Source: Hadesarchaea archaeon
GTDB lineage: Archaea; Hadarchaeota; Hadarchaeia; Hadarchaeales; Hadarchaeaceae
DNA length: 64,000 nt
Assembly: GCA_029259175.1 (NCBI GenBank)
Contig: JAPDJH010000005.1
Location: forward strand, 1 to 64,000
Reading direction: 5' to 3'
Under the pieces are notes generated by a model. The model did no database searches and had not been told where the DNA came from. It saw only the letters and a program-made list of their open reading frames with translations. Positions 1 through 64,000 of this stretch are shown piece after piece (position 1 is the first letter of the stretch; every line of letters starts with the position of its first letter). The position numbers and the translations under genes are program-made.

Positions 1-8
1 CTATTATT

Positions 9-872
9 ATGAAAACTCAAAAGAAGGTGAGTAGAAGTATGTCAGGACGTCTGCCATGGGTAGCGGCGGCAGTAGTGATAGTAATAGTAGCAGGATTTGC
101 AGCACTCTACCTCAGCAACCCGACGCCGACTTTCGGAACCATCGGCTTGACCGTGCCGAAGGTCTCCAGCGCGTCTGCAGTGTGGGCCACCCCAGGAACA
201 CCGCTCGGCACGTGGGTAGCGATAACCGGTCCTGCCGAAGGGGCAGACAACTGTGCGATCGAGAACATCTACATCGTGGATAACATCGCACCTAATCAGA
301 CAAACTTTGGAGTAAACATAGGAGAGAAGTACCGAACCAGTTCTGGCACTGACAACATTTGTCTGGATGGTGCATCTGACCCGATCATCGACAACAACAA
401 CGACACCGCAACGATTCCATACGAAGTGCCCTTCAAGATTGTGGTCGCCGCAGTGCTCTGGGCCGACGCAGACATGACTGGCAACAAAGGACCAGATGGA
501 GCGAGGCACGTTGCTTATGTGAATAAGGAGAACGCTTATGTCTACGCGAGCTTCACCGGTGATGGCTTTGACTACAGCTCCGAAAACACATTGCTTACCG
601 GACACGCGTATGCCTTTGAGAACGATAACCCGTGGACCGCAACTGGGAACTACGGTGGGCAGAACGACTCTGGACTAGCACCCTACGGATGGGCAGCCGC
701 TCCAGGTGGTCTCGACAACGTCAAAAACACCGACCTTCCGAACTATGTCGACTACGCGCGCGTTAACTACGTCCTCTGTGACTGCAACAACGCTGCCGGA
801 GGAGACGGAGAATACCAGTTGCCCGCCGGCGGATCGATGAACATCGACGTCACCCTGTACGTCTGGGTGTAA
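9..872 (+). CDS. Membrane-anchored secreted protein, unknown family
   Basis: A 287-aa protein. The N-terminus is short and basic, followed by one hydrophobic segment at about residues 14-35 (WVAAAVVIVIVAGFAALYL) and then an extracytoplasmic domain rich in Asn, Asp, Gly and aromatic residues with three to four Cys. The hydrophobic segment could be a signal peptide or an uncleaved anchor. I recognise no family. A broken paralog lies at 2777-3338 and shares the pattern IE-x-IYI, an IP...IV strand and an FENxN motif. Two signal-peptidase-family genes follow directly, so this may be a substrate of that local peptidase; that is inference, by analogy with dedicated SipW-type systems. A T-rich run after the stop separates it transcriptionally from the next gene. 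Confidence 0.75.
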   Translation: MKTQKKVSRSMSGRLPWVAAAVVIVIVAGFAALYLSNPTPTFGTIGLTVPKVSSASAVWATPGTPLGTWVAITGPAEGADNCAIENIYIVDNIAPNQTNFGVNIGEKYRTSSGTDNICLDGASDPIIDNNNDTATIPYEVPFKIVVAAVLWADADMTGNKGPDGARHVAYVNKENAYVYASFTGDGFDYSSENTLLTGHAYAFENDNPWTATGNYGGQNDSGLAPYGWAAAPGGLDNVKNTDLPNYVDYARVNYVLCDCNNAAGGDGEYQLPAGGSMNIDVTLYVWV

Positions 873-902
873 AAGGGAACCACCCACTTCAAACCCTAAA
901 GC

Positions 903-926
903 TTTTATTTTTTTTTCTTTATTTTA
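903..926 (+). terminator. Oligo-T transcription terminator candidate
   Basis: Directly after the first gene the coding strand has a nearly uninterrupted T-run (TTTTATTTTTTTTTCTTTA). Such runs terminate archaeal RNA polymerase. The adjoining TTTATTTTAAAA could alternatively be the promoter element of the signal peptidase gene that starts a few bases later. Confidence 0.5.
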
Positions 927-931
927 AAACA

Positions 932-1360
932 ATGCGAGCATATTTCATTTTGGTCGCTCTTTTAGCAATTACAATGGTGACGGGGGCTACTTGTCAATCC
1001 AACGCTCAACTTAAAGACGCTTCTCAAATATTCGGCGGATTTCAAGCATACGTGGACAACCGGATGGAGTTCGTGACGGTAGAGGGAACCAGCATGGCAC
1101 CAGCTTTCAAGCAAGGAGATACATTGATCGCCATTCCATTTTCCATGAATTCTCTCAAAGTCGGAGACATCGTCGTCTGGGAAACCCAAGGACAGCTCAT
1201 AGCTCACAGGATTTATGAAATCTCACAGGAGCATATCTGGACCAAAGGAGACAACATGCCAGCTCCAGATACTGTGCCTGTGTCCTCTCAAAACTATCGC
1301 TGGCTCGTGCTCGGTGTGCTCTTTACCTCTTCTGAAAGCTGGAAAGAGGAAAAAGCATGA
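932..1360 (+). CDS. Signal peptidase I (S26 family, archaeal/ER type)
   Basis: A 142-aa protein with one N-terminal membrane segment (about residues 3-20) and a peptidase S26 domain. The catalytic serine box is EGTSMAPAF near residue 52. A KVGDIVVW strand follows, then LIAHRIYEI, where His replaces the bacterial Lys as in archaeal and ER signal peptidases. WTKGDN supplies the Gly-Asp-Asn box, with a further Asp in MPAPD. Both catalytic residues are present, so it is predicted active on the outer membrane face. It is shorter than housekeeping archaeal signal peptidases and lies next to a secreted protein, so it may be dedicated to local substrates. The gene overlaps the next one by ATGA. Confidence 0.85.
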   Translation: MRAYFILVALLAITMVTGATCQSNAQLKDASQIFGGFQAYVDNRMEFVTVEGTSMAPAFKQGDTLIAIPFSMNSLKVGDIVVWETQGQLIAHRIYEISQEHIWTKGDNMPAPDTVPVSSQNYRWLVLGVLFTSSESWKEEKA

Positions 1361-2208
1361 AGAGTAAATACCGAAAAGACTTACCGAAAGTTCTGGTACT
1401 AATCATGCTAGGCATAATAACCTTTGCTTCTGTTTATACCATCCGAACACGTCTCCATCCCCCTTCCCCCATAGTCTTCAATTTGATAAGCCTCGATTTC
1501 AAAACTGATTCCTATGCTAGTCTCCAGCTAGAGTATCTCACAACGGGCAGTTGTACCGCCGCATTGCTAACCCCCAGCGGAGCCGAGGTGGTATCGATCC
1601 TCCTCCAGCCCGGACACTCTATTGTTGAACTCCCACTAACCGAAGGGCTTGAAACATTACGCGAGCCCTATTATGTATTGCGAGTAAAGGGTGGCGGGCA
1701 GATCCTCTACGAGTCTTTTCTCAACCGACCGATGATACTGTATGAATACCGTACCACCAAGTGGGGGTGGAACCCCATCGAAAACAAAAACACAATTCGT
1801 GCTTTCGAAGCACGTCTTTCTAATGTCGGAGATCTCCCGGTCTTTGTCCAGAAAATCCGAGTACGCGTTGGATCCGTCAATCTTGGAGAGTATCCAGTTG
1901 AGCGATGGATCATGCCTGGCAAGCAACATACTCTCTCATATTCTACTTGGTCTGAATCCCTAGAACATCCAAAAACATACTCGGTCACAATTGAGGCATT
2001 GGATATAGACAACGAAAAAATTGAACCGCCTTTGGGACGACGAACTCTTTCTCTCACCGCTCCTCCCGGCAAACCAGTGTATTATTGGGAACGTATTGAG
2101 CAATGGAATGGCATCGCTGAAAACCATTTTGGAGTAGAACACTGGAAGGGGATCATCCGCGCGCCAGTGAGGTGGGAGGTAGCAACACGATGGTGGATAA
2201 GAGGATAA
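1357..2208 (+). CDS. Membrane-anchored extracellular protein, unknown
   Basis: A 283-aa protein with a basic N-terminus and a single hydrophobic segment at about residues 10-28, followed by a beta-rich outside domain (repeated alternating hydrophobic strands, ending near residue 240) and a tryptophan-rich tail. No family recognised. The start codon overlaps the upstream signal peptidase stop (ATGA), and the next signal-peptidase-like gene begins inside its last codons, so the three genes are probably co-transcribed and translationally coupled. It could be a partner or substrate of the peptidase; the sequence alone does not show which. Confidence 0.7.
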   Translation: MKSKYRKDLPKVLVLIMLGIITFASVYTIRTRLHPPSPIVFNLISLDFKTDSYASLQLEYLTTGSCTAALLTPSGAEVVSILLQPGHSIVELPLTEGLETLREPYYVLRVKGGGQILYESFLNRPMILYEYRTTKWGWNPIENKNTIRAFEARLSNVGDLPVFVQKIRVRVGSVNLGEYPVERWIMPGKQHTLSYSTWSESLEHPKTYSVTIEALDIDNEKIEPPLGRRTLSLTAPPGKPVYYWERIEQWNGIAENHFGVEHWKGIIRAPVRWEVATRWWIRG

Positions 2209-2651
2209 AACGGCGGAGGCGTCAAAACCTCTGGCTCGTGCCCACTGCCACTGCTATCGTCTTCACCCTAATTCTTGTGGGTATTGTAGTACTTCTTTCT
2301 CCAACTAACAAACCCTATCTAATTAATCGCACACCCTATTTCTACGGGTACGCTGCTTATTTGGATTCAAGAATTGAATTTGCCGTTGCGAGCGACTGGA
2401 ATATGGGAAACACCATTGCCCCGGGGGACACGATCATGTGGGTCAGCGCGCCGCAAGAGAGCATCCACGTCGGAGACATCGTGTACTACAAAGCACCAGA
2501 TTCCGGCAAACTGGTGGCCCAGCGCGTCGTGGACAAAACCGACACCGGCCTCTTAGTTAACGGTGACAACAGCTCATCAGAACCAGTCGAAATCCCATTC
2601 CAAAACTTGCGGGGCCTAGTAATCGGCGTCCTCTACCACAGATCGAGCTGA
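2190..2651 (+). CDS. Signal-peptidase-like protein lacking catalytic residues
   Basis: About 153 aa from the ATG (a GTG at 2172 is also in frame). It has a very basic N-terminus (KRIKRRRRQ), one membrane segment (about residues 16-40) and an S26-like domain that aligns box by box with the gene at 932. The serine box reads SDWNMGNTIAPGD, so the catalytic Ser is Asn. The His box reads LVAQRVVDK, so the general-base His is Gln. The VGDIV strand and the GDN box are kept. The fold is therefore probably retained while peptidase activity is lost. It may bind substrates, regulate the active paralog, or act as a scaffold; these roles are inference. It overlaps the upstream gene by 19 nt. Confidence 0.75.
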   Translation: MVDKRIKRRRRQNLWLVPTATAIVFTLILVGIVVLLSPTNKPYLINRTPYFYGYAAYLDSRIEFAVASDWNMGNTIAPGDTIMWVSAPQESIHVGDIVYYKAPDSGKLVAQRVVDKTDTGLLVNGDNSSSEPVEIPFQNLRGLVIGVLYHRSS

Positions 2652-2776
2652 CTGCTCTGAAAAACACTTGGAAAAGGCACCGCCCGGTTTTTTATCTTTT
2701 CACAGTAGTGCTCGAATACTAGTCGGGGAGACGCGTGGCTACTCCCGCAGAAGCCGTTCTCAGCCGCTGGTAGTGG

Positions 2777-3338
2777 ATGCGCTGGTGGCTCAAGCAGAAC
2801 TACAAGAACCTTGGAGGCCACACTCGTTATCGGGCTTGTGGTCGTGTGGTGGTTGCTGCCCAAACTACCCCCTGAAACATGGCCACGAATAACAGGCCCT
2901 ATCATTCAAATCACAAGCCGGCGCGGGTACCTGGCAGTCCCTCTTGGGCAAGAAAGCGGGATAGAACGAATCTATATCGCGCCCACCGGTCATTACGACC
3001 CCTGTAAGGATCTCGCAAAACAAAATGTGCTCGCGACCATCAAGGGAAGCAACCAGACCGTTGCCATTCCGCCTAACACCATATTCGACATCGTGGTCGT
3101 GGTGAGGGCATTCGAGCCCGAAGCCATCGCCTGCGCGTCCAAAGAGAACCTTGCTGTCGGAATCAAAGCAACCGGGACGTTCAAAATACCGTTCAAGTAC
3201 TCCACCGACGACTAAGAGTATGTGTTTGAAAACGAAAACCACGGGTCGCCGCAGGGATACGTTACGGTCAACGTGGTGTGGGACAACTACGGTTGGGGAA
3301 TATTTGCTCCCGGGCAATTAGGTAATGACAATAAATAG
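2777..3338 (+). pseudogene. Broken paralog of the surface protein at 9-872
   Basis: From a TTG at 2811 a 134-aa frame encodes a membrane segment (VIGLVVVWWLLP) and a domain resembling the first protein of the window: IERIYIA matches IENIYIV, an IPPNTIFDIVVVV strand matches IPYEVPFKIVVAA, and KENLAV matches KENAYV. An in-frame TAA at 3213-3215 interrupts it, and the same frame then continues as EYVFENEN...YGWGIFAPG to a TAG at 3336-3338, matching AYAFENDN...YGWAAAPGG of the paralog. A basic N-terminus (MRWWLKQNYKN) lies in another frame from 2777, suggesting a second lesion near 2810. TAA makes pyrrolysine decoding unlikely, so inactivation is the simplest reading. Confidence 0.6.
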
Positions 3339-3481
3339 ATGCCGAAATCGAAAAATAGATGATACAAACATCAAAATGATCGCTGTGGTAAAAATGAATA
3401 TCAAAAATGATTGTCTCTATTTTTAACAATACATAACTCTCTCCAATAATCGTGATCACCATTTCATTAGTTCTCATTTTT

Positions 3482-3508
3482 CTCCTAACGACAAAAATCT
3501 TTTAGGAG
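3482..3508. promoter_or_regulatory. Inverted repeat CTCCTAA/TTAGGAG in AT-rich spacer
   Basis: A 7-bp perfect inverted repeat with a 13-nt spacer sits just upstream of the small secreted protein gene, at the end of an AT-rich stretch (3339-3524) that has no other recognisable gene. It could be a hairpin in the leader or an operator. Confidence 0.3.
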
Positions 3509-3524
3509 TTGAACATAACACTCA

Positions 3525-3860
3525 TTGAGGCTGATGGGCCTGGGGGTTTTGAGATTTGCTAGTTTGATGATTGTAGCGCTTTTCTTTACGAGCATGTTCT
3601 TCACCCCCGTGCAGGCCCAAAACAGAGGTGAAGACACCCCATTAGCTGAAAACAGCGTTGAAAGGAGTAACTTTGCCTTGGGCTCCAATTACGAAGATCG
3701 GTGGTCAGACAGACACGGAACCAACAAAAGCTTCATCCCGCCGGGCCGCGAGCGCAGGAACTCCAACCCATCTGACCACGTGAAAACCCCGTCCAGTCAT
3801 ACTAAGAAAACCTCTAAACCCAGCGAACCCACTCCTTCTGGTAAAGGGAAAAAGCGCTAG
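3525..3860 (+). CDS. Small secreted basic, low-complexity protein
   Basis: A 111-aa protein. The N-terminal hydrophobic stretch (about residues 8-30) ends in VQAQ, which looks like a cleavable signal peptide. The mature part is rich in Ser, Pro, Thr, Lys and Arg and has no predicted globular core, ending in a Lys/Arg-rich tail. The start is TTG; an alternative in-frame ATG lies 3 codons downstream. No family recognised. It stands at the right edge of the secretion locus, 14 nt before a helix-turn-helix gene on the same strand. Confidence 0.5.
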   Translation: MRLMGLGVLRFASLMIVALFFTSMFFTPVQAQNRGEDTPLAENSVERSNFALGSNYEDRWSDRHGTNKSFIPPGRERRNSNPSDHVKTPSSHTKKTSKPSEPTPSGKGKKR

Positions 3861-3874
3861 CAGAGGGGCATTGA

Positions 3875-4525
3875 ATGAAAAAGATCGACCGCATCTACCG
3901 TGAGATCCTCCACCGGCACTACACCACTGGTGCGCGCTTCTTCAACCAGAAGGAGATCGCCCGGGTGTGTGGCCTCTCCCTCGGAACCGTCAACCCTGTA
4001 GTCACCAAGCTCGAGCAGATCGGGGTGCTCGAGCGAAAGCCCTTGGGATTCCGCCTCATCGACGCTCGCCGGTTGCTCGTCTACTGGGCGGCCACGCGTG
4101 ACCTCTCCAAGGACATCGTGTACACCACCTTCTCCCCTTCGCGGATTTCGGAAATCGAGCAGGTGCTGTCGACCATGGGGTGTCTCACTGCCTATTCCGC
4201 CTACAAGTGGTTCATGAAGCGAATGCCCGTGGACTACACTCAGGTCTTCGTCTACGCCTCCCCTGAAACGGTCTCCCAGACGTTCAAGCCTTCTCCTAGG
4301 CGCAAGCGCAACATCATCGTGCTGGCCTCCGATGAGCACCTGCTCCGGCTCTCCGAGCACGGATACGTTCCACTCGTCCAGGCGTACGTGGATTTGTGGC
4401 AGCTGGGGGCCCCCGCAAGCCGGCTGGTCGAAGAGCTAGAGCGCGAAATCGCCGCCGCGCCCGCACGGGCCCTAGAACACGTCACCCGCGCCTTCGAAGA
4501 GGAGCCGCCCGAACCCGGCCCCTGA
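3875..4525 (+). CDS. Winged helix-turn-helix transcriptional regulator
   Basis: A 216-aa protein. Residues 1-65 form a winged HTH: FNQKEIARVCGLSLGTVNPV is the helix-turn-helix, followed by a wing ending at RRLLVYW. The remaining 150 residues form an alpha/beta domain with a conserved-looking DLWQLG-x-PASRLVEEL motif of the kind found in archaeal HTH proteins with a C-terminal nucleotidyltransferase-like or ligand-binding domain. The target is unknown. Its 3' end overlaps the convergent rlmE gene by 44 nt. Confidence 0.75.
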   Translation: MKKIDRIYREILHRHYTTGARFFNQKEIARVCGLSLGTVNPVVTKLEQIGVLERKPLGFRLIDARRLLVYWAATRDLSKDIVYTTFSPSRISEIEQVLSTMGCLTAYSAYKWFMKRMPVDYTQVFVYASPETVSQTFKPSPRRKRNIIVLASDEHLLRLSEHGYVPLVQAYVDLWQLGAPASRLVEELEREIAAAPARALEHVTRAFEEEPPEPGP

Positions 4526-5114
4526 AGCCCTTCGCCATAATGTAAACTTCCGCGCTCGCCTTTCTCGAGGCCCGGGGCTTTGAGACCTTCACGAACTCGA
4601 ACCGCTTGCGGATCTCGGCAACGAGCCCTGGGAACTCCTCCCCCTGAAACACTTTTACGAGCAAGCGCCCCCCGCATCTAAGCACGCGCGAAGCGATGCG
4701 CAGCGCACCGCGCGCCAGCTCCACCGAACGCGCGTGATCCACCGTCCACACGCCGGAGATCTTGGGAGAGGCATCGGACAAAACCACATCGGCCCTGCGC
4801 GGCAGGTTCTCACGCACCAAGTCGGCCGTTTGCTCGTCCAGAATGTCCGCCTCCAAGGTGCGCACGTTTTTCCCCAAGGGGGCGATCGGAACCAGATCGA
4901 CTCCGAGCACAAAACCGCTCTCCCCCACGCGCTCGGCCGCCACTTGCAGCCATCCGCCGGGGGCTGCACCCAAGTCGACCACCACATCACCTTCCTCCAG
5001 CAGCCCGTACCGCTTGTCGAGCTGTATCAGCTTGAAGGCGGCGCGCGACCTGTAACCCATCCGCTTCGCCATCCGGTAGTAGTGCTCACGCTTCCTGTCC
5101 CGCGAGCCGCTCAT
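4482..5114 (-). CDS. rlmE: 23S rRNA 2'-O-ribose methyltransferase RlmE/FtsJ
   Basis: A 210-aa Rossmann methyltransferase that adds a 2'-O-methyl group to rRNA using S-adenosylmethionine. The SAM motif is VVDLGAAPGGW (residues 45-55). The K-D-K-E tetrad is visible: Lys in RAAFKL, Asp in VLSDASP, Lys in LLVKVFQG and Glu in SAEVYI. Length matches archaeal family members. The start overlaps the stop of the upstream DUF123 gene by ATGA. With DUF123 and queD it forms a three-gene leftward operon of RNA-related genes. Confidence 0.92.
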   Translation of the reverse strand: MSGSRDRKREHYYRMAKRMGYRSRAAFKLIQLDKRYGLLEEGDVVVDLGAAPGGWLQVAAERVGESGFVLGVDLVPIAPLGKNVRTLEADILDEQTADLVRENLPRRADVVLSDASPKISGVWTVDHARSVELARGALRIASRVLRCGGRLLVKVFQGEEFPGLVAEIRKRFEFVKVSKPRASRKASAEVYIMAKGFRGRVRAAPLRRRG

Positions 5115-5557
5115 GCGAGTCCCTTCACCGGCCTCAGCTTTTCCGCCCGCATTGCCTGGAGCACCTCGCGAACGAGCACATGGAGCTCCGGATGGTAGAA
5201 GAGATGGCTCTCACACCGGCAGTCGCTACACCCGAATCCCGGAACGGATTCGAACCGCTCCGCCAGCCTGCGGGCGATCGCACACTCCTTCGGCTTTTCG
5301 GTGGGCGCAACCACCAAGTCTACCACCCGGCTCCGGAGCAACAAATAGTCCACGTGCCAGTGCAGGGTTTTCTCCTTCCGCATGTGACGCGAAACGCGCT
5401 GGCGCACGCCCCCCAGAGCTGACCCCACATAGGCGTAGTGCCCGCCCTTGAACTGCACGGTGCCCAGAGCACCAATTGGTATGGAAAGGGAGAACGGCAC
5501 TCGGAGAAAAAGCACGTAAACGCCTTTCAGGGCCGAACCCGCTCGCTCTGCGCCCAT
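5111..5557 (-). CDS. DUF123 family (GIY-YIG-like) protein
   Basis: About 148 aa from the ATG at 5557; a longer start at 5587 would overlap queD more deeply. The core GHYAYVGSALGGV...RVSRHMRKEK and LHWHVDYLL are the hallmarks of DUF123, a family related to GIY-YIG nucleases and found alone or fused to endonuclease III. A Cys-rich stretch follows (FGCSDCRCESHLFYH), possibly metal-binding. The function is not established; a role in DNA repair is suggested by known fusions. It lies between rlmE and queD and overlaps both. Confidence 0.85.
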   Translation of the reverse strand: MGAERAGSALKGVYVLFLRVPFSLSIPIGALGTVQFKGGHYAYVGSALGGVRQRVSRHMRKEKTLHWHVDYLLLRSRVVDLVVAPTEKPKECAIARRLAERFESVPGFGCSDCRCESHLFYHPELHVLVREVLQAMRAEKLRPVKGLA

Positions 5558-6000
5558 GCTCCCTCCTCTGGCTTCTCTCCCACCCAAACCGCTACCCGCT
5601 TCACGTTGGAGTGCCGAACCAGCCTCCGCTCGAGTTCCTCCAGCAAATGCGACGCCATCCGCTCCACCGTGATGTTGTCCACGGGGACCACCGCCACATC
5701 ATCCGCCGGAAACACGAACTCCCGCTGGTGAACGCGGATCACGATTTGGGATCCTCGGGACTCGATCCGAACAGCTGGATTCTTTGCCGGAACGAGAACC
5801 CGGTGATCGTAACGCCCGCACAGCTCCCCCAGAATCGCTGAGAGCTCGTTGAAATCCACGACCAAGCCCCTCTGATCGGGCTCGCCCTCAACCACCGCCT
5901 TCACCTCCCAGTTGTGGCCGTGTAAGTGCTCGCACTTCGTGTGGCCCACCACGAAATGGGCCGCCGAAAATCCGGGGGCCTTGAACTCCAGTCGCGCCAT
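5527..6000 (-). CDS. queD: 6-carboxytetrahydropterin synthase QueD
   Basis: 157 aa from the ATG at 6000 (an upstream frame extension starts MGFITL and is unlikely). Converts dihydroneopterin triphosphate to 6-carboxytetrahydropterin, the second step toward preQ0, the precursor of archaeosine in tRNA. The motif CEHLHGH is the QueD-type CxxxHGH: the catalytic Cys plus two zinc His, with the third zinc His in SAAHFV. YDHRV and the late Glu in VERMASHLLEEL complete the T-fold pattern. queE (24134) and the archaeosine transglycosylase (62080) are elsewhere in the window. Transcribed divergently from the thermosome. Confidence 0.9.
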   Translation of the reverse strand: MARLEFKAPGFSAAHFVVGHTKCEHLHGHNWEVKAVVEGEPDQRGLVVDFNELSAILGELCGRYDHRVLVPAKNPAVRIESRGSQIVIRVHQREFVFPADDVAVVPVDNITVERMASHLLEELERRLVRHSNVKRVAVWVGEKPEEGAWAQSERVRP

Positions 6001-6050
6001 ACCATTAAACCAACATATGATGAGAGTAATAAACCCCAAACGCGCTTAAA

Positions 6051-6089
6051 AACCCATCGTAAAGTTTTTAAGACCTTGTAGAATGGGTT
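6051..6089 (+). promoter_or_regulatory. Thermosome promoter flanked by inverted repeat
   Basis: A TATA-like GTTTTTAAG lies at 6064-6072, about 60 nt before the thermosome ATG. It is bracketed by a 7-bp inverted repeat, AACCCAT (6051-6057) and ATGGGTT (6083-6089). A repressor bound to these arms would cover TATA and the start site. Heat-shock control is plausible but unproven. Confidence 0.45.
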
Positions 6090-6127
6090 AAATCTTGGTA
6101 GCTACTCTGACTTTGAGGTGATGAATT

Positions 6128-7774
6128 ATGGCGAGTTACTTGGGAGGCCAGCCGGTTCTGATCCTGCCGGAAAAGGTGCAGCGCTATGTGGGGCGGGACG
6201 CCCAGCGCATGAACATCCTTGCGGCGCGGGTGATCGCCGAGGCCATCCGCACCACGCTGGGACCGCGCGGGATGGATAAGATGCTCGTGGACAACCTGGG
6301 CGACGTCACCATCACAAACGACGGAGTAACCATTCTGGACGAGATGGATGTGGAACACCCAGCGGCCAAGATGATGGTGGAGATCTCCAAGGCCCAAGAA
6401 GACGAAGTGGGGGACGGGACCACAACCGCCGTCATTTTGGCCGGCGAGCTGCTCAAAAAGGCCGAGGAGCTACTCGATCAGGACTTCCACCCCAGTGTGA
6501 TCACGAGCGGATACCGGAAAGCCGCCCAGCAGGCGTACAAGATCTTGGAAAAGATCGCAAAACCGGTGACTAAGGAGGACAACAAGCTCCTTAAACAAAT
6601 AGCACTCACGGCCCTGAGCAGCAAGGGGAGCGAGATCCGGGGTGAAAAGCTGGCCACCCTGTGTGTGGATGCCGTTCGCCAGATCGTGCAGGAGGTAAAC
6701 GGGAAGTACAAGGCCGACACCGACGACATCAAGGTGGAGAAGAAAACGGGCGGGAGCTCCGCCGACTCGTTGCTGGTCAAGGGAATCGTGCTCGATAAGG
6801 AGGTCGTTCACCCAGGAATGCCCAAGCGGGTGGAGAAAGCCCGGATCGCCCTGCTGAACTTGGCGCTGGAGGTCAAGGAGACCGAAACCGATGCCAAAAT
6901 CCGCATCACCTCCCCTGAGCAGCTCAAGAGCTTCATAGAGGAAGAGCGCAAGATGCTGAAGGACATGGTGGACAAAATCAAGGAGGTCGGGGCAAACGTG
7001 GTGTTCTGCCAGAAGGGGATCGACGACGTGGCGCAGCACTATCTGGCGAGGGCGGGAATTCTGGCCGCCCGCCGGGTCAAGGAATCCGATATGGAGAAGC
7101 TGGCGAAAGCAACGGGCGGCAAGGTGGTCACCAACATCCGCGATCTCACGGAGAAGGATCTCGGGACTGCCGATTCGGTCGAGGAGCGCAAGGTGGCCGG
7201 TGAGGAGATGATCTTTGTGGAGGGGTGCAAGGACCCGAAAGCCGTCACCATTCTGGTGCGCGGTGGAACGGAGCACGTGGTGGACGAGGTCGAGCGCGCC
7301 GTCCACGATGCCGTCTCGGTGATCGCGGCGGCAATAGAGGACGGCAAAGTGCTGGGTGGTGGCGGAGCTCCAGAAATCGAGGTGTCAAAGGGGCTCCGGA
7401 AATACGCCGAAACAATCGGTGGTCGGGAGGCCATCGCCATCAACCACTTCGCCGATGCGCTGGAGATCATCCCGCGCACCCTCGCCGAGAACGCCGGTAT
7501 GGATCCCATCGACATCTTGGTCCAGCTGAGGGCAACGCACGAGAAACCAAACAACGAGTTCCTCGGATTGGACGTGACCACCGGCAAGGTCGTTAACACG
7601 TTCGAGAAGGGAATCGTCGAGCCGCTCAGAGTAAAGATCCAAGCCATCAAGTCGGCCAGCGAAGTGGCCGAAATGATACTGCGGATAGACGATGTGATCG
7701 CCGCCATCAAGCTGGAGAAGGAAGAAGAGGAGAAAGGCAAGTCCCCGTCTTCACCGCCGGGAATGGAGTACTAG
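6128..7774 (+). CDS. Thermosome subunit (group II chaperonin)
   Basis: 548 aa, the usual size. ATP-driven double-ring protein-folding chaperonin of the CCT/thermosome family in the cytoplasm. Signatures include [30 protein letters not shown], the P-loop-like [15 protein letters not shown], and the C-terminal GGGAPEIE segment. The C-terminus is charged and ends in PGMEY rather than a GGM repeat. A GGTGAT ribosome-binding site lies next to the ATG. rpoK follows only 16 nt after the stop, so the two may share a transcript. Confidence 0.97.
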
Positions 7775-7790
7775 CGCTGGGGGTTCGCTC

Positions 7791-8009
7791 ATTTTTCCGA
7801 AAGAGTTCACCAAGTACGAGAAGGCGCGCATCATTGGGGCCAGAGCTCTGCAGATTTCGATGGGCGCCCCGGTGCTCATAGATCTCCCCGGAGGACTCAC
7901 GGACCCCATCGAGATCGCGATGTATGAGTTCGAACACAAGGCCATTCCGATCACTGTGATCCGAAAGCTGCCGGGAGAGCGCAGAGGAACTATTCCTGTC
8001 GGTGCCTGA
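7791..8009 (+). CDS. rpoK: RNA polymerase subunit K (Rpb6/omega)
   Basis: A 72-codon frame encodes [20 protein letters not shown], then [10 protein letters not shown] and a C-terminus typical of archaeal RpoK, the small subunit that latches RNA polymerase assembly. No ATG, GTG or TTG occurs in frame between the last upstream stop (TGA 7695-7697) and the conserved core. The best start is ATT at 7791 ([11 protein letters not shown]), 6 nt after a GGGGGT that resembles a ribosome-binding site. Either a rare ATT start is used or a base error hides the normal one. Automated callers that require ATG, GTG or TTG would miss this essential gene. Confidence 0.85.
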
Positions 8010-8010
8010 G

Positions 8011-8020
8011 CAATAAAAAG
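8011..8020 (+). promoter_or_regulatory. TATA-like element upstream of fen
   Basis: CAATAAAAAG sits about 25-33 nt before the FEN-1 ATG, immediately after the rpoK stop. The spacing suits a leaderless or short-leader transcript. Confidence 0.4.
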
Positions 8021-8043
8021 GATTCGAGACTAAGAGTAATTCG

Positions 8044-9069
8044 ATGGGAGTCCAAATCGGCGACATCGTGCCGCACCAGTCGGTGACGCTGGAGCACCTG
8101 CGCGGCAAAGTCATCGCGATCGACGCCCTCAATTTTTTGTACCAGTTCTTGGCCATCATACGCCAGCGCGACGGGGAGCTCCTGAGGGACTCGAAGGGCA
8201 GGATCACCTCTCACCTCTCGGGTTTGTTCTACCGGACGGCCAACTTTGTGGAGGCGGGGATAAGGCCCATCTATGTGTTCGATGGGGAGCCGCCCGTGCT
8301 CAAGCTCAAAACTGTCGAGCACCGGAAAGAGCTACGGGAAGAGGCCGAGCGAGAGTGGAAGCGCGCGCTGGAAGAGGGGCGCATCGAGGACGCGCGCAAA
8401 TACGCCCAGCGCTCCGGAAGGATTAACCAGCTCATGATCGAGCAGGCGAAGCAGTTGCTGGACGCCATGGGCATCCCCTGGATACAGGCGCCGAGCGAGG
8501 GAGAGGCACAGGCGGCCCATCTGGTCAAGCGTGGGGATGCGTGGGCGGCCGCCAGTCAGGACTTCGACAGCTTGCTGTTTGGGGCCCCCACTCTGGTGCG
8601 GAACCTCGGGATCACCGGACGGAGAAAACTCCCGGGAAAAGACGTGTACCGAGAGATCACTCCCGAGATCATACGGCTGGACGAAACCCTGGAAAGCCTG
8701 CAGATCGGCCAAGAACAGCTGATCGCCATCGGAATCCTCGTTGGCACCGACTACAACCGGGGGATCAGGGGGATCGGGCCGAAAAAGGCGCTCGAGCTGG
8801 TGAGAAAGCACCCCTCGCCCGAGAAGCTACTGAAGGGGGAGCTGGCAGAGCGGTTCGAGGTCGACCCGCTCGAGGTCTACGAGATCTTCGCCAATCCCAA
8901 AGTCACGGACTCGTACCGCATCAAGTGGGGCGATCCGGATCCGGAGGCCATCAAGCGCTTGCTCTGCGACGAACACGACTTCTCGGAGGACCGGGTGCAG
9001 ACCGGAATCGACAAGCTACTGAAGGGAAAGGCCGAGCGGGGACAAACAACGCTTGACCGGTGGTTTTGA
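8044..9069 (+). CDS. fen: Flap endonuclease 1
   Basis: 341 aa. Structure-specific 5' flap nuclease that processes Okazaki fragments and acts in base-excision repair. The N domain has VIAIDALNFLYQF and VFDGEPP, and the I domain has APSEGEAQAAHL and ASQDFDSLLFG, with the acidic metal ligands in place. GTDYNRGIRGIGPKKAL is the helix-hairpin-helix with the last Asp ligand. The C-terminus ends QTTLDRWF, a clear PCNA-interacting peptide (QxxLxxWF). The length is normal for archaea. Confidence 0.97.
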   Translation: MGVQIGDIVPHQSVTLEHLRGKVIAIDALNFLYQFLAIIRQRDGELLRDSKGRITSHLSGLFYRTANFVEAGIRPIYVFDGEPPVLKLKTVEHRKELREEAEREWKRALEEGRIEDARKYAQRSGRINQLMIEQAKQLLDAMGIPWIQAPSEGEAQAAHLVKRGDAWAAASQDFDSLLFGAPTLVRNLGITGRRKLPGKDVYREITPEIIRLDETLESLQIGQEQLIAIGILVGTDYNRGIRGIGPKKALELVRKHPSPEKLLKGELAERFEVDPLEVYEIFANPKVTDSYRIKWGDPDPEAIKRLLCDEHDFSEDRVQTGIDKLLKGKAERGQTTLDRWF

Positions 9070-9111
9070 GCAACTTTAGGGGTAACTACTTATAGGTATA
9101 GGTAAAGTTAG

Positions 9112-9285
9112 AGAGAACTCGAACAAAGCGAAGGAAAATCTTTGCCTCCGAACGTGTTTTCGGGGTTGCTCACGAACCTCGTGAATGGAGATTTTCTCAA
9201 GAAGGACGGGAGTGGGAACTACTCAATTTCCGATCCGATGCTGGAGTTTGCCCTCAGGTCTAGGATCATCCGGGCCTCTGCTTAG
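9112..9285 (+). pseudogene. C-terminal remnant of archaeal ATPase
   Basis: An open frame without a start codon of its own (bounded upstream by TAG 9109-9111) reads EGKSLPPNVFSGLLTNLV, then NGDFLKKDGSGNYSISDPML and EFAL. This is the C-terminal winged-helix segment typical of archaeal AAA ATPases with a DUF234-like tail, a family that multiplies in archaeal genomes. The ATPase domain is absent, so this is a relic. It runs into the 3' end of the convergent pcm gene. Confidence 0.5.
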
Positions 9286-9944
9286 TACGCCTTTTCCTTC
9301 CACCCGTGAGCGCCTATGAGCGGAACGAACGCGCACCCCCCGTGCTCGCGTTTCTCGAGCTTTCCGTCGGCGCGTTTTTTCACCACCGTCCACGTCTGAT
9401 ACATGTGCTCGGGACCCACCGGGGCTCCAAGCACCCCCTCGACGGCGAGCTGCTCGATCAGCGGCTGAGGGATTTGGGGGGCGCAGGCGGTGACCAAGAT
9501 CCGGTCCCATGGGGCCCCATCGGGATAACCCAGCGTGCCGTCTCCGACCACCACCTTGACCCACGAGTAGCCCGTCCTTTTCAGGTTCTCCCGTGCAAAA
9601 CTCGCAAGTTCTGGTATCCGCTCGATCGTCACCACCTCGCCGCGCTTGCCGACCACTTCGGCTACCAGCGCCGCGTTGTACCCCGAACCCGCGCCTATCT
9701 CCAGCACTCGAAGTCCCTCTCGGAGCTCCAACGTTTCCATCATTATGGCAATCATGCTGGGGGCCGAGATGGTCTGTCCGTGCCCGATGGGGAGGGGGTG
9801 ATCCGCGTATGCCTCATCTACCAGTTTTTTCGGGACAAACTCGTGCCTTGGAACCCTGCGGAAGGCTTCAATGATTCTGGGAGATCGCAGATACCCCCAA
9901 CGCACCAAGCTCTGCACCAGCCGCTCCCGCGCCTCCTCCAACAT
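9282..9944 (-). CDS. pcm: Protein-L-isoaspartate O-methyltransferase
   Basis: 220 aa. Repairs isoaspartyl residues in aged proteins using S-adenosylmethionine, which is useful at high temperature. Family motifs: YADHPLPIGHGQTISAPSM (substrate loop), VLEIGAGSGYNAALVAEV (SAM motif I), GDGTLGYPDGAPWDRILVTA and the PQPLIEQL segment. Full length. The 3' end abuts the ATPase remnant. The 236-nt spacer to the next gene (9945-10180) shows nothing recognisable. Confidence 0.95.
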   Translation of the reverse strand: MLEEARERLVQSLVRWGYLRSPRIIEAFRRVPRHEFVPKKLVDEAYADHPLPIGHGQTISAPSMIAIMMETLELREGLRVLEIGAGSGYNAALVAEVVGKRGEVVTIERIPELASFARENLKRTGYSWVKVVVGDGTLGYPDGAPWDRILVTACAPQIPQPLIEQLAVEGVLGAPVGPEHMYQTWTVVKKRADGKLEKREHGGCAFVPLIGAHGWKEKAY

Positions 9945-10180
9945 CCATTAAATATGGGCCGTGCGTGCCTAAAGGTTTGGTGAACAGAGGAGGGTTCTGC
10001 GAGCCCGAAGACACTCGAATGTCACGGCCGCTCATCGAACAACTTTCATGACCACCAGATCCGGAGATCGGCCTCGCGACCACTGGATAATCGGTGCAAA
10101 AGCCGAAGTGGGTGTTGTGGACATAGAGAGATTCTAACACCACGGCATTACAGATGAAACAACCGAAGTGGATCAAATCC

Positions 10181-10741
10181 TCAAGCCATCACATTTATCC
10201 TCAATTTTCCATCCGTCTCCGTTATGGAAACTTTGTGTGGTGACATCTCAAACAATCCCTCGAAGAACTCTCTTATGAATCTCTTAGCTTCCCTGACATT
10301 AAGTACTAATGTGAAGCCCCTCTCTGAATCCACACTCAGTTTATACCAGTTCGCCTTCTCAACATATTCCAAAATCTCTCTGACGGTCCTTAGCCCCTTG
10401 TCGTAATATTCGCCCCAGTGATATCTTCCTATTTCACGAACTTTTTCCCAGAACTCTCTGTTGCCCTCTCCTATTTCATTGAATATTGCACGCCAATGCT
10501 CGACATCGACTATAACGTGTTCGCCTTTTCCCAAAAAATCCAGCCACGCTTTTATCGTCTCTGGCGAAGTTAATCCAACTTTCTCGACTATGTCCAGACA
10601 GAAAATCGCTTTTCTTAGTACATCCGCTTTTGAGGTCTTGTACTTCTGCTGCAGCTGTTCAATCAACGCCCAGCTTTCTTGATCTAACGATATGGTCAGG
10701 CGTACTGGTAATTGCTTTATTCTTTTCTTGGGTCCCCACAT
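10181..10741 (-). CDS. Ribbon-helix-helix DNA-binding protein
   Basis: About 186 aa from the ATG at 10741 (MWGPKKRIK); a longer frame reaches 10837 but that extension looks non-coding. Residues 10-50 (RLTISLDQESWALIEQLQQ followed by KTSKADVLRKAI) form a MetJ/Arc-type RHH domain. The remaining part has mixed helices and strands resembling archaeal proteins with an RHH N-terminus and an unknown C-terminal domain. Probably a transcriptional regulator; targets unknown. Base composition is more AT-rich than in the flanking housekeeping genes. Confidence 0.65.
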   Translation of the reverse strand: MWGPKKRIKQLPVRLTISLDQESWALIEQLQQKYKTSKADVLRKAIFCLDIVEKVGLTSPETIKAWLDFLGKGEHVIVDVEHWRAIFNEIGEGNREFWEKVREIGRYHWGEYYDKGLRTVREILEYVEKANWYKLSVDSERGFTLVLNVREAKRFIREFFEGLFEMSPHKVSITETDGKLRINVMA

Positions 10742-10897
10742 ACCATCTTCATGCTTCTTCCGCTGGAAAATTAATTCTTTCGATGCAAAATGATGAAAAA
10801 TCGTGAAAAACGGTGAAAAATTATTCCTTTTTCTCAACTACTCTTTTGAACGTTCTTGTAGATGTTCGCTTGAAAAAGGGCAAAGAGGGTTCCAACA

Positions 10898-11419
10898 ATG
10901 GTGGTAACCAAAAAAAGATGTCGTGAAGTTAGCATTGCGGCCATTGATGAAGAATACTGGATCGCCTTTGGCTCCGTAGTTAATGAAATAAAGAATTTGC
11001 TCAATTCCGGGAACGAAAAATGTGTTGAAGAAGGTGTGAAAAAAGCTCTGGCTTTAATCCCCCTCTATCCGGAAATCTTAGAGGATCTCTTTATCCCGCT
11101 CGCCTCTGGGGTATGGAGGTGCGAGAAATACCAACTACGTTTTGAGGAGATGTTGTCCGAACTTGCTAAAACTAGACCGACCTCTTTCTCGTCAGATACT
11201 CTCCACACTTGGAGCAAAGATGAATTTTGGTATGTCAGGTGGCTGGTGCTCTGGATACTGAATGGCATCTCATACAGGAATCCGACTCTAGTGCCAACGG
11301 CTCTGCTCGAAGAACTACTGAACGATGAAAAATGGTGGAATCGAGAGTTTGCAGAAACGATATTCAACAGAGTTATGCGCGCTAAAATGAATATCGCTAA
11401 AAAAATGCCGGAAGAGTGA
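10898..11419 (+). CDS. Hypothetical helical protein
   Basis: 173 aa, largely alpha-helical, with repeated aromatic/leucine helices (ALALIPLYPEILEDLFIPL, WYVRWLVLWILNG, EKWWNREFAETIFNRV) that suggest HEAT-like helical repeats. No known family recognised and no signal peptide. A lysine-rich start (MVVTKKRC) follows an AGAGGG ribosome-binding site. It ends 4 nt before the acyl-CoA synthetase gene, so they may be cotranscribed. AT-rich like its RHH neighbour. Confidence 0.6.
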   Translation: MVVTKKRCREVSIAAIDEEYWIAFGSVVNEIKNLLNSGNEKCVEEGVKKALALIPLYPEILEDLFIPLASGVWRCEKYQLRFEEMLSELAKTRPTSFSSDTLHTWSKDEFWYVRWLVLWILNGISYRNPTLVPTALLEELLNDEKWWNREFAETIFNRVMRAKMNIAKKMPEE

Positions 11420-11423
11420 TACA

Positions 11424-12881
11424 TTGATCGAAGCATGCCCAGAGTCCCGAAAAAATATTGTAGAGTCGTCGCAGGTCCCATCTGATCAGCTCGAAAAATT
11501 TTTCAACCCCCGAAATGTTGCCGTAATTGGGGCTTCTAGAAATCCGCAAAAACCAGGACGCGTTATCCTCGAGAACTTCTTGAACCCAAAGTTCAGGGGA
11601 AAGGTATACCCAGTGAATCCGAACGCTGAAAAAATAGCTGGCTTGAAATGCTACGCCAATTTAAGCGAAATACCTGCAGAGCTGGATTTTGTGGTTGTCG
11701 CGGTGCCCGCAGAAAAAGTTCCTCCAGTGATTCAGGAATGTGTGAACTGCGGCGTAAAAGCGGTTGTTGTAATATCTGGGGGCTTTAAAGAAACTGGCGA
11801 ACGTGGAAAGAAGCTGGAAGAAAAGATAGCCCAAATAATAACGGGCAGCGACACAAGAGTGCTCGGTCCAAATTGTATCGGCATTTACGATGCACACAGT
11901 GGTGTTGACACTCTTTTTTATCCGCCTCACAGACTTCCCAGACCAAGCGCCGGAAAAATTTCTTTTATTTCCCAGAGCGGAGCGTATGGGGGAGCCCTGC
12001 TGGGCTGGGCCGCAACACGAGGGATTGGAATAAGCAAATTCATAAGTTGCGGAAACATGGTGGACGTCAACGAAATAGAGCTTTTGGAATACCTCGGAAA
12101 CGACCCCACGACCCAGACAATTTTGATGTATTTGGAACAAACAACCGATGGAAGGAAGCTAATTGAGGCTGCGAGAACCATTGTACGTGAAAAGCCGATT
12201 ATTGCCTTGAAAGCCGGCAGAACCACTGAGGGTGCACGGGCCGCACTTTCACACACGGGGGCGATAGCGGGGGTTGATCAGATCTATTCTGTAGCGTTCA
12301 AGGAGGCCGGGATTATACGCGCAAACTTGTCGGAAGAGCTTTTCGATTTTGCTTTCGCTCTCTCGTTGCAACCTCCTGCCCAGGGCAACCGAATAGCAAT
12401 AATAACGAATGGTGGCGGATTTGGAGTGCTCGCGACCGACTACGCGGTTTATCACAAACTGCAACTCGCGGAGCTGCAGTTAGACACCATAGCAGAACTC
12501 AAGAAAAGGCTACCGCAAAGGGCGAGCGTTGAAAACCCAATAGACCTGACGGGAGACGCCAGCGTTGCAGATTATGAAATCGCTCTGAATATGGCCCTCA
12601 GCGACCCAAATGTAGATGCCGTGCTAGCAATCATACTCTTCCAGTTCCCTGCGATCAACCTTGGGATTGTGGAAACCATCGAGCACGCGGCTAAAAAATA
12701 TGAAAAACCTGTTGTTGTGTGCACGGCTGGTGGCGGCTTCGCGGAAGATTGTAAAAAAATGTTGAAGTCAAAAAATATTCCTTGTTATTCAGACCCGAAT
12801 CGGGCCGTGCGGGCAATGGCCGCGCTCGCATCGCGAGGTGCCTATCTCCGGAAACACGGCGCAAGAGTGCGCGTGCCTTAA
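11424..12881 (+). CDS. ADP-forming acyl-CoA synthetase, alpha subunit
   Basis: 485 aa. Converts acyl-CoA, ADP and phosphate to acid, CoA and ATP, the energy-conserving last step of peptide and sugar fermentation in archaea. It has the CoA-binding domain (NVAVIGASRNPQKPG), the succinyl-CoA-ligase-like domain (ISFISQSGAYGGALLGWA) and the phosphorylatable His in ALSHTGAIAG. The ATP-grasp beta domain is absent, so a separate beta subunit must be encoded elsewhere. The start is TTG at 11424; a later start near the PSDQLEKFFNP segment is possible. Confidence 0.9.
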   Translation: MIEACPESRKNIVESSQVPSDQLEKFFNPRNVAVIGASRNPQKPGRVILENFLNPKFRGKVYPVNPNAEKIAGLKCYANLSEIPAELDFVVVAVPAEKVPPVIQECVNCGVKAVVVISGGFKETGERGKKLEEKIAQIITGSDTRVLGPNCIGIYDAHSGVDTLFYPPHRLPRPSAGKISFISQSGAYGGALLGWAATRGIGISKFISCGNMVDVNEIELLEYLGNDPTTQTILMYLEQTTDGRKLIEAARTIVREKPIIALKAGRTTEGARAALSHTGAIAGVDQIYSVAFKEAGIIRANLSEELFDFAFALSLQPPAQGNRIAIITNGGGFGVLATDYAVYHKLQLAELQLDTIAELKKRLPQRASVENPIDLTGDASVADYEIALNMALSDPNVDAVLAIILFQFPAINLGIVETIEHAAKKYEKPVVVCTAGGGFAEDCKKMLKSKNIPCYSDPNRAVRAMAALASRGAYLRKHGARVRVP

Positions 12882-13030
12882 TACTTTTTGGCGTTAAATT
12901 GTTAGCAACTGGAAATTCTCCCCACATTCGGGAAGAGTTGCTGGTGGATTCTCTACGCGCTCTGACCTTAGATCCAAAACTCCGTTCAAAGCTTTTGAAC
13001 CAAGGGCGTAGAGAAGTGGGGTGGCGAAGG

Positions 13031-13447
13031 GTGAAATGGATCGTGCGTGCGCGTGGACACCCAAACATAAGGGGAACGCACCGAACCACGTTTATGATAA
13101 CCAAAGATCCGGACGTGGGCCCGCGCGGAGACTGCATAATTGGAGTGAAGGCTGAAATGGGCGCGAGCGATCTGCCGGAGGAGCTCAAGGCCCTGTTGCG
13201 GAGCGGAAGTGGTGTGCTCATCCGGATAGCGGCTGGAGGACTAGAAGAAACGGTGAGAGCGAAAGGACACCCGGAGCTGAGTCTCGATCACCCGGACGAC
13301 TTGGTGGTGAGAAAAAGCCGCTTTCTCTGCGGACGGACTGTTGCTATCGAGGCCGATAAAGCCGCTGGTGATCTCTCAAGAGGGCTGGTGCGCTTGCTGA
13401 GAAATCCGGATGTCACCGTCGAGATCGAGTTCCGACCTCTGCCATGA
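13031..13447 (+). CDS. DUF371 family protein
   Basis: About 139 aa from the GTG at 13031, the usual length for the family; the frame stays open upstream to 12782 but that part overlaps the acyl-CoA synthetase and looks non-coding. IVRARGHPNIRGTHRTTF, DVGPRGDCIIGV and RAKGHPELSLDHPDDLVVRK are DUF371 signatures. The function is unknown; the family is conserved in archaea. The 3' end overlaps the convergent Trm112-like gene by 35 nt. Confidence 0.8.
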   Translation: MKWIVRARGHPNIRGTHRTTFMITKDPDVGPRGDCIIGVKAEMGASDLPEELKALLRSGSGVLIRIAAGGLEETVRAKGHPELSLDHPDDLVVRKSRFLCGRTVAIEADKAAGDLSRGLVRLLRNPDVTVEIEFRPLP

Positions 13448-13607
13448 GCTCGTCGGGCAACATGTAGGGGATTCCGTCGACTATGGGGTAGCGCCGCCCG
13501 CACTTCGTGCACACGAGCTCTTGACCCTCCAGCTTCACATCCGCCTTGCACATCGGGCAGGCCAGAATCTCCAGCAGTTCCTTGCTTATAGGGGGTTTTG
13601 CTACCAT
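13413..13607 (-). CDS. Trm112-like zinc-binding protein
   Basis: 64 aa. ELLEILACPMCKADV, then ELVCTKCGRRYPIVDGIPYML, is the Trm112/UPF0434 signature with two CxxC pairs. In archaea Trm112 is a small activator that binds and stabilises several RNA and protein methyltransferases. The start follows a GGAG-like ribosome-binding site. The partner methyltransferase is not visible in this window. The spacer 13608-13818 holds no gene that I can support. Confidence 0.85.
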   Translation of the reverse strand: MVAKPPISKELLEILACPMCKADVKLEGQELVCTKCGRRYPIVDGIPYMLPDELMAEVGTRSRR

Positions 13608-13818
13608 CTTTTTCTCCTCTGACCGAGCTTCTTTTATAGCTTGGGGTTTACTTCACACGGATGTGTTGGTTCGCCCACGATCTCGAACCTTTTGCACTGT
13701 TTGGGGTTTCTCTTTCTTTCGGTGGGTAGAGCCATCACAACACTGCCTCAAACCTGAAAGATCCTCTTTTTCCTCTTGGTATGGCTTTGCGTGCTGACCC
13801 TGATCCCCGTCGAACCCC

Positions 13819-14505
13819 TCATGTCCGCGCTATCCACGGTCTCAACACTGCTCGTGCTTTACCTCTGGTACTCCTCTTCCTAACCACCGTCTCCGCAGCC
13901 GCCACCAAAACGCACCCCGCATACCCGTAGAGAAGACCGCTGACCACGTCTTGCCAGTAGTGCTCACCCAAGTACAAGGTCGAAAACGATAGAAGGACAA
14001 ACAACAGGACCCAAGTCTTTCTTATCCGGCCCCCGTAGGGGGAGAGCATGAACACCCCCACCAGAGCATTTGCCACGTGCAAGCTGGGGAACGCGCCATA
14101 CGGATAGGGATTAAAACTCTCGGTGAAACCCCCCAGCTCGGCTCGGATATCTCTGACCCCTCCCACTCCCATTCGCGGTGGGATCACCGGAAACAGCCAC
14201 CACGTAAGAACGCCCAGAGCTTGCACCACTATGAAAATCTTTATGTAACGCTCGCACTCGTGGAACTCGCGTTTCCACAACAGATAGGCCGCGGTTCCGT
14301 AAACTATCAGCGGATAGCCGGCCGAGTATATGATGAAAAACAGCCAGTCGAGCCACGGATTGGAGAGATGCCCTTGTAAAAACACGACCACAGATCCGTC
14401 AAAAACTGTCCCTCCGTCTTGGGGCAACAGACGCGGGAAAATCTCATAAACCAGAGTAGCGATGGCAAGAAGCAGAACCAGCTTCCAGAGATCGGTGCGC
14501 TTCAC
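13819..14505 (-). CDS. PAP2-superfamily membrane phosphatase/transferase
   Basis: 228 aa with about six membrane segments. Motifs VIPPRMG, FPSLHVANA and LGEHYWQDVVSG match the Aur1/PAP2_3-like branch of the PAP2 superfamily, whose members act on lipid phosphates or transfer phosphosugars at the membrane surface. It is divergent from the flippase-like gene at 14566, at the left edge of a glycoconjugate cluster, suggesting recycling of a polyprenyl phosphate carrier or modification of a lipid headgroup. The substrate is inferred only from context. Confidence 0.8.
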   Translation of the reverse strand: MKRTDLWKLVLLLAIATLVYEIFPRLLPQDGGTVFDGSVVVFLQGHLSNPWLDWLFFIIYSAGYPLIVYGTAAYLLWKREFHECERYIKIFIVVQALGVLTWWLFPVIPPRMGVGGVRDIRAELGGFTESFNPYPYGAFPSLHVANALVGVFMLSPYGGRIRKTWVLLFVLLSFSTLYLGEHYWQDVVSGLLYGYAGCVLVAAAETVVRKRSTRGKARAVLRPWIART

Positions 14506-14565
14506 GGAGTAGAATTTCGGCCTGCAATTCTTAAGTGCTCTGGTACTTACTCCAAAAAGGTGGGG

Positions 14566-15603
14566 ATGAGAAAAACCAAGATTTCTCGAACGACCAAGCT
14601 TCTGTTGTTCTTAGTGTTCATTATTCTGGGCCTCACGTTCGTCATGGTAAAAATAGGGCTTCCGCGCCTGCTGAGCACGCTCGCTGAAAGCAATCCTGTC
14701 TACTTCTTGGCCGCTTTCGCCATCTACCTTTTCACTATCGTGAACTTGGCCAACCGATGGCACATCGCTTTGCTGGCCACCGGTCATCGCACACGGATAC
14801 GCGACCTCTGGCTCGTCATCCACGGAAGCGTCTTCATAAACAATCTGACACCCATGACGTACGCGGGGGGTGACCCGATAGCCAGGGTCTACATGTTGCG
14901 AAAGGTGCTGGGTATCCCCTACGCGGCAGGAAGTGCGTCGGTCATATGTGAGTACATGCTGGAACTCCCGGTGTCCGTGTCGCTGGTGTTCATCGGGGTG
15001 CTGCTGGTCCTCGCCAAAACGGTTCTGGCCAAGCTCCTGTCCCTCGCGTTGTGGGTCGGTATGTTGGTAGGGTTTTTCTACCTCATCGTGTTCTTTTTCC
15101 CGCGCAGGAAAGCCAAGCGCTTTGCCGTGCGCTCCATCATGAGGATCAGGCGGTTCTTTAAGCGCGAGCTCCCACGGGCAAAGGTGGAGAGAGATATCGA
15201 GCGGTTCTACCGGGGTGCGCACCTCATCACGGGGCACCGCAGAACGGCGCTGACCCTCTTCTCTTACTCGGTGGTTCTGTGGACACTCGCTCTGCTGCGC
15301 CTCCTCTTCGTCTTTCTATCGCTCGGGTATCATCCGAGCCTGCCGCTGCTCATGCTGGGCGTTACTGTGCCCCCCGTAGCGGGAATCGTCCCCCTCCTGC
15401 CCGCAGGGCTCGGACTAGTGGATGCCACCTATGTCTCGGTGTTCACGCTGCTGGGGGTTCCCTTCAATGTCGCCGTGCTCGCCACGCTGCTGGAGCGCCT
15501 AATCATGCTTGGCCTCGGCACGGCGCTTGGAGCTGGTGCCCTCTCTTACCTAGGAGTCGGGGTGTGGAAGGGCTGGCTGGGAAAGATCCCGGCAAGGGTG
15601 TGA
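14566..15603 (+). CDS. AglD-like / LPG-synthase transmembrane family protein
   Basis: 345 aa from the ATG at 14566, preceded by GGTGGGG. About eight membrane helices, with the family motifs NLTPMTYAGGDPIARVYML and VAGIVPLLPAGLGLVDATYV of the UPF0104/lysylphosphatidylglycerol synthase TM family. Archaeal relatives such as AglD occur with glycosyltransferases and have been linked to lipid-linked sugar handling. It is followed within 5 nt by a GT4 gene, so it is the head of a co-directional glycan operon. Confidence 0.85.
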   Translation: MRKTKISRTTKLLLFLVFIILGLTFVMVKIGLPRLLSTLAESNPVYFLAAFAIYLFTIVNLANRWHIALLATGHRTRIRDLWLVIHGSVFINNLTPMTYAGGDPIARVYMLRKVLGIPYAAGSASVICEYMLELPVSVSLVFIGVLLVLAKTVLAKLLSLALWVGMLVGFFYLIVFFFPRRKAKRFAVRSIMRIRRFFKRELPRAKVERDIERFYRGAHLITGHRRTALTLFSYSVVLWTLALLRLLFVFLSLGYHPSLPLLMLGVTVPPVAGIVPLLPAGLGLVDATYVSVFTLLGVPFNVAVLATLLERLIMLGLGTALGAGALSYLGVGVWKGWLGKIPARV

Positions 15604-15607
15604 GCGG

Positions 15608-16603
15608 ATGCGTGTGTGCCTGTACGCAGAGCTGGAGGCCCTCTCGGCGCAGAGCGGGATTGGCTCCGCCATTCGCAATCACAAGCGCGCTCTCGAACTC
15701 GTGGGGGTTGAGTGGACCTCCAGCCTGAAAGACAACTTCGACATTCTGCACATCTGCTCCGTCGGTCTGAAGTCCATTCTGATAGCTCAGCGATTTCGAA
15801 AGAAAGGAAAGAAGATAGTAATCCACGCGCACACTACGGCCGACGATTTTCGCAACAGCTTCATTTTCAGCAATGAGGTCTATCCGTTGCTCCAGCGCTA
15901 CCTCCGGTTCTACTACAGCTTGGGAGATGTGGTGCTCTGCCCATCGGAGTACACCAAAGGGGTGCTCGAGAGCTACGGTATTCGGAGGCCCATTCGCGTG
16001 GTGAGCAATGGTGTCGATACCGAAAGGTTTTGCTACTCTCCAAGGCGGAGAAAAAAATTTCGTAGAGAACACGGACTGGAGGGAGTGGTCCCGCTGGCGG
16101 TGGGACACGTGTTCGTCCGGAAGGGTATTGAGACCTTCACCAACGTCGCGCGAAAGTTTCCAAATCTAACGTTTCTATGGATTGGCAAGCGATACCCCAA
16201 AACCGAGGACCGCCGAACATCCAGAATTGTGAAAAACGCCCCCTCCAACGTGCGCTTCGTCACCCGGTGGGTCGAGAACATAGTGGACGCTTACTGTGGG
16301 TGCGACATCTTCTTTTTCCCCTCGTACTGTGAAAATCAAGGAATCGTGGTGCTGGAAGCCGCGGCCTGCGAGCGCCCGCTGTTGCTGAGAGATATCCCTG
16401 TCTATAGGGTGCTCAAACACGGGAAGGAGTGCTTAAGGGCACGAACCGACGACGAATTCGTGACACACCTGCAAGAACTCGTGGAAAACCCAAAGCTGAG
16501 AAGGAGATTGGCGCGAAGGGCACGCCGATTTGCTTTGCAGCACTCGCTGAAAAGAGTGGGGATGCGATTGAAGCAGATATACGAGGAGTTGTTCAGGAAG
16601 TGA
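15608..16603 (+). CDS. GT4 family glycosyltransferase
   Basis: 331 aa GT-B fold. VVSNGVDTERF marks the domain linker, and ENQGIVVLEAAACERPLL carries the nucleotide-binding EX7E motif. The N-terminal domain is short and begins MRVCLYAELEA. Likely a cytoplasmic retaining glycosyltransferase using a nucleotide sugar to build a lipid-linked or surface glycan. It is 4 nt downstream of the AglD-like gene and 4 nt upstream of a second GT4, so it is part of the operon. Donor and acceptor unknown. Confidence 0.88.
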   Translation: MRVCLYAELEALSAQSGIGSAIRNHKRALELVGVEWTSSLKDNFDILHICSVGLKSILIAQRFRKKGKKIVIHAHTTADDFRNSFIFSNEVYPLLQRYLRFYYSLGDVVLCPSEYTKGVLESYGIRRPIRVVSNGVDTERFCYSPRRRKKFRREHGLEGVVPLAVGHVFVRKGIETFTNVARKFPNLTFLWIGKRYPKTEDRRTSRIVKNAPSNVRFVTRWVENIVDAYCGCDIFFFPSYCENQGIVVLEAAACERPLLLRDIPVYRVLKHGKECLRARTDDEFVTHLQELVENPKLRRRLARRARRFALQHSLKRVGMRLKQIYEELFRK

Positions 16604-16607
16604 GCCC

Positions 16608-17735
16608 ATGCGCGTAGCGCTTGTCGGTGACGAGTTCCCTCCGGACATTGGGGGCGCGGCCATCTACACATACGAGCTCGGAAAGGCGCTGGCGAAAAAG
16701 GGGATCGAGATCCACTTTCTGACCCACTGGCACCGAAATCAACCACTAGAAGAAGAAATCGACGGAATACGGATCAAGCGGGTAAAGGGCTTCGTCGTTC
16801 CCAGGTTCAACCGTGCGATCTCGCCGTACTCGTTCAGGAGGCTGCACTCGGTTATCAAGCATGGAGGATATCACGTAATCCATGGTGCAGACATTTACTC
16901 GCCGCTCGCCTGCGGTGGGCTGTGGAGCGCCCGAAAACGAGGCATTCCGTCGGTCTTCACCTGCCACACGGCGCTGACCTACAATCCACTCGTCGCGATC
17001 GCCCACTTCCCGATCCTGAGGATTCTCCGACGGGTTCCCGCCGTCATCGCGGTGAGCCACGCAGCAAAGCTCTTCAGCCAGATGCTGGGGATCCGGGCAG
17101 AAAAAATCCGTGTGATACCCAACGGGGTGGATTTGAAGACTTTCAATCCCAGAGTCGATGGTGCGAAGCTCAGGCGCAGGATCGGGGCTGGAACCTCGCC
17201 TCTGATAGTCACGGCGTCAAGATTAACCCCGTACAAACAGGTGGGGCTTCTCATCCGGGCGTTCAAATTCGTGCAAAACGAGCTTCCGGACTCCCGACTC
17301 GTAATAGCCGGAACAGGGGTTGAGGAAAAACGGCTGAAAAGACTTGCGAGAGAACTGGAGCTAGAAAATTCAACTGTGTTTTTGGGGAAGCTTTCTCACA
17401 AAAAAATCGCTGAGCTGATCGCTGCCGCAGATGTCTGTGTTATTCCTTCCAAAGTAGAATCGATGTCGCTCTTCGCTCTCGAGAGCTTGGCGTGCGGCAA
17501 GCCGGTGATCGGGCCAAACCGCGGGGGAATAACCAGTGTCGTGGAGCAGGGCGTGACGGGAGTGCTTATCCCGATGAGAGACCCGGAGCTGCTGGCGAGA
17601 ACCCTCGTGGAGACCGTTCAAGACACCGAGTTGCGGAGATCCGCCAGAAGAGAGGGGCCAAGGTTCGTCCGGAAGAGATTCAGCTGGGAGCTGTGCGCAT
17701 CGAGGACTCTGGAGGTGTACCGAGCGCTTAGGTGA
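16608..17735 (+). CDS. GT4 family glycosyltransferase
   Basis: 375 aa GT-B protein. The N-terminus ALVGDEFPPDIGGAAIYTYE carries the glycine-rich acceptor loop, VIPNGVDLKTF is the linker, and VESMSLFALESLACGKPVIG carries EX7E. Similar in layout to PimA/PimB-like mannosyltransferases, but specificity cannot be read from sequence. Translationally close to both neighbours (4 and 7 nt). Confidence 0.9.
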   Translation: MRVALVGDEFPPDIGGAAIYTYELGKALAKKGIEIHFLTHWHRNQPLEEEIDGIRIKRVKGFVVPRFNRAISPYSFRRLHSVIKHGGYHVIHGADIYSPLACGGLWSARKRGIPSVFTCHTALTYNPLVAIAHFPILRILRRVPAVIAVSHAAKLFSQMLGIRAEKIRVIPNGVDLKTFNPRVDGAKLRRRIGAGTSPLIVTASRLTPYKQVGLLIRAFKFVQNELPDSRLVIAGTGVEEKRLKRLARELELENSTVFLGKLSHKKIAELIAAADVCVIPSKVESMSLFALESLACGKPVIGPNRGGITSVVEQGVTGVLIPMRDPELLARTLVETVQDTELRRSARREGPRFVRKRFSWELCASRTLEVYRALR

Positions 17736-17742
17736 GAATCCG

Positions 17743-18453
17743 ATGGTGATTTCCTTCACGGTCGATGTGGAGCCCGATGCCCCGCCCTATCTCAACACCT
17801 GGCGGGGTGTGGAAGAGGGGCTTCCAAAACTGATCAACGTCTTGGAAAAATGCGAGATCCCAGCCACTTTCTTTGTGACCGGAAAAACATGTGAGAGGTA
17901 TTCCAGAGCGATAAGGGAGATTCCGAGGAAGTTCGAAATCGGTTGCCACGGCTACGAGCACGAGCGGTTCGACAGGCTGAGCGAGAGTGAGCAGAAGCGG
18001 CGGATCGGACTTGCAACCAAGGTTCTTCGACGGGTTGTGAAGAGGAAAATCCTCGGGTTTCGTGCACCCAATTTCAGAGCCGGACCGAAGATTGGCCGCC
18101 TCCTGAAAAAATTCGGCTATCTCTATGACTCCTCGTGGGCTGTATATCATCTCAGAAATCCGCCGCCGCCACGCGAGGTTGTGGAGATACCGAACACCGT
18201 CTTCTCAAGCGTGCTGCGCCTCCCCCCATGGCTCACGGTGCGCTTGGTCTCGGCTCTCGCTCACCGAATGCCCGTAGTGGTGCTAGACTACCACGTGTGG
18301 GAGATCGTGGAGATGAAAAACGTGCGCTTTGATTGTCGCTTCGCCACCGGATCCAAGGCGCTCCAGCGGCTTGAGCACGTGCTGGGCGAACTAAAAAAGA
18401 AATTCGAGTTCGCAGACCTCCAAACGATTGCACGGGCACTCAGGTGCGAATAA
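17743..18453 (+). CDS. Polysaccharide deacetylase (NodB domain)
   Basis: 236 aa. The carbohydrate esterase 4 motifs are in order: SFTVDVEPD (catalytic-base and metal Asp), GCHGYEHERF (metal His pair HxxxH), ILGFRAPNF (Arg motif), YDSSW and VVLDYHVWEI (late His). No signal peptide, so it probably acts on a cytoplasmic nucleotide- or lipid-linked N-acetyl sugar. It lies in the glycan operon after two GT4 genes, pointing to an amino-sugar-containing glycolipid or glycan. The 3' end overlaps the convergent GT4 by 14 nt. Confidence 0.87.
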   Translation: MVISFTVDVEPDAPPYLNTWRGVEEGLPKLINVLEKCEIPATFFVTGKTCERYSRAIREIPRKFEIGCHGYEHERFDRLSESEQKRRIGLATKVLRRVVKRKILGFRAPNFRAGPKIGRLLKKFGYLYDSSWAVYHLRNPPPPREVVEIPNTVFSSVLRLPPWLTVRLVSALAHRMPVVVLDYHVWEIVEMKNVRFDCRFATGSKALQRLEHVLGELKKKFEFADLQTIARALRCE

Positions 18454-19540
18454 GACGGCGGTAAAGCTTGACGAGCTTTGACACCATCCGGTCAACCGAA
18501 TACTCCGAAGCCGTGCGCCGCGCGTTGGTGCTCATCGCCTCCGTGGGTTCGAAGGAATCGAGCATTTCGGCGAGTTCGTCCGTATTATCGGGCTCGAAAA
18601 GAAGACCATTTCTGCGAGGTTTAACGATCTCGGGAATCGCGAGCGCCCGGGCACCAATGACCGGAGTACCGCAGGCCATGGCTTCGAGCATCACCACGCC
18701 TTGGGTCTCGCTCGTGGACGCCACGACTAAAGCGTCGGCCGCCGAGTAGTACAGTGGCTTGAGCTCTTCCCTCACAAATCCGTGAAACACCACCTTTCGG
18801 GACAATCGCTCGCGACGCACCAACTCTTTGAGCCTTGAGGCGTGAGGACCGCGTCCGCAGACGACCAGTTTCCCGTTGACGCGCTTCATGGCTCGGATCA
18901 CCACATCTACTTTCTTCTCGTAGGACAGACGGCCGAGCGAGAGAAAGACTCTCTCGTTTCCCAGCCCGAGTTTTTTCCTCGCAAGATGCTTGGGGTGAGG
19001 ACGGTAAAAGGACGTGTCTATTCCGTTGGGGACGACTTCGATGGGGCGCTTTATGCCCTTCTCCCTCAAAACGCGCTTCAGAGTGCGGCTTGGGGTGATC
19101 ACCCGGTGCTGCCAGTTGTAAAAGACACGGCAGAACTCCCACGTGAAAAACTTCATCAGAGGAGCGCCCACCCGGAATGCGTACCGGAGGTACTCGGTGA
19201 GTAGAGTGTGAAAGCTTGCAACGCGGGGGAGTCCGTGGTGCTTCGCCACGCGAATGCCGAAGAATCCCATGGTAAAGGGAGAGTGCGAGTGGACCAGGTC
19301 AAGGGGTGGGACACGATCCTTGCCCTGGGGTACGGCGATCCGGAACTCCGGATAGGGTCTGAACCTGACGGCAGGATAGGAATACACCCGAATTCCATTG
19401 ATCTCCTTCACGCGCGTCTTGGGACAAAACACGTGCACCTCGTGGCCTCTGCGAACCAGCTCGGACCCAAAGCTGAGGACGGAAGTGACCACGCCATTTC
19501 GCTGGGGGAGAAAGGTGTCGGTAAAGAATCCCAGGCGCAT
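18440..19540 (-). CDS. GT4 family glycosyltransferase
   Basis: 366 aa from the ATG at 19540 (MRLGFFTDTFLPQRNGV); an upstream in-frame extension to 19651 is unlikely. GT-B fold with a typical N-terminal glycine loop (PQRNGVVTSVLSFG), the linker VVPNGIDTSFY and SETQGVVMLEAMACGTPVIG bearing EX7E. Resembles diacylglycerol- or phosphoinositide-type glycosyltransferases, so a glycolipid product is possible. Divergent from the sugar nucleotidyltransferase at 19595. Confidence 0.9.
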   Translation of the reverse strand: MRLGFFTDTFLPQRNGVVTSVLSFGSELVRRGHEVHVFCPKTRVKEINGIRVYSYPAVRFRPYPEFRIAVPQGKDRVPPLDLVHSHSPFTMGFFGIRVAKHHGLPRVASFHTLLTEYLRYAFRVGAPLMKFFTWEFCRVFYNWQHRVITPSRTLKRVLREKGIKRPIEVVPNGIDTSFYRPHPKHLARKKLGLGNERVFLSLGRLSYEKKVDVVIRAMKRVNGKLVVCGRGPHASRLKELVRRERLSRKVVFHGFVREELKPLYYSAADALVVASTSETQGVVMLEAMACGTPVIGARALAIPEIVKPRRNGLLFEPDNTDELAEMLDSFEPTEAMSTNARRTASEYSVDRMVSKLVKLYRRLIRT

Positions 19541-19594
19541 GCGATTCCCCAATCTTAAAACGGGCACCGGATATGTAAGTTTGAGCGTGGGGTA

Positions 19595-20521
19595 ATGATC
19601 GGCATGATTCTCTGCGGCGGAATGGCCAAGCGGTTGCGGCCGCTCACCCAACGGGTTCCGAAAGTTCTGCTCGAGCTCAAACCGGGATACACTTTGCTGG
19701 ATCGCCAGTTGCTACAGTACAAGAGCGCGGGAATCGAAAAGGTCATCCTGCTGACCGGACATCTGAGCGAAAAAATCGAGAGGCGCATTGGGCGGGAGCG
19801 GTTTGGTGTCTGCATCGACTATGTCAGGGAACGAAAGCCGCTCGGAACGCTGAACGCGATCCGATTGGGAATGCGAAAAGCCAAGGACGATGTGGTGGTG
19901 AGCAACGGAGATGTCGTGTGCGATCTCAATCTCCGGAGGATGTGGATGCGATGGAGGCACAGCAAAGCCTGGGGCTCCATGTACATCGTGCGGATGCGGA
20001 GTCCCTATGGGGTGGTCAAGACCAGGGGTGGACGGATAACGGGTTTTGAGGAAAAGCCCCTGCTCAGCTGTTATATCAATGGGGGGTTCTACTGCCTCTC
20101 ACACCGCGTGCTCCCGCTTTTGGAACGCTACAAAACGGGCGATATAGAAAAAACGGTGTTTCCGGAGCTCGCGAGGGCTGGAAGATTCACCTATTACAAA
20201 GAGGACGGGATCTACTGGATCTCCGTTGATACTCTCAAGGATTTGGAAGCCGCGCAAAGGGAGTACTCGAACAGGCGGGACACCGAGTGGGGATACGAAA
20301 AAGCGGTGGGTAGTGGGAAAAGACTTTTCTATGTGATGGCCGGGCACAGCATGAGCACGCGCGGCATCCGGGTGCTAAAAGTCGTGAGAGGGCGTGGTGT
20401 TTTGAGGTGTGGAAACCGTTCGTGGAGAGTGAGAACCGGAAGTCGCGTCTTCCTGAAAAGCTCCGAGGAATACACGCTCAGAGCACGAGCGAACACATGG
20501 GTCGAGGGACTAAGCAGCTGA
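19595..20521 (+). CDS. Sugar-nucleotide pyrophosphorylase with C-terminal extension
   Basis: 308 aa. Residues 1-230 are a nucleotidyltransferase: CGGMAKRLRPLTQRVPKVLL is the activated-sugar signature, VSNGDVVCDL provides the metal Asp, and GFEEKP and YINGGFY are typical. It makes an NDP-sugar donor from a sugar 1-phosphate. Residues about 235-308 (GYEKAVGSG...LRARANTWVEGLSS) form an extra beta-rich segment with the pattern of a small cupin, unlike the left-handed helix or LbH tail of most relatives. The neighbours are glycosyltransferases, so it probably supplies their donor. Confidence 0.85.
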   Translation: MIGMILCGGMAKRLRPLTQRVPKVLLELKPGYTLLDRQLLQYKSAGIEKVILLTGHLSEKIERRIGRERFGVCIDYVRERKPLGTLNAIRLGMRKAKDDVVVSNGDVVCDLNLRRMWMRWRHSKAWGSMYIVRMRSPYGVVKTRGGRITGFEEKPLLSCYINGGFYCLSHRVLPLLERYKTGDIEKTVFPELARAGRFTYYKEDGIYWISVDTLKDLEAAQREYSNRRDTEWGYEKAVGSGKRLFYVMAGHSMSTRGIRVLKVVRGRGVLRCGNRSWRVRTGSRVFLKSSEEYTLRARANTWVEGLSS

Positions 20522-20531
20522 GAGGACACGT

Positions 20532-21161
20532 ATGAAGAAGGGGGTCTTGAGTTCAGTCGGTATTATCATTGGTCTGGCCGTTGCTTTTTCGATAATCTTC
20601 TATTTGGGGGCTCAAGTGCCGCCGGAGGGCTTCTGGGAGGATCTGGGATACGGAGGTGTGCTGTTCCTGAGTTTTGTTGGATCGAGTTCGGTAATCCTGC
20701 CAGTTCCATACACGGTTGTGCTATTGTCCATCGCTCCAGCGTTTGAGCCGGTGCTCTTCGCGGTGGCGGTGGGGGTCGGGTCGGCGCTGGGCGAAATGGT
20801 CGGCTATGGATTGGGATACGCCGGGCGAGTGGCGCTAGGGGAAAAAGAAAAGAAAAAACTCCGGGCCATGCTTCAGGTGTTTAAGCGCTATGGGCCTTGG
20901 GCCATTTTTCTGTTCGCACTCACCCCGCTGCCAGACGATCTGCTCTTCGTTCCTCTGGGACTGATGCGCTACAGCTTGCTGAACGCGCTGGTGGCGTGTG
21001 CTCTCGGAAAGTTCTGCATGGGGCTGATTCTGGCTTATTCGGGTCATGTAGCGGAGTCCTTTTTCAGCTCGAGCTGGCTGATGGCCCCGATCACAGCGGT
21101 GGTACTGGCCCTGATCGTGGTCTTGGTGTTCAGGATCGATTGGACTCGGCTCGCGCGATGA
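20532..21161 (+). CDS. VTT/DedA-family membrane protein
   Basis: 209 aa with about five membrane helices and the VTT/SNARE-associated pattern: FVGSSSVILPVPYTVV, GSALGEMVGYGLGYAGR, and FALTPLPDDLLFVPLG, in which the acidic and proline residues are characteristic. Relatives in bacteria and eukaryotes act as lipid scramblases or polyprenyl-phosphate flippases. Ten nt downstream of the sugar nucleotidyltransferase gene, so it may return the lipid carrier to the inner face. Confidence 0.85.
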   Translation: MKKGVLSSVGIIIGLAVAFSIIFYLGAQVPPEGFWEDLGYGGVLFLSFVGSSSVILPVPYTVVLLSIAPAFEPVLFAVAVGVGSALGEMVGYGLGYAGRVALGEKEKKKLRAMLQVFKRYGPWAIFLFALTPLPDDLLFVPLGLMRYSLLNALVACALGKFCMGLILAYSGHVAESFFSSSWLMAPITAVVLALIVVLVFRIDWTRLAR

Positions 21162-22280
21162 TCACGCTGGCTTGAAGCGCTCGCGCAGTTTTTCTAGGAC
21201 TTTTGGAAGGGTGGTGTACTCCATGGATTCCTTGCCGAGACGCGCTGGCTCGAATTCTCCCATTCGTCTTATCCAGCGGGCGAGTTCGGCGGCCTCTCGG
21301 CGGGCTGGTTCAAAGGACGGATCGTCGAACAGGTCGCTTATCATTGGCTTGCCCTCGTCGTCTTCAGCGATTTTGCCGTTGCAGATCTGGAAACCGAGAG
21401 CCACTATGCGCGGCGGGCCGTCGAAGGCGCAGCACCGGGCGTCGCGCAGGCTCACAGGCATGAGCGGACCCCAGTGGCTTCCGCGCATCCATCCCTCAAC
21501 GAAATAGCTGTGCATAAAGGGGGCCAGTGCCTCGCCCACTGCGGGCAGGCCGTGCTGGCAGCGCACGATGCACACTGGGTCGTCCTTGCCCACGTACTTG
21601 CCGGCTATCAGGGAAAGGCGGGTGGTGCTCGTCGCAGCACACACGAGATCGTCTGAAGCGCGCCACACGTGGGAGACCACGTACTGGCCGGGAGCTCCGA
21701 TGAGGGCGATGAGGTCGTAGGTTTCCTCCGGGCACTTGAGCACCACTTTCTTGTTCTCGTACACGTCCATTACTTCGAACTTGAAGCCGCCGGTCATGTT
21801 GGGATCGATGACAAGGCCTGCGGTGTTGAAGGGATCGGCAAAAATCTTGAAGAGCGGGAAGTTGAAGGCTCCGGGCTCCGTCTTGTCTGCGGCGAAGACG
21901 ATGATGGGGTCGGACTTGCGCTCCTCGATCTCCATCTCGGCAACTCCGGGACCCATTCCACGGATGTTGCCGCTGAAGGAGGTCTTGAGGATGTCCTGTC
22001 CCGCGGCGTACAGCTTCAGGTCGACTGCGCGCTTTGCTGCTTCCTGGAAGGTCTCCCAGGCAAGCTTGTGGATTTCCTCGTTGGTCTCGCCCCGCTGGTG
22101 GACCATCAGGAGTTCGAGATCGTCGCCGGCGTGGAAAACGAAGTAGTTGTTGATCAGACCGCTCTGCTGGGCCTCAGAGAGCTTGCGTTCTGCGATCTGG
22201 AGCAGAGGTTCTGGAACGGTGTGGTGGCCTGCTAGCGAACCGACATCACACTTGATTATGGAAATAGTAGTTTTCGCCAT
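21162..22280 (-). CDS. fbp: Fructose-1,6-bisphosphate aldolase/phosphatase
   Basis: 372 aa, the standard length. Bifunctional archaeal gluconeogenic enzyme (class V FBPase) that condenses triose phosphates and dephosphorylates fructose 1,6-bisphosphate. The N-terminus MAKTTISIIKCDVGSLAGHH, the AAGQDILKTSFSGN segment, FAADKTEPGAFN and VIDPNMTGGFKFEVMDV are characteristic. IAGKYVGKDDPV contains the catalytic Tyr and Schiff-base Lys (YxxK). It fits with PPDK at 38.0 kb in a gluconeogenic route. Strong GGAGG ribosome-binding site upstream. Confidence 0.97.
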   Translation of the reverse strand: MAKTTISIIKCDVGSLAGHHTVPEPLLQIAERKLSEAQQSGLINNYFVFHAGDDLELLMVHQRGETNEEIHKLAWETFQEAAKRAVDLKLYAAGQDILKTSFSGNIRGMGPGVAEMEIEERKSDPIIVFAADKTEPGAFNFPLFKIFADPFNTAGLVIDPNMTGGFKFEVMDVYENKKVVLKCPEETYDLIALIGAPGQYVVSHVWRASDDLVCAATSTTRLSLIAGKYVGKDDPVCIVRCQHGLPAVGEALAPFMHSYFVEGWMRGSHWGPLMPVSLRDARCCAFDGPPRIVALGFQICNGKIAEDDEGKPMISDLFDDPSFEPARREAAELARWIRRMGEFEPARLGKESMEYTTLPKVLEKLRERFKPA

Positions 22281-22336
22281 TTCTACTCCTCCTTATCCAC
22301 TACTCCGCTCCGCTCTCTAAAAAGGTTGTTGTGGGT

Positions 22337-22903
22337 TCAAGCAGCGTAGGAGACGGCAAAGGCACCCAGCAGTCCTAGGATCACGGAAATCGCGAGCAAA
22401 ACCATTAGGCTTCCGACGAGGCCTTTCTCCGGACGAATGGCTTTCCCATACAAACGCTGCAGAGCTCGGAAAGAGCGAGAGACCCCCAGATGCGAGGCCC
22501 AGAGACACAGGGGGAGGTTGCCGACGAACACTAGGATGTAGTAAAACAATACCCAGATCTGGCCCCCTGTGGTCGATGTGATATCCATGCCCTGAAGGGT
22601 TTTCTCCAAGCTGGAAAGCACCACGCTGTCCCACACCCCTCGGGAAAACACGAACACGGGGGCCAGTGCGCCGAACAGCAGCTCTGAAACGACAAAAGCG
22701 GCGACAACGGTTAGCGGGAAGTAGAGGAATGGTTCCCACCAGAGCTGGCTTTCGGGAAGAGGAGGTCCGAGAGCACCGCCCAGGCAGGAAAAGAGGGTTT
22801 CGGATCCGCCGGCCCAGCGGCCAAAGGCTAGACCAGCGGACCACGCACCGATCAGCAACAGCCAAGCGAGCTGGCTGAAGGTCTCTTGGCGCACGTGACT
22901 CAC
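22337..22903 (-). CDS. Integral membrane protein, unknown
   Basis: 188 aa from the GTG at 22903, which overlaps the upstream stop as GTGA. About four to five membrane helices (WLLLIGAWSAGLAF, FPLTVVAAFVVSELLFGAL, IWVLFYYILVFVGNLPLCLW, SLMVLLAISVILGLLGAFAV). The arrangement faintly resembles Yip1-type proteins but no signature is clear. Translationally coupled to a coiled-coil protein, which may be its soluble partner. Confidence 0.6.
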   Translation of the reverse strand: MSHVRQETFSQLAWLLLIGAWSAGLAFGRWAGGSETLFSCLGGALGPPLPESQLWWEPFLYFPLTVVAAFVVSELLFGALAPVFVFSRGVWDSVVLSSLEKTLQGMDITSTTGGQIWVLFYYILVFVGNLPLCLWASHLGVSRSFRALQRLYGKAIRPEKGLVGSLMVLLAISVILGLLGAFAVSYAA

Positions 22904-23118
22904 TTGGAGCGTTCGTATTGGCGCTTGGCGTCCATTATGGCCCGGGTGAGGTAGGTGTGACGGACCGTGGGGGTACGGGCAGGAGTGCTGGAAGGGGGCG
23001 ACTGAGGCCTCACAATCCCCATGCGTCGCTCGAGGGCCTCTACGCGGCGCTCGAGCTGGGAGAGCTTCAAAAGTATCGCGTCGAGTGCGGATTTCACAGA
23101 AGCGATTTCTTCTGGCAT
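22900..23118 (-). CDS. Small coiled-coil protein, unknown
   Basis: 72 aa from the ATG at 23118. Residues 5-35 (EEIASVKSALDAILLKLSQLE and the following LERR repeats) form a heptad coiled coil. A Pro/Ser-rich linker and a basic C-terminal helix (YLTRAIMDAKRQYERSK) follow. No family recognised. It overlaps the downstream membrane protein by 4 nt, so the two are coupled. Confidence 0.6.
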   Translation of the reverse strand: MPEEIASVKSALDAILLKLSQLERRVEALERRMGIVRPQSPPSSTPARTPTVRHTYLTRAIMDAKRQYERSK

Positions 23119-23196
23119 CCACTCACACTCAGGGGGACAGATTATAAGGATTGGCCTGCAAACCCTTTTTTGGAAAAACGCGCTGGTCTTAATCGA

Positions 23197-23271
23197 GCCG
23201 CCGTAGCTGAGCTTGGTTACAGCGGCCGCCTCGTAAGCGGCAGATCGTGGGTTCAAATCCCACCGGCGGCT
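23197..23271 (+). tRNA. tRNA-Thr (CGT)
   Basis: Complete cloverleaf: acceptor GCCGCCG/CGGCGGC, anticodon stem GCCGC/GCGGC around the loop CTCGTAA, T arm GTGGG-TTCAAAT-CCCAC, discriminator T. CCA is encoded at 23272-23274. No intron. Confidence 0.95.
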
Positions 23272-23286
23272 CCATCATCTAAGAAA

Positions 23287-23297
23287 TTCTTAAATAA
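23287..23297 (+). promoter_or_regulatory. Promoter candidate of vapBC
   Basis: TTCTTAAATAAT about 30-40 nt before the GTG of the antitoxin gene resembles an archaeal TATA box; the first usable one after the tRNA. Confidence 0.4.
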
Positions 23298-23326
23298 TTG
23301 AATTCCAGAGTACTCTTGGTGGCAAA

Positions 23327-23602
23327 GTGACTGATGCTTACGTCTGCAAAGTAACATCCGTAGGTCAAATAACCTTGCCAAAGGAAATTAGAAAGGAGTT
23401 AAACATCAAAGGAGACGATTTCGTTATTTTGGAGAAAATCGGAGAAACATACTTCCTGAGAAAGGTTGGGATCGAGAAGGACCTCCTGAAAAAAATCCGG
23501 GCGAAGGTAAGGAAAAGCGGGCTGACGAAAGAGAAGCTCGCTAAGATACTTGAGGAGGTCTCCGAAGGGACGTGGAGAAAAACGTATGAGGGTCTTCGTT
23601 GA
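23327..23602 (+). CDS. vapB: VapB-type antitoxin (AbrB fold)
   Basis: 91 aa, GTG start. Residues 5-45 form a swapped-hairpin AbrB domain (VTSVGQITLPKEIRKELNI, GDDFVILEKIG); the C-terminal helices are charged and would neutralise the toxin. It overlaps the PIN toxin gene by 17 nt, the normal order for VapBC. The antitoxin probably represses its own promoter. Confidence 0.87.
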   Translation: MTDAYVCKVTSVGQITLPKEIRKELNIKGDDFVILEKIGETYFLRKVGIEKDLLKKIRAKVRKSGLTKEKLAKILEEVSEGTWRKTYEGLR

Positions 23603-24023
23603 CGCCAACACCATCGTGAGCGGATTACTCTTTGAGGGCAACGAAGCCACTTTGCTCGAACTCGGAAGATTGAGGGCTCTTCGCTTAATAACAAACGAAT
23701 ACGTCTTGAAAGAAGTGAAGGCGGTTCTGGAGAGGAAAGAATTCGGCCTGAGCGAGGGTGAATTGCGGGGCTTGGTAAGATATGTATCTGAATGCATTTC
23801 AATCGTTGAAAATCCTCCGGAGAAAGAAATCAGGGGGCACTACAACTTGTTGAGGGACAAAAAGGACCTGCCCGTTGTGGTGGGAGCAAAAATTGAAAAT
23901 TCTGATTACTTGGTTACGGGCGACAAGGAACTGCTTTCAGAGAAAGTTAAACGTTTCGTGAACACGATCACTACATCAGAGTTATTGGAGAAGTTAACGA
24001 GGGAAAAGTCCGTCCAGTTTTGA
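23586..24023 (+). CDS. vapC: VapC-type PIN-domain toxin
   Basis: 145 aa from the ATG at 23586. PIN-domain RNase: RVFVDANTIVSGLLFEG carries the first acidic residue, NEYVLKEVKAVL the second, and NSDYLVTGDKELL the last acidic cluster. Likely an Mg-dependent ribonuclease held inactive by the upstream VapB. The pair sits directly behind tRNA-Thr. The family is the PIN_3 type that is common in archaea. Confidence 0.88.
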   Translation: MRVFVDANTIVSGLLFEGNEATLLELGRLRALRLITNEYVLKEVKAVLERKEFGLSEGELRGLVRYVSECISIVENPPEKEIRGHYNLLRDKKDLPVVVGAKIENSDYLVTGDKELLSEKVKRFVNTITTSELLEKLTREKSVQF

Positions 24024-24073
24024 GAGGGCAATCCGGTGTTGGCTTTAGTACGAAGCCTACCGGCGACTCTATC

Positions 24074-24087
24074 AACACCTAGGTGTT
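24074..24087. promoter_or_regulatory. 14-bp perfect palindrome upstream of queE
   Basis: AACACCTAGGTGTT is fully self-complementary and lies 47 nt before the queE ATG, between vapC and queE. It looks like a dimeric regulator operator. It could control queE or mark the end of the vapBC unit. Confidence 0.45.
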
Positions 24088-24133
24088 AAAAACCAAAAAC
24101 GTTCTATTTGCTCAAAAACGGAGAATAAGTGAT

Positions 24134-24889
24134 ATGTGGGGATACGTGGGAGAAGTGTTCAGCTCTATCCAAGGAGAAGGAATTCATCTCGGATGCAGAC
24201 AGGTATTCGTCAGGCTAGCGGGCTGTCCGTTGCACTGTGTGTACTGTGACACTGTGCGATTCAGAAGTCCTGTGCGGCGATGGTGCGTGGTGGAGTGCAG
24301 GCCAGGAAGTCAGGAATTCAAGAAGGTGAAAAATCCGGTGGAGACCTCTCGAGTAGTGGAATGGGTAAGAGAACTGTGGACTTCCGCGACACACAGCGTG
24401 GCACTGACGGGCGGCGAACCACTCGCAGCCGGAGAATTCCTGGTGGAGCTAACGCGTGCGCTCAAACAAAGAGGGTTCAGGAACTATCTGGAGACGAGTG
24501 GGGTGTCAAGCCCGGTTTTTGAGCGGGTAGCGGAACACATCGATTTTGCGGCCATCGATATCAAATTGCCGGAGCATCGGGCGGTCGAGCGCTGGGGGGA
24601 GCTTTTGAAGCACGAACTGGGGTGCGTGCGGCTGGCGTTGAAGCACAGGGTAGACACGTTCGTGAAGCTGGTGGTGCTCGAGAGCACTGAGGCAAGCACC
24701 GTAATCCGGGTGTGCAGGAGGTTGAAGCGGATCGGGAGGGTACCGGTGGTGCTCCAGCCGGTGACTCCGCGGCGTGGGATGAAGAGACCAAGCTGGGAGC
24801 AGCTCCTAAAAATCACGGAAGAGGTGGCGCGGCTGGGGCTGGATGTACGTGTGATCCCTCAAGTGCATCGACTGGGTGGGTGGAAGTGA
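24134..24889 (+). CDS. queE: 7-carboxy-7-deazaguanine synthase QueE
   Basis: 251 aa from the ATG at 24134 (an upstream in-frame start at 24083 adds an unlikely leader). Radical-SAM enzyme that makes 7-carboxy-7-deazaguanine, the step after QueD toward preQ0 and archaeosine. Motifs: FSSIQGEGIHLG, the radical-SAM cluster GCPLHCVYCD (CxxxCxxC), TGGEPL, LETSG and AIDIKLP. Convergent with DUF357. Two small hairpins lie just downstream. Confidence 0.93.
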   Translation: MWGYVGEVFSSIQGEGIHLGCRQVFVRLAGCPLHCVYCDTVRFRSPVRRWCVVECRPGSQEFKKVKNPVETSRVVEWVRELWTSATHSVALTGGEPLAAGEFLVELTRALKQRGFRNYLETSGVSSPVFERVAEHIDFAAIDIKLPEHRAVERWGELLKHELGCVRLALKHRVDTFVKLVVLESTEASTVIRVCRRLKRIGRVPVVLQPVTPRRGMKRPSWEQLLKITEEVARLGLDVRVIPQVHRLGGWK

Positions 24890-24898
24890 AACAAAGGG

Positions 24899-24947
24899 TA
24901 CAACTGGAGAGTTGTATTCCTGCTGGTTATACAACCGAGGAGTTGTG
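24899..24947. repeat. Twin short hairpins between convergent genes
   Basis: Two related 18-nt units, TACAACTGGAGAGTTGTA (24899-24916) and TACAACCGAGGAGTTGTG (24930-24947), each form a short stem (7 bp with a GGAG loop, and 5 bp). They agree at 14 of 18 positions. They lie between queE and the end of DUF357, a position suited to bidirectional termination or mRNA 3' end protection. Confidence 0.4.
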
Positions 24948-25214
24948 CTCGTGGGTGCGGTTCTGATACCGGAGATGACCCAGCTGAAGTCCCATCTCCA
25001 CGAATGCCCATCCCCACACCAAACACTCGAAACTGCGCACGAGATCAGAACGATCATAAAAGTAGGTCGAATCGCTGTAATAGGCCTTGGCGTTTTCCAA
25101 CATGGAGGACCCAATATCATTGGTCGGTACGACCTCAGACAAGCGCTTTTCTAATCGCTCTGACCATTTGCGGATTTCCGATTTGAGCTCATCTGACAAG
25201 CTGGTCGACGACAT
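24927..25214 (-). CDS. DUF357 family protein
   Basis: About 95 aa from the ATG at 25214 (an alternative start is at 25232). Mostly helical; the core ENAKAYYSDSTYFYDRSDLVRSFE continues to WGWAFVEMG, the DUF357 signature. The function is unknown. The gene typically follows dph5 in euryarchaea, as here, overlapping it by 26 nt. Confidence 0.8.
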   Translation of the reverse strand: MSSTSLSDELKSEIRKWSERLEKRLSEVVPTNDIGSSMLENAKAYYSDSTYFYDRSDLVRSFECLVWGWAFVEMGLQLGHLRYQNRTHEHNSSVV

Positions 25215-25980
25215 CAGCGGGTGCCCCCCCAAATACTTTTAGGGCCTCTCCCTCCATGAAGTGCAATGCACCTGGAACAACAAGCGAATGCGGAGGGTCG
25301 CCGAAATCTTGAGAGGCCAACTCCCGAATCATGGCGGCGCGCACCCTTGCGTCGGGATCACCCACACGGGCCACGACAACGGCCAGAGTTTCTGGGAGAA
25401 AGACCTTTTTGCCGTGCTTTCTCTCGAGACCCGACATGATTTCGATCGCTTGGTTAGCTGTCATGGCTCTCTCCTCCTCAGCTCGAAAATCTAGCAAAAG
25501 CAGAGTGTGCAGACCCCTTTGCTTGTTCTGAACCAATATCTCATATGGACGCGACGAAGGATTGTCAGGAAAAGGAATGGTAGCCGATGCCCCGAACTTG
25601 TAGCTTTGGAGACCCGCAGCGCCCGCGACCGCTGATAAAATCGAGCCCGCATGTACAATTTCAGTTTGAATATTCATGCGGTGTGCTCTGAGACGCAAAT
25701 CAACATGAGTCGTGGCGACCATGGGGTCTCCCGGAACCAAAAAAACAACCCGCTCTCTCTTTGCCCGGCGGAGGATTTCGTCTGGGTTTTCCTCCACCGT
25801 TTTTCTATCTACGACTCGAACCGGCTTTCCTATCAGCTGCTGGAGTTCCTCAACGGACAGGCGGGGCACTATGCTCGTGTAGAACTCCGCATACACTGCG
25901 TCGGCTCGCCTAGCTTCTTCCAGTCCACGAACCGAGATGCCGGCGCGCTCAAGACCCAATCCGACAAATATCAGCGGCAT
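25189..25980 (-). CDS. dph5: Diphthine synthase
   Basis: 263 aa. Tetrapyrrole-methylase-fold enzyme that methylates the modified His of elongation factor 2 during diphthamide synthesis, using S-adenosylmethionine. Motifs: VGLGLERAGISVRG, VYAEFYTS, LVPGDPMVATTHVDLRLRA, VHAGSILSAV and LALKTL-type C-terminal strands. Full length for archaeal DphB. Confidence 0.95.
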   Translation of the reverse strand: MPLIFVGLGLERAGISVRGLEEARRADAVYAEFYTSIVPRLSVEELQQLIGKPVRVVDRKTVEENPDEILRRAKRERVVFLVPGDPMVATTHVDLRLRAHRMNIQTEIVHAGSILSAVAGAAGLQSYKFGASATIPFPDNPSSRPYEILVQNKQRGLHTLLLLDFRAEEERAMTANQAIEIMSGLERKHGKKVFLPETLAVVVARVGDPDARVRAAMIRELASQDFGDPPHSLVVPGALHFMEGEALKVFGGAPADVVDQLVR

Positions 25981-26054
25981 CGGGCGTACCGCTAAGCCTT
26001 TCGGACAAAGAGTTTATATAGGAAAAGCATAAACCGTCTAAAAAGGCGGTGCTC

Positions 26055-26270
26055 ATGGGACCAACAGAAACAGAGATCAGAACCGTGCTGGAGGACATAC
26101 GGGCGGCTAAAGCACTCCAGATAAAGCAAGAGGAGGGAAAAATCGTTGTAAAGATTCCGGAGACCCTCATCCTCAGCAATGAGGACTTCGGGCGCATCCA
26201 CGAGCGGCTGGTAGCAATGGGCGGCACTTACATCAAGGGAGCGCAGGCCTGGGAGATACCCCTCAGGTGA
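26055..26270 (+). CDS. Small protein, unknown
   Basis: 71 aa from the ATG at 26055, with GGCGGTG as the ribosome-binding site; a GTG at 26049 is also in frame. A helical N-terminus (TETEIRTVLEDIRAAKALQI) is followed by alternating strands and helices ending in GAQAWEIPLR. No family recognised. It lies between dph5 (divergent) and tRNA-Lys. Confidence 0.55.
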   Translation: MGPTETEIRTVLEDIRAAKALQIKQEEGKIVVKIPETLILSNEDFGRIHERLVAMGGTYIKGAQAWEIPLR

Positions 26271-26313
26271 GGCTTGCACTATTTTAAAATCGGGGCGGAA
26301 AAAGAAAAACTTG

Positions 26314-26388
26314 GGGCCCGTAGCTCAGTCTGGTCGGAGCGGCCGGCTCTTAACCGGCAGGTCGGGGGTTCGAATCCCCTCGGGCCCG
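26314..26388 (+). tRNA. tRNA-Lys (CTT)
   Basis: Acceptor GGGCCCG/CGGGCCC, anticodon stem GCCGG/CCGGC with loop CTCTTAA, T arm GGGGG-TTCGAAT-CCCCT, discriminator G, encoded CCA at 26389-26391. No intron. Confidence 0.95.
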
Positions 26389-26442
26389 CCATTGTAGACG
26401 GTTTAGTAGTATAGAACATAAAGACAACTGAAAATTCATCGC

Positions 26443-26907
26443 TTAGCCTTTCTTAGTTAGGCGGGTTATTTCTCTGATCACGATCTCTGCGCTTTTGATG
26501 GCTTCTTCAGCTTCTTCTTTGGTGACGAAAAAATCCAGTTGGTACAAATCCGTGTGTCTAAGATTCCTGAATCTATCCAGCAAGTCTACGACCAGCTTGG
26601 GTAACTTCTCCCTCTTCACATACTTCTCTTCCAAATATCTTGCAACGCAGTAATGACTTTTCTCTCTAAAGCCGTCCCTGAAGAGCAGAGCCCTGGCCGC
26701 GTGGAACATTGCCGAGTAAGAGCTGACTAGACAGCTGTCCAACAAACCGTACTCGAGATTTTTCTTAGCCTCTTTTAACCACCTATTCGCCTTGACTATG
26801 CTTTTCAGCGCTTTCTCTTCAGATGCCGGGATTTTTCTTATCAAACCTTTCTCGAAACACTCATCGAGTTCACTCAATCGTCTCACCGCAGAGCACGATC
26901 GATCCAA
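26443..26907 (-). CDS. HEPN-domain toxin
   Basis: 154 aa; the N-terminal start is uncertain (a TTG near 26874 would shorten it and nearly abut the upstream gene). HEPN fold: SIVKANRWLKEAKKNLEYGL, SSYSAMFHAARALLFRDG, and DLLDRFRNLRHTDLYQ, which contains the R-x5-H ribonuclease motif, followed by a helix of EEAEEAIKSAEIV. It overlaps the MNT gene, forming a HEPN/MNT toxin-antitoxin pair. The toxin is probably an RNase silenced by the nucleotidyltransferase. Confidence 0.85.
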   Translation of the reverse strand: MDRSCSAVRRLSELDECFEKGLIRKIPASEEKALKSIVKANRWLKEAKKNLEYGLLDSCLVSSYSAMFHAARALLFRDGFREKSHYCVARYLEEKYVKREKLPKLVVDLLDRFRNLRHTDLYQLDFFVTKEEAEEAIKSAEIVIREITRLTKKG

Positions 26908-27400
26908 ATGCTAGGGAGTAGTAAAAAGTTGGATCTTCCTTTTTCAGCCTCTCGACGTTATCTGGTGTGAGCACCAACATTTGCACGTTCGTTCCGATAC
27001 TTTTTCTGATCTCGCCCACGAGCGAGCCTATTTTCACCTCCCCCGGATGTTTTTCGACTTTTATCCAGATATCGAGGTCGCTGTCTTCGTAGTTGGTTCC
27101 GCTCGCCCAAGAACCGTAAACTCCTGCGCTGATAACGTTCAACGATTTTATCTTATCGATCACATTTTTCTCAACTAGTTTTTTCACGTTCAAGAAAATT
27201 TTCAACGCTCTCACGAGAGGAAAACTCAAATCCACCCTGTTGTTTTTGATTATTCCTTCGTTGCGCAGCACTTTCAAAGTCTTGCTGATGTGGGACGGGC
27301 TTAGGTTGAGTCTCCTAGCCAGCTCCCTTACTTTTATTTCGGCTGTTGGGTTATCCAGCACGAATTCCAATACCTTTTCTCTTCTCAAAAGTGTTGACAT
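26870..27400 (-). CDS. HTH-MNT nucleotidyltransferase antitoxin
   Basis: About 176 aa from the ATG at 27400. Residues 10-55 are a winged HTH (KVRELARRLNLSPSHISKTL). It is followed by a minimal nucleotidyltransferase with AGVYGSWASGTNYEDSDLDI, the GS-x10-DxD active-site signature. In MntA/HepT-type pairs such enzymes AMPylate and silence the HEPN partner. The HTH suggests that it also regulates its own promoter. Confidence 0.85.
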   Translation of the reverse strand: MSTLLRREKVLEFVLDNPTAEIKVRELARRLNLSPSHISKTLKVLRNEGIIKNNRVDLSFPLVRALKIFLNVKKLVEKNVIDKIKSLNVISAGVYGSWASGTNYEDSDLDIWIKVEKHPGEVKIGSLVGEIRKSIGTNVQMLVLTPDNVERLKKEDPTFYYSLAFGSIVLCGETIE

Positions 27401-27420
27401 ACAGTAAACATTTTGTTTCC

Positions 27421-27430
27421 TATTTATAAA
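27421..27430 (-). promoter_or_regulatory. TATA box of the HEPN/MNT operon
   Basis: On the minus strand TTTATAAATA is centred 25 nt before the ATG at 27400, with GAAGTG (BRE-like) just upstream. The spacing implies a leaderless transcript. Confidence 0.6.
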
Positions 27431-27549
27431 CACTTCGTTTCTTTTGAGATAACAGAGATCTGGGTTTGAATTCGGGGAGGGTCCAAGGCGCGATTTGCCA
27501 CCCGTGTCTTTAACCGTTAAGAATAAACCAAGTGAAAAAAACCGGGAAA

Positions 27550-28175
27550 ACTATGCAAGAGCTCATAGTCTCTGTGACTGAGCTGGCCGCCTTTTACTGT
27601 CCTCGGTGTTTCTGGCTCCAGCTGCACGGACTGGCGCCTCCAGAATTTCATCCACCAGCTATTTTGAGCAGGATGGACTCGATTGTTAAGCGGTTCATGA
27701 AGCAGTTCATAGGGCTCGATCAGCTTCCTGAGTGGTTTCCCATAAGTGGAACTTTCTTGGGGAACCCGAGCTTCTTGAAGTCGGGACGAAGCGAGTGGAG
27801 TGACGCTACGGGGAAGACCCGATGCACTAGTGCTGGACGAACGGGGAAGATACCACACTGTTGACTACAAGACCGCGCGGGCCAAGTTCCAGAGTACTGC
27901 CAGATACAACTGGACGCTTACGCTTACCTGCTCGAACGAAAAGGACACCAAATTGGCAGGTGCTTTCTGCTTTACATAATGCCCTCGGAAGTGGGAGCCG
28001 ACGGGGATTCCCTAAAAATCGAAACAAGCCTGTTGAGGTCAGGGTTAACCTTCAGCGCATTCCATCACTTCGCGAAATCAGACGGATTGCCGACTCGCAC
28101 GAACCACTGGAAGCTGTCCCAGGTTGCGAGTGGTGTGCGTGGCGAAAGCGGTTGCTGGAGGAACTTGCTCGATAG
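27550..28175 (+). pseudogene. PD-(D/E)XK (Cas4/RecB-like) nuclease pseudogene
   Basis: The pieces of one nuclease lie in order but in different frames. First LIVSVTELAAFYCPRCFWLQ up to about 27760, then (shifted) VTLRGRPDALVLDERGRYHT with VDYKT, the DxK catalytic motif, to about 27890. Next (shifted) QIQLDAYAYLLERKG, the QxxxY motif, to about 28025, and finally (shifted) PVEVRVNLQRI...CEWCAWRKRLLEELAR to the stop at 28175. The CPRC near the start and CEWC near the end match the cysteines of Cas4/RecB-type nucleases. At least three frameshifts in 0.6 kb show that the gene is dead, unless assembly errors cluster here. tRNA-Gln follows. Confidence 0.7.
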
Positions 28176-28209
28176 GACTTTAATCGGTAACATCCAAAGT
28201 CCTTACGGC

Positions 28210-28282
28210 AGCCCCGTGGGGTAGCGGTCAATCCTGCGGGCCTTTGGAGCCCGTGACGCCGGTTCGAATCCGGCCGGGGCTA
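28210..28282 (+). tRNA. tRNA-Gln (TTG)
   Basis: Acceptor AGCCCCG/CGGGGCT, anticodon stem CGGGC/GCCCG with loop CTTTGGA, T arm GCCGG-TTCGAAT-CCGGC, discriminator A, encoded CCA at 28283-28285. No intron. Confidence 0.95.
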
Positions 28283-28316
28283 CCACCACTCATAAATCAA
28301 AGATCGACATAGTAGT

Positions 28317-28826
28317 GTGGAGCGTGTCATCGTGTTGGAAGTCATTGGTTCCGCCTTGTGGTTTATATTGCCCGCTTACGCTGCTAATGCTACACCGGTG
28401 CTCGCTGGTGGTGGAAGACCGCTTGACCGCGGTCGCAAGCTCTCGGATGGGGAACCCATCTTTGGCTCTGGAAAAACCGTTCGCGGTCTTTTAGCAGGAA
28501 TAGTCACGGGATCGGCGGTGGCAATTGTGCAGGGAATCCTCACCAACTCATGCAGGTGGCCGCTGGTCGGGCTGTTGCTGGCGCTCGGTGCATTAGTGGG
28601 CGACTTGATCGGGAGTTTCATCAAACGGCGGCTACACATCCCGCGTGGAAGACCCGCCCCCCTGCTCGACCAGCTAGACTTTTTGCTTGTAGCCCTGCTC
28701 TTCGCCAGTCCACTGGCGGTTCCATCTTGGCAAGAGATTGCAACTCTGCTGATCATCACACCGTTGATCCACTTGGGCACGAACGCTGGGGCTTACGCTC
28801 TCGGACTGAAAAAGCACCCGTGGTGA
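28317..28826 (+). CDS. carS: CDP-archaeol synthase
   Basis: 169 aa, GTG start, about four to five membrane helices. Activates unsaturated archaetidic acid with CTP in archaeal phospholipid synthesis. Signature residues: LPAYAANATPVLAGGGRPLD, DGEPIFGSGKTVRG, GDLIGSFIKRRL and LDQLDFL. A TATA-like CATAAATC lies about 25 nt upstream, between tRNA-Gln and the gene. Its stop overlaps the next start as GTGA. Confidence 0.93.
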   Translation: MERVIVLEVIGSALWFILPAYAANATPVLAGGGRPLDRGRKLSDGEPIFGSGKTVRGLLAGIVTGSAVAIVQGILTNSCRWPLVGLLLALGALVGDLIGSFIKRRLHIPRGRPAPLLDQLDFLLVALLFASPLAVPSWQEIATLLIITPLIHLGTNAGAYALGLKKHPW

Positions 28827-29788
28827 AGGGGTTGAAGGTCCTCGACGTAGTTGGAATCGGGACTCCAGTAGTAGACTGCTTTGCGACAATTACCGATGAC
28901 TTCCTGAAATCCCGAGGGCTCAGAAAGGGAGCCACCAATTTTCTGCCGCGAGCGGAGCTGGACGCTCTGGAAGGAGCTGTAAAGGTAAAACACGTGTTAC
29001 CAGGAGACAACGCAAGAAACGTGTGTGAGGGAATCAGCATGTTGAACGGGAGCGCTGCGTACGGCGGTTGCGTCGGAAAGGACTGGGAGGGTCGGTTCTT
29101 CTGCCGGACGTTGGAGATGTTGGAAATTCATTCCGAAGTCGTTTTCGAGCGTGGAAGAACTGGAAAAATTCTGGTGCTCCTCACGCCCGACAAGGAAAGA
29201 ACGTTCGCGGTGGATTTAGGAAACAGTACTCAGTACCGCCGGGTTGCTAGAAAAGTTTTGCGGAGAACCCGATTTCTTTATCTCACATCGATAACGGCTT
29301 TGACCTCTGGGTCGCTGAGACGCACTGCCCTAACATGGATGGAGCAAGTGCTGGAATCTGGCGGGCGGATCGCCTTATCGCTGGAAAGTCCTCCGATGAT
29401 TCGAAAACACAAACAAGAAATTGTCCGACTCATAGACCAGACGCACATCCTTTTCGCAAACAAGGTAGAATACAGAAGTCTTGGTATGTCCATCGAAACC
29501 ATTCGACGGAAAGTTGAATGTTTCTTTCTCAAGATGGGAAAGCAGGGATCCAAAGTAGTGTGGGGTCGGTCCACTGCTCGGATTCCTTGTCTTTCTAAAC
29601 GAGTAGTTGACACCACCGGGGCTGGGGACTACTACGCTGCTGGCGCGCTCCACGGCTTGGCACGCGGACTCTCTCCGGAAAAGGCGGGAGTACGAGGCGC
29701 CGAACTGGCGGCGAAAATAGTGGCTAGAACGGGAGCTAGCTTTTGCGGCTTAGCTCCCAAGGGAAAACGATCCAATCGCTCGTTTTGA
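28823..29788 (+). CDS. PfkB-family carbohydrate/nucleoside kinase
   Basis: 321 aa from the GTG at 28823 (GTGA overlap with carS). Ribokinase fold: VVGIGTPVVDC, a GDNARNVCEGI motif where ribokinases have GGNxxN, GSAAYGGCVGKDWEG, and the C-terminal VDTTGAGDYYAAGAL anion hole with the catalytic Asp. The substrate (sugar or nucleoside) is not clear. Its 3' end overlaps the convergent phosphoribosyltransferase by 53 nt. Confidence 0.87.
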   Translation: MKGLKVLDVVGIGTPVVDCFATITDDFLKSRGLRKGATNFLPRAELDALEGAVKVKHVLPGDNARNVCEGISMLNGSAAYGGCVGKDWEGRFFCRTLEMLEIHSEVVFERGRTGKILVLLTPDKERTFAVDLGNSTQYRRVARKVLRRTRFLYLTSITALTSGSLRRTALTWMEQVLESGGRIALSLESPPMIRKHKQEIVRLIDQTHILFANKVEYRSLGMSIETIRRKVECFFLKMGKQGSKVVWGRSTARIPCLSKRVVDTTGAGDYYAAGALHGLARGLSPEKAGVRGAELAAKIVARTGASFCGLAPKGKRSNRSF

Positions 29789-30179
29789 ACAAAAAATAAT
29801 CGGGAACAAGCTTTGAGCGCGGCTTGTATGCAAGGGCGGCGGTCTTGACGTTCTTAACTCCTCTGCCTGATAGAAAGCACTTAGCGAAGCGCAAGGTGAC
29901 TCCTGTATCGGCGACATCGTCTACAATCAAAACCCGGCCTTTCAAATCGCCAGGGGCCGAAATCAGCTTGGGTCGGGAGAGCCTTCGCTCGCCAGCGTAG
30001 TGCCTGATGTGGACTACCCGGAACTCGCATCCCAAGAGATGGGAAAGCATCACCGCCACAACGAGCCCCCCGCGGGCGATTCCGATCACGACATCCGGCT
30101 CGAAGTCCTCGCGAACAAGATTGGCAAGTTTTTTGACCAGCGACTCGGTTTGTCGCCAAGAAAGGTATTTCTTTTTCAT
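29736..30179 (-). CDS. Phosphoribosyltransferase (XGPRT-like)
   Basis: 147 aa from the ATG at 30179 (MKKKYLSWRQTESLV). The frame continues upstream without stop to 30473, but that part is GC-rich and hairpin-filled and looks non-coding. VIGIARGGLVVAVML and the PRPP loop VLIVDDVADTG identify a type I phosphoribosyltransferase, close to archaeal purine salvage enzymes of about 150 aa. A second, longer PRT lies at 30951. Confidence 0.87.
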   Translation of the reverse strand: MKKKYLSWRQTESLVKKLANLVREDFEPDVVIGIARGGLVVAVMLSHLLGCEFRVVHIRHYAGERRLSRPKLISAPGDLKGRVLIVDDVADTGVTLRFAKCFLSGRGVKNVKTAALAYKPRSKLVPDYFLFKTSDWIVFPWELSRKS

Positions 30180-30185
30180 CCCATC

Positions 30186-30470
30186 GGTTCTCTTCAGAAC
30201 TCTAGACCCGCAAATACTTTCGCCGGCCTCTCCCCGAAACGGGCTTAAACGGGAAGGCGGAACCGTTTTACGGGATGCCCGGGCCAGTGATTCCAGCGCG
30301 CGCTTCCCGCACCGTCCGTGGCGCTCTGCGGGAAGCAGAACACGCACAGATCGGCAAGCCCGGGGAAGAGGTTCCCGAAGCAGCGCTCCGGGAACGGGGC
30401 CGTGCGGGTTCCGGCCCTGAAGGCGGCCTAGAGCCGTCAACTTCGGAGGTCGAGACTTCCGAAGAGAACC
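30186..30470. ncRNA. GC-rich hairpin cluster, putative structured RNA
   Basis: This stretch of about 285 nt has no supported gene and is much more GC-rich than its flanks. It holds several perfect inverted repeats in a row: GGTTCTCTTC (30186-30195) with GAAGAGAACC (30461-30470), which could close the whole structure; GCTTCCCGCA (30302-30311) with TGCGGGAAGC (30327-30336); GTTCCCG (30371-30377) with CGGGAAC (30389-30395); GGGCCG (30397-30402) with CGGCCC (30412-30417); and CTTCGGA (30441-30447) with TCCGAAG (30458-30464). I do not find the hallmark motifs of archaeal RNase P RNA, SRP RNA, 5S rRNA or tRNA on either strand. Strand unknown. Because it lies between divergent genes, some repeats could be regulatory. 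Confidence 0.45.
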
Positions 30471-30565
30471 CATCCCATCGAGATTACAATAAACACTCGA
30501 GAGTAAAAGAGTTTAGTTTCCCAAAACCGCTAAAATAATGAGTTGTGGAAAAACACTCAGGGAAA

Positions 30566-30991
30566 ATGCGGACAACTGCAGAAACTCTGGAAAAAGTGCT
30601 GGCCCTGCTGGAGGAGATCAGAGAAAGATCTTCGAGCGGCACAGCAATTTTGGTAGAAGGGAAAAACGATGCAGCGGCCCTGAAAAGACTTCAGATAAAA
30701 GAAAACATCCGGATTCTGAAGAAAAAGGAGACTCTCCTTAACGTGCTGGAAAACATCGGAGAGTTCAAAGAGGCCATTATACTGACCGACTTCGATAAGC
30801 GAGGAACTCGAATCGCCGGTTTCTGTGCAAAACACCTGCGCGGTCTAGGCGTGAAACCGGATTTGGAAACCAGAAGGAAGCTGAGAGGTCTCGTGGGGAA
30901 AGAGGTGAAGGACATAGAAGGACTGGCAAGCTACGTCGAGCATCTGCGGGCTAAATGCCTTCCCGTTCGATCCATGAGAGGAACTTTTTGA
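30566..30991 (+). CDS. TOPRIM-domain protein (UPF0292 type)
   Basis: 141 aa from the ATG at 30566 (a GTG at 30545 would add 7 residues). The TOPRIM fold has Glu in AILVEGKNDAAALKRL and DxD in AIILTDFDKRGTRIAG, the metal site of small primase-like/topoisomerase-fold proteins. The stand-alone archaeal family has no proven function; nucleic-acid cleavage or RNA maturation is possible. Its end overlaps the convergent PRT gene by 41 nt. Confidence 0.85.
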   Translation: MRTTAETLEKVLALLEEIRERSSSGTAILVEGKNDAAALKRLQIKENIRILKKKETLLNVLENIGEFKEAIILTDFDKRGTRIAGFCAKHLRGLGVKPDLETRRKLRGLVGKEVKDIEGLASYVEHLRAKCLPVRSMRGTF

Positions 30992-31565
30992 CGAGGCCCG
31001 GGCGGACACCGATCTCGATTAATCGGTGCTCGATCTCCTCGCGCGACTTGCCTTCACCTTTCAGGCGAACGTACACTTTCTTCATAGTCTCATACACCTC
31101 GTGGGGGAACCATATCCAAGCGTCGGTCTCGCGAGCACAGAAATCGGGGATCACGATCGACCACGGCTTGCGGTAAATCGAACAGATCTTGACCTCCTTG
31201 GCCCCCTGTTTGAGCAAGTGGTCGCGAACGAGGCGAAGGCTTTTACCGGAGTCCGCAATGTCGTCTATCAGCAGAATCCTCTTCCCGCTCACGTCAATGG
31301 GTATCGGCTGGGTGATGCGGGGCTCGTCCATCGTCTTGTAGATGTCGAGGTAGTGCTCGACTTTGATGGTGGCGATGTTGGGGTTGTCCAGCAGATCCGA
31401 CAAAATGCGCCCGGGAATCCACCCCCCGCGAGACAGGGCCACCAGCAAATCCGGCTTGTACCCTGATTTTTTGATTTGGTCCGCAAGCTTAACACACAAT
31501 TCGTAGATGTAATCCCAGCTTGGGACCTCGTGCTTGTCCGGGCGTTTTTCCGCCATGCAGGACAT
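30951..31565 (-). CDS. Phosphoribosyltransferase
   Basis: 204 aa (an alternative ATG at 31556). LLVALSRGGWIPGRILSDLL and the PRPP motif ILLIDDIADSGKSL define a type I PRT. DAWIWFPHEVYETM resembles the hood end of hypoxanthine/xanthine PRTs. The extra C-terminal helical region of about 40 residues (REEIEHRLIEIGVRPGLVKK) is unusual for the shorter salvage enzymes. Probably nucleobase salvage. Confidence 0.87.
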   Translation of the reverse strand: MSCMAEKRPDKHEVPSWDYIYELCVKLADQIKKSGYKPDLLVALSRGGWIPGRILSDLLDNPNIATIKVEHYLDIYKTMDEPRITQPIPIDVSGKRILLIDDIADSGKSLRLVRDHLLKQGAKEVKICSIYRKPWSIVIPDFCARETDAWIWFPHEVYETMKKVYVRLKGEGKSREEIEHRLIEIGVRPGLVKKFLSWIEREGI

Positions 31566-31640
31566 CTATCTCTAGAAAAATCGCTTGTTTAAATTTTTTG
31601 GGAAAAATCAGACCACCTTTATACCTCGAATCCTAACTGT

Positions 31641-32105
31641 GTGAGGGTGAATACCATCGAGTGGCTCGTTCTCCTGCTAAACCTCGTGCCCTTTCTCGAA
31701 CTCCGGGCAGCGCTCCCACTCGCAGTTGCCATGGAAATCGCTCCTCTTCTCGCCCTGATTATCTGTATCGCTCTGAATCTGCTGGTCATTCCACTTGCTT
31801 TTGGTGTGCTTGATCTTGTCGTGCCTTCTCTACGAAAGCGGTGGTCGGTGGTAGATACCCTTTATCGGTGGTCGGTGCGGCGAGCGAAAAAACACGAAAA
31901 CGTGGGGGCAATCGGACTCTGCCTGTTGGTCGGCATCCCCTTGCCGGGAACGGGCGCCTATGCCGGTGCTCTCATCGCCCACATCGCCGGAATAAAGAGA
32001 AAGCTAGCATACCCCGCGATCGCTGCTGGAGTCGTGCTCGCAGGTATTCTGTTGTGGGTTTTCGCCTCGCTCGGAATAATCTTCATCGAAGGAATAAGCT
32101 CCTAA
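31641..32105 (+). CDS. Small multidrug-export-type membrane protein (COG2426)
   Basis: 154 aa, GTG start, about four membrane helices. VPFLELRAALPLAVAME and VGIPLPGTGAYAGALIAHIAG are the family motifs of the putative small multidrug export (Sm_multidrug_ex) proteins. The real substrate is unknown. TTTATACC about 20 nt upstream (31617-31624) is a likely TATA box for a leaderless mRNA. Its stop lies 1 nt from the convergent NAC gene. Confidence 0.82.
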   Translation: MRVNTIEWLVLLLNLVPFLELRAALPLAVAMEIAPLLALIICIALNLLVIPLAFGVLDLVVPSLRKRWSVVDTLYRWSVRRAKKHENVGAIGLCLLVGIPLPGTGAYAGALIAHIAGIKRKLAYPAIAAGVVLAGILLWVFASLGIIFIEGISS

Positions 32106-32106
32106 A

Positions 32107-32448
32107 TCAAGCGGTTTCGGATTTCAGCTTCACAATGGCTTCTGCTAGATCCCCGCCCGTCTCCTTCAATGTCCGCACCACCTGTTCCCGGCTGGCCCCC
32201 GTCTGCTCCATCACTAGTTTCACGTCTTCCTCTGCCGGCTCGAACTCGCGTGGGCGTTCCTTTTCCTCTCCTACCACCTGATAGGTGCGTTGACCACCGA
32301 ACTCCACCAGCACGACCTGAGCATTAGAAATCACGAGTTCCTTATCGGCCAATCGAATAACGACTTCTTCAACACCTTCGAGCTCCTTACTCTTCATTCC
32401 CATCTGGCGCATCAATCGCTCCATCTGCCGCCGGTCCATTCGAAACAT
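32107..32448 (-). CDS. nac: Nascent polypeptide-associated complex protein
   Basis: 113 aa from the ATG at 32448 (a longer frame begins at 32508). NAC domain: RRQMERLMRQMGM, VIRLADKELVI and AQVVLVEFGGQRTYQVVG. A C-terminal UBA domain follows: VKLVMEQTGASREQVVRTL, then GDLAEAIVKL. Forms a homodimer that binds ribosomes and shields emerging chains. Confidence 0.95.
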   Translation of the reverse strand: MFRMDRRQMERLMRQMGMKSKELEGVEEVVIRLADKELVISNAQVVLVEFGGQRTYQVVGEEKERPREFEPAEEDVKLVMEQTGASREQVVRTLKETGGDLAEAIVKLKSETA

Positions 32449-32473
32449 CAACTCAACTTCTCTCTCAACCTGT

Positions 32474-32987
32474 TTAAATCCTCCCCGACCCCCTGCGCTT
32501 CTGCGCACCTTGCCGGATACTCCTCACCAGTTTGCCGCTCGAACAGGCAAGAATGCCGGCAACGTCCGTCCACCCTTTCACACTTTGCTGTGCCAAGCCT
32601 CGAACAATTAAAACTTCTGGAGGTGCGAGCCGAACGGCTGTCCCGAAAAATCGGGCCACCTTGCTCCGTTTTATCGCTTCTAGATCTTCATTCGATCTCG
32701 CCATAAGAAATCTGATTCTGAATCCTTCTCTCGCTTCCGCTCGAAAATCTTTCAAATCTCGTCCCGGTCTGTCCACCAATACGAAATCGTGTTTGTAGTC
32801 CGCTGAGCAGCTTTTTGATCGACGCCCAGCTCGGAAAAATCAATACCTCTATCTCGCGCGTTGATCGGGGAAGCCCATAATATCCCACCGCCAGCAAGCC
32901 CAGCGCACAGCGCTTCGCTTCAGCTTCTCTGAGAACCTTCGCCAACCGCTTGACTACCGCTCGGAAAGCCATTCTTCCACGTCCCAC
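32474..32987 (-). pseudogene. Frameshifted nucleotidyltransferase-like gene
   Basis: An upstream piece (start near 32972, MAFRAVVKRLAKVL) encodes ALGLLAVGYYGLPRSTREIE, aligning to the nucleotidyltransferase signature A-V-x-x-x-G-x-P-R-x-T-x-D-I-D but with both acidic positions changed to Glu. It goes out of frame near 32775. The adjacent frame then continues with VDRPGRDLKDFRAEAREGFR, AIKRSKVARFFGTAV and PPEVLIVRGLAQ, the usual C-terminal part. The frameshift plus substituted catalytic residues suggest a decaying gene. If the shift is a sequencing error, a divergent intact protein of about 165 aa would remain. Confidence 0.5.
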
Positions 32988-33158
32988 ATACTTCAGATGG
33001 ACTTTCTACGGCCACGTGTTCGAGCTACAGAAATTCCAACTTCCAAGGCGCTGTCCGACAAATCTGCCACTCAGTTGACCGTAACAGAACCCTTCACATC
33101 GCGCAGGGACTCGGCCAACACGCGCACACTTTCCAGCTCCTTATCCCTTATGGGTAGT

Positions 33159-33659
33159 CTAGACCTCAACATTCATTCCTCTCCGTACTCTGACCGCTTG
33201 TCCCGTCTGGAACGCCACCATTTCTTCCCCCGATAGAAGTGCCTTTCCAACTGCCAGAAGTCTGTCTTCCGGATCTACTACAAGCACCTCCTCGCCCGGT
33301 CTTATGGAGCGGTCGGCATCAATCACATGTTTACAAAAAGCCGTGCGCCCCTGCGAGACGAACTCCGCTGCTCTGGTCTCGATCACCACTCTCCGCTTTG
33401 GAAACTCCAAAACACGGTGGAGCACCTCAGCACCCCCGCGGTTGAGTACAATCATGCCATCGTTTGCCCGAATCGAACAGAGGGGGGAACCTCTAAACCA
33501 CACCTGCCGTATTCTCTCACGGCTTTTTCTTAGCTCCACACCCTCCGCAAACAGGGCCGCTCCTACACCGCGTCCAAAGAGGTAATCGGCCATCGCTCGC
33601 AGCTTCTGCAATTCAGCAGGCCCCGCTAGCTCCGAACTCATCGAAAAACGGTTGTTCAT
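33159..33659 (-). CDS. C2-PUA half of archaeosine tRNA-guanine transglycosylase
   Basis: 166 aa. The N-terminal part (KLRAMADYLFGRGVGAALFA) followed by RERIRQVWFRGSPLCSIRAN matches the C2 domain of archaeosine TGT. The rest is a PUA domain (RVVIETRAAEFVSQGRTAF, SIRPGEEVLVVDPEDRLLAV, EMVAFQTGQAVRVRRG). The catalytic protein at 62080 ends before C2 and PUA, so the two genes together cover one full-length enzyme. It is probably the tRNA-binding subunit, grabbing the acceptor end. It overlaps the start of the Taw2 gene region by 4 nt. Confidence 0.8.
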   Translation of the reverse strand: MNNRFSMSSELAGPAELQKLRAMADYLFGRGVGAALFAEGVELRKSRERIRQVWFRGSPLCSIRANDGMIVLNRGGAEVLHRVLEFPKRRVVIETRAAEFVSQGRTAFCKHVIDADRSIRPGEEVLVVDPEDRLLAVGKALLSGEEMVAFQTGQAVRVRRGMNVEV

Positions 33660-34510
33660 CTCCTCCTAAAGTCTTTATCCGAGGTGTCTGCCGGCCCTAC
33701 CAAAACATCTAGCACTACGTGGTTCACCCCGGGAGAATACCGTTTTACCACCCGCTTTTCCAAAAACTCTATTCTTCTTGTCCCCGCAGCTTCTCTCACG
33801 CGCTTCATCGCACGCTCAAAACCCAACCGGCAGGGGGAAGTCTCGTGATAATGAATTATGCCTCCAGAGGGTCTCAGCGTTTTTAAAGCTAGCGGCAGGT
33901 AGAGATGACCTACATGGAGGATCCCCATCACAACGCGATCAGCAACTCCAACAGGAGCCATTTCACGACAATCACCGTAAATAGGAACAACTACGTGTCC
34001 TACCTTGTTTATCCGAATGTTCTCGCAAAGGTAACGATATGCTACCGGATTCTTCTCGATTGCAAAAACGCGTGAGGGGCGTGCGTGCTTCGCTATCTGG
34101 ATTGCGAACTGACCAATGCCCGCGAACAGGTCCACGACCACCTCTCCATCACGAACGAGCTTCGCGACCCTCTGCCTCTCGTAAGTGTTTCCCTTGGAAA
34201 ACATTACGCGAGCAACGTCTAACTTGTAATAGCAACCGTTTTCTTTATGGAGGGTTTCGGTTTGGTTCTCCCCCGCAACCACCTCTACAACCGGTTTGCG
34301 CGCCCATCCATGGATCGGTCCTCTCCTAACAGCGACTGTTCGTACACCTCCAACATCTAACACTGTCGACGCAATGACGGCAGTCCAGGGTTCAAGCTCT
34401 GGAGGCAGAGAGAGTATGGCCACATGGCCAATGTGTTCAAATCCCCGTGGTACTAGCTCAAGCTTGTCCGGTGGCAGTTTATCGGCCAACACTTTTCTGA
34501 GCCAGCTCAT
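33656..34510 (-). CDS. taw2: Wyosine aminocarboxypropyltransferase Taw2
   Basis: 284 aa. Class I SAM-fold enzyme acting on G37-derived bases of tRNA-Phe. VVDLFAGIGQFAIQIAKHA and AIEKNPVAYRYLCENIRIN are shared with Trm5. The segment DRVVMGILHVGH, lacking the Asn-Leu-Pro of Trm5, and IIHYHET match Taw2, which transfers the 3-amino-3-carboxypropyl group. Trm5 remains an alternative. It overlaps the RCK-DHH gene and the PUA gene by 4 nt each, giving a three-gene operon. Confidence 0.75.
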   Translation of the reverse strand: MSWLRKVLADKLPPDKLELVPRGFEHIGHVAILSLPPELEPWTAVIASTVLDVGGVRTVAVRRGPIHGWARKPVVEVVAGENQTETLHKENGCYYKLDVARVMFSKGNTYERQRVAKLVRDGEVVVDLFAGIGQFAIQIAKHARPSRVFAIEKNPVAYRYLCENIRINKVGHVVVPIYGDCREMAPVGVADRVVMGILHVGHLYLPLALKTLRPSGGIIHYHETSPCRLGFERAMKRVREAAGTRRIEFLEKRVVKRYSPGVNHVVLDVLVGPADTSDKDFRRR

Positions 34511-35967
34511 CTGGCCTTCTTCCTCTTGCGTCTCCGCTGAGGTCTTTTAACACCTGCTGCCGTCAGGACTTTGCGTCTCACAAAACCATCTATGCGGCGT
34601 TTGAGTCCGGCTTTTCCGGGCTTAAACCAGCTGACAGGAATACTCGCTCCCGCCATGTTGGCGTGTCCTCCCGCATACTCTTCTCCAAAGGCTTCTCGCA
34701 ACAGATTTCCCAAATGAATTGAAGCCAGGCTCGTGCGCGCCGACACATAGAGCCTATCTCTTACCACACCATAGGCAACAACAGTGTTCACTCCTTCTTG
34801 ACCCACCAGTGAATCAGCGACCAACGCTATGGCCTCTCTCGTGTCCACTTCACCCAGATTGGCAAACCGGAAGTCTTCATACACTTTGGATGATTTGAGA
34901 GCCCTCATGAAGAGATCCACATGGTCCGGAATGAGAGTCGGAGAAGTAAGCTTAGCGTAAAGAGTTCGGTCCATGCGCGAGTTGAGGTACTGAAACGCCT
35001 CCATATCGAGAGACGTGAACTGGCGAGCCATCATCATGGTGTCAGTAACCAAGCCCAAGAAAAGAGCTGTCGCGAGTATTGGATCTGGCTCGATTCCAGA
35101 GAGTCTGAGAAAAGTCGTCAAAATCGTTGCGGTGGCTGCCACCGGGGCGATCTCAACAAATATACCACGGACCTCGGATAAAGGAACCGCGTGATGGTCT
35201 ATCACTATGGTGGGGGTTTGATCTGGGGGCAAAGCACAGTTGGCGGGTGTTGAGACATCCACAAGAGCGAACCACCGATATCTAGTGGTCAAATCTACCT
35301 CCGCCGCATTCAAAAGATCCACTCCCAGCAAATTGACCAACGCCCGATTCTGAGGATGACCAATCACTCCATCATAAATCAAATCCGCATCTATGTTCCT
35401 CGCCTTTGCGTAGAGCTTGAGTGCCAGTCCGCTTGCTATACTGTCCGGGTCGGGGTTGGTCTGAAGAATTATCGCCAGCCGACCAAGTTTCCAGTTCTCG
35501 CGTAAAACTTTATCCAAGCGGCGCTCGCTGACCCTCAGCTTTATTTTATCAATCGCGCCAAGAGTTGCCGCGGCCAGCAATTGGTTCGCGGAAAACACCT
35601 CGCTGGCACCAAGTTTCTTGAGTTCTGGACCTTCGGCGTCATCCTCTGCTCTTACGATCACCACCGGATTCAACGGAATGGGTCTCGGCTCACTTTTGAT
35701 AGCATTAAGCGCTGCGAGCACTTTTTTGATTTTTTCAAAATCAGTCAGGTTCACAATTATGACCTCTATGCTCTCCATCCTCACCTGCTGAAAGGGAGAA
35801 GAGGACTTCAAATCCAAAATCAAAGTTTCGTCTTCTTTCATGCCCAAGCGTCTGAGAAGCTCCAGCCTCTTGGGGCTCTCATCCATTACGACCGTATGGA
35901 CCTTGCGTTTCCTGAACTCATCCAGAATAGCAAACCCTAAGTCATCACACCCTATGAGCAGATACAT
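34507..35967 (-). CDS. RCK-N domain fused to DHH phosphoesterase
   Basis: 486 aa. Residues 1-140 form a Rossmann RCK/TrkA-N-like domain (MYLLIGCDDLGFAILDEF). Residues 160-470 form a DHH-DHHA1 phosphoesterase: NPDPDSIASGLAL, VDVSTPAN, VIDHHAVP, GLVTDTMMM, and C-terminal GGHANMAGASIPV. A highly basic tail (PQRRRKRKKAR) ends it. Such archaeal proteins are proposed to hydrolyse cyclic or oligonucleotides; the RCK domain suggests ligand control. No biochemical function can be assigned from sequence. Confidence 0.88.
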   Translation of the reverse strand: MYLLIGCDDLGFAILDEFRKRKVHTVVMDESPKRLELLRRLGMKEDETLILDLKSSSPFQQVRMESIEVIIVNLTDFEKIKKVLAALNAIKSEPRPIPLNPVVIVRAEDDAEGPELKKLGASEVFSANQLLAAATLGAIDKIKLRVSERRLDKVLRENWKLGRLAIILQTNPDPDSIASGLALKLYAKARNIDADLIYDGVIGHPQNRALVNLLGVDLLNAAEVDLTTRYRWFALVDVSTPANCALPPDQTPTIVIDHHAVPLSEVRGIFVEIAPVAATATILTTFLRLSGIEPDPILATALFLGLVTDTMMMARQFTSLDMEAFQYLNSRMDRTLYAKLTSPTLIPDHVDLFMRALKSSKVYEDFRFANLGEVDTREAIALVADSLVGQEGVNTVVAYGVVRDRLYVSARTSLASIHLGNLLREAFGEEYAGGHANMAGASIPVSWFKPGKAGLKRRIDGFVRRKVLTAAGVKRPQRRRKRKKAR

Positions 35968-36013
35968 TCTCTCCGGATATTATGGGCAAGCGATACCTTT
36001 AAAAGGCCTCTAC

Positions 36014-36041
36014 CTATAAAAACTCAGCCAGATTGGGAGGG
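36014..36041 (+). promoter_or_regulatory. Promoter and RBS of the TFS-like gene
   Basis: CTATAAAAA (36014-36022) is a good TATA box 25-33 nt before the ATG at 36047. GGGAGGG (36035-36041) is a strong ribosome-binding site 5 nt before it. Confidence 0.6.
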
Positions 36042-36046
36042 ATTCA

Positions 36047-36304
36047 ATGGAGTTCTGTCCCAAATGCGGAGGAATGATGTTGCCTCAAAAAGTCGGAAAA
36101 AATAAAGTTTTAGTGTGCCAGCGATGTGGCCGGAAGATGAAACCAAAAACGCGTTCGGGATACAGATTCCGGGAAAAAGGGAAGGAAAAAGTGGAAGTGG
36201 GAGTAATAGAGGAAAAGAAGAAAAAGAAGACCAAACCCATCCAGCAGGAATTCGAACTAGAACCCGTAGAGTACTACGAAGAGTTTTTTGAAGAGTCCGG
36301 TTAA
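36047..36304 (+). CDS. TFS/Rpb9-like N-terminal zinc-ribbon protein
   Basis: 85 aa. The N-terminal zinc ribbon MEFCPKCGGMMLPQKVGKNK, then VLVCQRCGRKM, matches transcription factor S/Rpb9. The normal C-terminal second zinc ribbon with its acidic RNA-cleavage hairpin is missing; instead a basic linker (KKKKKTKP) leads to an acidic tail (ELEPVEYYEEFFEESG). It is therefore a single-ribbon variant that could bind RNA polymerase but not stimulate cleavage, or a truncated TFS. Convergent with MTAP, overlapping by 4 nt. Confidence 0.72.
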   Translation: MEFCPKCGGMMLPQKVGKNKVLVCQRCGRKMKPKTRSGYRFREKGKEKVEVGVIEEKKKKKTKPIQQEFELEPVEYYEEFFEESG

Positions 36305-37098
36305 GCTCTCATTCGACCCTGTTCTGCAGCTTCTGCGCAGCGGCACGAGCGTTTCGAAGGGATGTGCTTAATGCTTTCCAGAATCAACCGCTGAGTTTTG
36401 TGTATGTTTTTCTTCATCAACGCCAAGACCTCGGCATGCGAGACCGGCTTTTTCACCAATCCAGCACCATAGTTTGTTACTATTCCGATGGCGGCATAAC
36501 ATATGCCTAGTTCTCGAGCAAGCACGCACTCGGGAATATTGGTCATTCCAACCAAATCAGCGCCTAGGATCTGAAGTGCTTTAATCTCCGCTGGGGTTTC
36601 AAACCGAGGCCCCTCCATACACGCATAAGTGGCTCTGGGATGCACTTTTATTCCCAATCTCCGGGCGGTCTTCTGCAGGACTGCGCGTAGCTCGGGACAG
36701 TAGGGTTCCGTCATGTCAACATGGACGACCCCCGCTTTGCCCCCCTCATAAAACGTCTGAGAACGCGATTTCGTGAAATCAATGAATTGGGTAAGCAATG
36801 CGAGTTCTCCGGGCTTCATTCTTTTGTTCACAGTTCCAGACGCCGTAGTGGCGAGTATGCGCGAAACCCCTAACTTCTTAAGAGCCCAGATATTCGCTCT
36901 ATAGTTTATACGGTGCGGGGGGACTGTGTGCCCTTTCCCATGTCGAGGAAGGAAAGCAACAACGCGATCGTGAACCCGCGCAAGAGCAATCTGGGATACA
37001 CGACCATACGGTGTTGAAATGGACACTTCCTTTAGTTTTTTTACGCTCTCCAGCGAGTAAACTCCAGACCCTCCAATCACCGCGATTTCGGGTCGCAT
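36301..37098 (-). CDS. mtnP: 5'-methylthioadenosine phosphorylase
   Basis: 265 aa. Cleaves methylthioadenosine to adenine and methylthioribose 1-phosphate in SAM and polyamine salvage; agmatinase at 44.1 kb lies in the polyamine pathway. AVIGGSGVYSL, LPRHGKGHTVPPHRINYRAN, MEGPRFETPAEI and GMTNIPECVLARELGICYAA are the PNP/MTAP family-2 signatures. The C-terminal tail has RSCRCAE, resembling the CxC disulfide of thermophilic homologs. The frame fits the family length. Confidence 0.93.
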   Translation of the reverse strand: MRPEIAVIGGSGVYSLESVKKLKEVSISTPYGRVSQIALARVHDRVVAFLPRHGKGHTVPPHRINYRANIWALKKLGVSRILATTASGTVNKRMKPGELALLTQFIDFTKSRSQTFYEGGKAGVVHVDMTEPYCPELRAVLQKTARRLGIKVHPRATYACMEGPRFETPAEIKALQILGADLVGMTNIPECVLARELGICYAAIGIVTNYGAGLVKKPVSHAEVLALMKKNIHKTQRLILESIKHIPSKRSCRCAEAAEQGRMRA

Positions 37099-37143
37099 CT
37101 AAACTTTCTTAAAGGAGTTGGTTAAAAGTGTTCCGACAAAAAA

Positions 37144-37950
37144 CTATCTGCCAAACCTGCGCTCCCGTGCTTGATAATTTCGAATCGCTCTCAAAAACTC
37201 GAGTTTGGTAAACTCGGGCCAATTGGCTTCGCAGAAATAGAACTCGGAATACGCGGACTGCCACAACAGAAAGCCGCTTAATCGCTCTTCTCCACTCGTT
37301 CGGATTATGAGATCTGGATCCGGAAGGCCCGCTGTGTAAAGATTCTGCTCAATCAATTTTTCATTCACTTGATCTGGCTTGAGCTCTCCTCGCTCGATTC
37401 GCTCACAAATCTTTCTCACAGCATGGGCCAGCTCCGCACGCCCGCCGTAACCAATAGCGATGTTGAGAGTATGTCCATCGTAACCGCTTGTTGCTTTTTG
37501 TGCAATTTCTACCGCTTCGCGCACATCGCTGGGGAGCTTGTTCAAATCCCCTATGACCCGAATACGAACCTTGTATTTGTGAACCCGCTCGTCCGCTGCC
37601 GCCTGTTTAAATCTTTCTGCGAAAAGCTTCATCAACGCGCTCACCTCCTCGGGAGACCTCCGAAAGTTCTCTGTTGAAAACGCATATACTGTAACGTGCT
37701 TTATGCCCAGTTCCTGACACCACTCGAGTACCTCTTCGAGCTTGTTGGCTCCTCTCACGTGCCCTGCCACGGGGGGGAGTCCCTGTTTAGAAGCGAATCG
37801 TCTGTTCCCATCTAAAATGATTCCCACGTGTTTTGGTACGCGACCGTGTGCTTTAATTTCTGCTAACAATTGACGCTCATAAGCTCTTGTTATGATACGC
37901 CGCAACCGGGGAATTCCTAGCAACCGGGCTAGGGGGATCTGTTCTATCAT
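37144..37950 (-). CDS. uppS: cis-prenyltransferase (undecaprenyl-diphosphate synthase family)
   Basis: 268 aa. Builds the long polyprenyl diphosphate that becomes the dolichol-type glycan carrier. HVGIILDGNRRFASKQG holds the catalytic Asp, HVTVYAFSTENFRR the second motif, and DLIIRTSGEERLSGFLLWQS and YSEFYF the diphosphate-binding end. It is likely to serve the glycosylation cluster at 13.8-21.2 kb. Confidence 0.95.
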   Translation of the reverse strand: MIEQIPLARLLGIPRLRRIITRAYERQLLAEIKAHGRVPKHVGIILDGNRRFASKQGLPPVAGHVRGANKLEEVLEWCQELGIKHVTVYAFSTENFRRSPEEVSALMKLFAERFKQAAADERVHKYKVRIRVIGDLNKLPSDVREAVEIAQKATSGYDGHTLNIAIGYGGRAELAHAVRKICERIERGELKPDQVNEKLIEQNLYTAGLPDPDLIIRTSGEERLSGFLLWQSAYSEFYFCEANWPEFTKLEFLRAIRNYQARERRFGR

Positions 37951-37999
37951 CTCACTACTTCTTATGCATCTTGTAAGAAAAAAATTTATTCTTTGGACA

Positions 38000-40657
38000 T
38001 TACAGATATCTCTCGCGATCGGGTTTCGAACGCAACGCCGCCTGTGCTGCGGCCAACCGAGCCACGGGAATACGGAATGGAGAACACGACACGTAATTCA
38101 AGCCTATCTCGTGGCAAAACTCTATAGATTCGGGATCTCCCCCGTGTTCTCCACATATCCCGATTTCCAGATCCGGCCGGCGTTTTCTCCCCAGCTCCAC
38201 AGCGATACGCATCAGCTTCCCTACCCCCACCCGATCCAACACCTGGAAGGGATCATTGGACAAAATCCGCTTCTCCACGTACTGGAACAAGAAGCTGCGC
38301 TCAGCGTCATCACGAGAAAAAGCAAAAGTCATTTGAGTGAGGTCATTCGTGCCGAAAGAGAAGAACTCAGCGTGCTCAGCGATCTCGTCTGCGGTAAGGG
38401 CTGCGCGCGGAACTTCTATCATCGTGCCAAACTTGTACTCGACCTTCACCCCGTACTGTTCCATCACCTCGCGCGCAACACGTTCCAACTGCTCTCTCAC
38501 TACTTTCAGTTCGTTCACATGGGAAACGAGCGGAATCATGATTTCTGGCCGAGGATTCTTGCCCTCCCGCCTTAGTTCACATGCAGCTTCCATGATTGCC
38601 CTAACTTGCATCTCGTTTATTTCTGGTCTCGTTATACCAAGTCGGCACCCGCGCAACCCCATCATCGGGTTCGCTTCCCGCATCTCCTCCACCCGCTTGA
38701 GCAGCTCTTCTACCTCCTTTAGCTTCTCTTTGTCACCGCTGAGTTTTCTTGTGAGCACTTCTTCAAGCAGCTTCTCGTATCGTGGTAAGAACTCGTGCAA
38801 TGGTGGATCCAGCAAACGTATCACGACCGGCAGACCATCCATTATCCGCAGGATTTCCTTAAAGTCGGATTTCTGGAACTGTTGAAGAGTTTTCAGCAGT
38901 TCTCTTCTTTTCTCTGGCGACTCTTCTAGAATCACCTCGCGGAATATGGGCAATCTCTCCGGCTCGAAAAACATGTGCTCCGTACGGCAGAGCCCTATCC
39001 CCTGAGCCCCGAGTTCTCTGGCCTTCTGGGCGTCGCGCGGATAGTCGGCATTGGCCCAGTTCTCCAACCGCTTCACTTCGTCGCACCACTGCAGAAGAGT
39101 CAACAGTTCCTTGGAAAACCCGGGCTCGATGAGTGGGGCTTCGCCTAAAATCACGTCTCCAGTCGTTCCATTGATGGTTATCAGGTCCCCTTCCTTGATT
39201 ACCATATCACCGACGCGTATCTCTTTCTTCTCCAAATCGATGTCTAGCGCCTCACATCCAACGACAGCTGGTTTTCCGAGCCCTCGTGTCACAACAGCTG
39301 CATGACTTGTCATCCCCCCTCGCGACGTAAGCACACCCTGCGATGCTATGATTCCGCCCACGTCGTCGGGATTCGTCTCCGGGCGAACCAAAATGACCTT
39401 CTCCCCCTGCTCTCCCAATTCCTTGGCCCGCTCCGAATCAAACACAACTTTACCTACGGCTGCACCTGGACTCGCGTTGAGGCCTTTTGCAATAATCTTC
39501 ACTCTGGCTTTGGGGTCTACTTGTTTGTGTAGTAACTGGATCAGTTGGGCCGGTTCAATCCGAAGAATGGCCTCTTCACGCGTTATCAGACCTTCGGTCG
39601 CCATGTCAACGGCTATCTTCACGGCCGCTTGAGCTGTGCGCTTTCCGGTCCGTGTCTGCAACATGTAGAGCTTTCCACGTTCGACTGTAAACTCCATGTC
39701 CTGCATGTCACGATAGTATTGCTCCAGCTTATCGGAGATCTCGACCAGTTGGCTGTAAATCTCTGGCCAGCGTTGCTGGAGTTCGGAAATCTTTAGAGGA
39801 GTGCGTATGCCTGCCACAACATCTTCGCCTTGGGCATTAAACAAAAACTCTCCATACAATCCCTTTTCGCCAGTGGCGGGGTTCCGGGTGAACGCAACAC
39901 CCGTGCCCGAGTCCTCACCCATGTTTCCGAAAACCATGGTCACGATGTTCACAGCGGTGCCCAAATCGTGCGGGATTTTGTAGAAGTTTCTGTATTCTAT
40001 GGCCCGCTTATTGTTCCACGATTTGAAAACCGCTGCTATCGCCAACTCCAATTGTTTCCAAGGATCTGTCGGGAACTCTTGGCCCGTCTCTTTCGCGACC
40101 AGTTTCTTGAACTCCTTTACGATTCCCTCCAAATCCTTAGCAGAGAGATCCGTGTCTTTTTCCGCGCCTACTTTTTTCTTCCAGCTTTCAAAAATCTCGT
40201 CGAATTTTTCGCCCGGAATACCGAGCACGACTTTTCCGAACATATGGATAAAACGACGATACGAATCATATGCAAAACGTTCATTTTTGGTTTGCTTAAT
40301 AAGGCCCTGAACCGTTTCGTCGTTCAGGCCCAAGTTGAGGATAGTATCCATCATGCCTGGCATAGAAAGCATTGCCCCGGAACGAACCGAAACCAGCAAA
40401 GGGTTTGTAGGATCTCCGAACTTTTTACCAGTCAAGTCTTCCAATTTCTTCATTGCCTGCTTCACTTCGTCCATCAGTCCCTCCGGTAGCTGTTCGCCGA
40501 GTTCATAGTATTTTCGGCACACCTCAGTGGTTATGACAAAGCCCGGCGGTACCGGGATGCCCAGTTGCGTCATTGCACAGAGACCAGCACCCTTTCCTCC
40601 TAACAAACGCTTATTGGAAGGATCGCCCTCGTCATAGAAATACAGGTTTTTACTCAT
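38000..40657 (-). CDS. ppdK: Pyruvate, phosphate dikinase
   Basis: 885 aa from the ATG at 40657 (an upstream in-frame ATG at 40675 is possible). Interconverts pyruvate, ATP and phosphate with PEP, AMP and PPi. The N-terminal ATP-grasp has GGKGAGLCAMTQLGIPVPPG; the swivelling domain carries the catalytic His in GGMTSHAAVVTRG; the C-terminal TIM barrel has GIGLCRTEHMF, FGTNDLTQMTFAFSRDDA and the catalytic Cys in GICGEHGGDP. Full length. With FBP aldolase/phosphatase it indicates gluconeogenesis, and its PPi can feed the membrane pyrophosphatase at 54.7 kb. Confidence 0.97.
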   Translation of the reverse strand: MSKNLYFYDEGDPSNKRLLGGKGAGLCAMTQLGIPVPPGFVITTEVCRKYYELGEQLPEGLMDEVKQAMKKLEDLTGKKFGDPTNPLLVSVRSGAMLSMPGMMDTILNLGLNDETVQGLIKQTKNERFAYDSYRRFIHMFGKVVLGIPGEKFDEIFESWKKKVGAEKDTDLSAKDLEGIVKEFKKLVAKETGQEFPTDPWKQLELAIAAVFKSWNNKRAIEYRNFYKIPHDLGTAVNIVTMVFGNMGEDSGTGVAFTRNPATGEKGLYGEFLFNAQGEDVVAGIRTPLKISELQQRWPEIYSQLVEISDKLEQYYRDMQDMEFTVERGKLYMLQTRTGKRTAQAAVKIAVDMATEGLITREEAILRIEPAQLIQLLHKQVDPKARVKIIAKGLNASPGAAVGKVVFDSERAKELGEQGEKVILVRPETNPDDVGGIIASQGVLTSRGGMTSHAAVVTRGLGKPAVVGCEALDIDLEKKEIRVGDMVIKEGDLITINGTTGDVILGEAPLIEPGFSKELLTLLQWCDEVKRLENWANADYPRDAQKARELGAQGIGLCRTEHMFFEPERLPIFREVILEESPEKRRELLKTLQQFQKSDFKEILRIMDGLPVVIRLLDPPLHEFLPRYEKLLEEVLTRKLSGDKEKLKEVEELLKRVEEMREANPMMGLRGCRLGITRPEINEMQVRAIMEAACELRREGKNPRPEIMIPLVSHVNELKVVREQLERVAREVMEQYGVKVEYKFGTMIEVPRAALTADEIAEHAEFFSFGTNDLTQMTFAFSRDDAERSFLFQYVEKRILSNDPFQVLDRVGVGKLMRIAVELGRKRRPDLEIGICGEHGGDPESIEFCHEIGLNYVSCSPFRIPVARLAAAQAALRSKPDRERYL

Positions 40658-40679
40658 GTTCTCTCTACTCACCAAGTTG

Positions 40680-43600
40680 TTAATGGTTTTTTAACTTTTT
40701 GTCAAATCGTGTTCGGACAGAAGCGACCTCGCGATAAAACTCTTTCAAAACCTCAATGTAGTCCTTTTTCCCGTTTTCAACGTCGTCCATTGCCTGCTGT
40801 ACCACTCTCGTTCGCTCTTCTGAAATTAAATCGGCAAAGTGCTTGGTGAGAAAACGGTCAACCAGCATTCCTCGAGATGTGGGCAAGAGCTTGGATTTTC
40901 TTTCTACCACGTATTCTCGTGTAAACAATTTCGATAGAAGGGTTGAAAAGGTAGAAGGCCGGCCTATTCCTCTCTCCCTCATTTTGGTGACCACCTCTGC
41001 TTGGGTAAAGAGATCGACCTTGCTCTTTCTGGTCCAAACCAACAATCCCTGTTGTCTACCGGGAGTGAGAGGCTTGTCTACACGAATCTGCCAAGGATAA
41101 AGCTCAAGTGCCGTTCCTTTTGCAGAGATCGTACGAACTTCCTCTTTCTCGATGCGCACTGGCCAAACTTTGATCAAATATTTGACCCGTTCCAACTGGA
41201 ACTTGGGGGATTGACTCGCCATAAAACGGCGGAAAATGAGATCATATGCTTTGAAGTGCTTCAACGTGAGTGGAACCGAAACTTGAATAGCCCCCCGGTA
41301 CACCATGTCTCTCAAAGCGTGGACATTTACTGGTCGTGTAGGTCTTATGCACTCGTGGGCGCCTTCTTCGCCCATCGACCATTTTCTGCCTTCGAAATTC
41401 TCACCGAGATATTGACGTGCGATTTGTAATCCTCTATCGGAAACCCTAACACTATCAGTCCGGTGATAGGTGATCAGACCGTTCTCAAAAAGATCCTGCA
41501 ACAACCGCATGGCCTCATCGGTTCCTACTCTCAAGAACCTGTTTAAATCTCTCAACACCGTGTCGGTAGAATAAGGAGGCAAAGGAGTCTGGTCCGATCT
41601 CTCCCGTTGCACCTCGACTATCTCTACTGTGCAATGTAATGGTCTATACAGCCGCAATCGGAGATCCTCTTCACTTCCGAGGAAAATCCAGCCATCGGAT
41701 AGCTTTAACAAATAGTGTTTGATTTTCTGTTGATATTGTCGATAGCGTTCGATTATCCAGCTGAGTACGGGAGATTGTGCTCTGCCAGCTGAAAGATTCC
41801 TTTCCCGAAAATGCTGTTGAAGGAGTGTTGACAATTCAAATCCTATCCACCGGTCTTCTATCCTTCTAACAAGCTGGGCTTTTACTCTGTTCTCATTGAT
41901 CTCGCGCAGGTTTTCAAGAGAGTGAGTTATGGCTCTCCTAGTAACTTCGTGAAACTCGGCTCGTCTTACAGCAATCCCTGGGCCTGCTGCGAGATTGGCG
42001 AGATCCCAAGCTATTTTTTCTCCTTCCGTGTCTGGATCGGTGGCTAAAATCAACATACCGGTCGCCCTTACCATCAGCGCTATGCGACGAATTCTCCTAG
42101 CAGAATCGTCGTCCGCTATTTTACCGCAAATGGGACACTTTTCTCCTGCGACCCATTGAGCCCCATCAGCGCGGCACTTTTTGATCGATCCGTAGACGGG
42201 AACAAAACGCGTTGGCTCTACAATGATTCCATGATAATGTCCGCGTTCCACCAGATCGACCACATGGCCAAGCGATGCTGTGATAACCAGTACAAAATTC
42301 TCGGTCATCACTTCGTAAAACGGCTGCTCATCTACGAAGAAGATGGCTGGCTTTCCGAAGAACCTCGATATTTGCTTGGCCTTAGTCGGGCTTTCAACCA
42401 CAAAAACTGCTGGATAGACCACGTCGCGTGTTTCCTCCATACTCCGCGCGTATTGTTCTCTGCTCTCCACCAGCTCTCTTTTCTTCTGACCCAGCTGATC
42501 TATGGGGATGGAAGGTTTCACCTCTATATCGTAATAGGAGGCTCGAAGACGAAAAGCCTCTATCATCTCTTGGCGATCCAAAATTATTGCCAAGCCTTTG
42601 GTAATCCCCCCCGCGAACAGCCTTGACGTTCTCCCACTCGCTTGTATGTAGGTCGCGATATCGGGGACTATCAGACTCTGCTCTTCTACGACCACATCTT
42701 CGGTTCTTAACTCGAACTGTCTTTTTTCGAATATCTCTTTTATCCGCTGACGCGCTTTTTCTCTTTTGACCTTGTCGGTGAGTATGTACGGAATCAAAGA
42801 CTCGAGTTGTTTGTCCCTACGAAAGACCGACGCGAGCAACAAAAGCATGCGTGGAGAGGCTTCACTCACGTCTCTTATACTAACACGAAAGCTCGGAATC
42901 GACAAGAAAACAGCGTACTGAATCCTGCGAGGGTAATCGAGTCCCCGAACCAACAATCCGTAGTGAGATGCTACACCAACGAGCACCGCAGTCTTGTCTT
43001 CCAAAAAACGATCTATCTCGTTTTCTACCTCTTTCTTGCTTATGCCCGAGACTATAGCAGCCGCTGGAATCCCATTCTCTGAGAGAAATAACGCGACGCA
43101 CTTCGCCTCTGCTTCTCCGGAAACAAAAACCAAACCGCCTGAGCCCAATGCGTTGAGAATTCTCAGCAGAACCTTTTGTTTCTCCTCTTCATTTTTAACC
43201 ACTATGAAATAATCGTCAATATTTCGCAGTGCGGACCTGCTCGAACCAACAGAGAACCCCAGCAACTTCGTAAAGAGAGCGGCTTTCCTGCCCGGTCTAG
43301 CTGTTGCTGTCGATACCATTATCTGGCCACGGGGCGAATCGTTCGTCCTCTCTTGAGATTGGATTTCTTTTTCCGTGAATCCCAGCAAATGCAGTACTCG
43401 CTCCACGTTTTTCGAAGCTTTAAGAATGGCGTCAACATCGTCGACAAAAATGAAGTCGAACAATAGGTGCTTCATACTATCAAAATTCTTAGAAAGAAAA
43501 GCGCTGCTCGTCAAAAGAATGTCAAAATCTCCTTCGCCCAATTTTTTGCGGAACTCCTCTTTTTCACTCTTCTTCATGTTTGGCAAGTATCCAAGAATTC

Positions 43601-44033
43601 TCACGTTTTTCGTTATCTTTCCGAGCTGTCGAAAAATCTGCTGCAGAAGCGAAGTGGTCGGCACGATGATATAGCTTTTTTTCCCTTTTTCTTCAGCCAG
43701 CCAAGCGGAATACATAGTACCGAAAAACGTTTTGCCCACCCCCGTGGGAGCTACAGCGGCAAAGCTCAGACCCAGTGACAGCTTTCTAAACCAATACCGT
43801 TGCAACTTTTTCAGTTGCCTGCCTGTGCGCTCTCGAAAATATCGCTCGAAACTCTCAATATCTCGTATTCTGAATCTCTCATCAATGGTCTTTCCCGTAT
43901 GAGCACATCGGCCTTCACGCAATTCATCAGTGGTGATGGCGCCTCCGCACACTGGACACAATCCCTCATAGACTGCTGGGATCTCTGAGCCCCGCCACAC
44001 GAAGTATTCTGGACACGAGCGCTTAAGAGGCAT
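40680..44033 (-). CDS. rgy: Reverse gyrase
   Basis: 1117 aa from the ATG at 44033 (an alternative start at 44060). ATP-dependent positive supercoiling of DNA, the hallmark of hyperthermophiles. Order: N-terminal zinc finger (CPVCGGAITTDELREGRCAH, with His/Thr where the fourth Cys is usual), helicase half with VAPTGVGKTFFGTMY (Walker A) and FIFVDDVDAIL (Walker B), then topoisomerase IA half with VVESPTKAKQISRFFG (TOPRIM Glu), a second zinc finger (KKCRADGAQWVAGEKCPICG), LATDPDTEGEKIAWDL, and GLITYHRTDSVRVS, whose Tyr is the DNA-linking residue. Intact, single polypeptide. Confidence 0.97.
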   Translation of the reverse strand: MPLKRSCPEYFVWRGSEIPAVYEGLCPVCGGAITTDELREGRCAHTGKTIDERFRIRDIESFERYFRERTGRQLKKLQRYWFRKLSLGLSFAAVAPTGVGKTFFGTMYSAWLAEEKGKKSYIIVPTTSLLQQIFRQLGKITKNVRILGYLPNMKKSEKEEFRKKLGEGDFDILLTSSAFLSKNFDSMKHLLFDFIFVDDVDAILKASKNVERVLHLLGFTEKEIQSQERTNDSPRGQIMVSTATARPGRKAALFTKLLGFSVGSSRSALRNIDDYFIVVKNEEEKQKVLLRILNALGSGGLVFVSGEAEAKCVALFLSENGIPAAAIVSGISKKEVENEIDRFLEDKTAVLVGVASHYGLLVRGLDYPRRIQYAVFLSIPSFRVSIRDVSEASPRMLLLLASVFRRDKQLESLIPYILTDKVKREKARQRIKEIFEKRQFELRTEDVVVEEQSLIVPDIATYIQASGRTSRLFAGGITKGLAIILDRQEMIEAFRLRASYYDIEVKPSIPIDQLGQKKRELVESREQYARSMEETRDVVYPAVFVVESPTKAKQISRFFGKPAIFFVDEQPFYEVMTENFVLVITASLGHVVDLVERGHYHGIIVEPTRFVPVYGSIKKCRADGAQWVAGEKCPICGKIADDDSARRIRRIALMVRATGMLILATDPDTEGEKIAWDLANLAAGPGIAVRRAEFHEVTRRAITHSLENLREINENRVKAQLVRRIEDRWIGFELSTLLQQHFRERNLSAGRAQSPVLSWIIERYRQYQQKIKHYLLKLSDGWIFLGSEEDLRLRLYRPLHCTVEIVEVQRERSDQTPLPPYSTDTVLRDLNRFLRVGTDEAMRLLQDLFENGLITYHRTDSVRVSDRGLQIARQYLGENFEGRKWSMGEEGAHECIRPTRPVNVHALRDMVYRGAIQVSVPLTLKHFKAYDLIFRRFMASQSPKFQLERVKYLIKVWPVRIEKEEVRTISAKGTALELYPWQIRVDKPLTPGRQQGLLVWTRKSKVDLFTQAEVVTKMRERGIGRPSTFSTLLSKLFTREYVVERKSKLLPTSRGMLVDRFLTKHFADLISEERTRVVQQAMDDVENGKKDYIEVLKEFYREVASVRTRFDKKLKNH

Positions 44034-44058
44034 TGCGAGCCATAACAATGGGAAATCC

Positions 44059-44940
44059 ATGGAGGAACTGATTCGGATATCGCCTGGATTCGGAGGATTC
44101 GACTTCCCCTATGACAAAGCGGAAGTGGTTTTTCTTGGTATCCCGCTCGATGTTACTTCTAGCTATAGGGCTGGTTATCGTTTCGCTCCAGCCAAGATTC
44201 GCGAAGCTTCGGCAAATTTGGAAACGTATCTTCCAGAATTCGGACTCGATGTCTTCGAAACTCTAAACATAACAGACATGGGCGACGTAGTTCCAACACC
44301 AACCGATATGGAAAGTACAGGAGAGAGGATAAAGAAATTTGTAAGCCGTATTGTCAAAGATGGCAAGTTCCCCATCCTGCTTGGAGGAGAACACACGTTG
44401 ACCTACTTCTCAATCCAAGCTTTCGATGATCTGTTTCTGATTCACCTGGACGCTCACAGAGATTTGCGCGATGAATATCTTGGCGATCGAGTCTGTCACG
44501 CAACTGTCGCACGTAGAGTCCTAGATTTGCTCGAAGCTGACCGACTAATCCAAGTTGGCATTCGCTCGTGCTCAAAAGAGGAAGCGGAATACGCGAAGAC
44601 CAAAAAAATCAAGAGCTTTTCTTCGGCAGAACTTCAAGCTAGTATAGCCCGAATTGTTTCAGAAGTAAAACAAACAGTTGCTTCACATCCAGTGTACCTC
44701 ACGATCGACTTGGATGTGCTCGATCCAGCATTTGCTCCAGCTGTTGCGACTCCGGAACCAGGCGGGCTCACGGTCTCCGAACTCTTCACATTCATTCGTG
44801 AGTTGCGCGACTTGAACCTTGTGGGCTGCGACATAGTAGAGTTCGTGCCGCCTTATGATAACGGAAACACAGCATTCGTTGCTGCAAAAACCGCGTATCA
44901 CGTGCTTGGTGTGCTCTCCCTCAAAAAAGCAACTACTTGA
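44059..44940 (+). CDS. speB: Agmatinase-family ureohydrolase
   Basis: 293 aa. Hydrolyses agmatine to putrescine and urea for polyamine synthesis. The binuclear Mn ligands are visible in [19 protein letters not shown] and [15 protein letters not shown]. The Gly-rich GGLTVSELF follows. Divergent from reverse gyrase, with only a short spacer, and convergent with L10e, overlapping by 8 nt. Substrate specificity within the arginase superfamily is inferred. Confidence 0.92.
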
Positions 44941-45451
44941 TTAGGTCTGCTCCTTTGTCGATCACCACACGAGTGGGCATTGGGAACTTCATCGAAGCCC
45001 TTCGCAACGCCTCTTTTGCCCACTGAACAAACTCTGGATTTACTCGAACCGTCATTATTTTCTGACCCGGCCGCACACGTGCTGCAGAACCGATGGGCTT
45101 TCCAAAAGCTCTCCGCATTCCGTCCGAAATCCGGTCAGCGCCAGCGCCCGCTGCCATCGGATTTTCTCTCAAAACATGGTGGGGAAAAATCCTTATCTTG
45201 AAGTGATAGTTTTCTTTTCCCACTTTTGTCTCCAAAACTCGATTTGCCGCCACCCTAGCCGCTTCGAGAGCGTTGTGCCGAATCTGTCCTTGCTCGCTGG
45301 ATACCAAAGAGAGCTCCACCGCGAAATCTCCTTTTGGATTACCCATATCGTAGAAAGTTACTCTCGGCGGAGGGGCACCTTTGATGAACTCTCTACGCGT
45401 ATAAGCCGGCCCGCTAAAGTACCGATAGGTCTTAGCTGGTCTTAGCGGCAT
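44933..45451 (-). CDS. rpl10e: 50S ribosomal protein L10e (uL16)
   Basis: 172 aa from the ATG at 45451 (the frame extends to 45496 without merit). [20 protein letters not shown] is the L10e/uL16 N-terminus; [20 protein letters not shown] and the [16 protein letters not shown] loop reach toward the peptidyl-transferase centre. Divergent from trkA. Confidence 0.96.
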
Positions 45452-45527
45452 GTCTATCCACCAACCTACGAAGGAAGATTTACTATAAAAAACCAAAAGG
45501 TGATAGTTAGAGAGGCTGGGAGGTCAC

Positions 45528-46187
45528 ATGTACGTGGTAATCGTTGGAGGAGGTAGAACAGGTTTCCGTTTAGCTAAGAGACTAAGCGAGAGGGGTCACA
45601 ATGTAGCTCTTATTGAAAAAGACGAGAAACGTGCAAACGAAATCGCCGCTCAGCTGAACGTTTTAGTGATAAAGGGCAACGGGGCCGAGTTGGACGTGTT
45701 GAAAGATGCGGGCATCCAACGAGCGGACGCTCTCGTTGCTCTGACTGATGCCGATGAGGTAAATCTGATGTCTTGTGAGCTGGCAAAGAAGATGGGAGTG
45801 CCGCGGGTCATCGCAAGAGTAAACGAGGAAGAACACGCCAGAATGTTCGAAACCCTAGGCATCGACGTAGCGATAAGCATACCGAGTACTGTCGTGATGA
45901 TTTTTGAAAAAGTCGTAACGGGTCCTAAGGGAGCATACAGTCTCTTGGGAATCGGAGGAGGAAAAGGAGAGGTTGTCGAGGTCGTGGTAAACCCGGAATC
46001 GAAAGTGGTTGGAAAAACAATAAAGGAACTGGATTTGCCGAAAGATGTCACCATCGGAATAATTGTGCGAAACGATGAGCTTGTGCCACCACGAGGGGAC
46101 ACGGTCATTCAAGCTGGTGACATGCTGACCATCCTCGGAAAGCCTTCAGCTGTTTTAAAATTTGCAAAGCTCGTGACCAAATCTTAG
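45528..46187 (+). CDS. trkA: TrkA-type potassium channel/transporter subunit
   Basis: 219 aa. RCK-N Rossmann domain (VIVGGGRTGFRLAKRLSER, with the acidic residue of LIEKDEKRAN binding NAD ribose) and an RCK-C domain from about residue 135 (VEVVVNPESKVVGKTIKEL, IGIIVRNDELVPP). Cytoplasmic gating subunit of a Trk/Ktr K+ transporter. The membrane subunit is not in the window. Confidence 0.93.
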   Translation: MYVVIVGGGRTGFRLAKRLSERGHNVALIEKDEKRANEIAAQLNVLVIKGNGAELDVLKDAGIQRADALVALTDADEVNLMSCELAKKMGVPRVIARVNEEEHARMFETLGIDVAISIPSTVVMIFEKVVTGPKGAYSLLGIGGGKGEVVEVVVNPESKVVGKTIKELDLPKDVTIGIIVRNDELVPPRGDTVIQAGDMLTILGKPSAVLKFAKLVTKS

Positions 46188-47335
46188 GCGTGGAGTTCTA
46201 CAATATCCCCATCCCTCACTTCGTAACTTTTGGAAACTTGTTGGCCGGGAAACTTGGTGGACCCCCACACGCGTGCGTATTTCAGATTTCTCGCTAGGTC
46301 TTTGTGTACAGCCTTTGCCACGTCGAGGATTGTAGAGTGCTTCTTCAGAACCAAAGGACGGTCTGAGGGCTCGCCATCAGGCGGTTTGGTAAACACCCTG
46401 ATCAAGTCCAGTGATTTGAAGATCTTGCGCTTCACTTCCTCCAAATCTTCTTCACCTACCATGATTATCTCGAAATCCTTACCGAAGCGTTCAAGCAAAG
46501 CTGACAACTTTCTCTCGATATCGGGAATATCTTTTCTCGCCACCAAAACAAAGGCTTTTTTGAACGCCACCGATTTTCCTACTAGTTCCCGCAGTTGAGC
46601 AGGAGAGACGGGCTCCCAGATAACCACATGAGCATTGAACACCCCGTGATCTTGCAGAATTTCTCTTACGTGCTCTTCTCCGCCGGAAACCAAATGTGCG
46701 CCCACAACCTCTATCCCGCCCGACGATCTTTCTTCTATTTTGACCGCAGGGGGCTTTTTGTTCACTTTAATCCCAACTCGCTCGAGTTCTCGGAGAAGGA
46801 CATTCAGTTCCTCTACCGGATCATCAGTCGCACCCAAGACAAGTCCAATCGCATCAGCAGTTCTAGCTAAACTCAGGGGTTTCAAACCAAGACCACGACC
46901 TTCGGATGAACCCTCCACCACACCAGGGGCCTCGACCAACTGAATCTGAACACCATCGATTTCCATCATCGCAGGAACGGGTTCAAGCGTTGTGAACGGG
47001 TAATCTGCTATTTCCGGCTTGGCTGCCGTCAGCTTACTCAGAAGGGTCGATTTGCCAGAATTTGGAAAGCCTAAGAAAACGACTTGCGCAGCGCCCTCTT
47101 TTTTGATCGCAAACGCTTGAGTGCTCTTTCCTGCTCGCTTTTTCTCCTTTTCTTTGAGCTCTCGCTGAAGTTTGGCCAATCGTTGTTTCAACATTTTAAG
47201 CAATTTTTCAGTGCCTTTGTGTTTCGGCGCCAACCGGATGAGCTCTCGGGTGAGCTCTATCCGCTCTTCCAACGTCTTGGCGCGAGCATATTGTTCTTCC
47301 ACCTTCAGATACTCGGGCGGGAGATTTGCAGGCAT
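46184..47335 (-). CDS. drg: Drg/Obg-family GTPase with TGS domain
   Basis: 383 aa. Coiled-coil N-terminus (residues 40-75), G1 GFPNSGKSTLLSKLTAA, G3-like LVEAPGVVEGSSEGRGLG, then a segment with ARKDIPDIERKL, and a TGS domain at the C-terminus (TILDVAKAVHKDLARNLKYA, VSKSYEVRDGDIVEL). The GTPase cores of archaeal Drg proteins associate with ribosomes. The usual NKxD motif is replaced by ARKDIPD. Overlaps trkA by 4 nt at its 3' end. Confidence 0.9.
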   Translation of the reverse strand: MPANLPPEYLKVEEQYARAKTLEERIELTRELIRLAPKHKGTEKLLKMLKQRLAKLQRELKEKEKKRAGKSTQAFAIKKEGAAQVVFLGFPNSGKSTLLSKLTAAKPEIADYPFTTLEPVPAMMEIDGVQIQLVEAPGVVEGSSEGRGLGLKPLSLARTADAIGLVLGATDDPVEELNVLLRELERVGIKVNKKPPAVKIEERSSGGIEVVGAHLVSGGEEHVREILQDHGVFNAHVVIWEPVSPAQLRELVGKSVAFKKAFVLVARKDIPDIERKLSALLERFGKDFEIIMVGEEDLEEVKRKIFKSLDLIRVFTKPPDGEPSDRPLVLKKHSTILDVAKAVHKDLARNLKYARVWGSTKFPGQQVSKSYEVRDGDIVELHA

Positions 47336-47350
47336 ACTATACCACCCATG

Positions 47351-48523
47351 CTAATATTGAGTGCCAAGAATTTTCTTGATTTTAGACCACAAAAAGGAAA
47401 AACCGAACCGAGCCATCAGAGAGGGGGCTCGCTTGAAAAAGGCAGAAGCGAGAGAAGAGTGGCGATCGAAATCGAAGTTGTTTAAAATGATTTGTTTTAT
47501 TTCTGGTTCGGCCAGCATGGCGATTATTTTATCTAACTCTGAATCCGACAAACGCCAGAAAAATTCGCGCAACATCATTCCCACTTTTATCTCCCTCCCA
47601 AGTTTTTCTTCCACAGCTTGCGAATATGTCTCTCCGATTTTCTCGATATCGGGAGAGGTGAGTCTCTCAGCAATTACGTCAGCTGCCAAAGCTGAACATG
47701 AAAGTCCATAATAAAGCCCGCCGCCCGTCATCGGTTTTACCTGACCAGCAGCATCGCCGACCAAAAGTGTTCTCCCAGCTCCTGGTGATGAAACGAAAAA
47801 CCGCGGTATGAGTCCCGAACAACTACTGAGAATCTTGACGGCAGTCTGTCGGCAAAACGGGTGAGTTTTAAGTAAGAAAAGAGGATTTCCTGAAGTGCAA
47901 CCTAAACCCACTCTGGTGATTTCGCCTCCGGGAATAGCCCAAGCGAAAAAACCGGGAGCGATGCTTTTCCCCAACCACACGGTTACCTTATCTTGCTCCC
48001 AAGTGTTGCTGATCTCGGCTTGAGAGCAGAAAAAGTACTCACGTCTCGACACAAATCTGCGCGCAAGCCTCGATGTCGGACCGTCTGCACTCACCAACAC
48101 GTCACAGAATATCTCATCGCTCACAAATCCTTGTGTCCTGATCTTTGGGATTTTCTTGACACTTGCTTCTATCCCTCTGGTTTTGAGAAAAATGGTCGCG
48201 CCAGCGGCAAGTGCCCGTTCGGCTAGCGCTCTATCAAAAGCAGGTCTATTGATTACCCAGGCCTGTGGCTCCGCTTTAAATTCGATACTGGAACCGTTTG
48301 GTGACACAAACTCCGCCCTGCTGACAGTCGAGATGACCCAATCCTCCTTCCTGAAACCTAGTTCTTTCATTCCCTTGATGCCGACCAATCCGCCGCAACA
48401 CGAGGGATTCCCTATCTGAGGATCCTCTTCGATTACCGCCACATCTACTCCATGCTCCGCCAATTTCCAAGCGAGAAAAGTGCCCGCTGGACCGCCCCCC
48501 ACCACGACCACATCAAACCTCAT
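47351..48523 (-). CDS. Geranylgeranyl reductase-family flavoprotein
   Basis: 390 aa. FAD-binding VVVGGGPAGTFLAWKLAEHG at the N-terminus, GDAAGQVKPMTGGGLYYGL in the second FAD motif. Archaeal members saturate geranylgeranyl chains of ether lipids or of the dolichol-type carrier; which one this acts on is not resolved. It overlaps the small secreted protein gene upstream by 4 nt. Confidence 0.87.
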   Translation of the reverse strand: MRFDVVVVGGGPAGTFLAWKLAEHGVDVAVIEEDPQIGNPSCCGGLVGIKGMKELGFRKEDWVISTVSRAEFVSPNGSSIEFKAEPQAWVINRPAFDRALAERALAAGATIFLKTRGIEASVKKIPKIRTQGFVSDEIFCDVLVSADGPTSRLARRFVSRREYFFCSQAEISNTWEQDKVTVWLGKSIAPGFFAWAIPGGEITRVGLGCTSGNPLFLLKTHPFCRQTAVKILSSCSGLIPRFFVSSPGAGRTLLVGDAAGQVKPMTGGGLYYGLSCSALAADVIAERLTSPDIEKIGETYSQAVEEKLGREIKVGMMLREFFWRLSDSELDKIIAMLAEPEIKQIILNNFDFDRHSSLASAFFKRAPSLMARFGFSFLWSKIKKILGTQY

Positions 48524-48768
48524 TGTTTCTCCTCCTCGGATTCGGCCGATTTTTCTGCCACTATTCGCTCCACGTAAATTTCAACTCGTGGGCTAGCTCC
48601 ATCGGCGGACTTCTCAAAAGTTGGAGTGGATGTGTCCACATTTTCTCCATTATAAGGACGCAGGAATGAAAAAGAAGTTGGTCGCCCTTGGATTGGCATC
48701 GCCACTAGTGCCGTCGCGCAAAGCACGAGCACTAGCCATAAGCACCTCCATCGCGTATTTTTGCCCAT
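48520..48768 (-). CDS. Small secreted/anchored protein, unknown
   Basis: 82 aa from the ATG at 48768. Hydrophobic segment CLWLVLVLCATALVAMPIQ followed by a polar tail with many Glu and Ser (IVAEKSAESEEEKQ). Signal peptide or membrane anchor. No family. Translationally coupled (ATGA) to the reductase. Confidence 0.5.
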   Translation of the reverse strand: MGKNTRWRCLWLVLVLCATALVAMPIQGRPTSFSFLRPYNGENVDTSTPTFEKSADGASPRVEIYVERIVAEKSAESEEEKQ

Positions 48769-48859
48769 TTGCTCCCTCAAAAATTTGCACAGAATGTGAA
48801 AATAGATTGGGGCATCATGTTTTTAGGAGATTTGGAGAAGACTAAAGCAGTGGAGTTCG

Positions 48860-49372
48860 ATGCTGGCAAAAATCGGATATGTGATCGCTGGGTTATTATT
48901 GATAGGAGTGCCAGGATTCCTTTTCTCGGTGGCACTCTATCCTAACCGAAAATCCCTTGGCTTCTGGGAGAGAACAGGAGTCAGTATCGGGCTCGGTATC
49001 TTAGTGGTAATCTACGAGGTCGCTACGTTAGCCAAGCTCAAATCCATGACTTTGGAACCCTTTCTGGCTATGGCGACCGGTGTTGGGGTGGCTCTCGGTG
49101 TGATGGCTATTATCCGGAAAGGAACAGGTGCCGTTCAAGAATATATCGAAGAAATCAGGATTGGTCTCGCTAAGATTGGCGGTCGAATACCGAAACCCGT
49201 GAAAAAAATGGAGAAACCTTCTGCCCCAATCGAACAGAAATGTGAGGCCTGTGGAGAAGCAAACCCCCCGGATGTCGTCTATTGTATCTACTGCGGAAAT
49301 CCATTGAAGAAGCCACAGGAGAGTGAAAAAAGCGATGTTCAAGTTCAAGCAAGTGATAGTGGTGCGGTCTGA
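48860..49372 (+). CDS. Membrane protein with cytosolic zinc ribbon, unknown
   Basis: 170 aa. Two to three hydrophobic helices in residues 5-85 ([54 protein letters not shown]), an amphipathic linker, then a double-CxxC zinc ribbon [20 protein letters not shown]. The N-terminal part resembles DUF1616-like archaeal membrane proteins. The function is unknown. Its end overlaps the start of pth2. Confidence 0.65.
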
Positions 49373-49691
49373 TCTTGATATGAGTTCTGGGAAACTGGCG
49401 GCTCAAGTTGCTCACGCCGCAGTTGGAGCCGCTGAACAAACGAGAAAAGAAAAAAATGAATGGTTTAAGGGATGGCTGAAGGAAGGACAGAAGAAAGTTG
49501 TGGTTAAGGTTTCCTCCGAAGAAGAGCTCAGGAGTCTTTGTGAAAAAGCGAGCGAACTGGGACTCCCCTTCCAGCTAATCGAAGATGCGGGTTTGACTGA
49601 GCTTCCGCCGGGCACCGTTACTACCTTGGGAATCGGGCCAGGACCATCCAACCTCGTAGATCAAGTGACAGGTCGATTACCTCTGCTTTGA
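49335..49691 (+). CDS. pth2: Peptidyl-tRNA hydrolase 2
   Basis: 118 aa from the ATG at 49335 (a GTG at 49323 is also in frame). [20 protein letters not shown] with the following AHAAVGA, and [18 protein letters not shown], are Pth2 signatures. Recycles peptidyl-tRNA that drops off ribosomes. Overlaps the preceding membrane protein and thiL by a few bases, so operonic. Confidence 0.96.
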
Positions 49692-50683
49692 GGTCGATCA
49701 AGATGAAACTAAAAGACGTGGGAGAAAGGACAATCATAGAATTTGCTAGAAAAGTGTGCAAAACCCGAACTCCGGTAAAGGTGGGTGTTGGGGACGACGC
49801 CGCGGTTCTCCGTTTGGGAAATGTCAAAGTAGTTGTTACTACCGACATGTTGGTGGCGGAAACACACTTCCCAAAAAATGTTTCACCAGAGGCGATCGGA
49901 GAAAAAGCCGTTGCCGTGAACCTCAGCGATTTGGCTGCGATGGGTGCACGCCCATTGGCTGTTTTGTTCTCGGTAGGATTTCCAACAGATACTAACGTGA
50001 AATTCGTGAAACAGCTTATTCGAAGTATGTATCGGACTGCAAAGCGCTATGGATGCCAAGTGGTGGGTGGAGATGTCTGTGAGAGCCCCGTTCTGACCGT
50101 TGGCGGGATTGCCCTCGGGATTTGTGAGGGAAATGTTCTGAAAAGGAGCGGTGCAAGGCCTAGAGACCTCATAGGAATCACGGGTAAAACAGGTGCTGCC
50201 GCGGCGGGACTCGATTTGATGAAGAACAAAAGACTTGCGAGAAAATTTCCATCACTTGTGGGAGCACAGCTCAAACCGAGGGCACGTGTTGCTGAAGGAC
50301 TCGCACTGGCCAAAACGCCGGGAGTCACATCCGCGATCGACATAAGCGATGGTCTGGCGCGCAATCTTTGGCAACTGGCAAAGGAAAGCGGAGTCAAGAT
50401 GGTTCTCGAAAGAATCCCCGTCGACCCACGTGTGGAAAAGGCGAGCAAACACGCCAGAAAAAGCGCGGCAGAATATGCTCTTTACGGGGGAGAAGACTAT
50501 GAGCTCCTATTCACCTTTAGACCTGGTGCAATCACTGCACTAAAACAAGCGTTTGCAAAGATCGGATCACGGTTCCTAGTGATTGGACGTGTAGAGAAAG
50601 GCCGGGGAGTTTATTTGAGGATCGACAAAAAACTTGAGCAAGTTCCCGACCGAGGATTTGAACATTTCACAATCAAAACATAA
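49688..50683 (+). CDS. thiL: Thiamine-monophosphate kinase
   Basis: 331 aa (TTG start overlapping pth2 by 4 nt; an ATG at 49703 is an alternative). PurM-like ATPase that phosphorylates thiamine monophosphate to the active diphosphate. [58 protein letters not shown] and [14 protein letters not shown] are family motifs with metal Asp residues in place. Confidence 0.94.
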
Positions 50684-50723
50684 TGTTCAAAACCCAGCAA
50701 ACGCTTGTTGGTGAGGGGTCGAA

Positions 50724-52232
50724 ATGAATCTCGATAGGTACGAACGGAAAGTCTTGGGCGTGCTAGCCCAGTATGAAGGTGCCGTCTTGGTAGAAGATGT
50801 TACAAAAAAACTGCAAATCGATCAAGCTACTGTCATGCGTGCCTGTTTGTCCCTACAAGAAAAGAACCTAGCAAAAATAGAGGGGAAAGAAATCGGCTAT
50901 GTAAAGCTAAGTGAGGAAGGAAGAAAATATGCACAAAAAGGACTTCCCGAACGAAGACTTCTCAAAGCGCTCGTCCAGGCTTCAGGGAAGCCTCTTCCAG
51001 AAATATTTTCACTCGCTTCTCTCGATCCAGACGAACAACAGATCGCACTTGCATGGATCAGGCGTAGAGGGTGGGCAGAGTTCAGAAAAAAAGATGGAGA
51101 AACTGTGCTCGAAATCACTCAAAAAGGAAAAGATGAGCTAGAAGGAAAAACCCCCGAAGAAGAGCTGATAGAAAGCGTGAGAGAAAAAGCGCTGGAACTT
51201 GATTCTGTACGTTTAGATCTGAGGGATGCTTTACAGACTTTGCAAAGGAGAGGCTTGCTAGAGATTCTAACAAAAAAGAAGAGATGGGTAGAGCTCAGCG
51301 GACAGGGAAGAGAATTAGCAAAAAAGGGTTTAGAAGAAATCGAGGAAATCACTGAGCTAACCCGTGAGGATTTGATAACTGGAAGATGGCGAAAGGCCAG
51401 ATTGAAAAAATACGATGTGACTGCTCCGGGGCCAGCAATATATCCTGCCAAAATTCACCCGCAGCGCCGAGTAATAGAGGAACTCAGGGAGATCTTGTTA
51501 GAAATGGGCTTCACAGAAATCAAGAGCAGAATAGTGGAAACGGAGTTCTGGAACTTCGATGCACTGTTTCAAGCGCAAGACCATCCAGCCCGTGAGATCC
51601 ACGATAGTCTCTCTGTGAAAAAACCCAAAGAGGGAAAACTCCCGTCTAACAGGCTTCTGCGACGCGTTGCTCAAGCACACGAAAAAGGGGTTGTAGGGTC
51701 GACGGGCTGGGGGTACAAGTTCAATCCGGCTATTTCCAAACGACTGGTGCTGTGCTCTCAGACCACGGCTGCCACCGTCAGATTCCTCGCCTCAAAGCCA
51801 GAACCACCTGTGAAAGTATTCTGCATCGATAGGGTCTATCGGCACGAACACATCGATTACAAACACTTGGCAGAGTTCTACCAGTGCGAGGGAATAGTGA
51901 TGGACAAAGGACTCACACTTCGCGACATGTTGGGTTATCTCAAACTGATAGTTAACAAGCTAGGGCTAGAGAAAATAAGATTCAGGCCTGGATACTTCCC
52001 CTATACTGAGCCATCGGTAGAAGCTGAGGTTTACTTTCCGGAAAAAAATGAATGGATAGAAGTGCTCGGAGCGGGAATGTTCAGGCCGGAGCTTTTGAGA
52101 CCGCTAGGGATCAAGTACCCAGTGCTCGCTTGGGGTATCGGCTTCTCGAGACTGGCGATGATTAAGCTGGGAATCAGCGATATCCGGGATCTATACTCCT
52201 GTGATCTTGAGTGGATCAGACAGCAGAGGTGA
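50724..52232 (+). CDS. pheS: Phenylalanyl-tRNA synthetase, alpha subunit
   Basis: 502 aa. N-terminal winged-helix repeats (residues 1-210) typical of archaeal/eukaryotic PheS bind tRNA. The class II catalytic core follows: motif 2 in VFCIDRVYRHEHIDYKHLAEFYQ, motif 3 in GIGFSRLAMIKLGISDIRDL. Works as a heterotetramer with PheT, whose gene begins 4 nt downstream. Confidence 0.97.
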   Translation: MNLDRYERKVLGVLAQYEGAVLVEDVTKKLQIDQATVMRACLSLQEKNLAKIEGKEIGYVKLSEEGRKYAQKGLPERRLLKALVQASGKPLPEIFSLASLDPDEQQIALAWIRRRGWAEFRKKDGETVLEITQKGKDELEGKTPEEELIESVREKALELDSVRLDLRDALQTLQRRGLLEILTKKKRWVELSGQGRELAKKGLEEIEEITELTREDLITGRWRKARLKKYDVTAPGPAIYPAKIHPQRRVIEELREILLEMGFTEIKSRIVETEFWNFDALFQAQDHPAREIHDSLSVKKPKEGKLPSNRLLRRVAQAHEKGVVGSTGWGYKFNPAISKRLVLCSQTTAATVRFLASKPEPPVKVFCIDRVYRHEHIDYKHLAEFYQCEGIVMDKGLTLRDMLGYLKLIVNKLGLEKIRFRPGYFPYTEPSVEAEVYFPEKNEWIEVLGAGMFRPELLRPLGIKYPVLAWGIGFSRLAMIKLGISDIRDLYSCDLEWIRQQR

Positions 52233-52236
52233 GAAG

Positions 52237-53871
52237 ATGCCCACAGTCAACACCACCTATGAAGAGATAAGCCGGTTGCTGAAGAAAGAAATACCAAAGC
52301 CAGAACTCGTCGAACGACTGGCACTTTTGGGAATCGAGAGCGAAGAAAGCGAAGAGGGATTGAAACTGGAGGTCCCCCATAACCGGCCAGACTTGCTGAG
52401 CGTTGAAGGAATCGTGCGTGCGTTGAAGGGAGTCCTCGGCATAAAAACCGGACTCCCACAATACCCTTTGAGAAAACCAAAAATCGAAGTGGTGGTGGAT
52501 CCAAGCACAAGCACAGTCCGTCCTCATATCGCGTGCGGGGTGATAAGAGATGTAAAGCTGGATGAGGAAACAGTTGCTTCCCTGATGCAAGTCCAAGAAA
52601 AACTACACGCCACATACTGTCGAAAGCGAAAAAAGGCGTCGATAGGAGTATACGATCTGGATACTCTTCAGCCACCCATTACATACACTACGGTGGATCC
52701 GGAAGGAATCAAGTTCGTGCCTCTGGAATACACTCAAGCACTCACTCCCGCGGAGATCCTTCGACAGCACCCCAAGGGAGTGGAGTACGCCCATCTGTTA
52801 GAAGGATTATCACGGTATCCCGTCCTGATCGACTCCAAGGGAACCGTTCTGTCCCTTCCACCCATAGTGAACAGCGAAGACACCAAGGTGAGCGCAAACA
52901 CGAAAGCTCTCTTCATCGATGTCACGGGGCTGGATCGCCGAGTGGTTGAGTCAGCTCTCAAGGTTCTCATGACCTCGCTGGCAGAAAGAGGATTCGTGCT
53001 AGAAGGAGTACGGATCAAACAACGAAAAAAGACTAGAGTGACGCCTCAGCTAAAACCCGTAAGAAAGGCGCTCGCAGTGAAAAATACGAACCAAATGTTA
53101 GGTTTGACGTTAAACGCACGTCAGATCGCCCAGCTCGCAAAGAAAATGAGATACGGCATCGCCCGAGTAACTGATACACATGTAGACCTTCTAGTCCCGC
53201 CATATAGGGTCGATATCTTACACGAAGTGGATCTCATAGAAGATATCGCCATAGCGTACGGATATGATAAGTTGGAGCCCACCATTCCGCCTGTGTGCAC
53301 CATCGGTTCCGCTGCCGAGATCGAAAAGATGAGCACCAAGATTCGGCTAACAATGATTGGGCTGGGATTCACAGAACTCATGACGTATTCGCTCATAAGT
53401 ACGAAAAAAGCCCAACTCTTCAACAAAGAGGTCGTGGAAATCGCCAATCCAGTATCCGAGGAGTACTCCGCGGTACGAAACAGTTTGATACCCTCGTTGT
53501 TGGATGCCGTGTTCAAAAATCAGCAATATCCGACGCCGCAAAAGCTGTTTGAAATCGGTGATATCGTAGTATTCGACGAAGCGGATGAAACAAAAACGAG
53601 GACTGTGAGATGCGTGGCCGGAGCAATAGTCGGAAAGAGTGCCACGTTCACTAATGTGCGTTCGGTTGCAGAAGCAGTGCTCAGAGAACTGGGCATACCA
53701 TTTCAAACAGTGGCGGCCAACCCGGAGGGCTTCATAGAGGGGAGATGTGTCTCTTTCATCCATGAACAGGAAGTGGTGGGGAAAGCTGGAGAAATCCATC
53801 CCGAGATGCTCGAACTTTACAGAATAGAGAACCCGGTCGCGGTTTTCGAACTTGTCCTAGGGACTATCTGA
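52237..53871 (+). CDS. pheT: Phenylalanyl-tRNA synthetase, beta subunit
   Basis: 544 aa from the ATG at 52237, right after a GGTGAG ribosome-binding site. EVPHNRPDLLSVEGIVRAL (B1), the B3/4 editing domain (YTQALTPAEILRQHPKG region), and YDKLEPTIPP and FEIGDIVVFDE in the catalytic-like module are characteristic. Archaeal-size subunit without the EMAP-like and C-terminal anticodon-binding extras of bacterial PheT. Its 3' end overlaps rpoE2 by 8 nt. Confidence 0.97.
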   Translation: MPTVNTTYEEISRLLKKEIPKPELVERLALLGIESEESEEGLKLEVPHNRPDLLSVEGIVRALKGVLGIKTGLPQYPLRKPKIEVVVDPSTSTVRPHIACGVIRDVKLDEETVASLMQVQEKLHATYCRKRKKASIGVYDLDTLQPPITYTTVDPEGIKFVPLEYTQALTPAEILRQHPKGVEYAHLLEGLSRYPVLIDSKGTVLSLPPIVNSEDTKVSANTKALFIDVTGLDRRVVESALKVLMTSLAERGFVLEGVRIKQRKKTRVTPQLKPVRKALAVKNTNQMLGLTLNARQIAQLAKKMRYGIARVTDTHVDLLVPPYRVDILHEVDLIEDIAIAYGYDKLEPTIPPVCTIGSAAEIEKMSTKIRLTMIGLGFTELMTYSLISTKKAQLFNKEVVEIANPVSEEYSAVRNSLIPSLLDAVFKNQQYPTPQKLFEIGDIVVFDEADETKTRTVRCVAGAIVGKSATFTNVRSVAEAVLRELGIPFQTVAANPEGFIEGRCVSFIHEQEVVGKAGEIHPEMLELYRIENPVAVFELVLGTI

Positions 53872-54049
53872 CCTTGAGTGCGTATTTTCCCGGTTTGGTT
53901 ATTTGAAGCTTCTTGGCGATTTGAGAATTTTCTGGATCTCGGATTATCACATATCCCGACCAATCAAGTGAAAGAGATGTGCTCCCACAGTTCGGACAAC
54001 TTTCTCCGGTAGTTATGAGGCGACAATTTCTGCAGGCTCTCTCCTTCAC
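53864..54049 (-). CDS. rpoE2: RNA polymerase subunit E'' / Spt4
   Basis: 61 aa from the GTG at 54049 (MKERACRNCRLIT). Zinc-binding CRNCRLITTGESCPNCG and SLDWSGYVIIRDPENSQIAKKL identify Spt4, which pairs with Spt5 for processive elongation. It overlaps the rpoE' stop by GTGA. The in-frame extension to 54085 is not needed. Confidence 0.94.
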   Translation of the reverse strand: MKERACRNCRLITTGESCPNCGSTSLSLDWSGYVIIRDPENSQIAKKLQITKPGKYALKVR

Positions 54050-54600
54050 GAACTCCCACCTTTCTTGCCCTGCTCTTCTAGCCACTCAAGCTTGCCGAGA
54101 CCGGGTTGTCTCATGGTTAAACCAATCTTGCCCGTTTTTCCTTTCTTGGTGCCTATACCCACCACTCGGGCCCTCACCTTGTCTCCTTCTTTCAAGCTCA
54201 GCTTTTTCTCTTTCCCGTAGAGAACCCTTTTCTTGCGATCATAACCCACGAAATCATCCATTACCTGAGAAACGTGAACAAGCGCATCCACCGGGCCTAT
54301 CCGAACAAACGCTCCAAAATCCACAATTTCTACGACTTCCCCTACTACGACCTCATTCAGTTCTGGCTTGTACACCAGAGCATCGAAAATCACGTCATGA
54401 TAGCTCGCGCCGTCCCCCATTATTATTCTTCCTTCTCCGATCTCTTTCACTTCGGTGATTGCCAGAATTGTTCCTACGTCTTTATCTGTGATTCCCAAAT
54501 AGTTTTTGTTCAGTAAATCTACTATCACCTCTTCTAGAGGTTCGCCGAAACGATTGGGAGGGACTCTTACCGTGTCCTCCACTGTTATTACTTTAAACAT
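54046..54600 (-). CDS. rpoE1: RNA polymerase subunit E' (Rpb7)
   Basis: 184 aa. N-terminal tip domain (MFKVITVEDTVRVPPNRFGE) and a C-terminal S1/OB domain (VVGEVVEIVDFGAFVRIGPVD). With RpoF it forms the stalk of archaeal RNA polymerase. Cotranscribed with rpoE2. Confidence 0.97.
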   Translation of the reverse strand: MFKVITVEDTVRVPPNRFGEPLEEVIVDLLNKNYLGITDKDVGTILAITEVKEIGEGRIIMGDGASYHDVIFDALVYKPELNEVVVGEVVEIVDFGAFVRIGPVDALVHVSQVMDDFVGYDRKKRVLYGKEKKLSLKEGDKVRARVVGIGTKKGKTGKIGLTMRQPGLGKLEWLEEQGKKGGSS

Positions 54601-54667
54601 TTAACAACACCAACCCGTTGCCCCTTTCTCCTATTCACTCTCTCTTATAAACACTAATCGTGAGAGT

Positions 54668-56674
54668 TTACAGCAAGAGGGGCAAGAAGAGCAGCGACGC
54701 CATCGACATCAGCTTTATTAAAATGTTAAGTGATGGGCCCGAGGTGTCCTTGAAGGGGTCGCCCACCGTGTCTCCTATAACGGCCGCAGCATGGGCTTCG
54801 CTTCCTTTGCCCCCAAGGTGTCCTTCTTCAATATACTTCTTGGCGTTGTCCCACGCTCCTCCAGCGTTCGCCAGAGTCACTGCTAACATGAGTCCGCTTA
54901 CAATGGCGCCCGCAAGCAAGCCAGCCACCATCTCTAAACCAATGGTCTTGTCTAAACCAATCACCCCAGGAACAGTTCCCAGCAACAAGGGGGTCAAAAC
55001 TGCTATCGCTGCTGGAGCGATCATGTTACGCAGGGCTGCGCGAGTGCTTATGGCGACACACTTATTGTAATCCGGCTTTGCTTTTCCAGCCATGAGTCCC
55101 TTAATAGTTCTGAACTGCCGGCGGACCTCTTCTACAATGAGGCTCGCTCCCTTTCGCACCGCGCGCATGGTTAGAGCACAGAAAAGGAACGGCAACATGC
55201 CACCAACAAACAAACCGACTACCACCTTTGGATCCATCAACTCGAGCGAAAGAGTCACGCCTTTGTCCCCAACTGCTTGCACATAAGCAGAAAAGAGGGC
55301 GAGCGCAGTGAGCGCCGCTGAGCCTATTGCAAAACCTTTTCCAATCGCGGCGGTAGTGTTGCCCACGGCGTCTAATCGCTCTGCTCTTCGACGTACTTTG
55401 GAACCCATTCCTGCCATTTCGGCTATGCCTGCCGCGTTGTCAGCCACGGGACCGTAACAGTCAGTTGCAAGCGTTATACCGAGCGTGCTGAGCATTCCCA
55501 CCCCAGCTATGGCAATACCGTAAAGGCCCTGGAAGTGGTAGGCTATCAGAGTGGCACCACAGATGGCAATAATCGGGATCACTGTGCTCAGCATTCCTAC
55601 TGAAAAGCCCTCAAGAATATTGGTGGCTGGACCGGTCTCAGCTGCTAGCGCTATGTTGCGTGTGGGACCAAATCTATTTTCGGTATAGTACTCAGCGGAG
55701 AGACCAATAACAATTCCTGCTATCAAGCCTGCTAGAAACGCATAGAATGGTTCCAGCACGTTTACCGTTTGATTTGTTATCCATGCACCGCCAATGACTG
55801 CCAGCGCTGCTGCACCGAACACCCCCCGGTTCAGTGCGCCGTGGAGTGCTCCAATATCCGCCTCTCTTCCCGTCCTGACTGCAAACGAACCCAAAATGGA
55901 ACTGATTATCCCCCAACCGGCCAGAAGTAAAGGAAGCAAAACCCAATTTAACCCTCCCGCGGGCAGTAGAGATCCAAGCACCATCGCCGCAATAATAGAC
56001 CCCACGTAGGATTCAAAAAGGTCAGCGCCCATTCCAGCAACGTCGCCAACGTTGTCTCCAACATTGTCAGCTATCACGGCAGGGTTGCGCGGATCGTCTT
56101 CCGGAATTTTTGCCTCAACTTTGCCCACGAGGTCGGCGCCCATGTCTGCAGATTTGGTATAGATTCCGCCGCCCACGCGCGCAAACAAAGCTATGGAACT
56201 GGCACCGAATCCGAAACCTACCAAAACGTTGACATCTTCTAATAGCCAGTAAAACACGCTCACGCCCAGCAGGCCCAGACCAACAACACTTAGGCCCATC
56301 ACTAGACCACTGGAAAAGGCCGTTCGCAAACCTTCTCCAATACTGTGCTTAGCCGCCTCGGCTGTACGGGCGTTAGACTTGGTGGCGACCCTCATTCCAA
56401 CGTTTCCAGCCAAAGCAGAACACGTCGCGCCCACCACAAAGGTTATCGCTGTAAGGTAGTTGATGTATGCCAAAACTGCTGCAACAATAATAACATAGAC
56501 AATCATTACTCGATACTCCTGGTTCAAAAACGTCATGGCGCCGTGGTAAATCGTGTCAGACAGCTCACGCATTCGAAGTGTTCCGGGAGATCGGCGTAAG
56601 ATCCGAGCGGTAGTTATGCCCGCATAGAGAAGACTCAATACAGCACATATGATTGGGATATAGATATATTCCAT
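54668..56674 (-). CDS. hppA: Membrane-bound ion-translocating pyrophosphatase
   Basis: 668 aa, about 16 membrane helices. Couples PPi hydrolysis to H+ or Na+ transport. DNVGDNVGDVAGMGADLFESY is the PPi-site signature, with further acidic clusters in EVRRQF-flanking and GDTVGDPFKDTSGPSLN segments. VGNTTAAIGKG carries Ala at the two positions that distinguish K+-dependent from K+-independent enzymes, so a K+-dependent type is predicted. It could recover energy from PPi released by PPDK and biosynthesis. Confidence 0.97.
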   Translation of the reverse strand: MEYIYIPIICAVLSLLYAGITTARILRRSPGTLRMRELSDTIYHGAMTFLNQEYRVMIVYVIIVAAVLAYINYLTAITFVVGATCSALAGNVGMRVATKSNARTAEAAKHSIGEGLRTAFSSGLVMGLSVVGLGLLGVSVFYWLLEDVNVLVGFGFGASSIALFARVGGGIYTKSADMGADLVGKVEAKIPEDDPRNPAVIADNVGDNVGDVAGMGADLFESYVGSIIAAMVLGSLLPAGGLNWVLLPLLLAGWGIISSILGSFAVRTGREADIGALHGALNRGVFGAAALAVIGGAWITNQTVNVLEPFYAFLAGLIAGIVIGLSAEYYTENRFGPTRNIALAAETGPATNILEGFSVGMLSTVIPIIAICGATLIAYHFQGLYGIAIAGVGMLSTLGITLATDCYGPVADNAAGIAEMAGMGSKVRRRAERLDAVGNTTAAIGKGFAIGSAALTALALFSAYVQAVGDKGVTLSLELMDPKVVVGLFVGGMLPFLFCALTMRAVRKGASLIVEEVRRQFRTIKGLMAGKAKPDYNKCVAISTRAALRNMIAPAAIAVLTPLLLGTVPGVIGLDKTIGLEMVAGLLAGAIVSGLMLAVTLANAGGAWDNAKKYIEEGHLGGKGSEAHAAAVIGDTVGDPFKDTSGPSLNILIKLMSMASLLFLPLLL

Positions 56675-56678
56675 TCAA

Positions 56679-57068
56679 TCAGCCCCGAAGCCCGTCTATC
56701 ATCAAATGACTTCGTTCTCGTAAAAAGATTACTGGGATGCCGCGCTTCCTGAGTTTTCGACGCAGGACAGAATCGTTGGTAGCGACAAGAGCTTCTTTTT
56801 GTTCAGCCAGCTGCAAAATCACATCGTCTGTTTTGCCTTCTGCGGGCACGATCTTCATTCTTTTGCTTAGTTCCAGCGCGACATTTGCAGCGGCACGCTC
56901 TCGCGGGGACCCCTGGCTTCGCAGTCTTTCTAGTTCTCTTATCACTGGTTGCGGAACCAGCAATTCGTATTTGGACTCAAGCACTCGATCGAGTTCCTTG
57001 AAGATATCCACCTTAAAGGAAGCTGGAACCATCAAAAAGTTTGTATCGACTATCACCTGAAGAACCAC
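56679..57068 (-). CDS. PIN-domain RNase (FCF1/VapC9-like)
   Basis: 129 aa. QVIVDTNFLMVPASFKVDIF carries the first Asp, VIRELERL the Glu, and ALVATNDSVLRRKLRKRGI the third acidic residue. IPVIFLRERSHLMIDG ends the fold. This stand-alone PIN protein regularly lies next to aIF2-gamma in euryarchaea and resembles the rRNA-processing FCF1/Utp24 group rather than a TA toxin; no antitoxin gene is adjacent. A pre-rRNA cleavage role is likely but inferred. Confidence 0.88.
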   Translation of the reverse strand: MVLQVIVDTNFLMVPASFKVDIFKELDRVLESKYELLVPQPVIRELERLRSQGSPRERAAANVALELSKRMKIVPAEGKTDDVILQLAEQKEALVATNDSVLRRKLRKRGIPVIFLRERSHLMIDGLRG

Positions 57069-57080
57069 GTGTCTCGCCTT

Positions 57081-58295
57081 TTACTGGATTATGCCATAAC
57101 CTATCAATCGCCACCGGTTGGCAACACGTCTACTGATCGCCGCGCGCCATCCGTGGTCCGCGCAGACAGGATATTTGAGCACTATCGAAACACGCTCTCC
57201 TTTGATCGCAGTTATTACCCCCACGCGCGCGGCAGTACCAATGCTCAGCATCAGAGGCTCGTTCATCGCGAGCGGTTTTACCTCCACCTCTTTTTCAAGG
57301 CCCACGACCCTGTCCAACAGGTGGGCTTCTATCTCGATTCGAGTTGCAACATCTGGGAGAGAGTGATGGTGACCAACCACGGAGCCCACGAGAGCGTCAG
57401 ATTTGGTCAGAGAGGGATCGAGACTCGTGCCTACACCGATGAGACCACCGGGGCCTGCGGAGTCCAAAAAGGAATCCATCGCGCGCAAGCTGACAACTTT
57501 GGTATCGAGGTGCTGCCAAGTCGTCTGTCCACCCTTTGAGGATATTATGCCCGGACGGATGGAGATCTCATCTCCTACCGACAGAATACCCTGCATTAGA
57601 GTTCCGCCAACAACTCCTCCTTGGAGATTCTCGGGACGAGTACCAGGCTTGTTGATATCGAAAGAACGGGCTACAAACATTAATGGAGGTTTATCGGGAT
57701 CACGAGGAGGGGTAGGAATGTGCTTCTCAATCGCTTCAATCAGTTTATCGATGTTTACGCGGTGTACCGCGGAAACTGGGATTACAGGGGCGTCCGAATA
57801 TCCGACAGAATTGAGAAACTCTTGGATTTGGCGATAATTTTCGAGAGCCTTTTCTTTTGAAACCAAATCGATCTTGGTCTGAACCACCACCACATTTTTC
57901 ACGCCGATTATCTGGAGAGCCATCAGGTGTTCCTTGGTTTGGGGTTGAGGACAAGGCTCGTTGGCGGCGATGACAAGCAGAGCCCCATCCATCAGGGCCG
58001 CGCCTGAAAGCATCGTGGCCATCAGCATCTCGTGGCCGGGGGCATCCACAAACGAAACACGGCGAAGCTCTTTCGTGTTTCCACCGCAGTAAGGACACTT
58101 AGGCTTTGTACCACATCGCCCGCACTCTTCACATCTGTAAAAAGTGGTGTCGGCATATCCGAGCCGGATAGTTATGCCTCGCTTGATCTCCTCACTATGG
58201 GTGTCGGTCCACACGCCGGAAAGGGCTTCGGTCAAAGTGGTCTTGCCATGATCGATGTGTCCGACCATCCCAATATTTACTGTAGCTTGTGGCAT
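57081..58295 (-). CDS. eif2g: Translation initiation factor aIF2, gamma subunit
   Basis: 404 aa. GTPase that delivers initiator Met-tRNA. G1 [19 protein letters not shown], switch region [12 protein letters not shown], zinc knuckle [19 protein letters not shown]3 [18 protein letters not shown]4 [16 protein letters not shown]. Domains II and III follow. Full length. Confidence 0.98.
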
Positions 58296-58334
58296 GTACT
58301 CACACCACTACACCGCTCTGAAATGATAAAAACT

Positions 58335-58748
58335 TCAGGATTGGGACTGGGAGGATGCTGACTCCTCTTTTTTACCAAAAACTTCTTCTAGCGGTTTTTC
58401 TCCTTTCTTCACAACTTTTGTGTTTATCTGGACTATGGCGTCGGAGATTTGACGTCCGCGAACACGTTTTCTTCTCCGCTCGCCGCGCTTCATCGGTCTG
58501 AAACCCGGAGGCGAGCTGAGCAATATAGTTTTTCGACCTGGGCCAGCAACGTCGGGGCGCATCGGAAAACCGTCGCGATCCGTCCCGCCTGTTATTTGAA
58601 GCTCATAACCAGGGAGACCCACGATAGAACCATCGAATCGATCCCCGATTTTGAGACCGATGAGTCTCCGGGACTCCGGTTCTTTTACTTCCACCTGATA
58701 GCTTCGGCCACTCTCCGGATCTGAGATCACTATCTTAAACGGCACCAA
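58335..58748 (-). CDS. rps6e: 30S ribosomal protein S6e
   Basis: 137 aa; TTG at 58748 or GTG at 58745 as start. FKIVISDPESGRSYQVEV, ITGGTDRDGFPMRPDVAGPG and KRGERRRKRVRGRQIS are S6e signatures. It precedes aIF2-gamma in the same direction. Confidence 0.96.
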   Translation of the reverse strand: MVPFKIVISDPESGRSYQVEVKEPESRRLIGLKIGDRFDGSIVGLPGYELQITGGTDRDGFPMRPDVAGPGRKTILLSSPPGFRPMKRGERRRKRVRGRQISDAIVQINTKVVKKGEKPLEEVFGKKEESASSQSQS

Positions 58749-58780
58749 CCATCACCTTTGCATCACTGGAGTGCGCGGGA

Positions 58781-58790
58781 TTAAAAACTT
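58781..58790 (-). promoter_or_regulatory. TATA box of the S6e-aIF2gamma operon
   Basis: On the minus strand AAGTTTTTAA lies about 33-42 nt before the S6e start and is followed by AAAGGTGAT as the ribosome-binding site. Confidence 0.5.
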
Positions 58791-58863
58791 ACGTGTGGGT
58801 GTTGGATCTCACCAGGAGACTTGCCACAACCCCGACCCTCTACGGTAAAACGTGAAATATCGT

Positions 58864-60654
58864 TCACATCACACCATATGTCGGATCCTTTCGTTGCTTG
58901 ATGGCAATAATTTCATCTAGAACCGCTAGTTCGTCGCCGGAAAGCAAGTCTCTCAAGTCTTTTTTGAGAACCAATACGTGATCTCGCGGAACGTCTGTAT
59001 AGAGAGTGTCTCCCTCTCTTATGTTACGCCCCACTACGCCCCCATCGATAGAAATCGCCAGTTCATCGCCTAGCCGAGCCTCTTGGACCGACTGCTTCTC
59101 CTTCTGGAGTTCGCGCACCGTGCCCACTTCTTTTCCATCGGAGCGAATCAGCGGCACTTTTGGCTTCAACACGCCTCCCACCACATCGATCCCTACTATC
59201 GCAGGGTCGCTTCTCCTAAACACGTACCCGGGCTTGATCACCAGTTTGGCCGGTCTGATAAAGGCACTCAATCGTTCTGCACGGATTGCTTCTCTTTTCT
59301 GCTGCATCCATTTCTTATAATTCTCGAACAAACGGTAGATCACCTGATCCTCAACTATTTCTACACCTTCCTGTGAGGCAATGGTGCGTGCTTCGGGCAG
59401 GACTTTAACGTTGAAACAAAGAACTACTCCGTAAAGCGGCTCCGCCTGCGCGACCGATGCCGCTTCCATCACGTCGCGCTTTGACACATCACCTATATCT
59501 GCAAGTCTTATCGGAATGTTCTCGGCGGCCAATTGATTTTCTATTGCTTCCAGCGATCCCAGAGCGTCGGCTTTGACCACCACACCGTTGACATCGGAGC
59601 TTATGCGGACTTTTTCCATCTCTTGTTGCATTTCTCTCCAAGCTTGTTCCCCCTCTTTCTCGCTTTTTATGACCAAGAATGGAGCTCCAGCCACTGCTCC
59701 TTCTAGGTTGGGAGCTGCGATTTTTACTCCAGCGGCAGCATAAGCCGCGGGAACTGTCCGAAAACGGTCCTCGGGATCGCGGATTTCGTCCAATGGTTTG
59801 GGCTTAAGGATGGCACGCACCTTTGAAATGATGGGTTTCTCTAGGCCCCCAACCACAAACATGTCTCCGCGCCTGACACATCCATCATAAATGATCACAT
59901 CGAGTGTTTTGCCCAAACCCGTGGTCTCCTTCACCTCCAGCACCGTTCCTCGCGCTGGTCCGGAAACCTCTAGTCTTAGCCGATCTTCGAGAAAACGCTG
60001 GGCCAAGCCAAACAATATCGCAAGCACCTCGGGGATCCCCTCCCCCGTTTTGGCGCTGGCAGGAATTATCGAGACCTGTCTTCGGAAATCCGAGACCCTG
60101 TCAAAGCGCTCGGATTCGAAACCCAAATCGTAAAGCTTGCCTATAAGCTCGTATACTTTTTCGTCCAAGAGCTGTTGAACTCTCGAAGGCTGGGAAGCAA
60201 ACGAGTCCAAAAAACATGACTTCGGCTGGACTTTCCATCCGGGTAACAGGTCTATTTTGTTCGCCACAAGCACAAAAGGTGTTCGATAGCTTTTCAGGAT
60301 GGTTATGGATTCGAGCGTTTGAGGCATGAATCCCTCATTGATATCTACCACAAGCGCCGCCAAATCAGCGAGCGCCCCACCGCGTCGTCTCAAATTGGTA
60401 AAAGCCTCGTGACCAGGGGTATCAATAAACAACAAGCCTGGAAGCTTCAGTTCTATGTTGAATCGTTTGAGAAGCGGACCACATAGCTGCCGGATTGTCT
60501 CAGCAGGAACCTCTGTAGCGCCTATATGTTGAGAGATGCCCCCAGCTTCGCGGGCTGCAACAGCGGTGCCCCTGATGGTGTCGAGCAAAAGAGTTTTTCC
60601 GTGGTCCACGTGGCCTAAGACCGATATTATGGGCTGCCGGACACATTTCTCCAT
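58864..60654 (-). CDS. infB: Translation initiation factor aIF5B
   Basis: 596 aa. GTPase for ribosomal subunit joining. G1 SVLGHVDHGKTLLLDTIRG, switch II FIDTPGHEAFTNLRRRGGAL, G4 VLVANKIDLLPGW. Domains II-IV follow (YGVVLCFNVKVLPEA, FRRSDPAIVGIDVVGGVLKP). No intein is present, although this gene often hosts one in hyperthermophiles. Confidence 0.98.
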   Translation of the reverse strand: MEKCVRQPIISVLGHVDHGKTLLLDTIRGTAVAAREAGGISQHIGATEVPAETIRQLCGPLLKRFNIELKLPGLLFIDTPGHEAFTNLRRRGGALADLAALVVDINEGFMPQTLESITILKSYRTPFVLVANKIDLLPGWKVQPKSCFLDSFASQPSRVQQLLDEKVYELIGKLYDLGFESERFDRVSDFRRQVSIIPASAKTGEGIPEVLAILFGLAQRFLEDRLRLEVSGPARGTVLEVKETTGLGKTLDVIIYDGCVRRGDMFVVGGLEKPIISKVRAILKPKPLDEIRDPEDRFRTVPAAYAAAGVKIAAPNLEGAVAGAPFLVIKSEKEGEQAWREMQQEMEKVRISSDVNGVVVKADALGSLEAIENQLAAENIPIRLADIGDVSKRDVMEAASVAQAEPLYGVVLCFNVKVLPEARTIASQEGVEIVEDQVIYRLFENYKKWMQQKREAIRAERLSAFIRPAKLVIKPGYVFRRSDPAIVGIDVVGGVLKPKVPLIRSDGKEVGTVRELQKEKQSVQEARLGDELAISIDGGVVGRNIREGDTLYTDVPRDHVLVLKKDLRDLLSGDELAVLDEIIAIKQRKDPTYGVM

Positions 60655-60697
60655 TTTAAATCCCGCTTCTATTTTGACAACGCCCTAGATAAAACAA

Positions 60698-61099
60698 TCA
60701 GAAAAAAAGAGAAAGTTCTCGTTTCGCGCTCTCCGGTGAATCTGCTGCATGAATCACGTTCTGAGTTACTGTTGTTCCGTAATCCCCACGTATGGTGCCC
60801 TTGGGCGCCTTCGCGGGATCTGTAGGTCCTATCAGAGCACGCACTCTGGCCACAGCATTCTCTCCTCTCACCAGCATGAGGACGACATCGCCAGAAATCG
60901 TGAACTGAATCAGGCGCTCAAAAAATTCTTTTCCCCGATGGGGCTCGTAAAGCCTCTCGGCTTCATCACGGGTTAATCGTTTTCTCTGCTTCCTCACTAT
61001 CTCCAATCCTGCTGCTTCGATTCGTCTAACAATCTCGCTCTCCAGTCCTCGGGCTACACCATCTGGCTTTATCATTACCAAAGTTTCTTCTACGACCAT
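60698..61099 (-). CDS. ndk: Nucleoside diphosphate kinase
   Basis: 133 aa. TLVMIKPDGVARGL at the N-terminus, and GTIRGDYGTTVTQNVIHAAD with the phosphorylatable His in VIHAAD. Balances NTP pools. Slightly shorter than the common 140-150 aa. Follows L24e in the conserved ribosomal operon. Confidence 0.97.
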   Translation of the reverse strand: MVVEETLVMIKPDGVARGLESEIVRRIEAAGLEIVRKQRKRLTRDEAERLYEPHRGKEFFERLIQFTISGDVVLMLVRGENAVARVRALIGPTDPAKAPKGTIRGDYGTTVTQNVIHAADSPESAKRELSLFF

Positions 61100-61194
61100 C
61101 GGTTAACATAATGTTAAACGACTTTTAACTTTTTGTCATCGGCTTTTCCTAACCGCAAAATCACATTCCTAAAACCTGAGTTAAAAGAATCGTG

Positions 61195-61389
61195 TCATGT
61201 TAGCTTTCCTCGCAGTTTGCGCGAACGCTCTGTCCATCTAATCTTCTGTGGCTTGCGGCCCAATCGATAATTGCGTTCGCACTTGCTGGCACAGAAAAAA
61301 AGCACCGTACCATCATTACGAACAAACATAAGCCCTCGTCCCGGTTCTATTCTGCCACCGCAAAACGAACACTTTCTAACCTGTGGCAT
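61195..61389 (-). CDS. rpl24e: 50S ribosomal protein L24e
   Basis: 64 aa. [40 protein letters not shown]: a four-cysteine zinc finger protein. It starts 2 nt after the S28e stop. Confidence 0.96.
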
Positions 61390-61391
61390 CG

Positions 61392-61613
61392 CTATGGCAC
61401 CTTTATCTCTCTGGCCTCGCGCTCCGTCTCGCGAAGCATGAGAATGTCCCCCACACGCACGGGCCCTTTTACGTTGCGAGTGATGATCCTCCCCTTATCC
61501 CGTCCATCCAGTATTCTGCACTTTACCTGCAGGATCTCACCAGTAACGCCCGTCCGCGCTCTAACTTCAATTACCTCAGCCGGATATCCCAAGCCCTCCT
61601 CTTCTTCAGGCAT
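61392..61613 (-). CDS. rps28e: 30S ribosomal protein S28e
   Basis: 73 aa from the ATG at 61613. [20 protein letters not shown] and [20 protein letters not shown], with the [11 protein letters not shown] end, are diagnostic. Preceded by L7Ae at 5 nt. Confidence 0.96.
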
Positions 61614-61617
61614 AGAA

Positions 61618-61989
61618 TCACTTCTTGAGTTCCTTGATGCGCTCAACTATTTCGTTCACCAAGTCCGCTGCCTCTCCGGGCTCGATTATTGCCGCCGATG
61701 CCGCTGCGACTTCGATACCACTCGCTGCTCCCAGTTCCTGTTTACTCGGCACGTAGACATAGGGAGTCTCTTTTTCATCGCAGAGCGGGGGTAAGTGGGC
61801 CACTACTTCGGGCGGGTCCACATCTTCCGCTATGACAACCAGCTTCGCTTGTTTGCGTTCGACTGCCTTGGTAACCTCGTTCGTGCCGCGCTTGACTTTC
61901 CCCGTGTCGCGTGCGCGTTCGATCGCCTCGTATGCCTTGTCGGCGAGTTCCTTCGGGACTTCAAACCGCACGTATATCGGCTTGGCCAT
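61618..61989 (-). CDS. rpl7ae: Ribosomal protein L7Ae
   Basis: 123 aa. Binds kink-turns in rRNA, box C/D and H/ACA RNAs and RNase [21 protein letters not shown] is the RNA-binding signature, followed by [27 protein letters not shown] is a strong ribosome-binding site. The leader contains AATGATGAAGG, but no convincing kink-turn for autoregulation. Confidence 0.97.
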
Positions 61990-62049
61990 TCACACACCTC
62001 CTTCGGGTTATACCTTCATCATTCATTAGCGTAAAAGGATTATGGCGAG

Positions 62050-62060
62050 CCCATAAAAAG
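62050..62060 (-). promoter_or_regulatory. TATA box of the L7Ae-S28e-L24e operon
   Basis: On the minus strand CCTTTTTATGG lies about 60-70 nt before the L7Ae ATG, in the 90-nt gap after the TGT stop, so the ribosomal operon has its own promoter. Confidence 0.5.
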
Positions 62061-62079
62061 GATTTGGATGAGAGGTCTT

Positions 62080-63549
62080 TCACCGCTTCATTTTCTCCCA
62101 TATCTCTAGCAGTCGCTCTTTCCATTCTCCATCTGCCAAAACTTCGATTCCAACGTACCTGTGTTTGTTCCGTTCAAGAAACCGTCTAACGGCGTCCAAG
62201 GTCTGACGGATCGTTTCCTCTTCCACCTCTTCTGGGATCTCATGCTGCCACAGCGGGTACATCTCCTCCAATTCCTCCGGAATGGGGCCGAACGGGGGTA
62301 CAACTTTAACAAAATGAGGATTGGGGGAAGTGCTCTTGGGTTTCGCCCGGTCTCCAAAAGCAACGTACAGAACCAACGTCTTTCCTTCCGGAGGTGAGTA
62401 TTGTTCCAGTCTCTGCCGGTATCTCAACACTTCTGGCCTATGGCGACAATCGGGTCCGAGATAGAAAAATGCCGATGATTTGCTCACCGGATCATAGCGT
62501 TCGATAAAATCGGCGTGTCGGTAGAACTCCTTCAACCCTTCCAGCAATCGCGGATGTGCCCGACACCTCTGCTCGAGGAGTTCGAACAGCCACCCCTCCC
62601 ATATTGCCTGCCGGATAGTGCGGATTTCAGCAAAAGTCACGTAAAGGTTGTGGCGGCTCAAAAAATCGATTTGCTCGGATTCTGACATCTCACGGACCTC
62701 TCGGGGGGTGTTCTTGACACACATTGGACAGTCGCAAGGAAACCATTCCAATTCACTTAGCTGATGAGTACCGTGAACGGTGAGATATCGGCCGTCCTTT
62801 GCGTACAATGCATACGCTGCAGAATCGAACAGGTCACAACCCATTGCAACCCCTAGAGCTAAAAACATTGGATGGCCTACACCAAAAAGATGAACCGGTC
62901 TCTCCACCGGCAAATTGCGCTTAGCCGCCATCGTGAGGCGAACCACATCACGGAAGCGATAGTTTTCTAAAAGCTCGACCGGACTTCCGATCGCATGCAC
63001 ATGATATTCCAGCCGGCCCATCTCTCGAGCGCACGTCTCTACTAGATCTGTGAAAAGCCCTCCCTGGATTGGGCCACACCAAAGCATGTCTGTCCGAGTC
63101 CTGATTTGTTGTGCTCGCTTTGCCCTCTCGACAGTTATTCTCACCGTCTCCTCTGCTTTTTCTCTGGTGGCTGTAGCACCTGTGGGTACATCGAGAATGG
63201 TGGCGATATCCGAACCAATGCTTTCCTGATACTTCACTATTTCATCTGGATCCACCTCTATCACGCCGTGGCGCAACAACTGGTATGCGCCGCTATCGGT
63301 CATTATAGGGCCGTCGAATTCCAAGAGATTGTGAACGCCTTTCTCGGAGGCGGAGGGGCCAAAATTGCGCCATATCAGATAAGCGTTGGTAATCAGGATT
63401 TCTGCGCCAAATTTCTTTAGTTCGGAACAAGGGATGGTAATCCGCGCCGGGTTTATTACCGGCATCAGAGTAGGGGTTTCCACTATCCCGTGGCGCGTCC
63501 GAAGTCGGCCTATTCGGGCCAAACCATCATGACACAGTACCTCGAACAT
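62080..63549 (-). CDS. tgtA: Archaeosine tRNA-guanine transglycosylase, catalytic part
   Basis: 489 aa (the ATG at 63552 adds one residue). Inserts preQ0 at G15 of tRNA for archaeosine. RLRTRHGIVETPTLMPVIN, IMTDSGAYQLLRHG, LFGVGHPMFLALGVAMGCDL, FDSAAYALYAKDGRYLT and the zinc site FPCDCPMCVKN with a later His are present. After a C1-like domain the protein stops (LEIWEKMKR), about 90-100 residues short of full-length archaeosine TGTs such as that of Pyrococcus. The missing C2-PUA part is encoded at 33159. Confidence 0.93.
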   Translation of the reverse strand: MFEVLCHDGLARIGRLRTRHGIVETPTLMPVINPARITIPCSELKKFGAEILITNAYLIWRNFGPSASEKGVHNLLEFDGPIMTDSGAYQLLRHGVIEVDPDEIVKYQESIGSDIATILDVPTGATATREKAEETVRITVERAKRAQQIRTRTDMLWCGPIQGGLFTDLVETCAREMGRLEYHVHAIGSPVELLENYRFRDVVRLTMAAKRNLPVERPVHLFGVGHPMFLALGVAMGCDLFDSAAYALYAKDGRYLTVHGTHQLSELEWFPCDCPMCVKNTPREVREMSESEQIDFLSRHNLYVTFAEIRTIRQAIWEGWLFELLEQRCRAHPRLLEGLKEFYRHADFIERYDPVSKSSAFFYLGPDCRHRPEVLRYRQRLEQYSPPEGKTLVLYVAFGDRAKPKSTSPNPHFVKVVPPFGPIPEELEEMYPLWQHEIPEEVEEETIRQTLDAVRRFLERNKHRYVGIEVLADGEWKERLLEIWEKMKR

Positions 63550-63588
63550 CAAACAACAACACGTGCTGAAAAATAAGAGTCTTCGTGT

Positions 63589-64000
63589 TCAACACACCGA
63601 ATGCTTGCCCTCTGCTAGTTCTTTGCAAAAAACGTCTATTCGCTCCAGCTCCGAATCGATGATTTCACGGATTTTCGGTTCAACTTCTTTTAGTTTTGTT
63701 CCCTTTGCAGGGATTACCCGTGCTGCTGCCAGCGCCGGCTGGTCGATCGGTTTTCCGATCTGGCTAACCAGCCACACATAGACCTCTCGTAGGCCGGGAA
63801 CTTGAGAGTGGATTTCCTTCGCTATTCTGTGGGTGAGGAGGTTGTATATTTTGCCCACGTGGCTCACAGGATTCTTGCCAGCCGCAGCTTCAGATCCCAT
63901 GTGCCGGTTGAGGGGGATAACTCCATTTGGCCTGTTCCCACGACCAACTTGGCCCGAATCAGCGCCATCGGCGCTCGTACCAAGCACTGTAAGATAAATG
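63589..64000 (-). CDS. mat: Archaeal S-adenosylmethionine synthetase (3' part)
   Basis: The C-terminal 137 or so residues of an archaeal-type MAT, running off the window at its 5' side. [40 protein letters not shown] and [15 protein letters not shown] are diagnostic. Makes AdoMet used by the many methyltransferases and radical-SAM enzymes nearby. The C-terminus ends LAEGKHSVC. Confidence 0.93.

Follow-up and report, generated by a model that had tools for sequence, protein, structure and literature searches.

The segment at positions 30186-30470 of the window (the whole 64,000-nucleotide stretch of Hadesarchaea archaeon DNA that was analysed) is a miniature inverted-repeat transposable element (MITE), a non-autonomous DNA transposon of about 285 bp with IS6/IS1-like ends. 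The best explanation of the whole is a MITE with a replication/repair-type promoter that would transcribe a structured non-coding RNA of about 200 nt, a reading to which we assign a probability of roughly 0.85. The new MITE is the firm result, and the promoter box common to the MITE and other genes is the most interesting one. The features of the locus are as follows.

30177..30185, no strand: left target-site duplication CATCCCATC; both flanks are identical over 9 bp, and it includes the phosphoribosyltransferase start codon (30179-30177)
30186..30470, + strand (the direction of the internal promoter): MITE copy 1 of 5
30186..30211, + strand: left terminal inverted repeat; no mismatch in the outermost 10 bp, and 21 of 26 bases shared with the right end
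30213..30222, + strand: upstream half of the box, AATACTTTCG; also present in promoters of 16 out of 22 family genomes, and almost unchanged from one MITE copy to the next
30228..30240, + strand: downstream half of the box, CTCTCCCCGAAAC; its GAAA would overlap the expected BRE position
30243..30249, + strand: TATA-like element GCTTAAA; invariant in the five copies, with constant spacing after CTCCC in 21 of 29 boxes
30268..30470, + strand: predicted transcribed body, a constrained GC-rich non-coding stretch; start at 30268-30275 predicted from TATA spacing
30302..30336, + strand: hairpin 1, GCTTCCCGCA...TGCGGGAAGC; paired in 5 of 5 copies, one pair varying between U-G and C-G
30371..30395, + strand: hairpin 2, GTTCCCGAAGCAGCGCTCCGGGAAC (GTTCCCG...CGGGAAC); 98% of cells paired over the five copies
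30445..30470, - strand: right terminal inverted repeat
30471..30479, no strand: right target-site duplication CATCCCATC

A search of the element's own genome recovered five full-length copies on three contigs, 285-287 bp in length and 85-91% identical to the 285-nt query. At this length they fall within the size range of MITEs, under about 600 bp. The copies, all oriented alike, align end to end, and their similarity ends at the termini GG...CC. These termini are terminal inverted repeats, GGTTCTCTTC...GAAGAGAACC, in which 16-21 of the 26 outer bases match over the five copies. Each copy has its own flanking direct repeat (CATCCCATC, TAGGAAGGG, CTAGAG, GCTCACGA and TCAGCCTCT), which is a target-site duplication. 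Four copies have a duplication of 8-9 bp; in the remaining copy it spans 6-8 bp (CTAGAG, imperfect, with one mismatch inside 8 bp). The duplication GCTCACGA is offset by one base. Left and right flanks compared between different copies have merely 2-5 bases in common. Terminal repeats combined with flank-specific duplications mark a DDE-type transposon, which in this case lacks a gene, and the presence of both at five copies therefore identifies the element as a MITE. Searches of 27 other genomes of the phylum and of a phage collection did not recover the element. The exact pattern of both ends together had no match in a contig collection, which may exclude the element's own genome.

The sequence-only reading had described this segment as GC-rich and gene-free, with several inverted repeats, and had proposed a possible undescribed structured RNA. 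The segment is 64% GC, and the outer pair, the inner stem and a second hairpin were all located. The outer 10-bp pair, GGTTCTCTTC at 30186-30195 and GAAGAGAACC at 30461-30470, is present as described, but it is the terminal repeat of a transposon and not the closing stem of an RNA. The inner 10-bp stem is formed by GCTTCCCGCA (30302-30311) and TGCGGGAAGC (30327-30336), the arms of hairpin 1, and is paired in the five copies. The lack of a gene was borne out by frame-shifting indels between copies and by variable sites without a codon-position pattern. Hallmarks of known RNAs had also been reported missing, and the segment indeed has no Rfam match at gathering score; the best hit below it is to an unrelated alphaproteobacterial sRNA (18.6 vs 40 bits). 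A tRNA or tmRNA was ruled out, and the window's three tRNAs lie elsewhere. The proposal thus holds in part: the segment does have structure and had no earlier description, but five MITE copies with terminal inverted repeats and duplications show that it is no free-standing RNA gene.

All five copies sit in gaps between divergently transcribed genes. In the case of copy 1, the neighbours are a phosphoribosyltransferase gene (- strand, start codon at 30179) and a TOPRIM gene (+ strand). The duplication contains the phosphoribosyltransferase start codon, so the promoter of this gene must, by inference, now lie in or beyond the element. Neighbours of the other copies, named by reading translations, are an acyl-CoA-synthetase-like and a DUF296-like gene; an amidohydrolase and an EngB-like GTPase; two winged-helix-like genes; and a ThrRS-N-like and a SufS-like gene. 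In relatives, a small zinc-finger gene (MGRVAGVCAMCG...) was observed between the phosphoribosyltransferase and/or TOPRIM genes, at the place of the MITE (L112-L116), and because of this gene no base-level comparison with an element-free site could be made.

Candidate relatives of the mobilizing transposase are one protein in a relative and decayed fragments in the element's own genome. The relative G020 has a TIR-like end (GGTTTTCCTCGGAA) and, about 85 bp downstream of it, a protein in which a zinc ribbon is joined by the beginning of a DDE-like domain. This protein scores 47 bits against each of the NCBIfam models for IS1 and IS6 transposases, below both cut-offs. In the element's own genome, a single matching end (GGTTCTCTTCGGAACTTTTGAC) is followed by a truncated zinc-ribbon ORF (L012, near 150004 on C2), which is probably a remnant of the parental insertion sequence, and a decayed transposase occurs at L098. 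In this genome, which is incomplete (91%), the search for an intact transposase with such ends yielded only decayed fragments. Mobility would be provided in trans by an IS1/IS6-related DDE transposase with a zinc ribbon. IS6 elements have ends of the form GGTTCTGTTGCAAA and 8-bp duplications, and the family has two known MITEs, 227 and 336 bp long (PMC6807381, PMC7986276). The end of the present MITE, GGTTCTCTTCGGAA, matches the consensus GGTTCTGTTGCAAA at 10 of 14 positions by eye, and its 8-bp duplications are as in IS6-family MITEs and archaeal IS6-like elements. Unlike the IS6 family, the nearest transposase here has a zinc ribbon and fits the IS1 and IS6 models equally.

A bipartite box, ACTTTCG-N6/8-TCTCCCCGAAA, stands in each copy immediately upstream of a TTAAA element. 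The TATA-like element begins 9-10 bases after CTCCC in 21 of the 29 boxes listed, five being the MITE copies. An upstream box, followed at fixed spacing by a BRE/TATA-like element and then by genes, constitutes a predicted archaeal promoter. Over the five copies, 29 of 30 columns of the box and TATA-like element are invariant, as compared to 32 of 69 neighbouring left-hand columns (p=8e-7), and the box thus looks maintained and not a relic. The box and TATA-like element would transcribe rightwards into the element, and the transcript (GC-rich, hairpin-forming, non-coding and about 200 nt) may run on toward the right-hand gene. Each insertion would also bring a replication- or repair-type promoter beside the flanking genes.

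The same box occurs elsewhere in Hadesarchaea. With up to two mismatches allowed, the pattern turned up in 16 of the 22 family genomes, and the reversed control gave no match at all; the named records with the box are mostly labelled Hadesarchaea. Matches in other genera are limited to element positions 28-76, with no similarity in relatives beyond the promoter region; they share AATACTTTCG-N5/8-CTCCCC(G/A)AAA, followed by a TTAAA-type element. Replication and repair genes downstream of the box, identified by Pfam or NCBIfam, encode MCM, an OB-fold RPA-like protein and TopoVI-B; at MCM, about 275 nt separate the box from the point where the detected ORF starts. The box also lies upstream of genes for TnpB (L007, L008, L040 and L068, by Pfam or NCBIfam), Y1 transposase TnpA (L075), LAGLIDADG proteins (L009, L052, L063 and L071) and a DDE transposase matching ISC1217 (L035). 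In the element's own genome, it precedes NurA (L101) and a LAGLIDADG gene (L100), the latter with two boxes in tandem. Judged from this gene list, the box has the look of a signal for a replication/repair regulon, one that mobile elements share. No description of the box was found in a literature search that had most subscription journals outside its reach.

Several further observations were made at loci with the box. A common form, ACTTTCGG-N5-CTCCCC(A/G)AAA followed by a TATA-like element, was seen in relatives at L007, L008, L009, L026, L031, L035, L036, L040, L052, L063, L068, L071 and L075, and in the element's own genome at L100 and L101. Upstream of MCM (L031, L032, L034, L042, L043, L046, L051 and L074), a repeated TTTCCACTGTTTTCGACTGTTTCCACTCGAAC-like sequence was noted by eye 100-130 bases before the box; these repeats are possibly origin-recognition elements. 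An exact 20-base box core occurs at L058 and L070, in MAGs labelled Hermodarchaeota and Euryarchaeota, without promoter-like context; these cores may be chance matches or come from misbinned contigs. Where a TnpB or TnpA gene lies downstream (L040, L044, L068, L075 and L103-L108, in relatives G006, G012 and G015), the box is directly adjoined, each time in one register, by a GC-rich hairpin (CCCCTTCC...GGGAGGGGATGA); similar hairpins occur at L028, L030 and L033. The hairpin resembles IS200/IS605 ends or TnpB guide-RNA scaffolds, with the box where the guide would be, and it may be either the hairpin of a left end or a guide RNA that targets the box. An IS200/IS605 left end or a TnpB guide RNA was considered as a description of the element itself, since the first matches in other genera preceded TnpB genes. 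That description was rejected because, outside the box, the element does not resemble those loci, and because boxes also stand in front of MCM, RPA-like, TopoVI-B and NurA genes.

The body of the element was examined for constraint and structure. Over about 170 nt, 140 of 171 columns are invariant among the five copies; the corresponding figure for the left part is 32 of 69 columns (p=9e-8). Folding of both strands against shuffled sequence, which the sequence-only reading had suggested, gave copy 1 a better fold than dinucleotide shuffles, with z=-4.2 on the + strand and z=-7.4 on the - strand. The latter value is peculiar to copy 1; the other four copies range from -2.6 to -5.1 on the - strand and from -2.3 to -4.6 on the + strand. 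Once the terminal repeats are removed, z is about -1 to -3, and the body on the + strand folds modestly better than shuffles (z of -2.1 to -3.5 over the five copies). The overall fold differs among copies. Compensatory changes in homologues, whose absence had been named in advance as refuting an RNA, did not rise above shuffles on either strand (2 of 96 pairs on the + strand and 0 of 100 on the -), in a comparison of only five similar sequences that has little power. Selection on one RNA strand was also sought in G-U-preserving changes. The + strand was favoured initially, and paired-column substitutions proved balanced (17 G>A and 17 C>T). A structured transcript of about 200 nt from the body is plausible and is treated here as putative.

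Two explanations that dispense with transposition or with RNA have little standing. Five paralogous RNA genes forming an immobile family would account for a structured, GC-rich, intergenic and promoter-bearing sequence, but this is contradicted by the flank-specific duplications and terminal inverted repeats at all five copies, and its absence from 27 other genomes of the phylum also counts against it; we regard it as very improbable. Still harder to credit is a protein-coding gene running through the element, either as the ATG frame 29736-30473 on the - strand or as the + strand frame from 30275. Both frames are open across the GC-rich element, but indels of 1-2 nt between copies shift the frames, so that no shared protein results, and variable sites have no codon-position pattern.

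The remaining alternatives differ in what the MITE carries. A functional structured non-coding RNA could be the point of the element, which would then be a mobile gene for an RNA of about 200 nt that is under selection as RNA and spreads as a MITE. The transposon would have captured the replication/repair promoter box, and the RNA would be made together with that machinery, as the TnpB, TnpA and homing-endonuclease genes would be. The conserved promoter directed into the body, the constraint on that body, the two hairpins kept in all copies and the + strand body z-scores of each copy are consistent with such a gene. Against it stand covariation at shuffle level on both strands, an overall fold that varies by copy, paired-column substitutions without strand preference and the absent Rfam match, and the constraint could instead stem from binding of the DNA by a transposase or another protein. 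We consider this a possible account and hold it tentatively. Alternatively, the element would be a plain MITE that owes its structure solely to its palindromic ends and high GC content, its box being no more than the passive remnant of a promoter picked up by chance. This account agrees with covariation at chance and with the stable stem-loops that are common in MITE transcripts (PMC10969869). However, the promoter core has changed far less than the columns beside it, and the body is also constrained, although unexpressed filler should vary evenly; the account appears doubtful and rather unlikely.

Our preferred reading, a MITE whose replication/repair-type promoter would transcribe a structured RNA, has parallels among known elements. 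Promoter-carrying prokaryotic MITEs include the Correia elements of Neisseria, MITEAba12 and BrickBuilt (PMC10969869). Like the element here, these are short, gene-free and intergenic, with terminal inverted repeats, target-site duplications, an internal promoter and transcripts able to form stem-loops. Their promoters are sigma-70-like and bacterial, whereas the present one is predicted to be archaeal and, unlike those of bacterial promoter MITEs, has a box that it shares with replication/repair genes and with further mobile elements. The element here is GC-rich, whereas MITEs are described as typically AT-rich (PMC10969869). Archaeal MITEs have been named for Sulfolobus, Haloquadratum and others (PMC10969869), and these are non-autonomous IS derivatives, as here. 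An archaeal MITE with a conserved promoter of such a kind was not found in a literature search, with most subscription journals beyond its reach.

Promoter MITEs are known in bacteria; here, an archaeal MITE shares its box with MCM, RPA-like, TopoVI-B and NurA genes and with at least four kinds of mobile-element genes. If the element is a mobile RNA gene, the box would be an undescribed Hadesarchaea regulon element, used by several unrelated mobile elements to time their activity. If the box is a co-regulated replication/repair signal, the selfish DNA of Hadesarchaea would have repeatedly tied itself to that programme.
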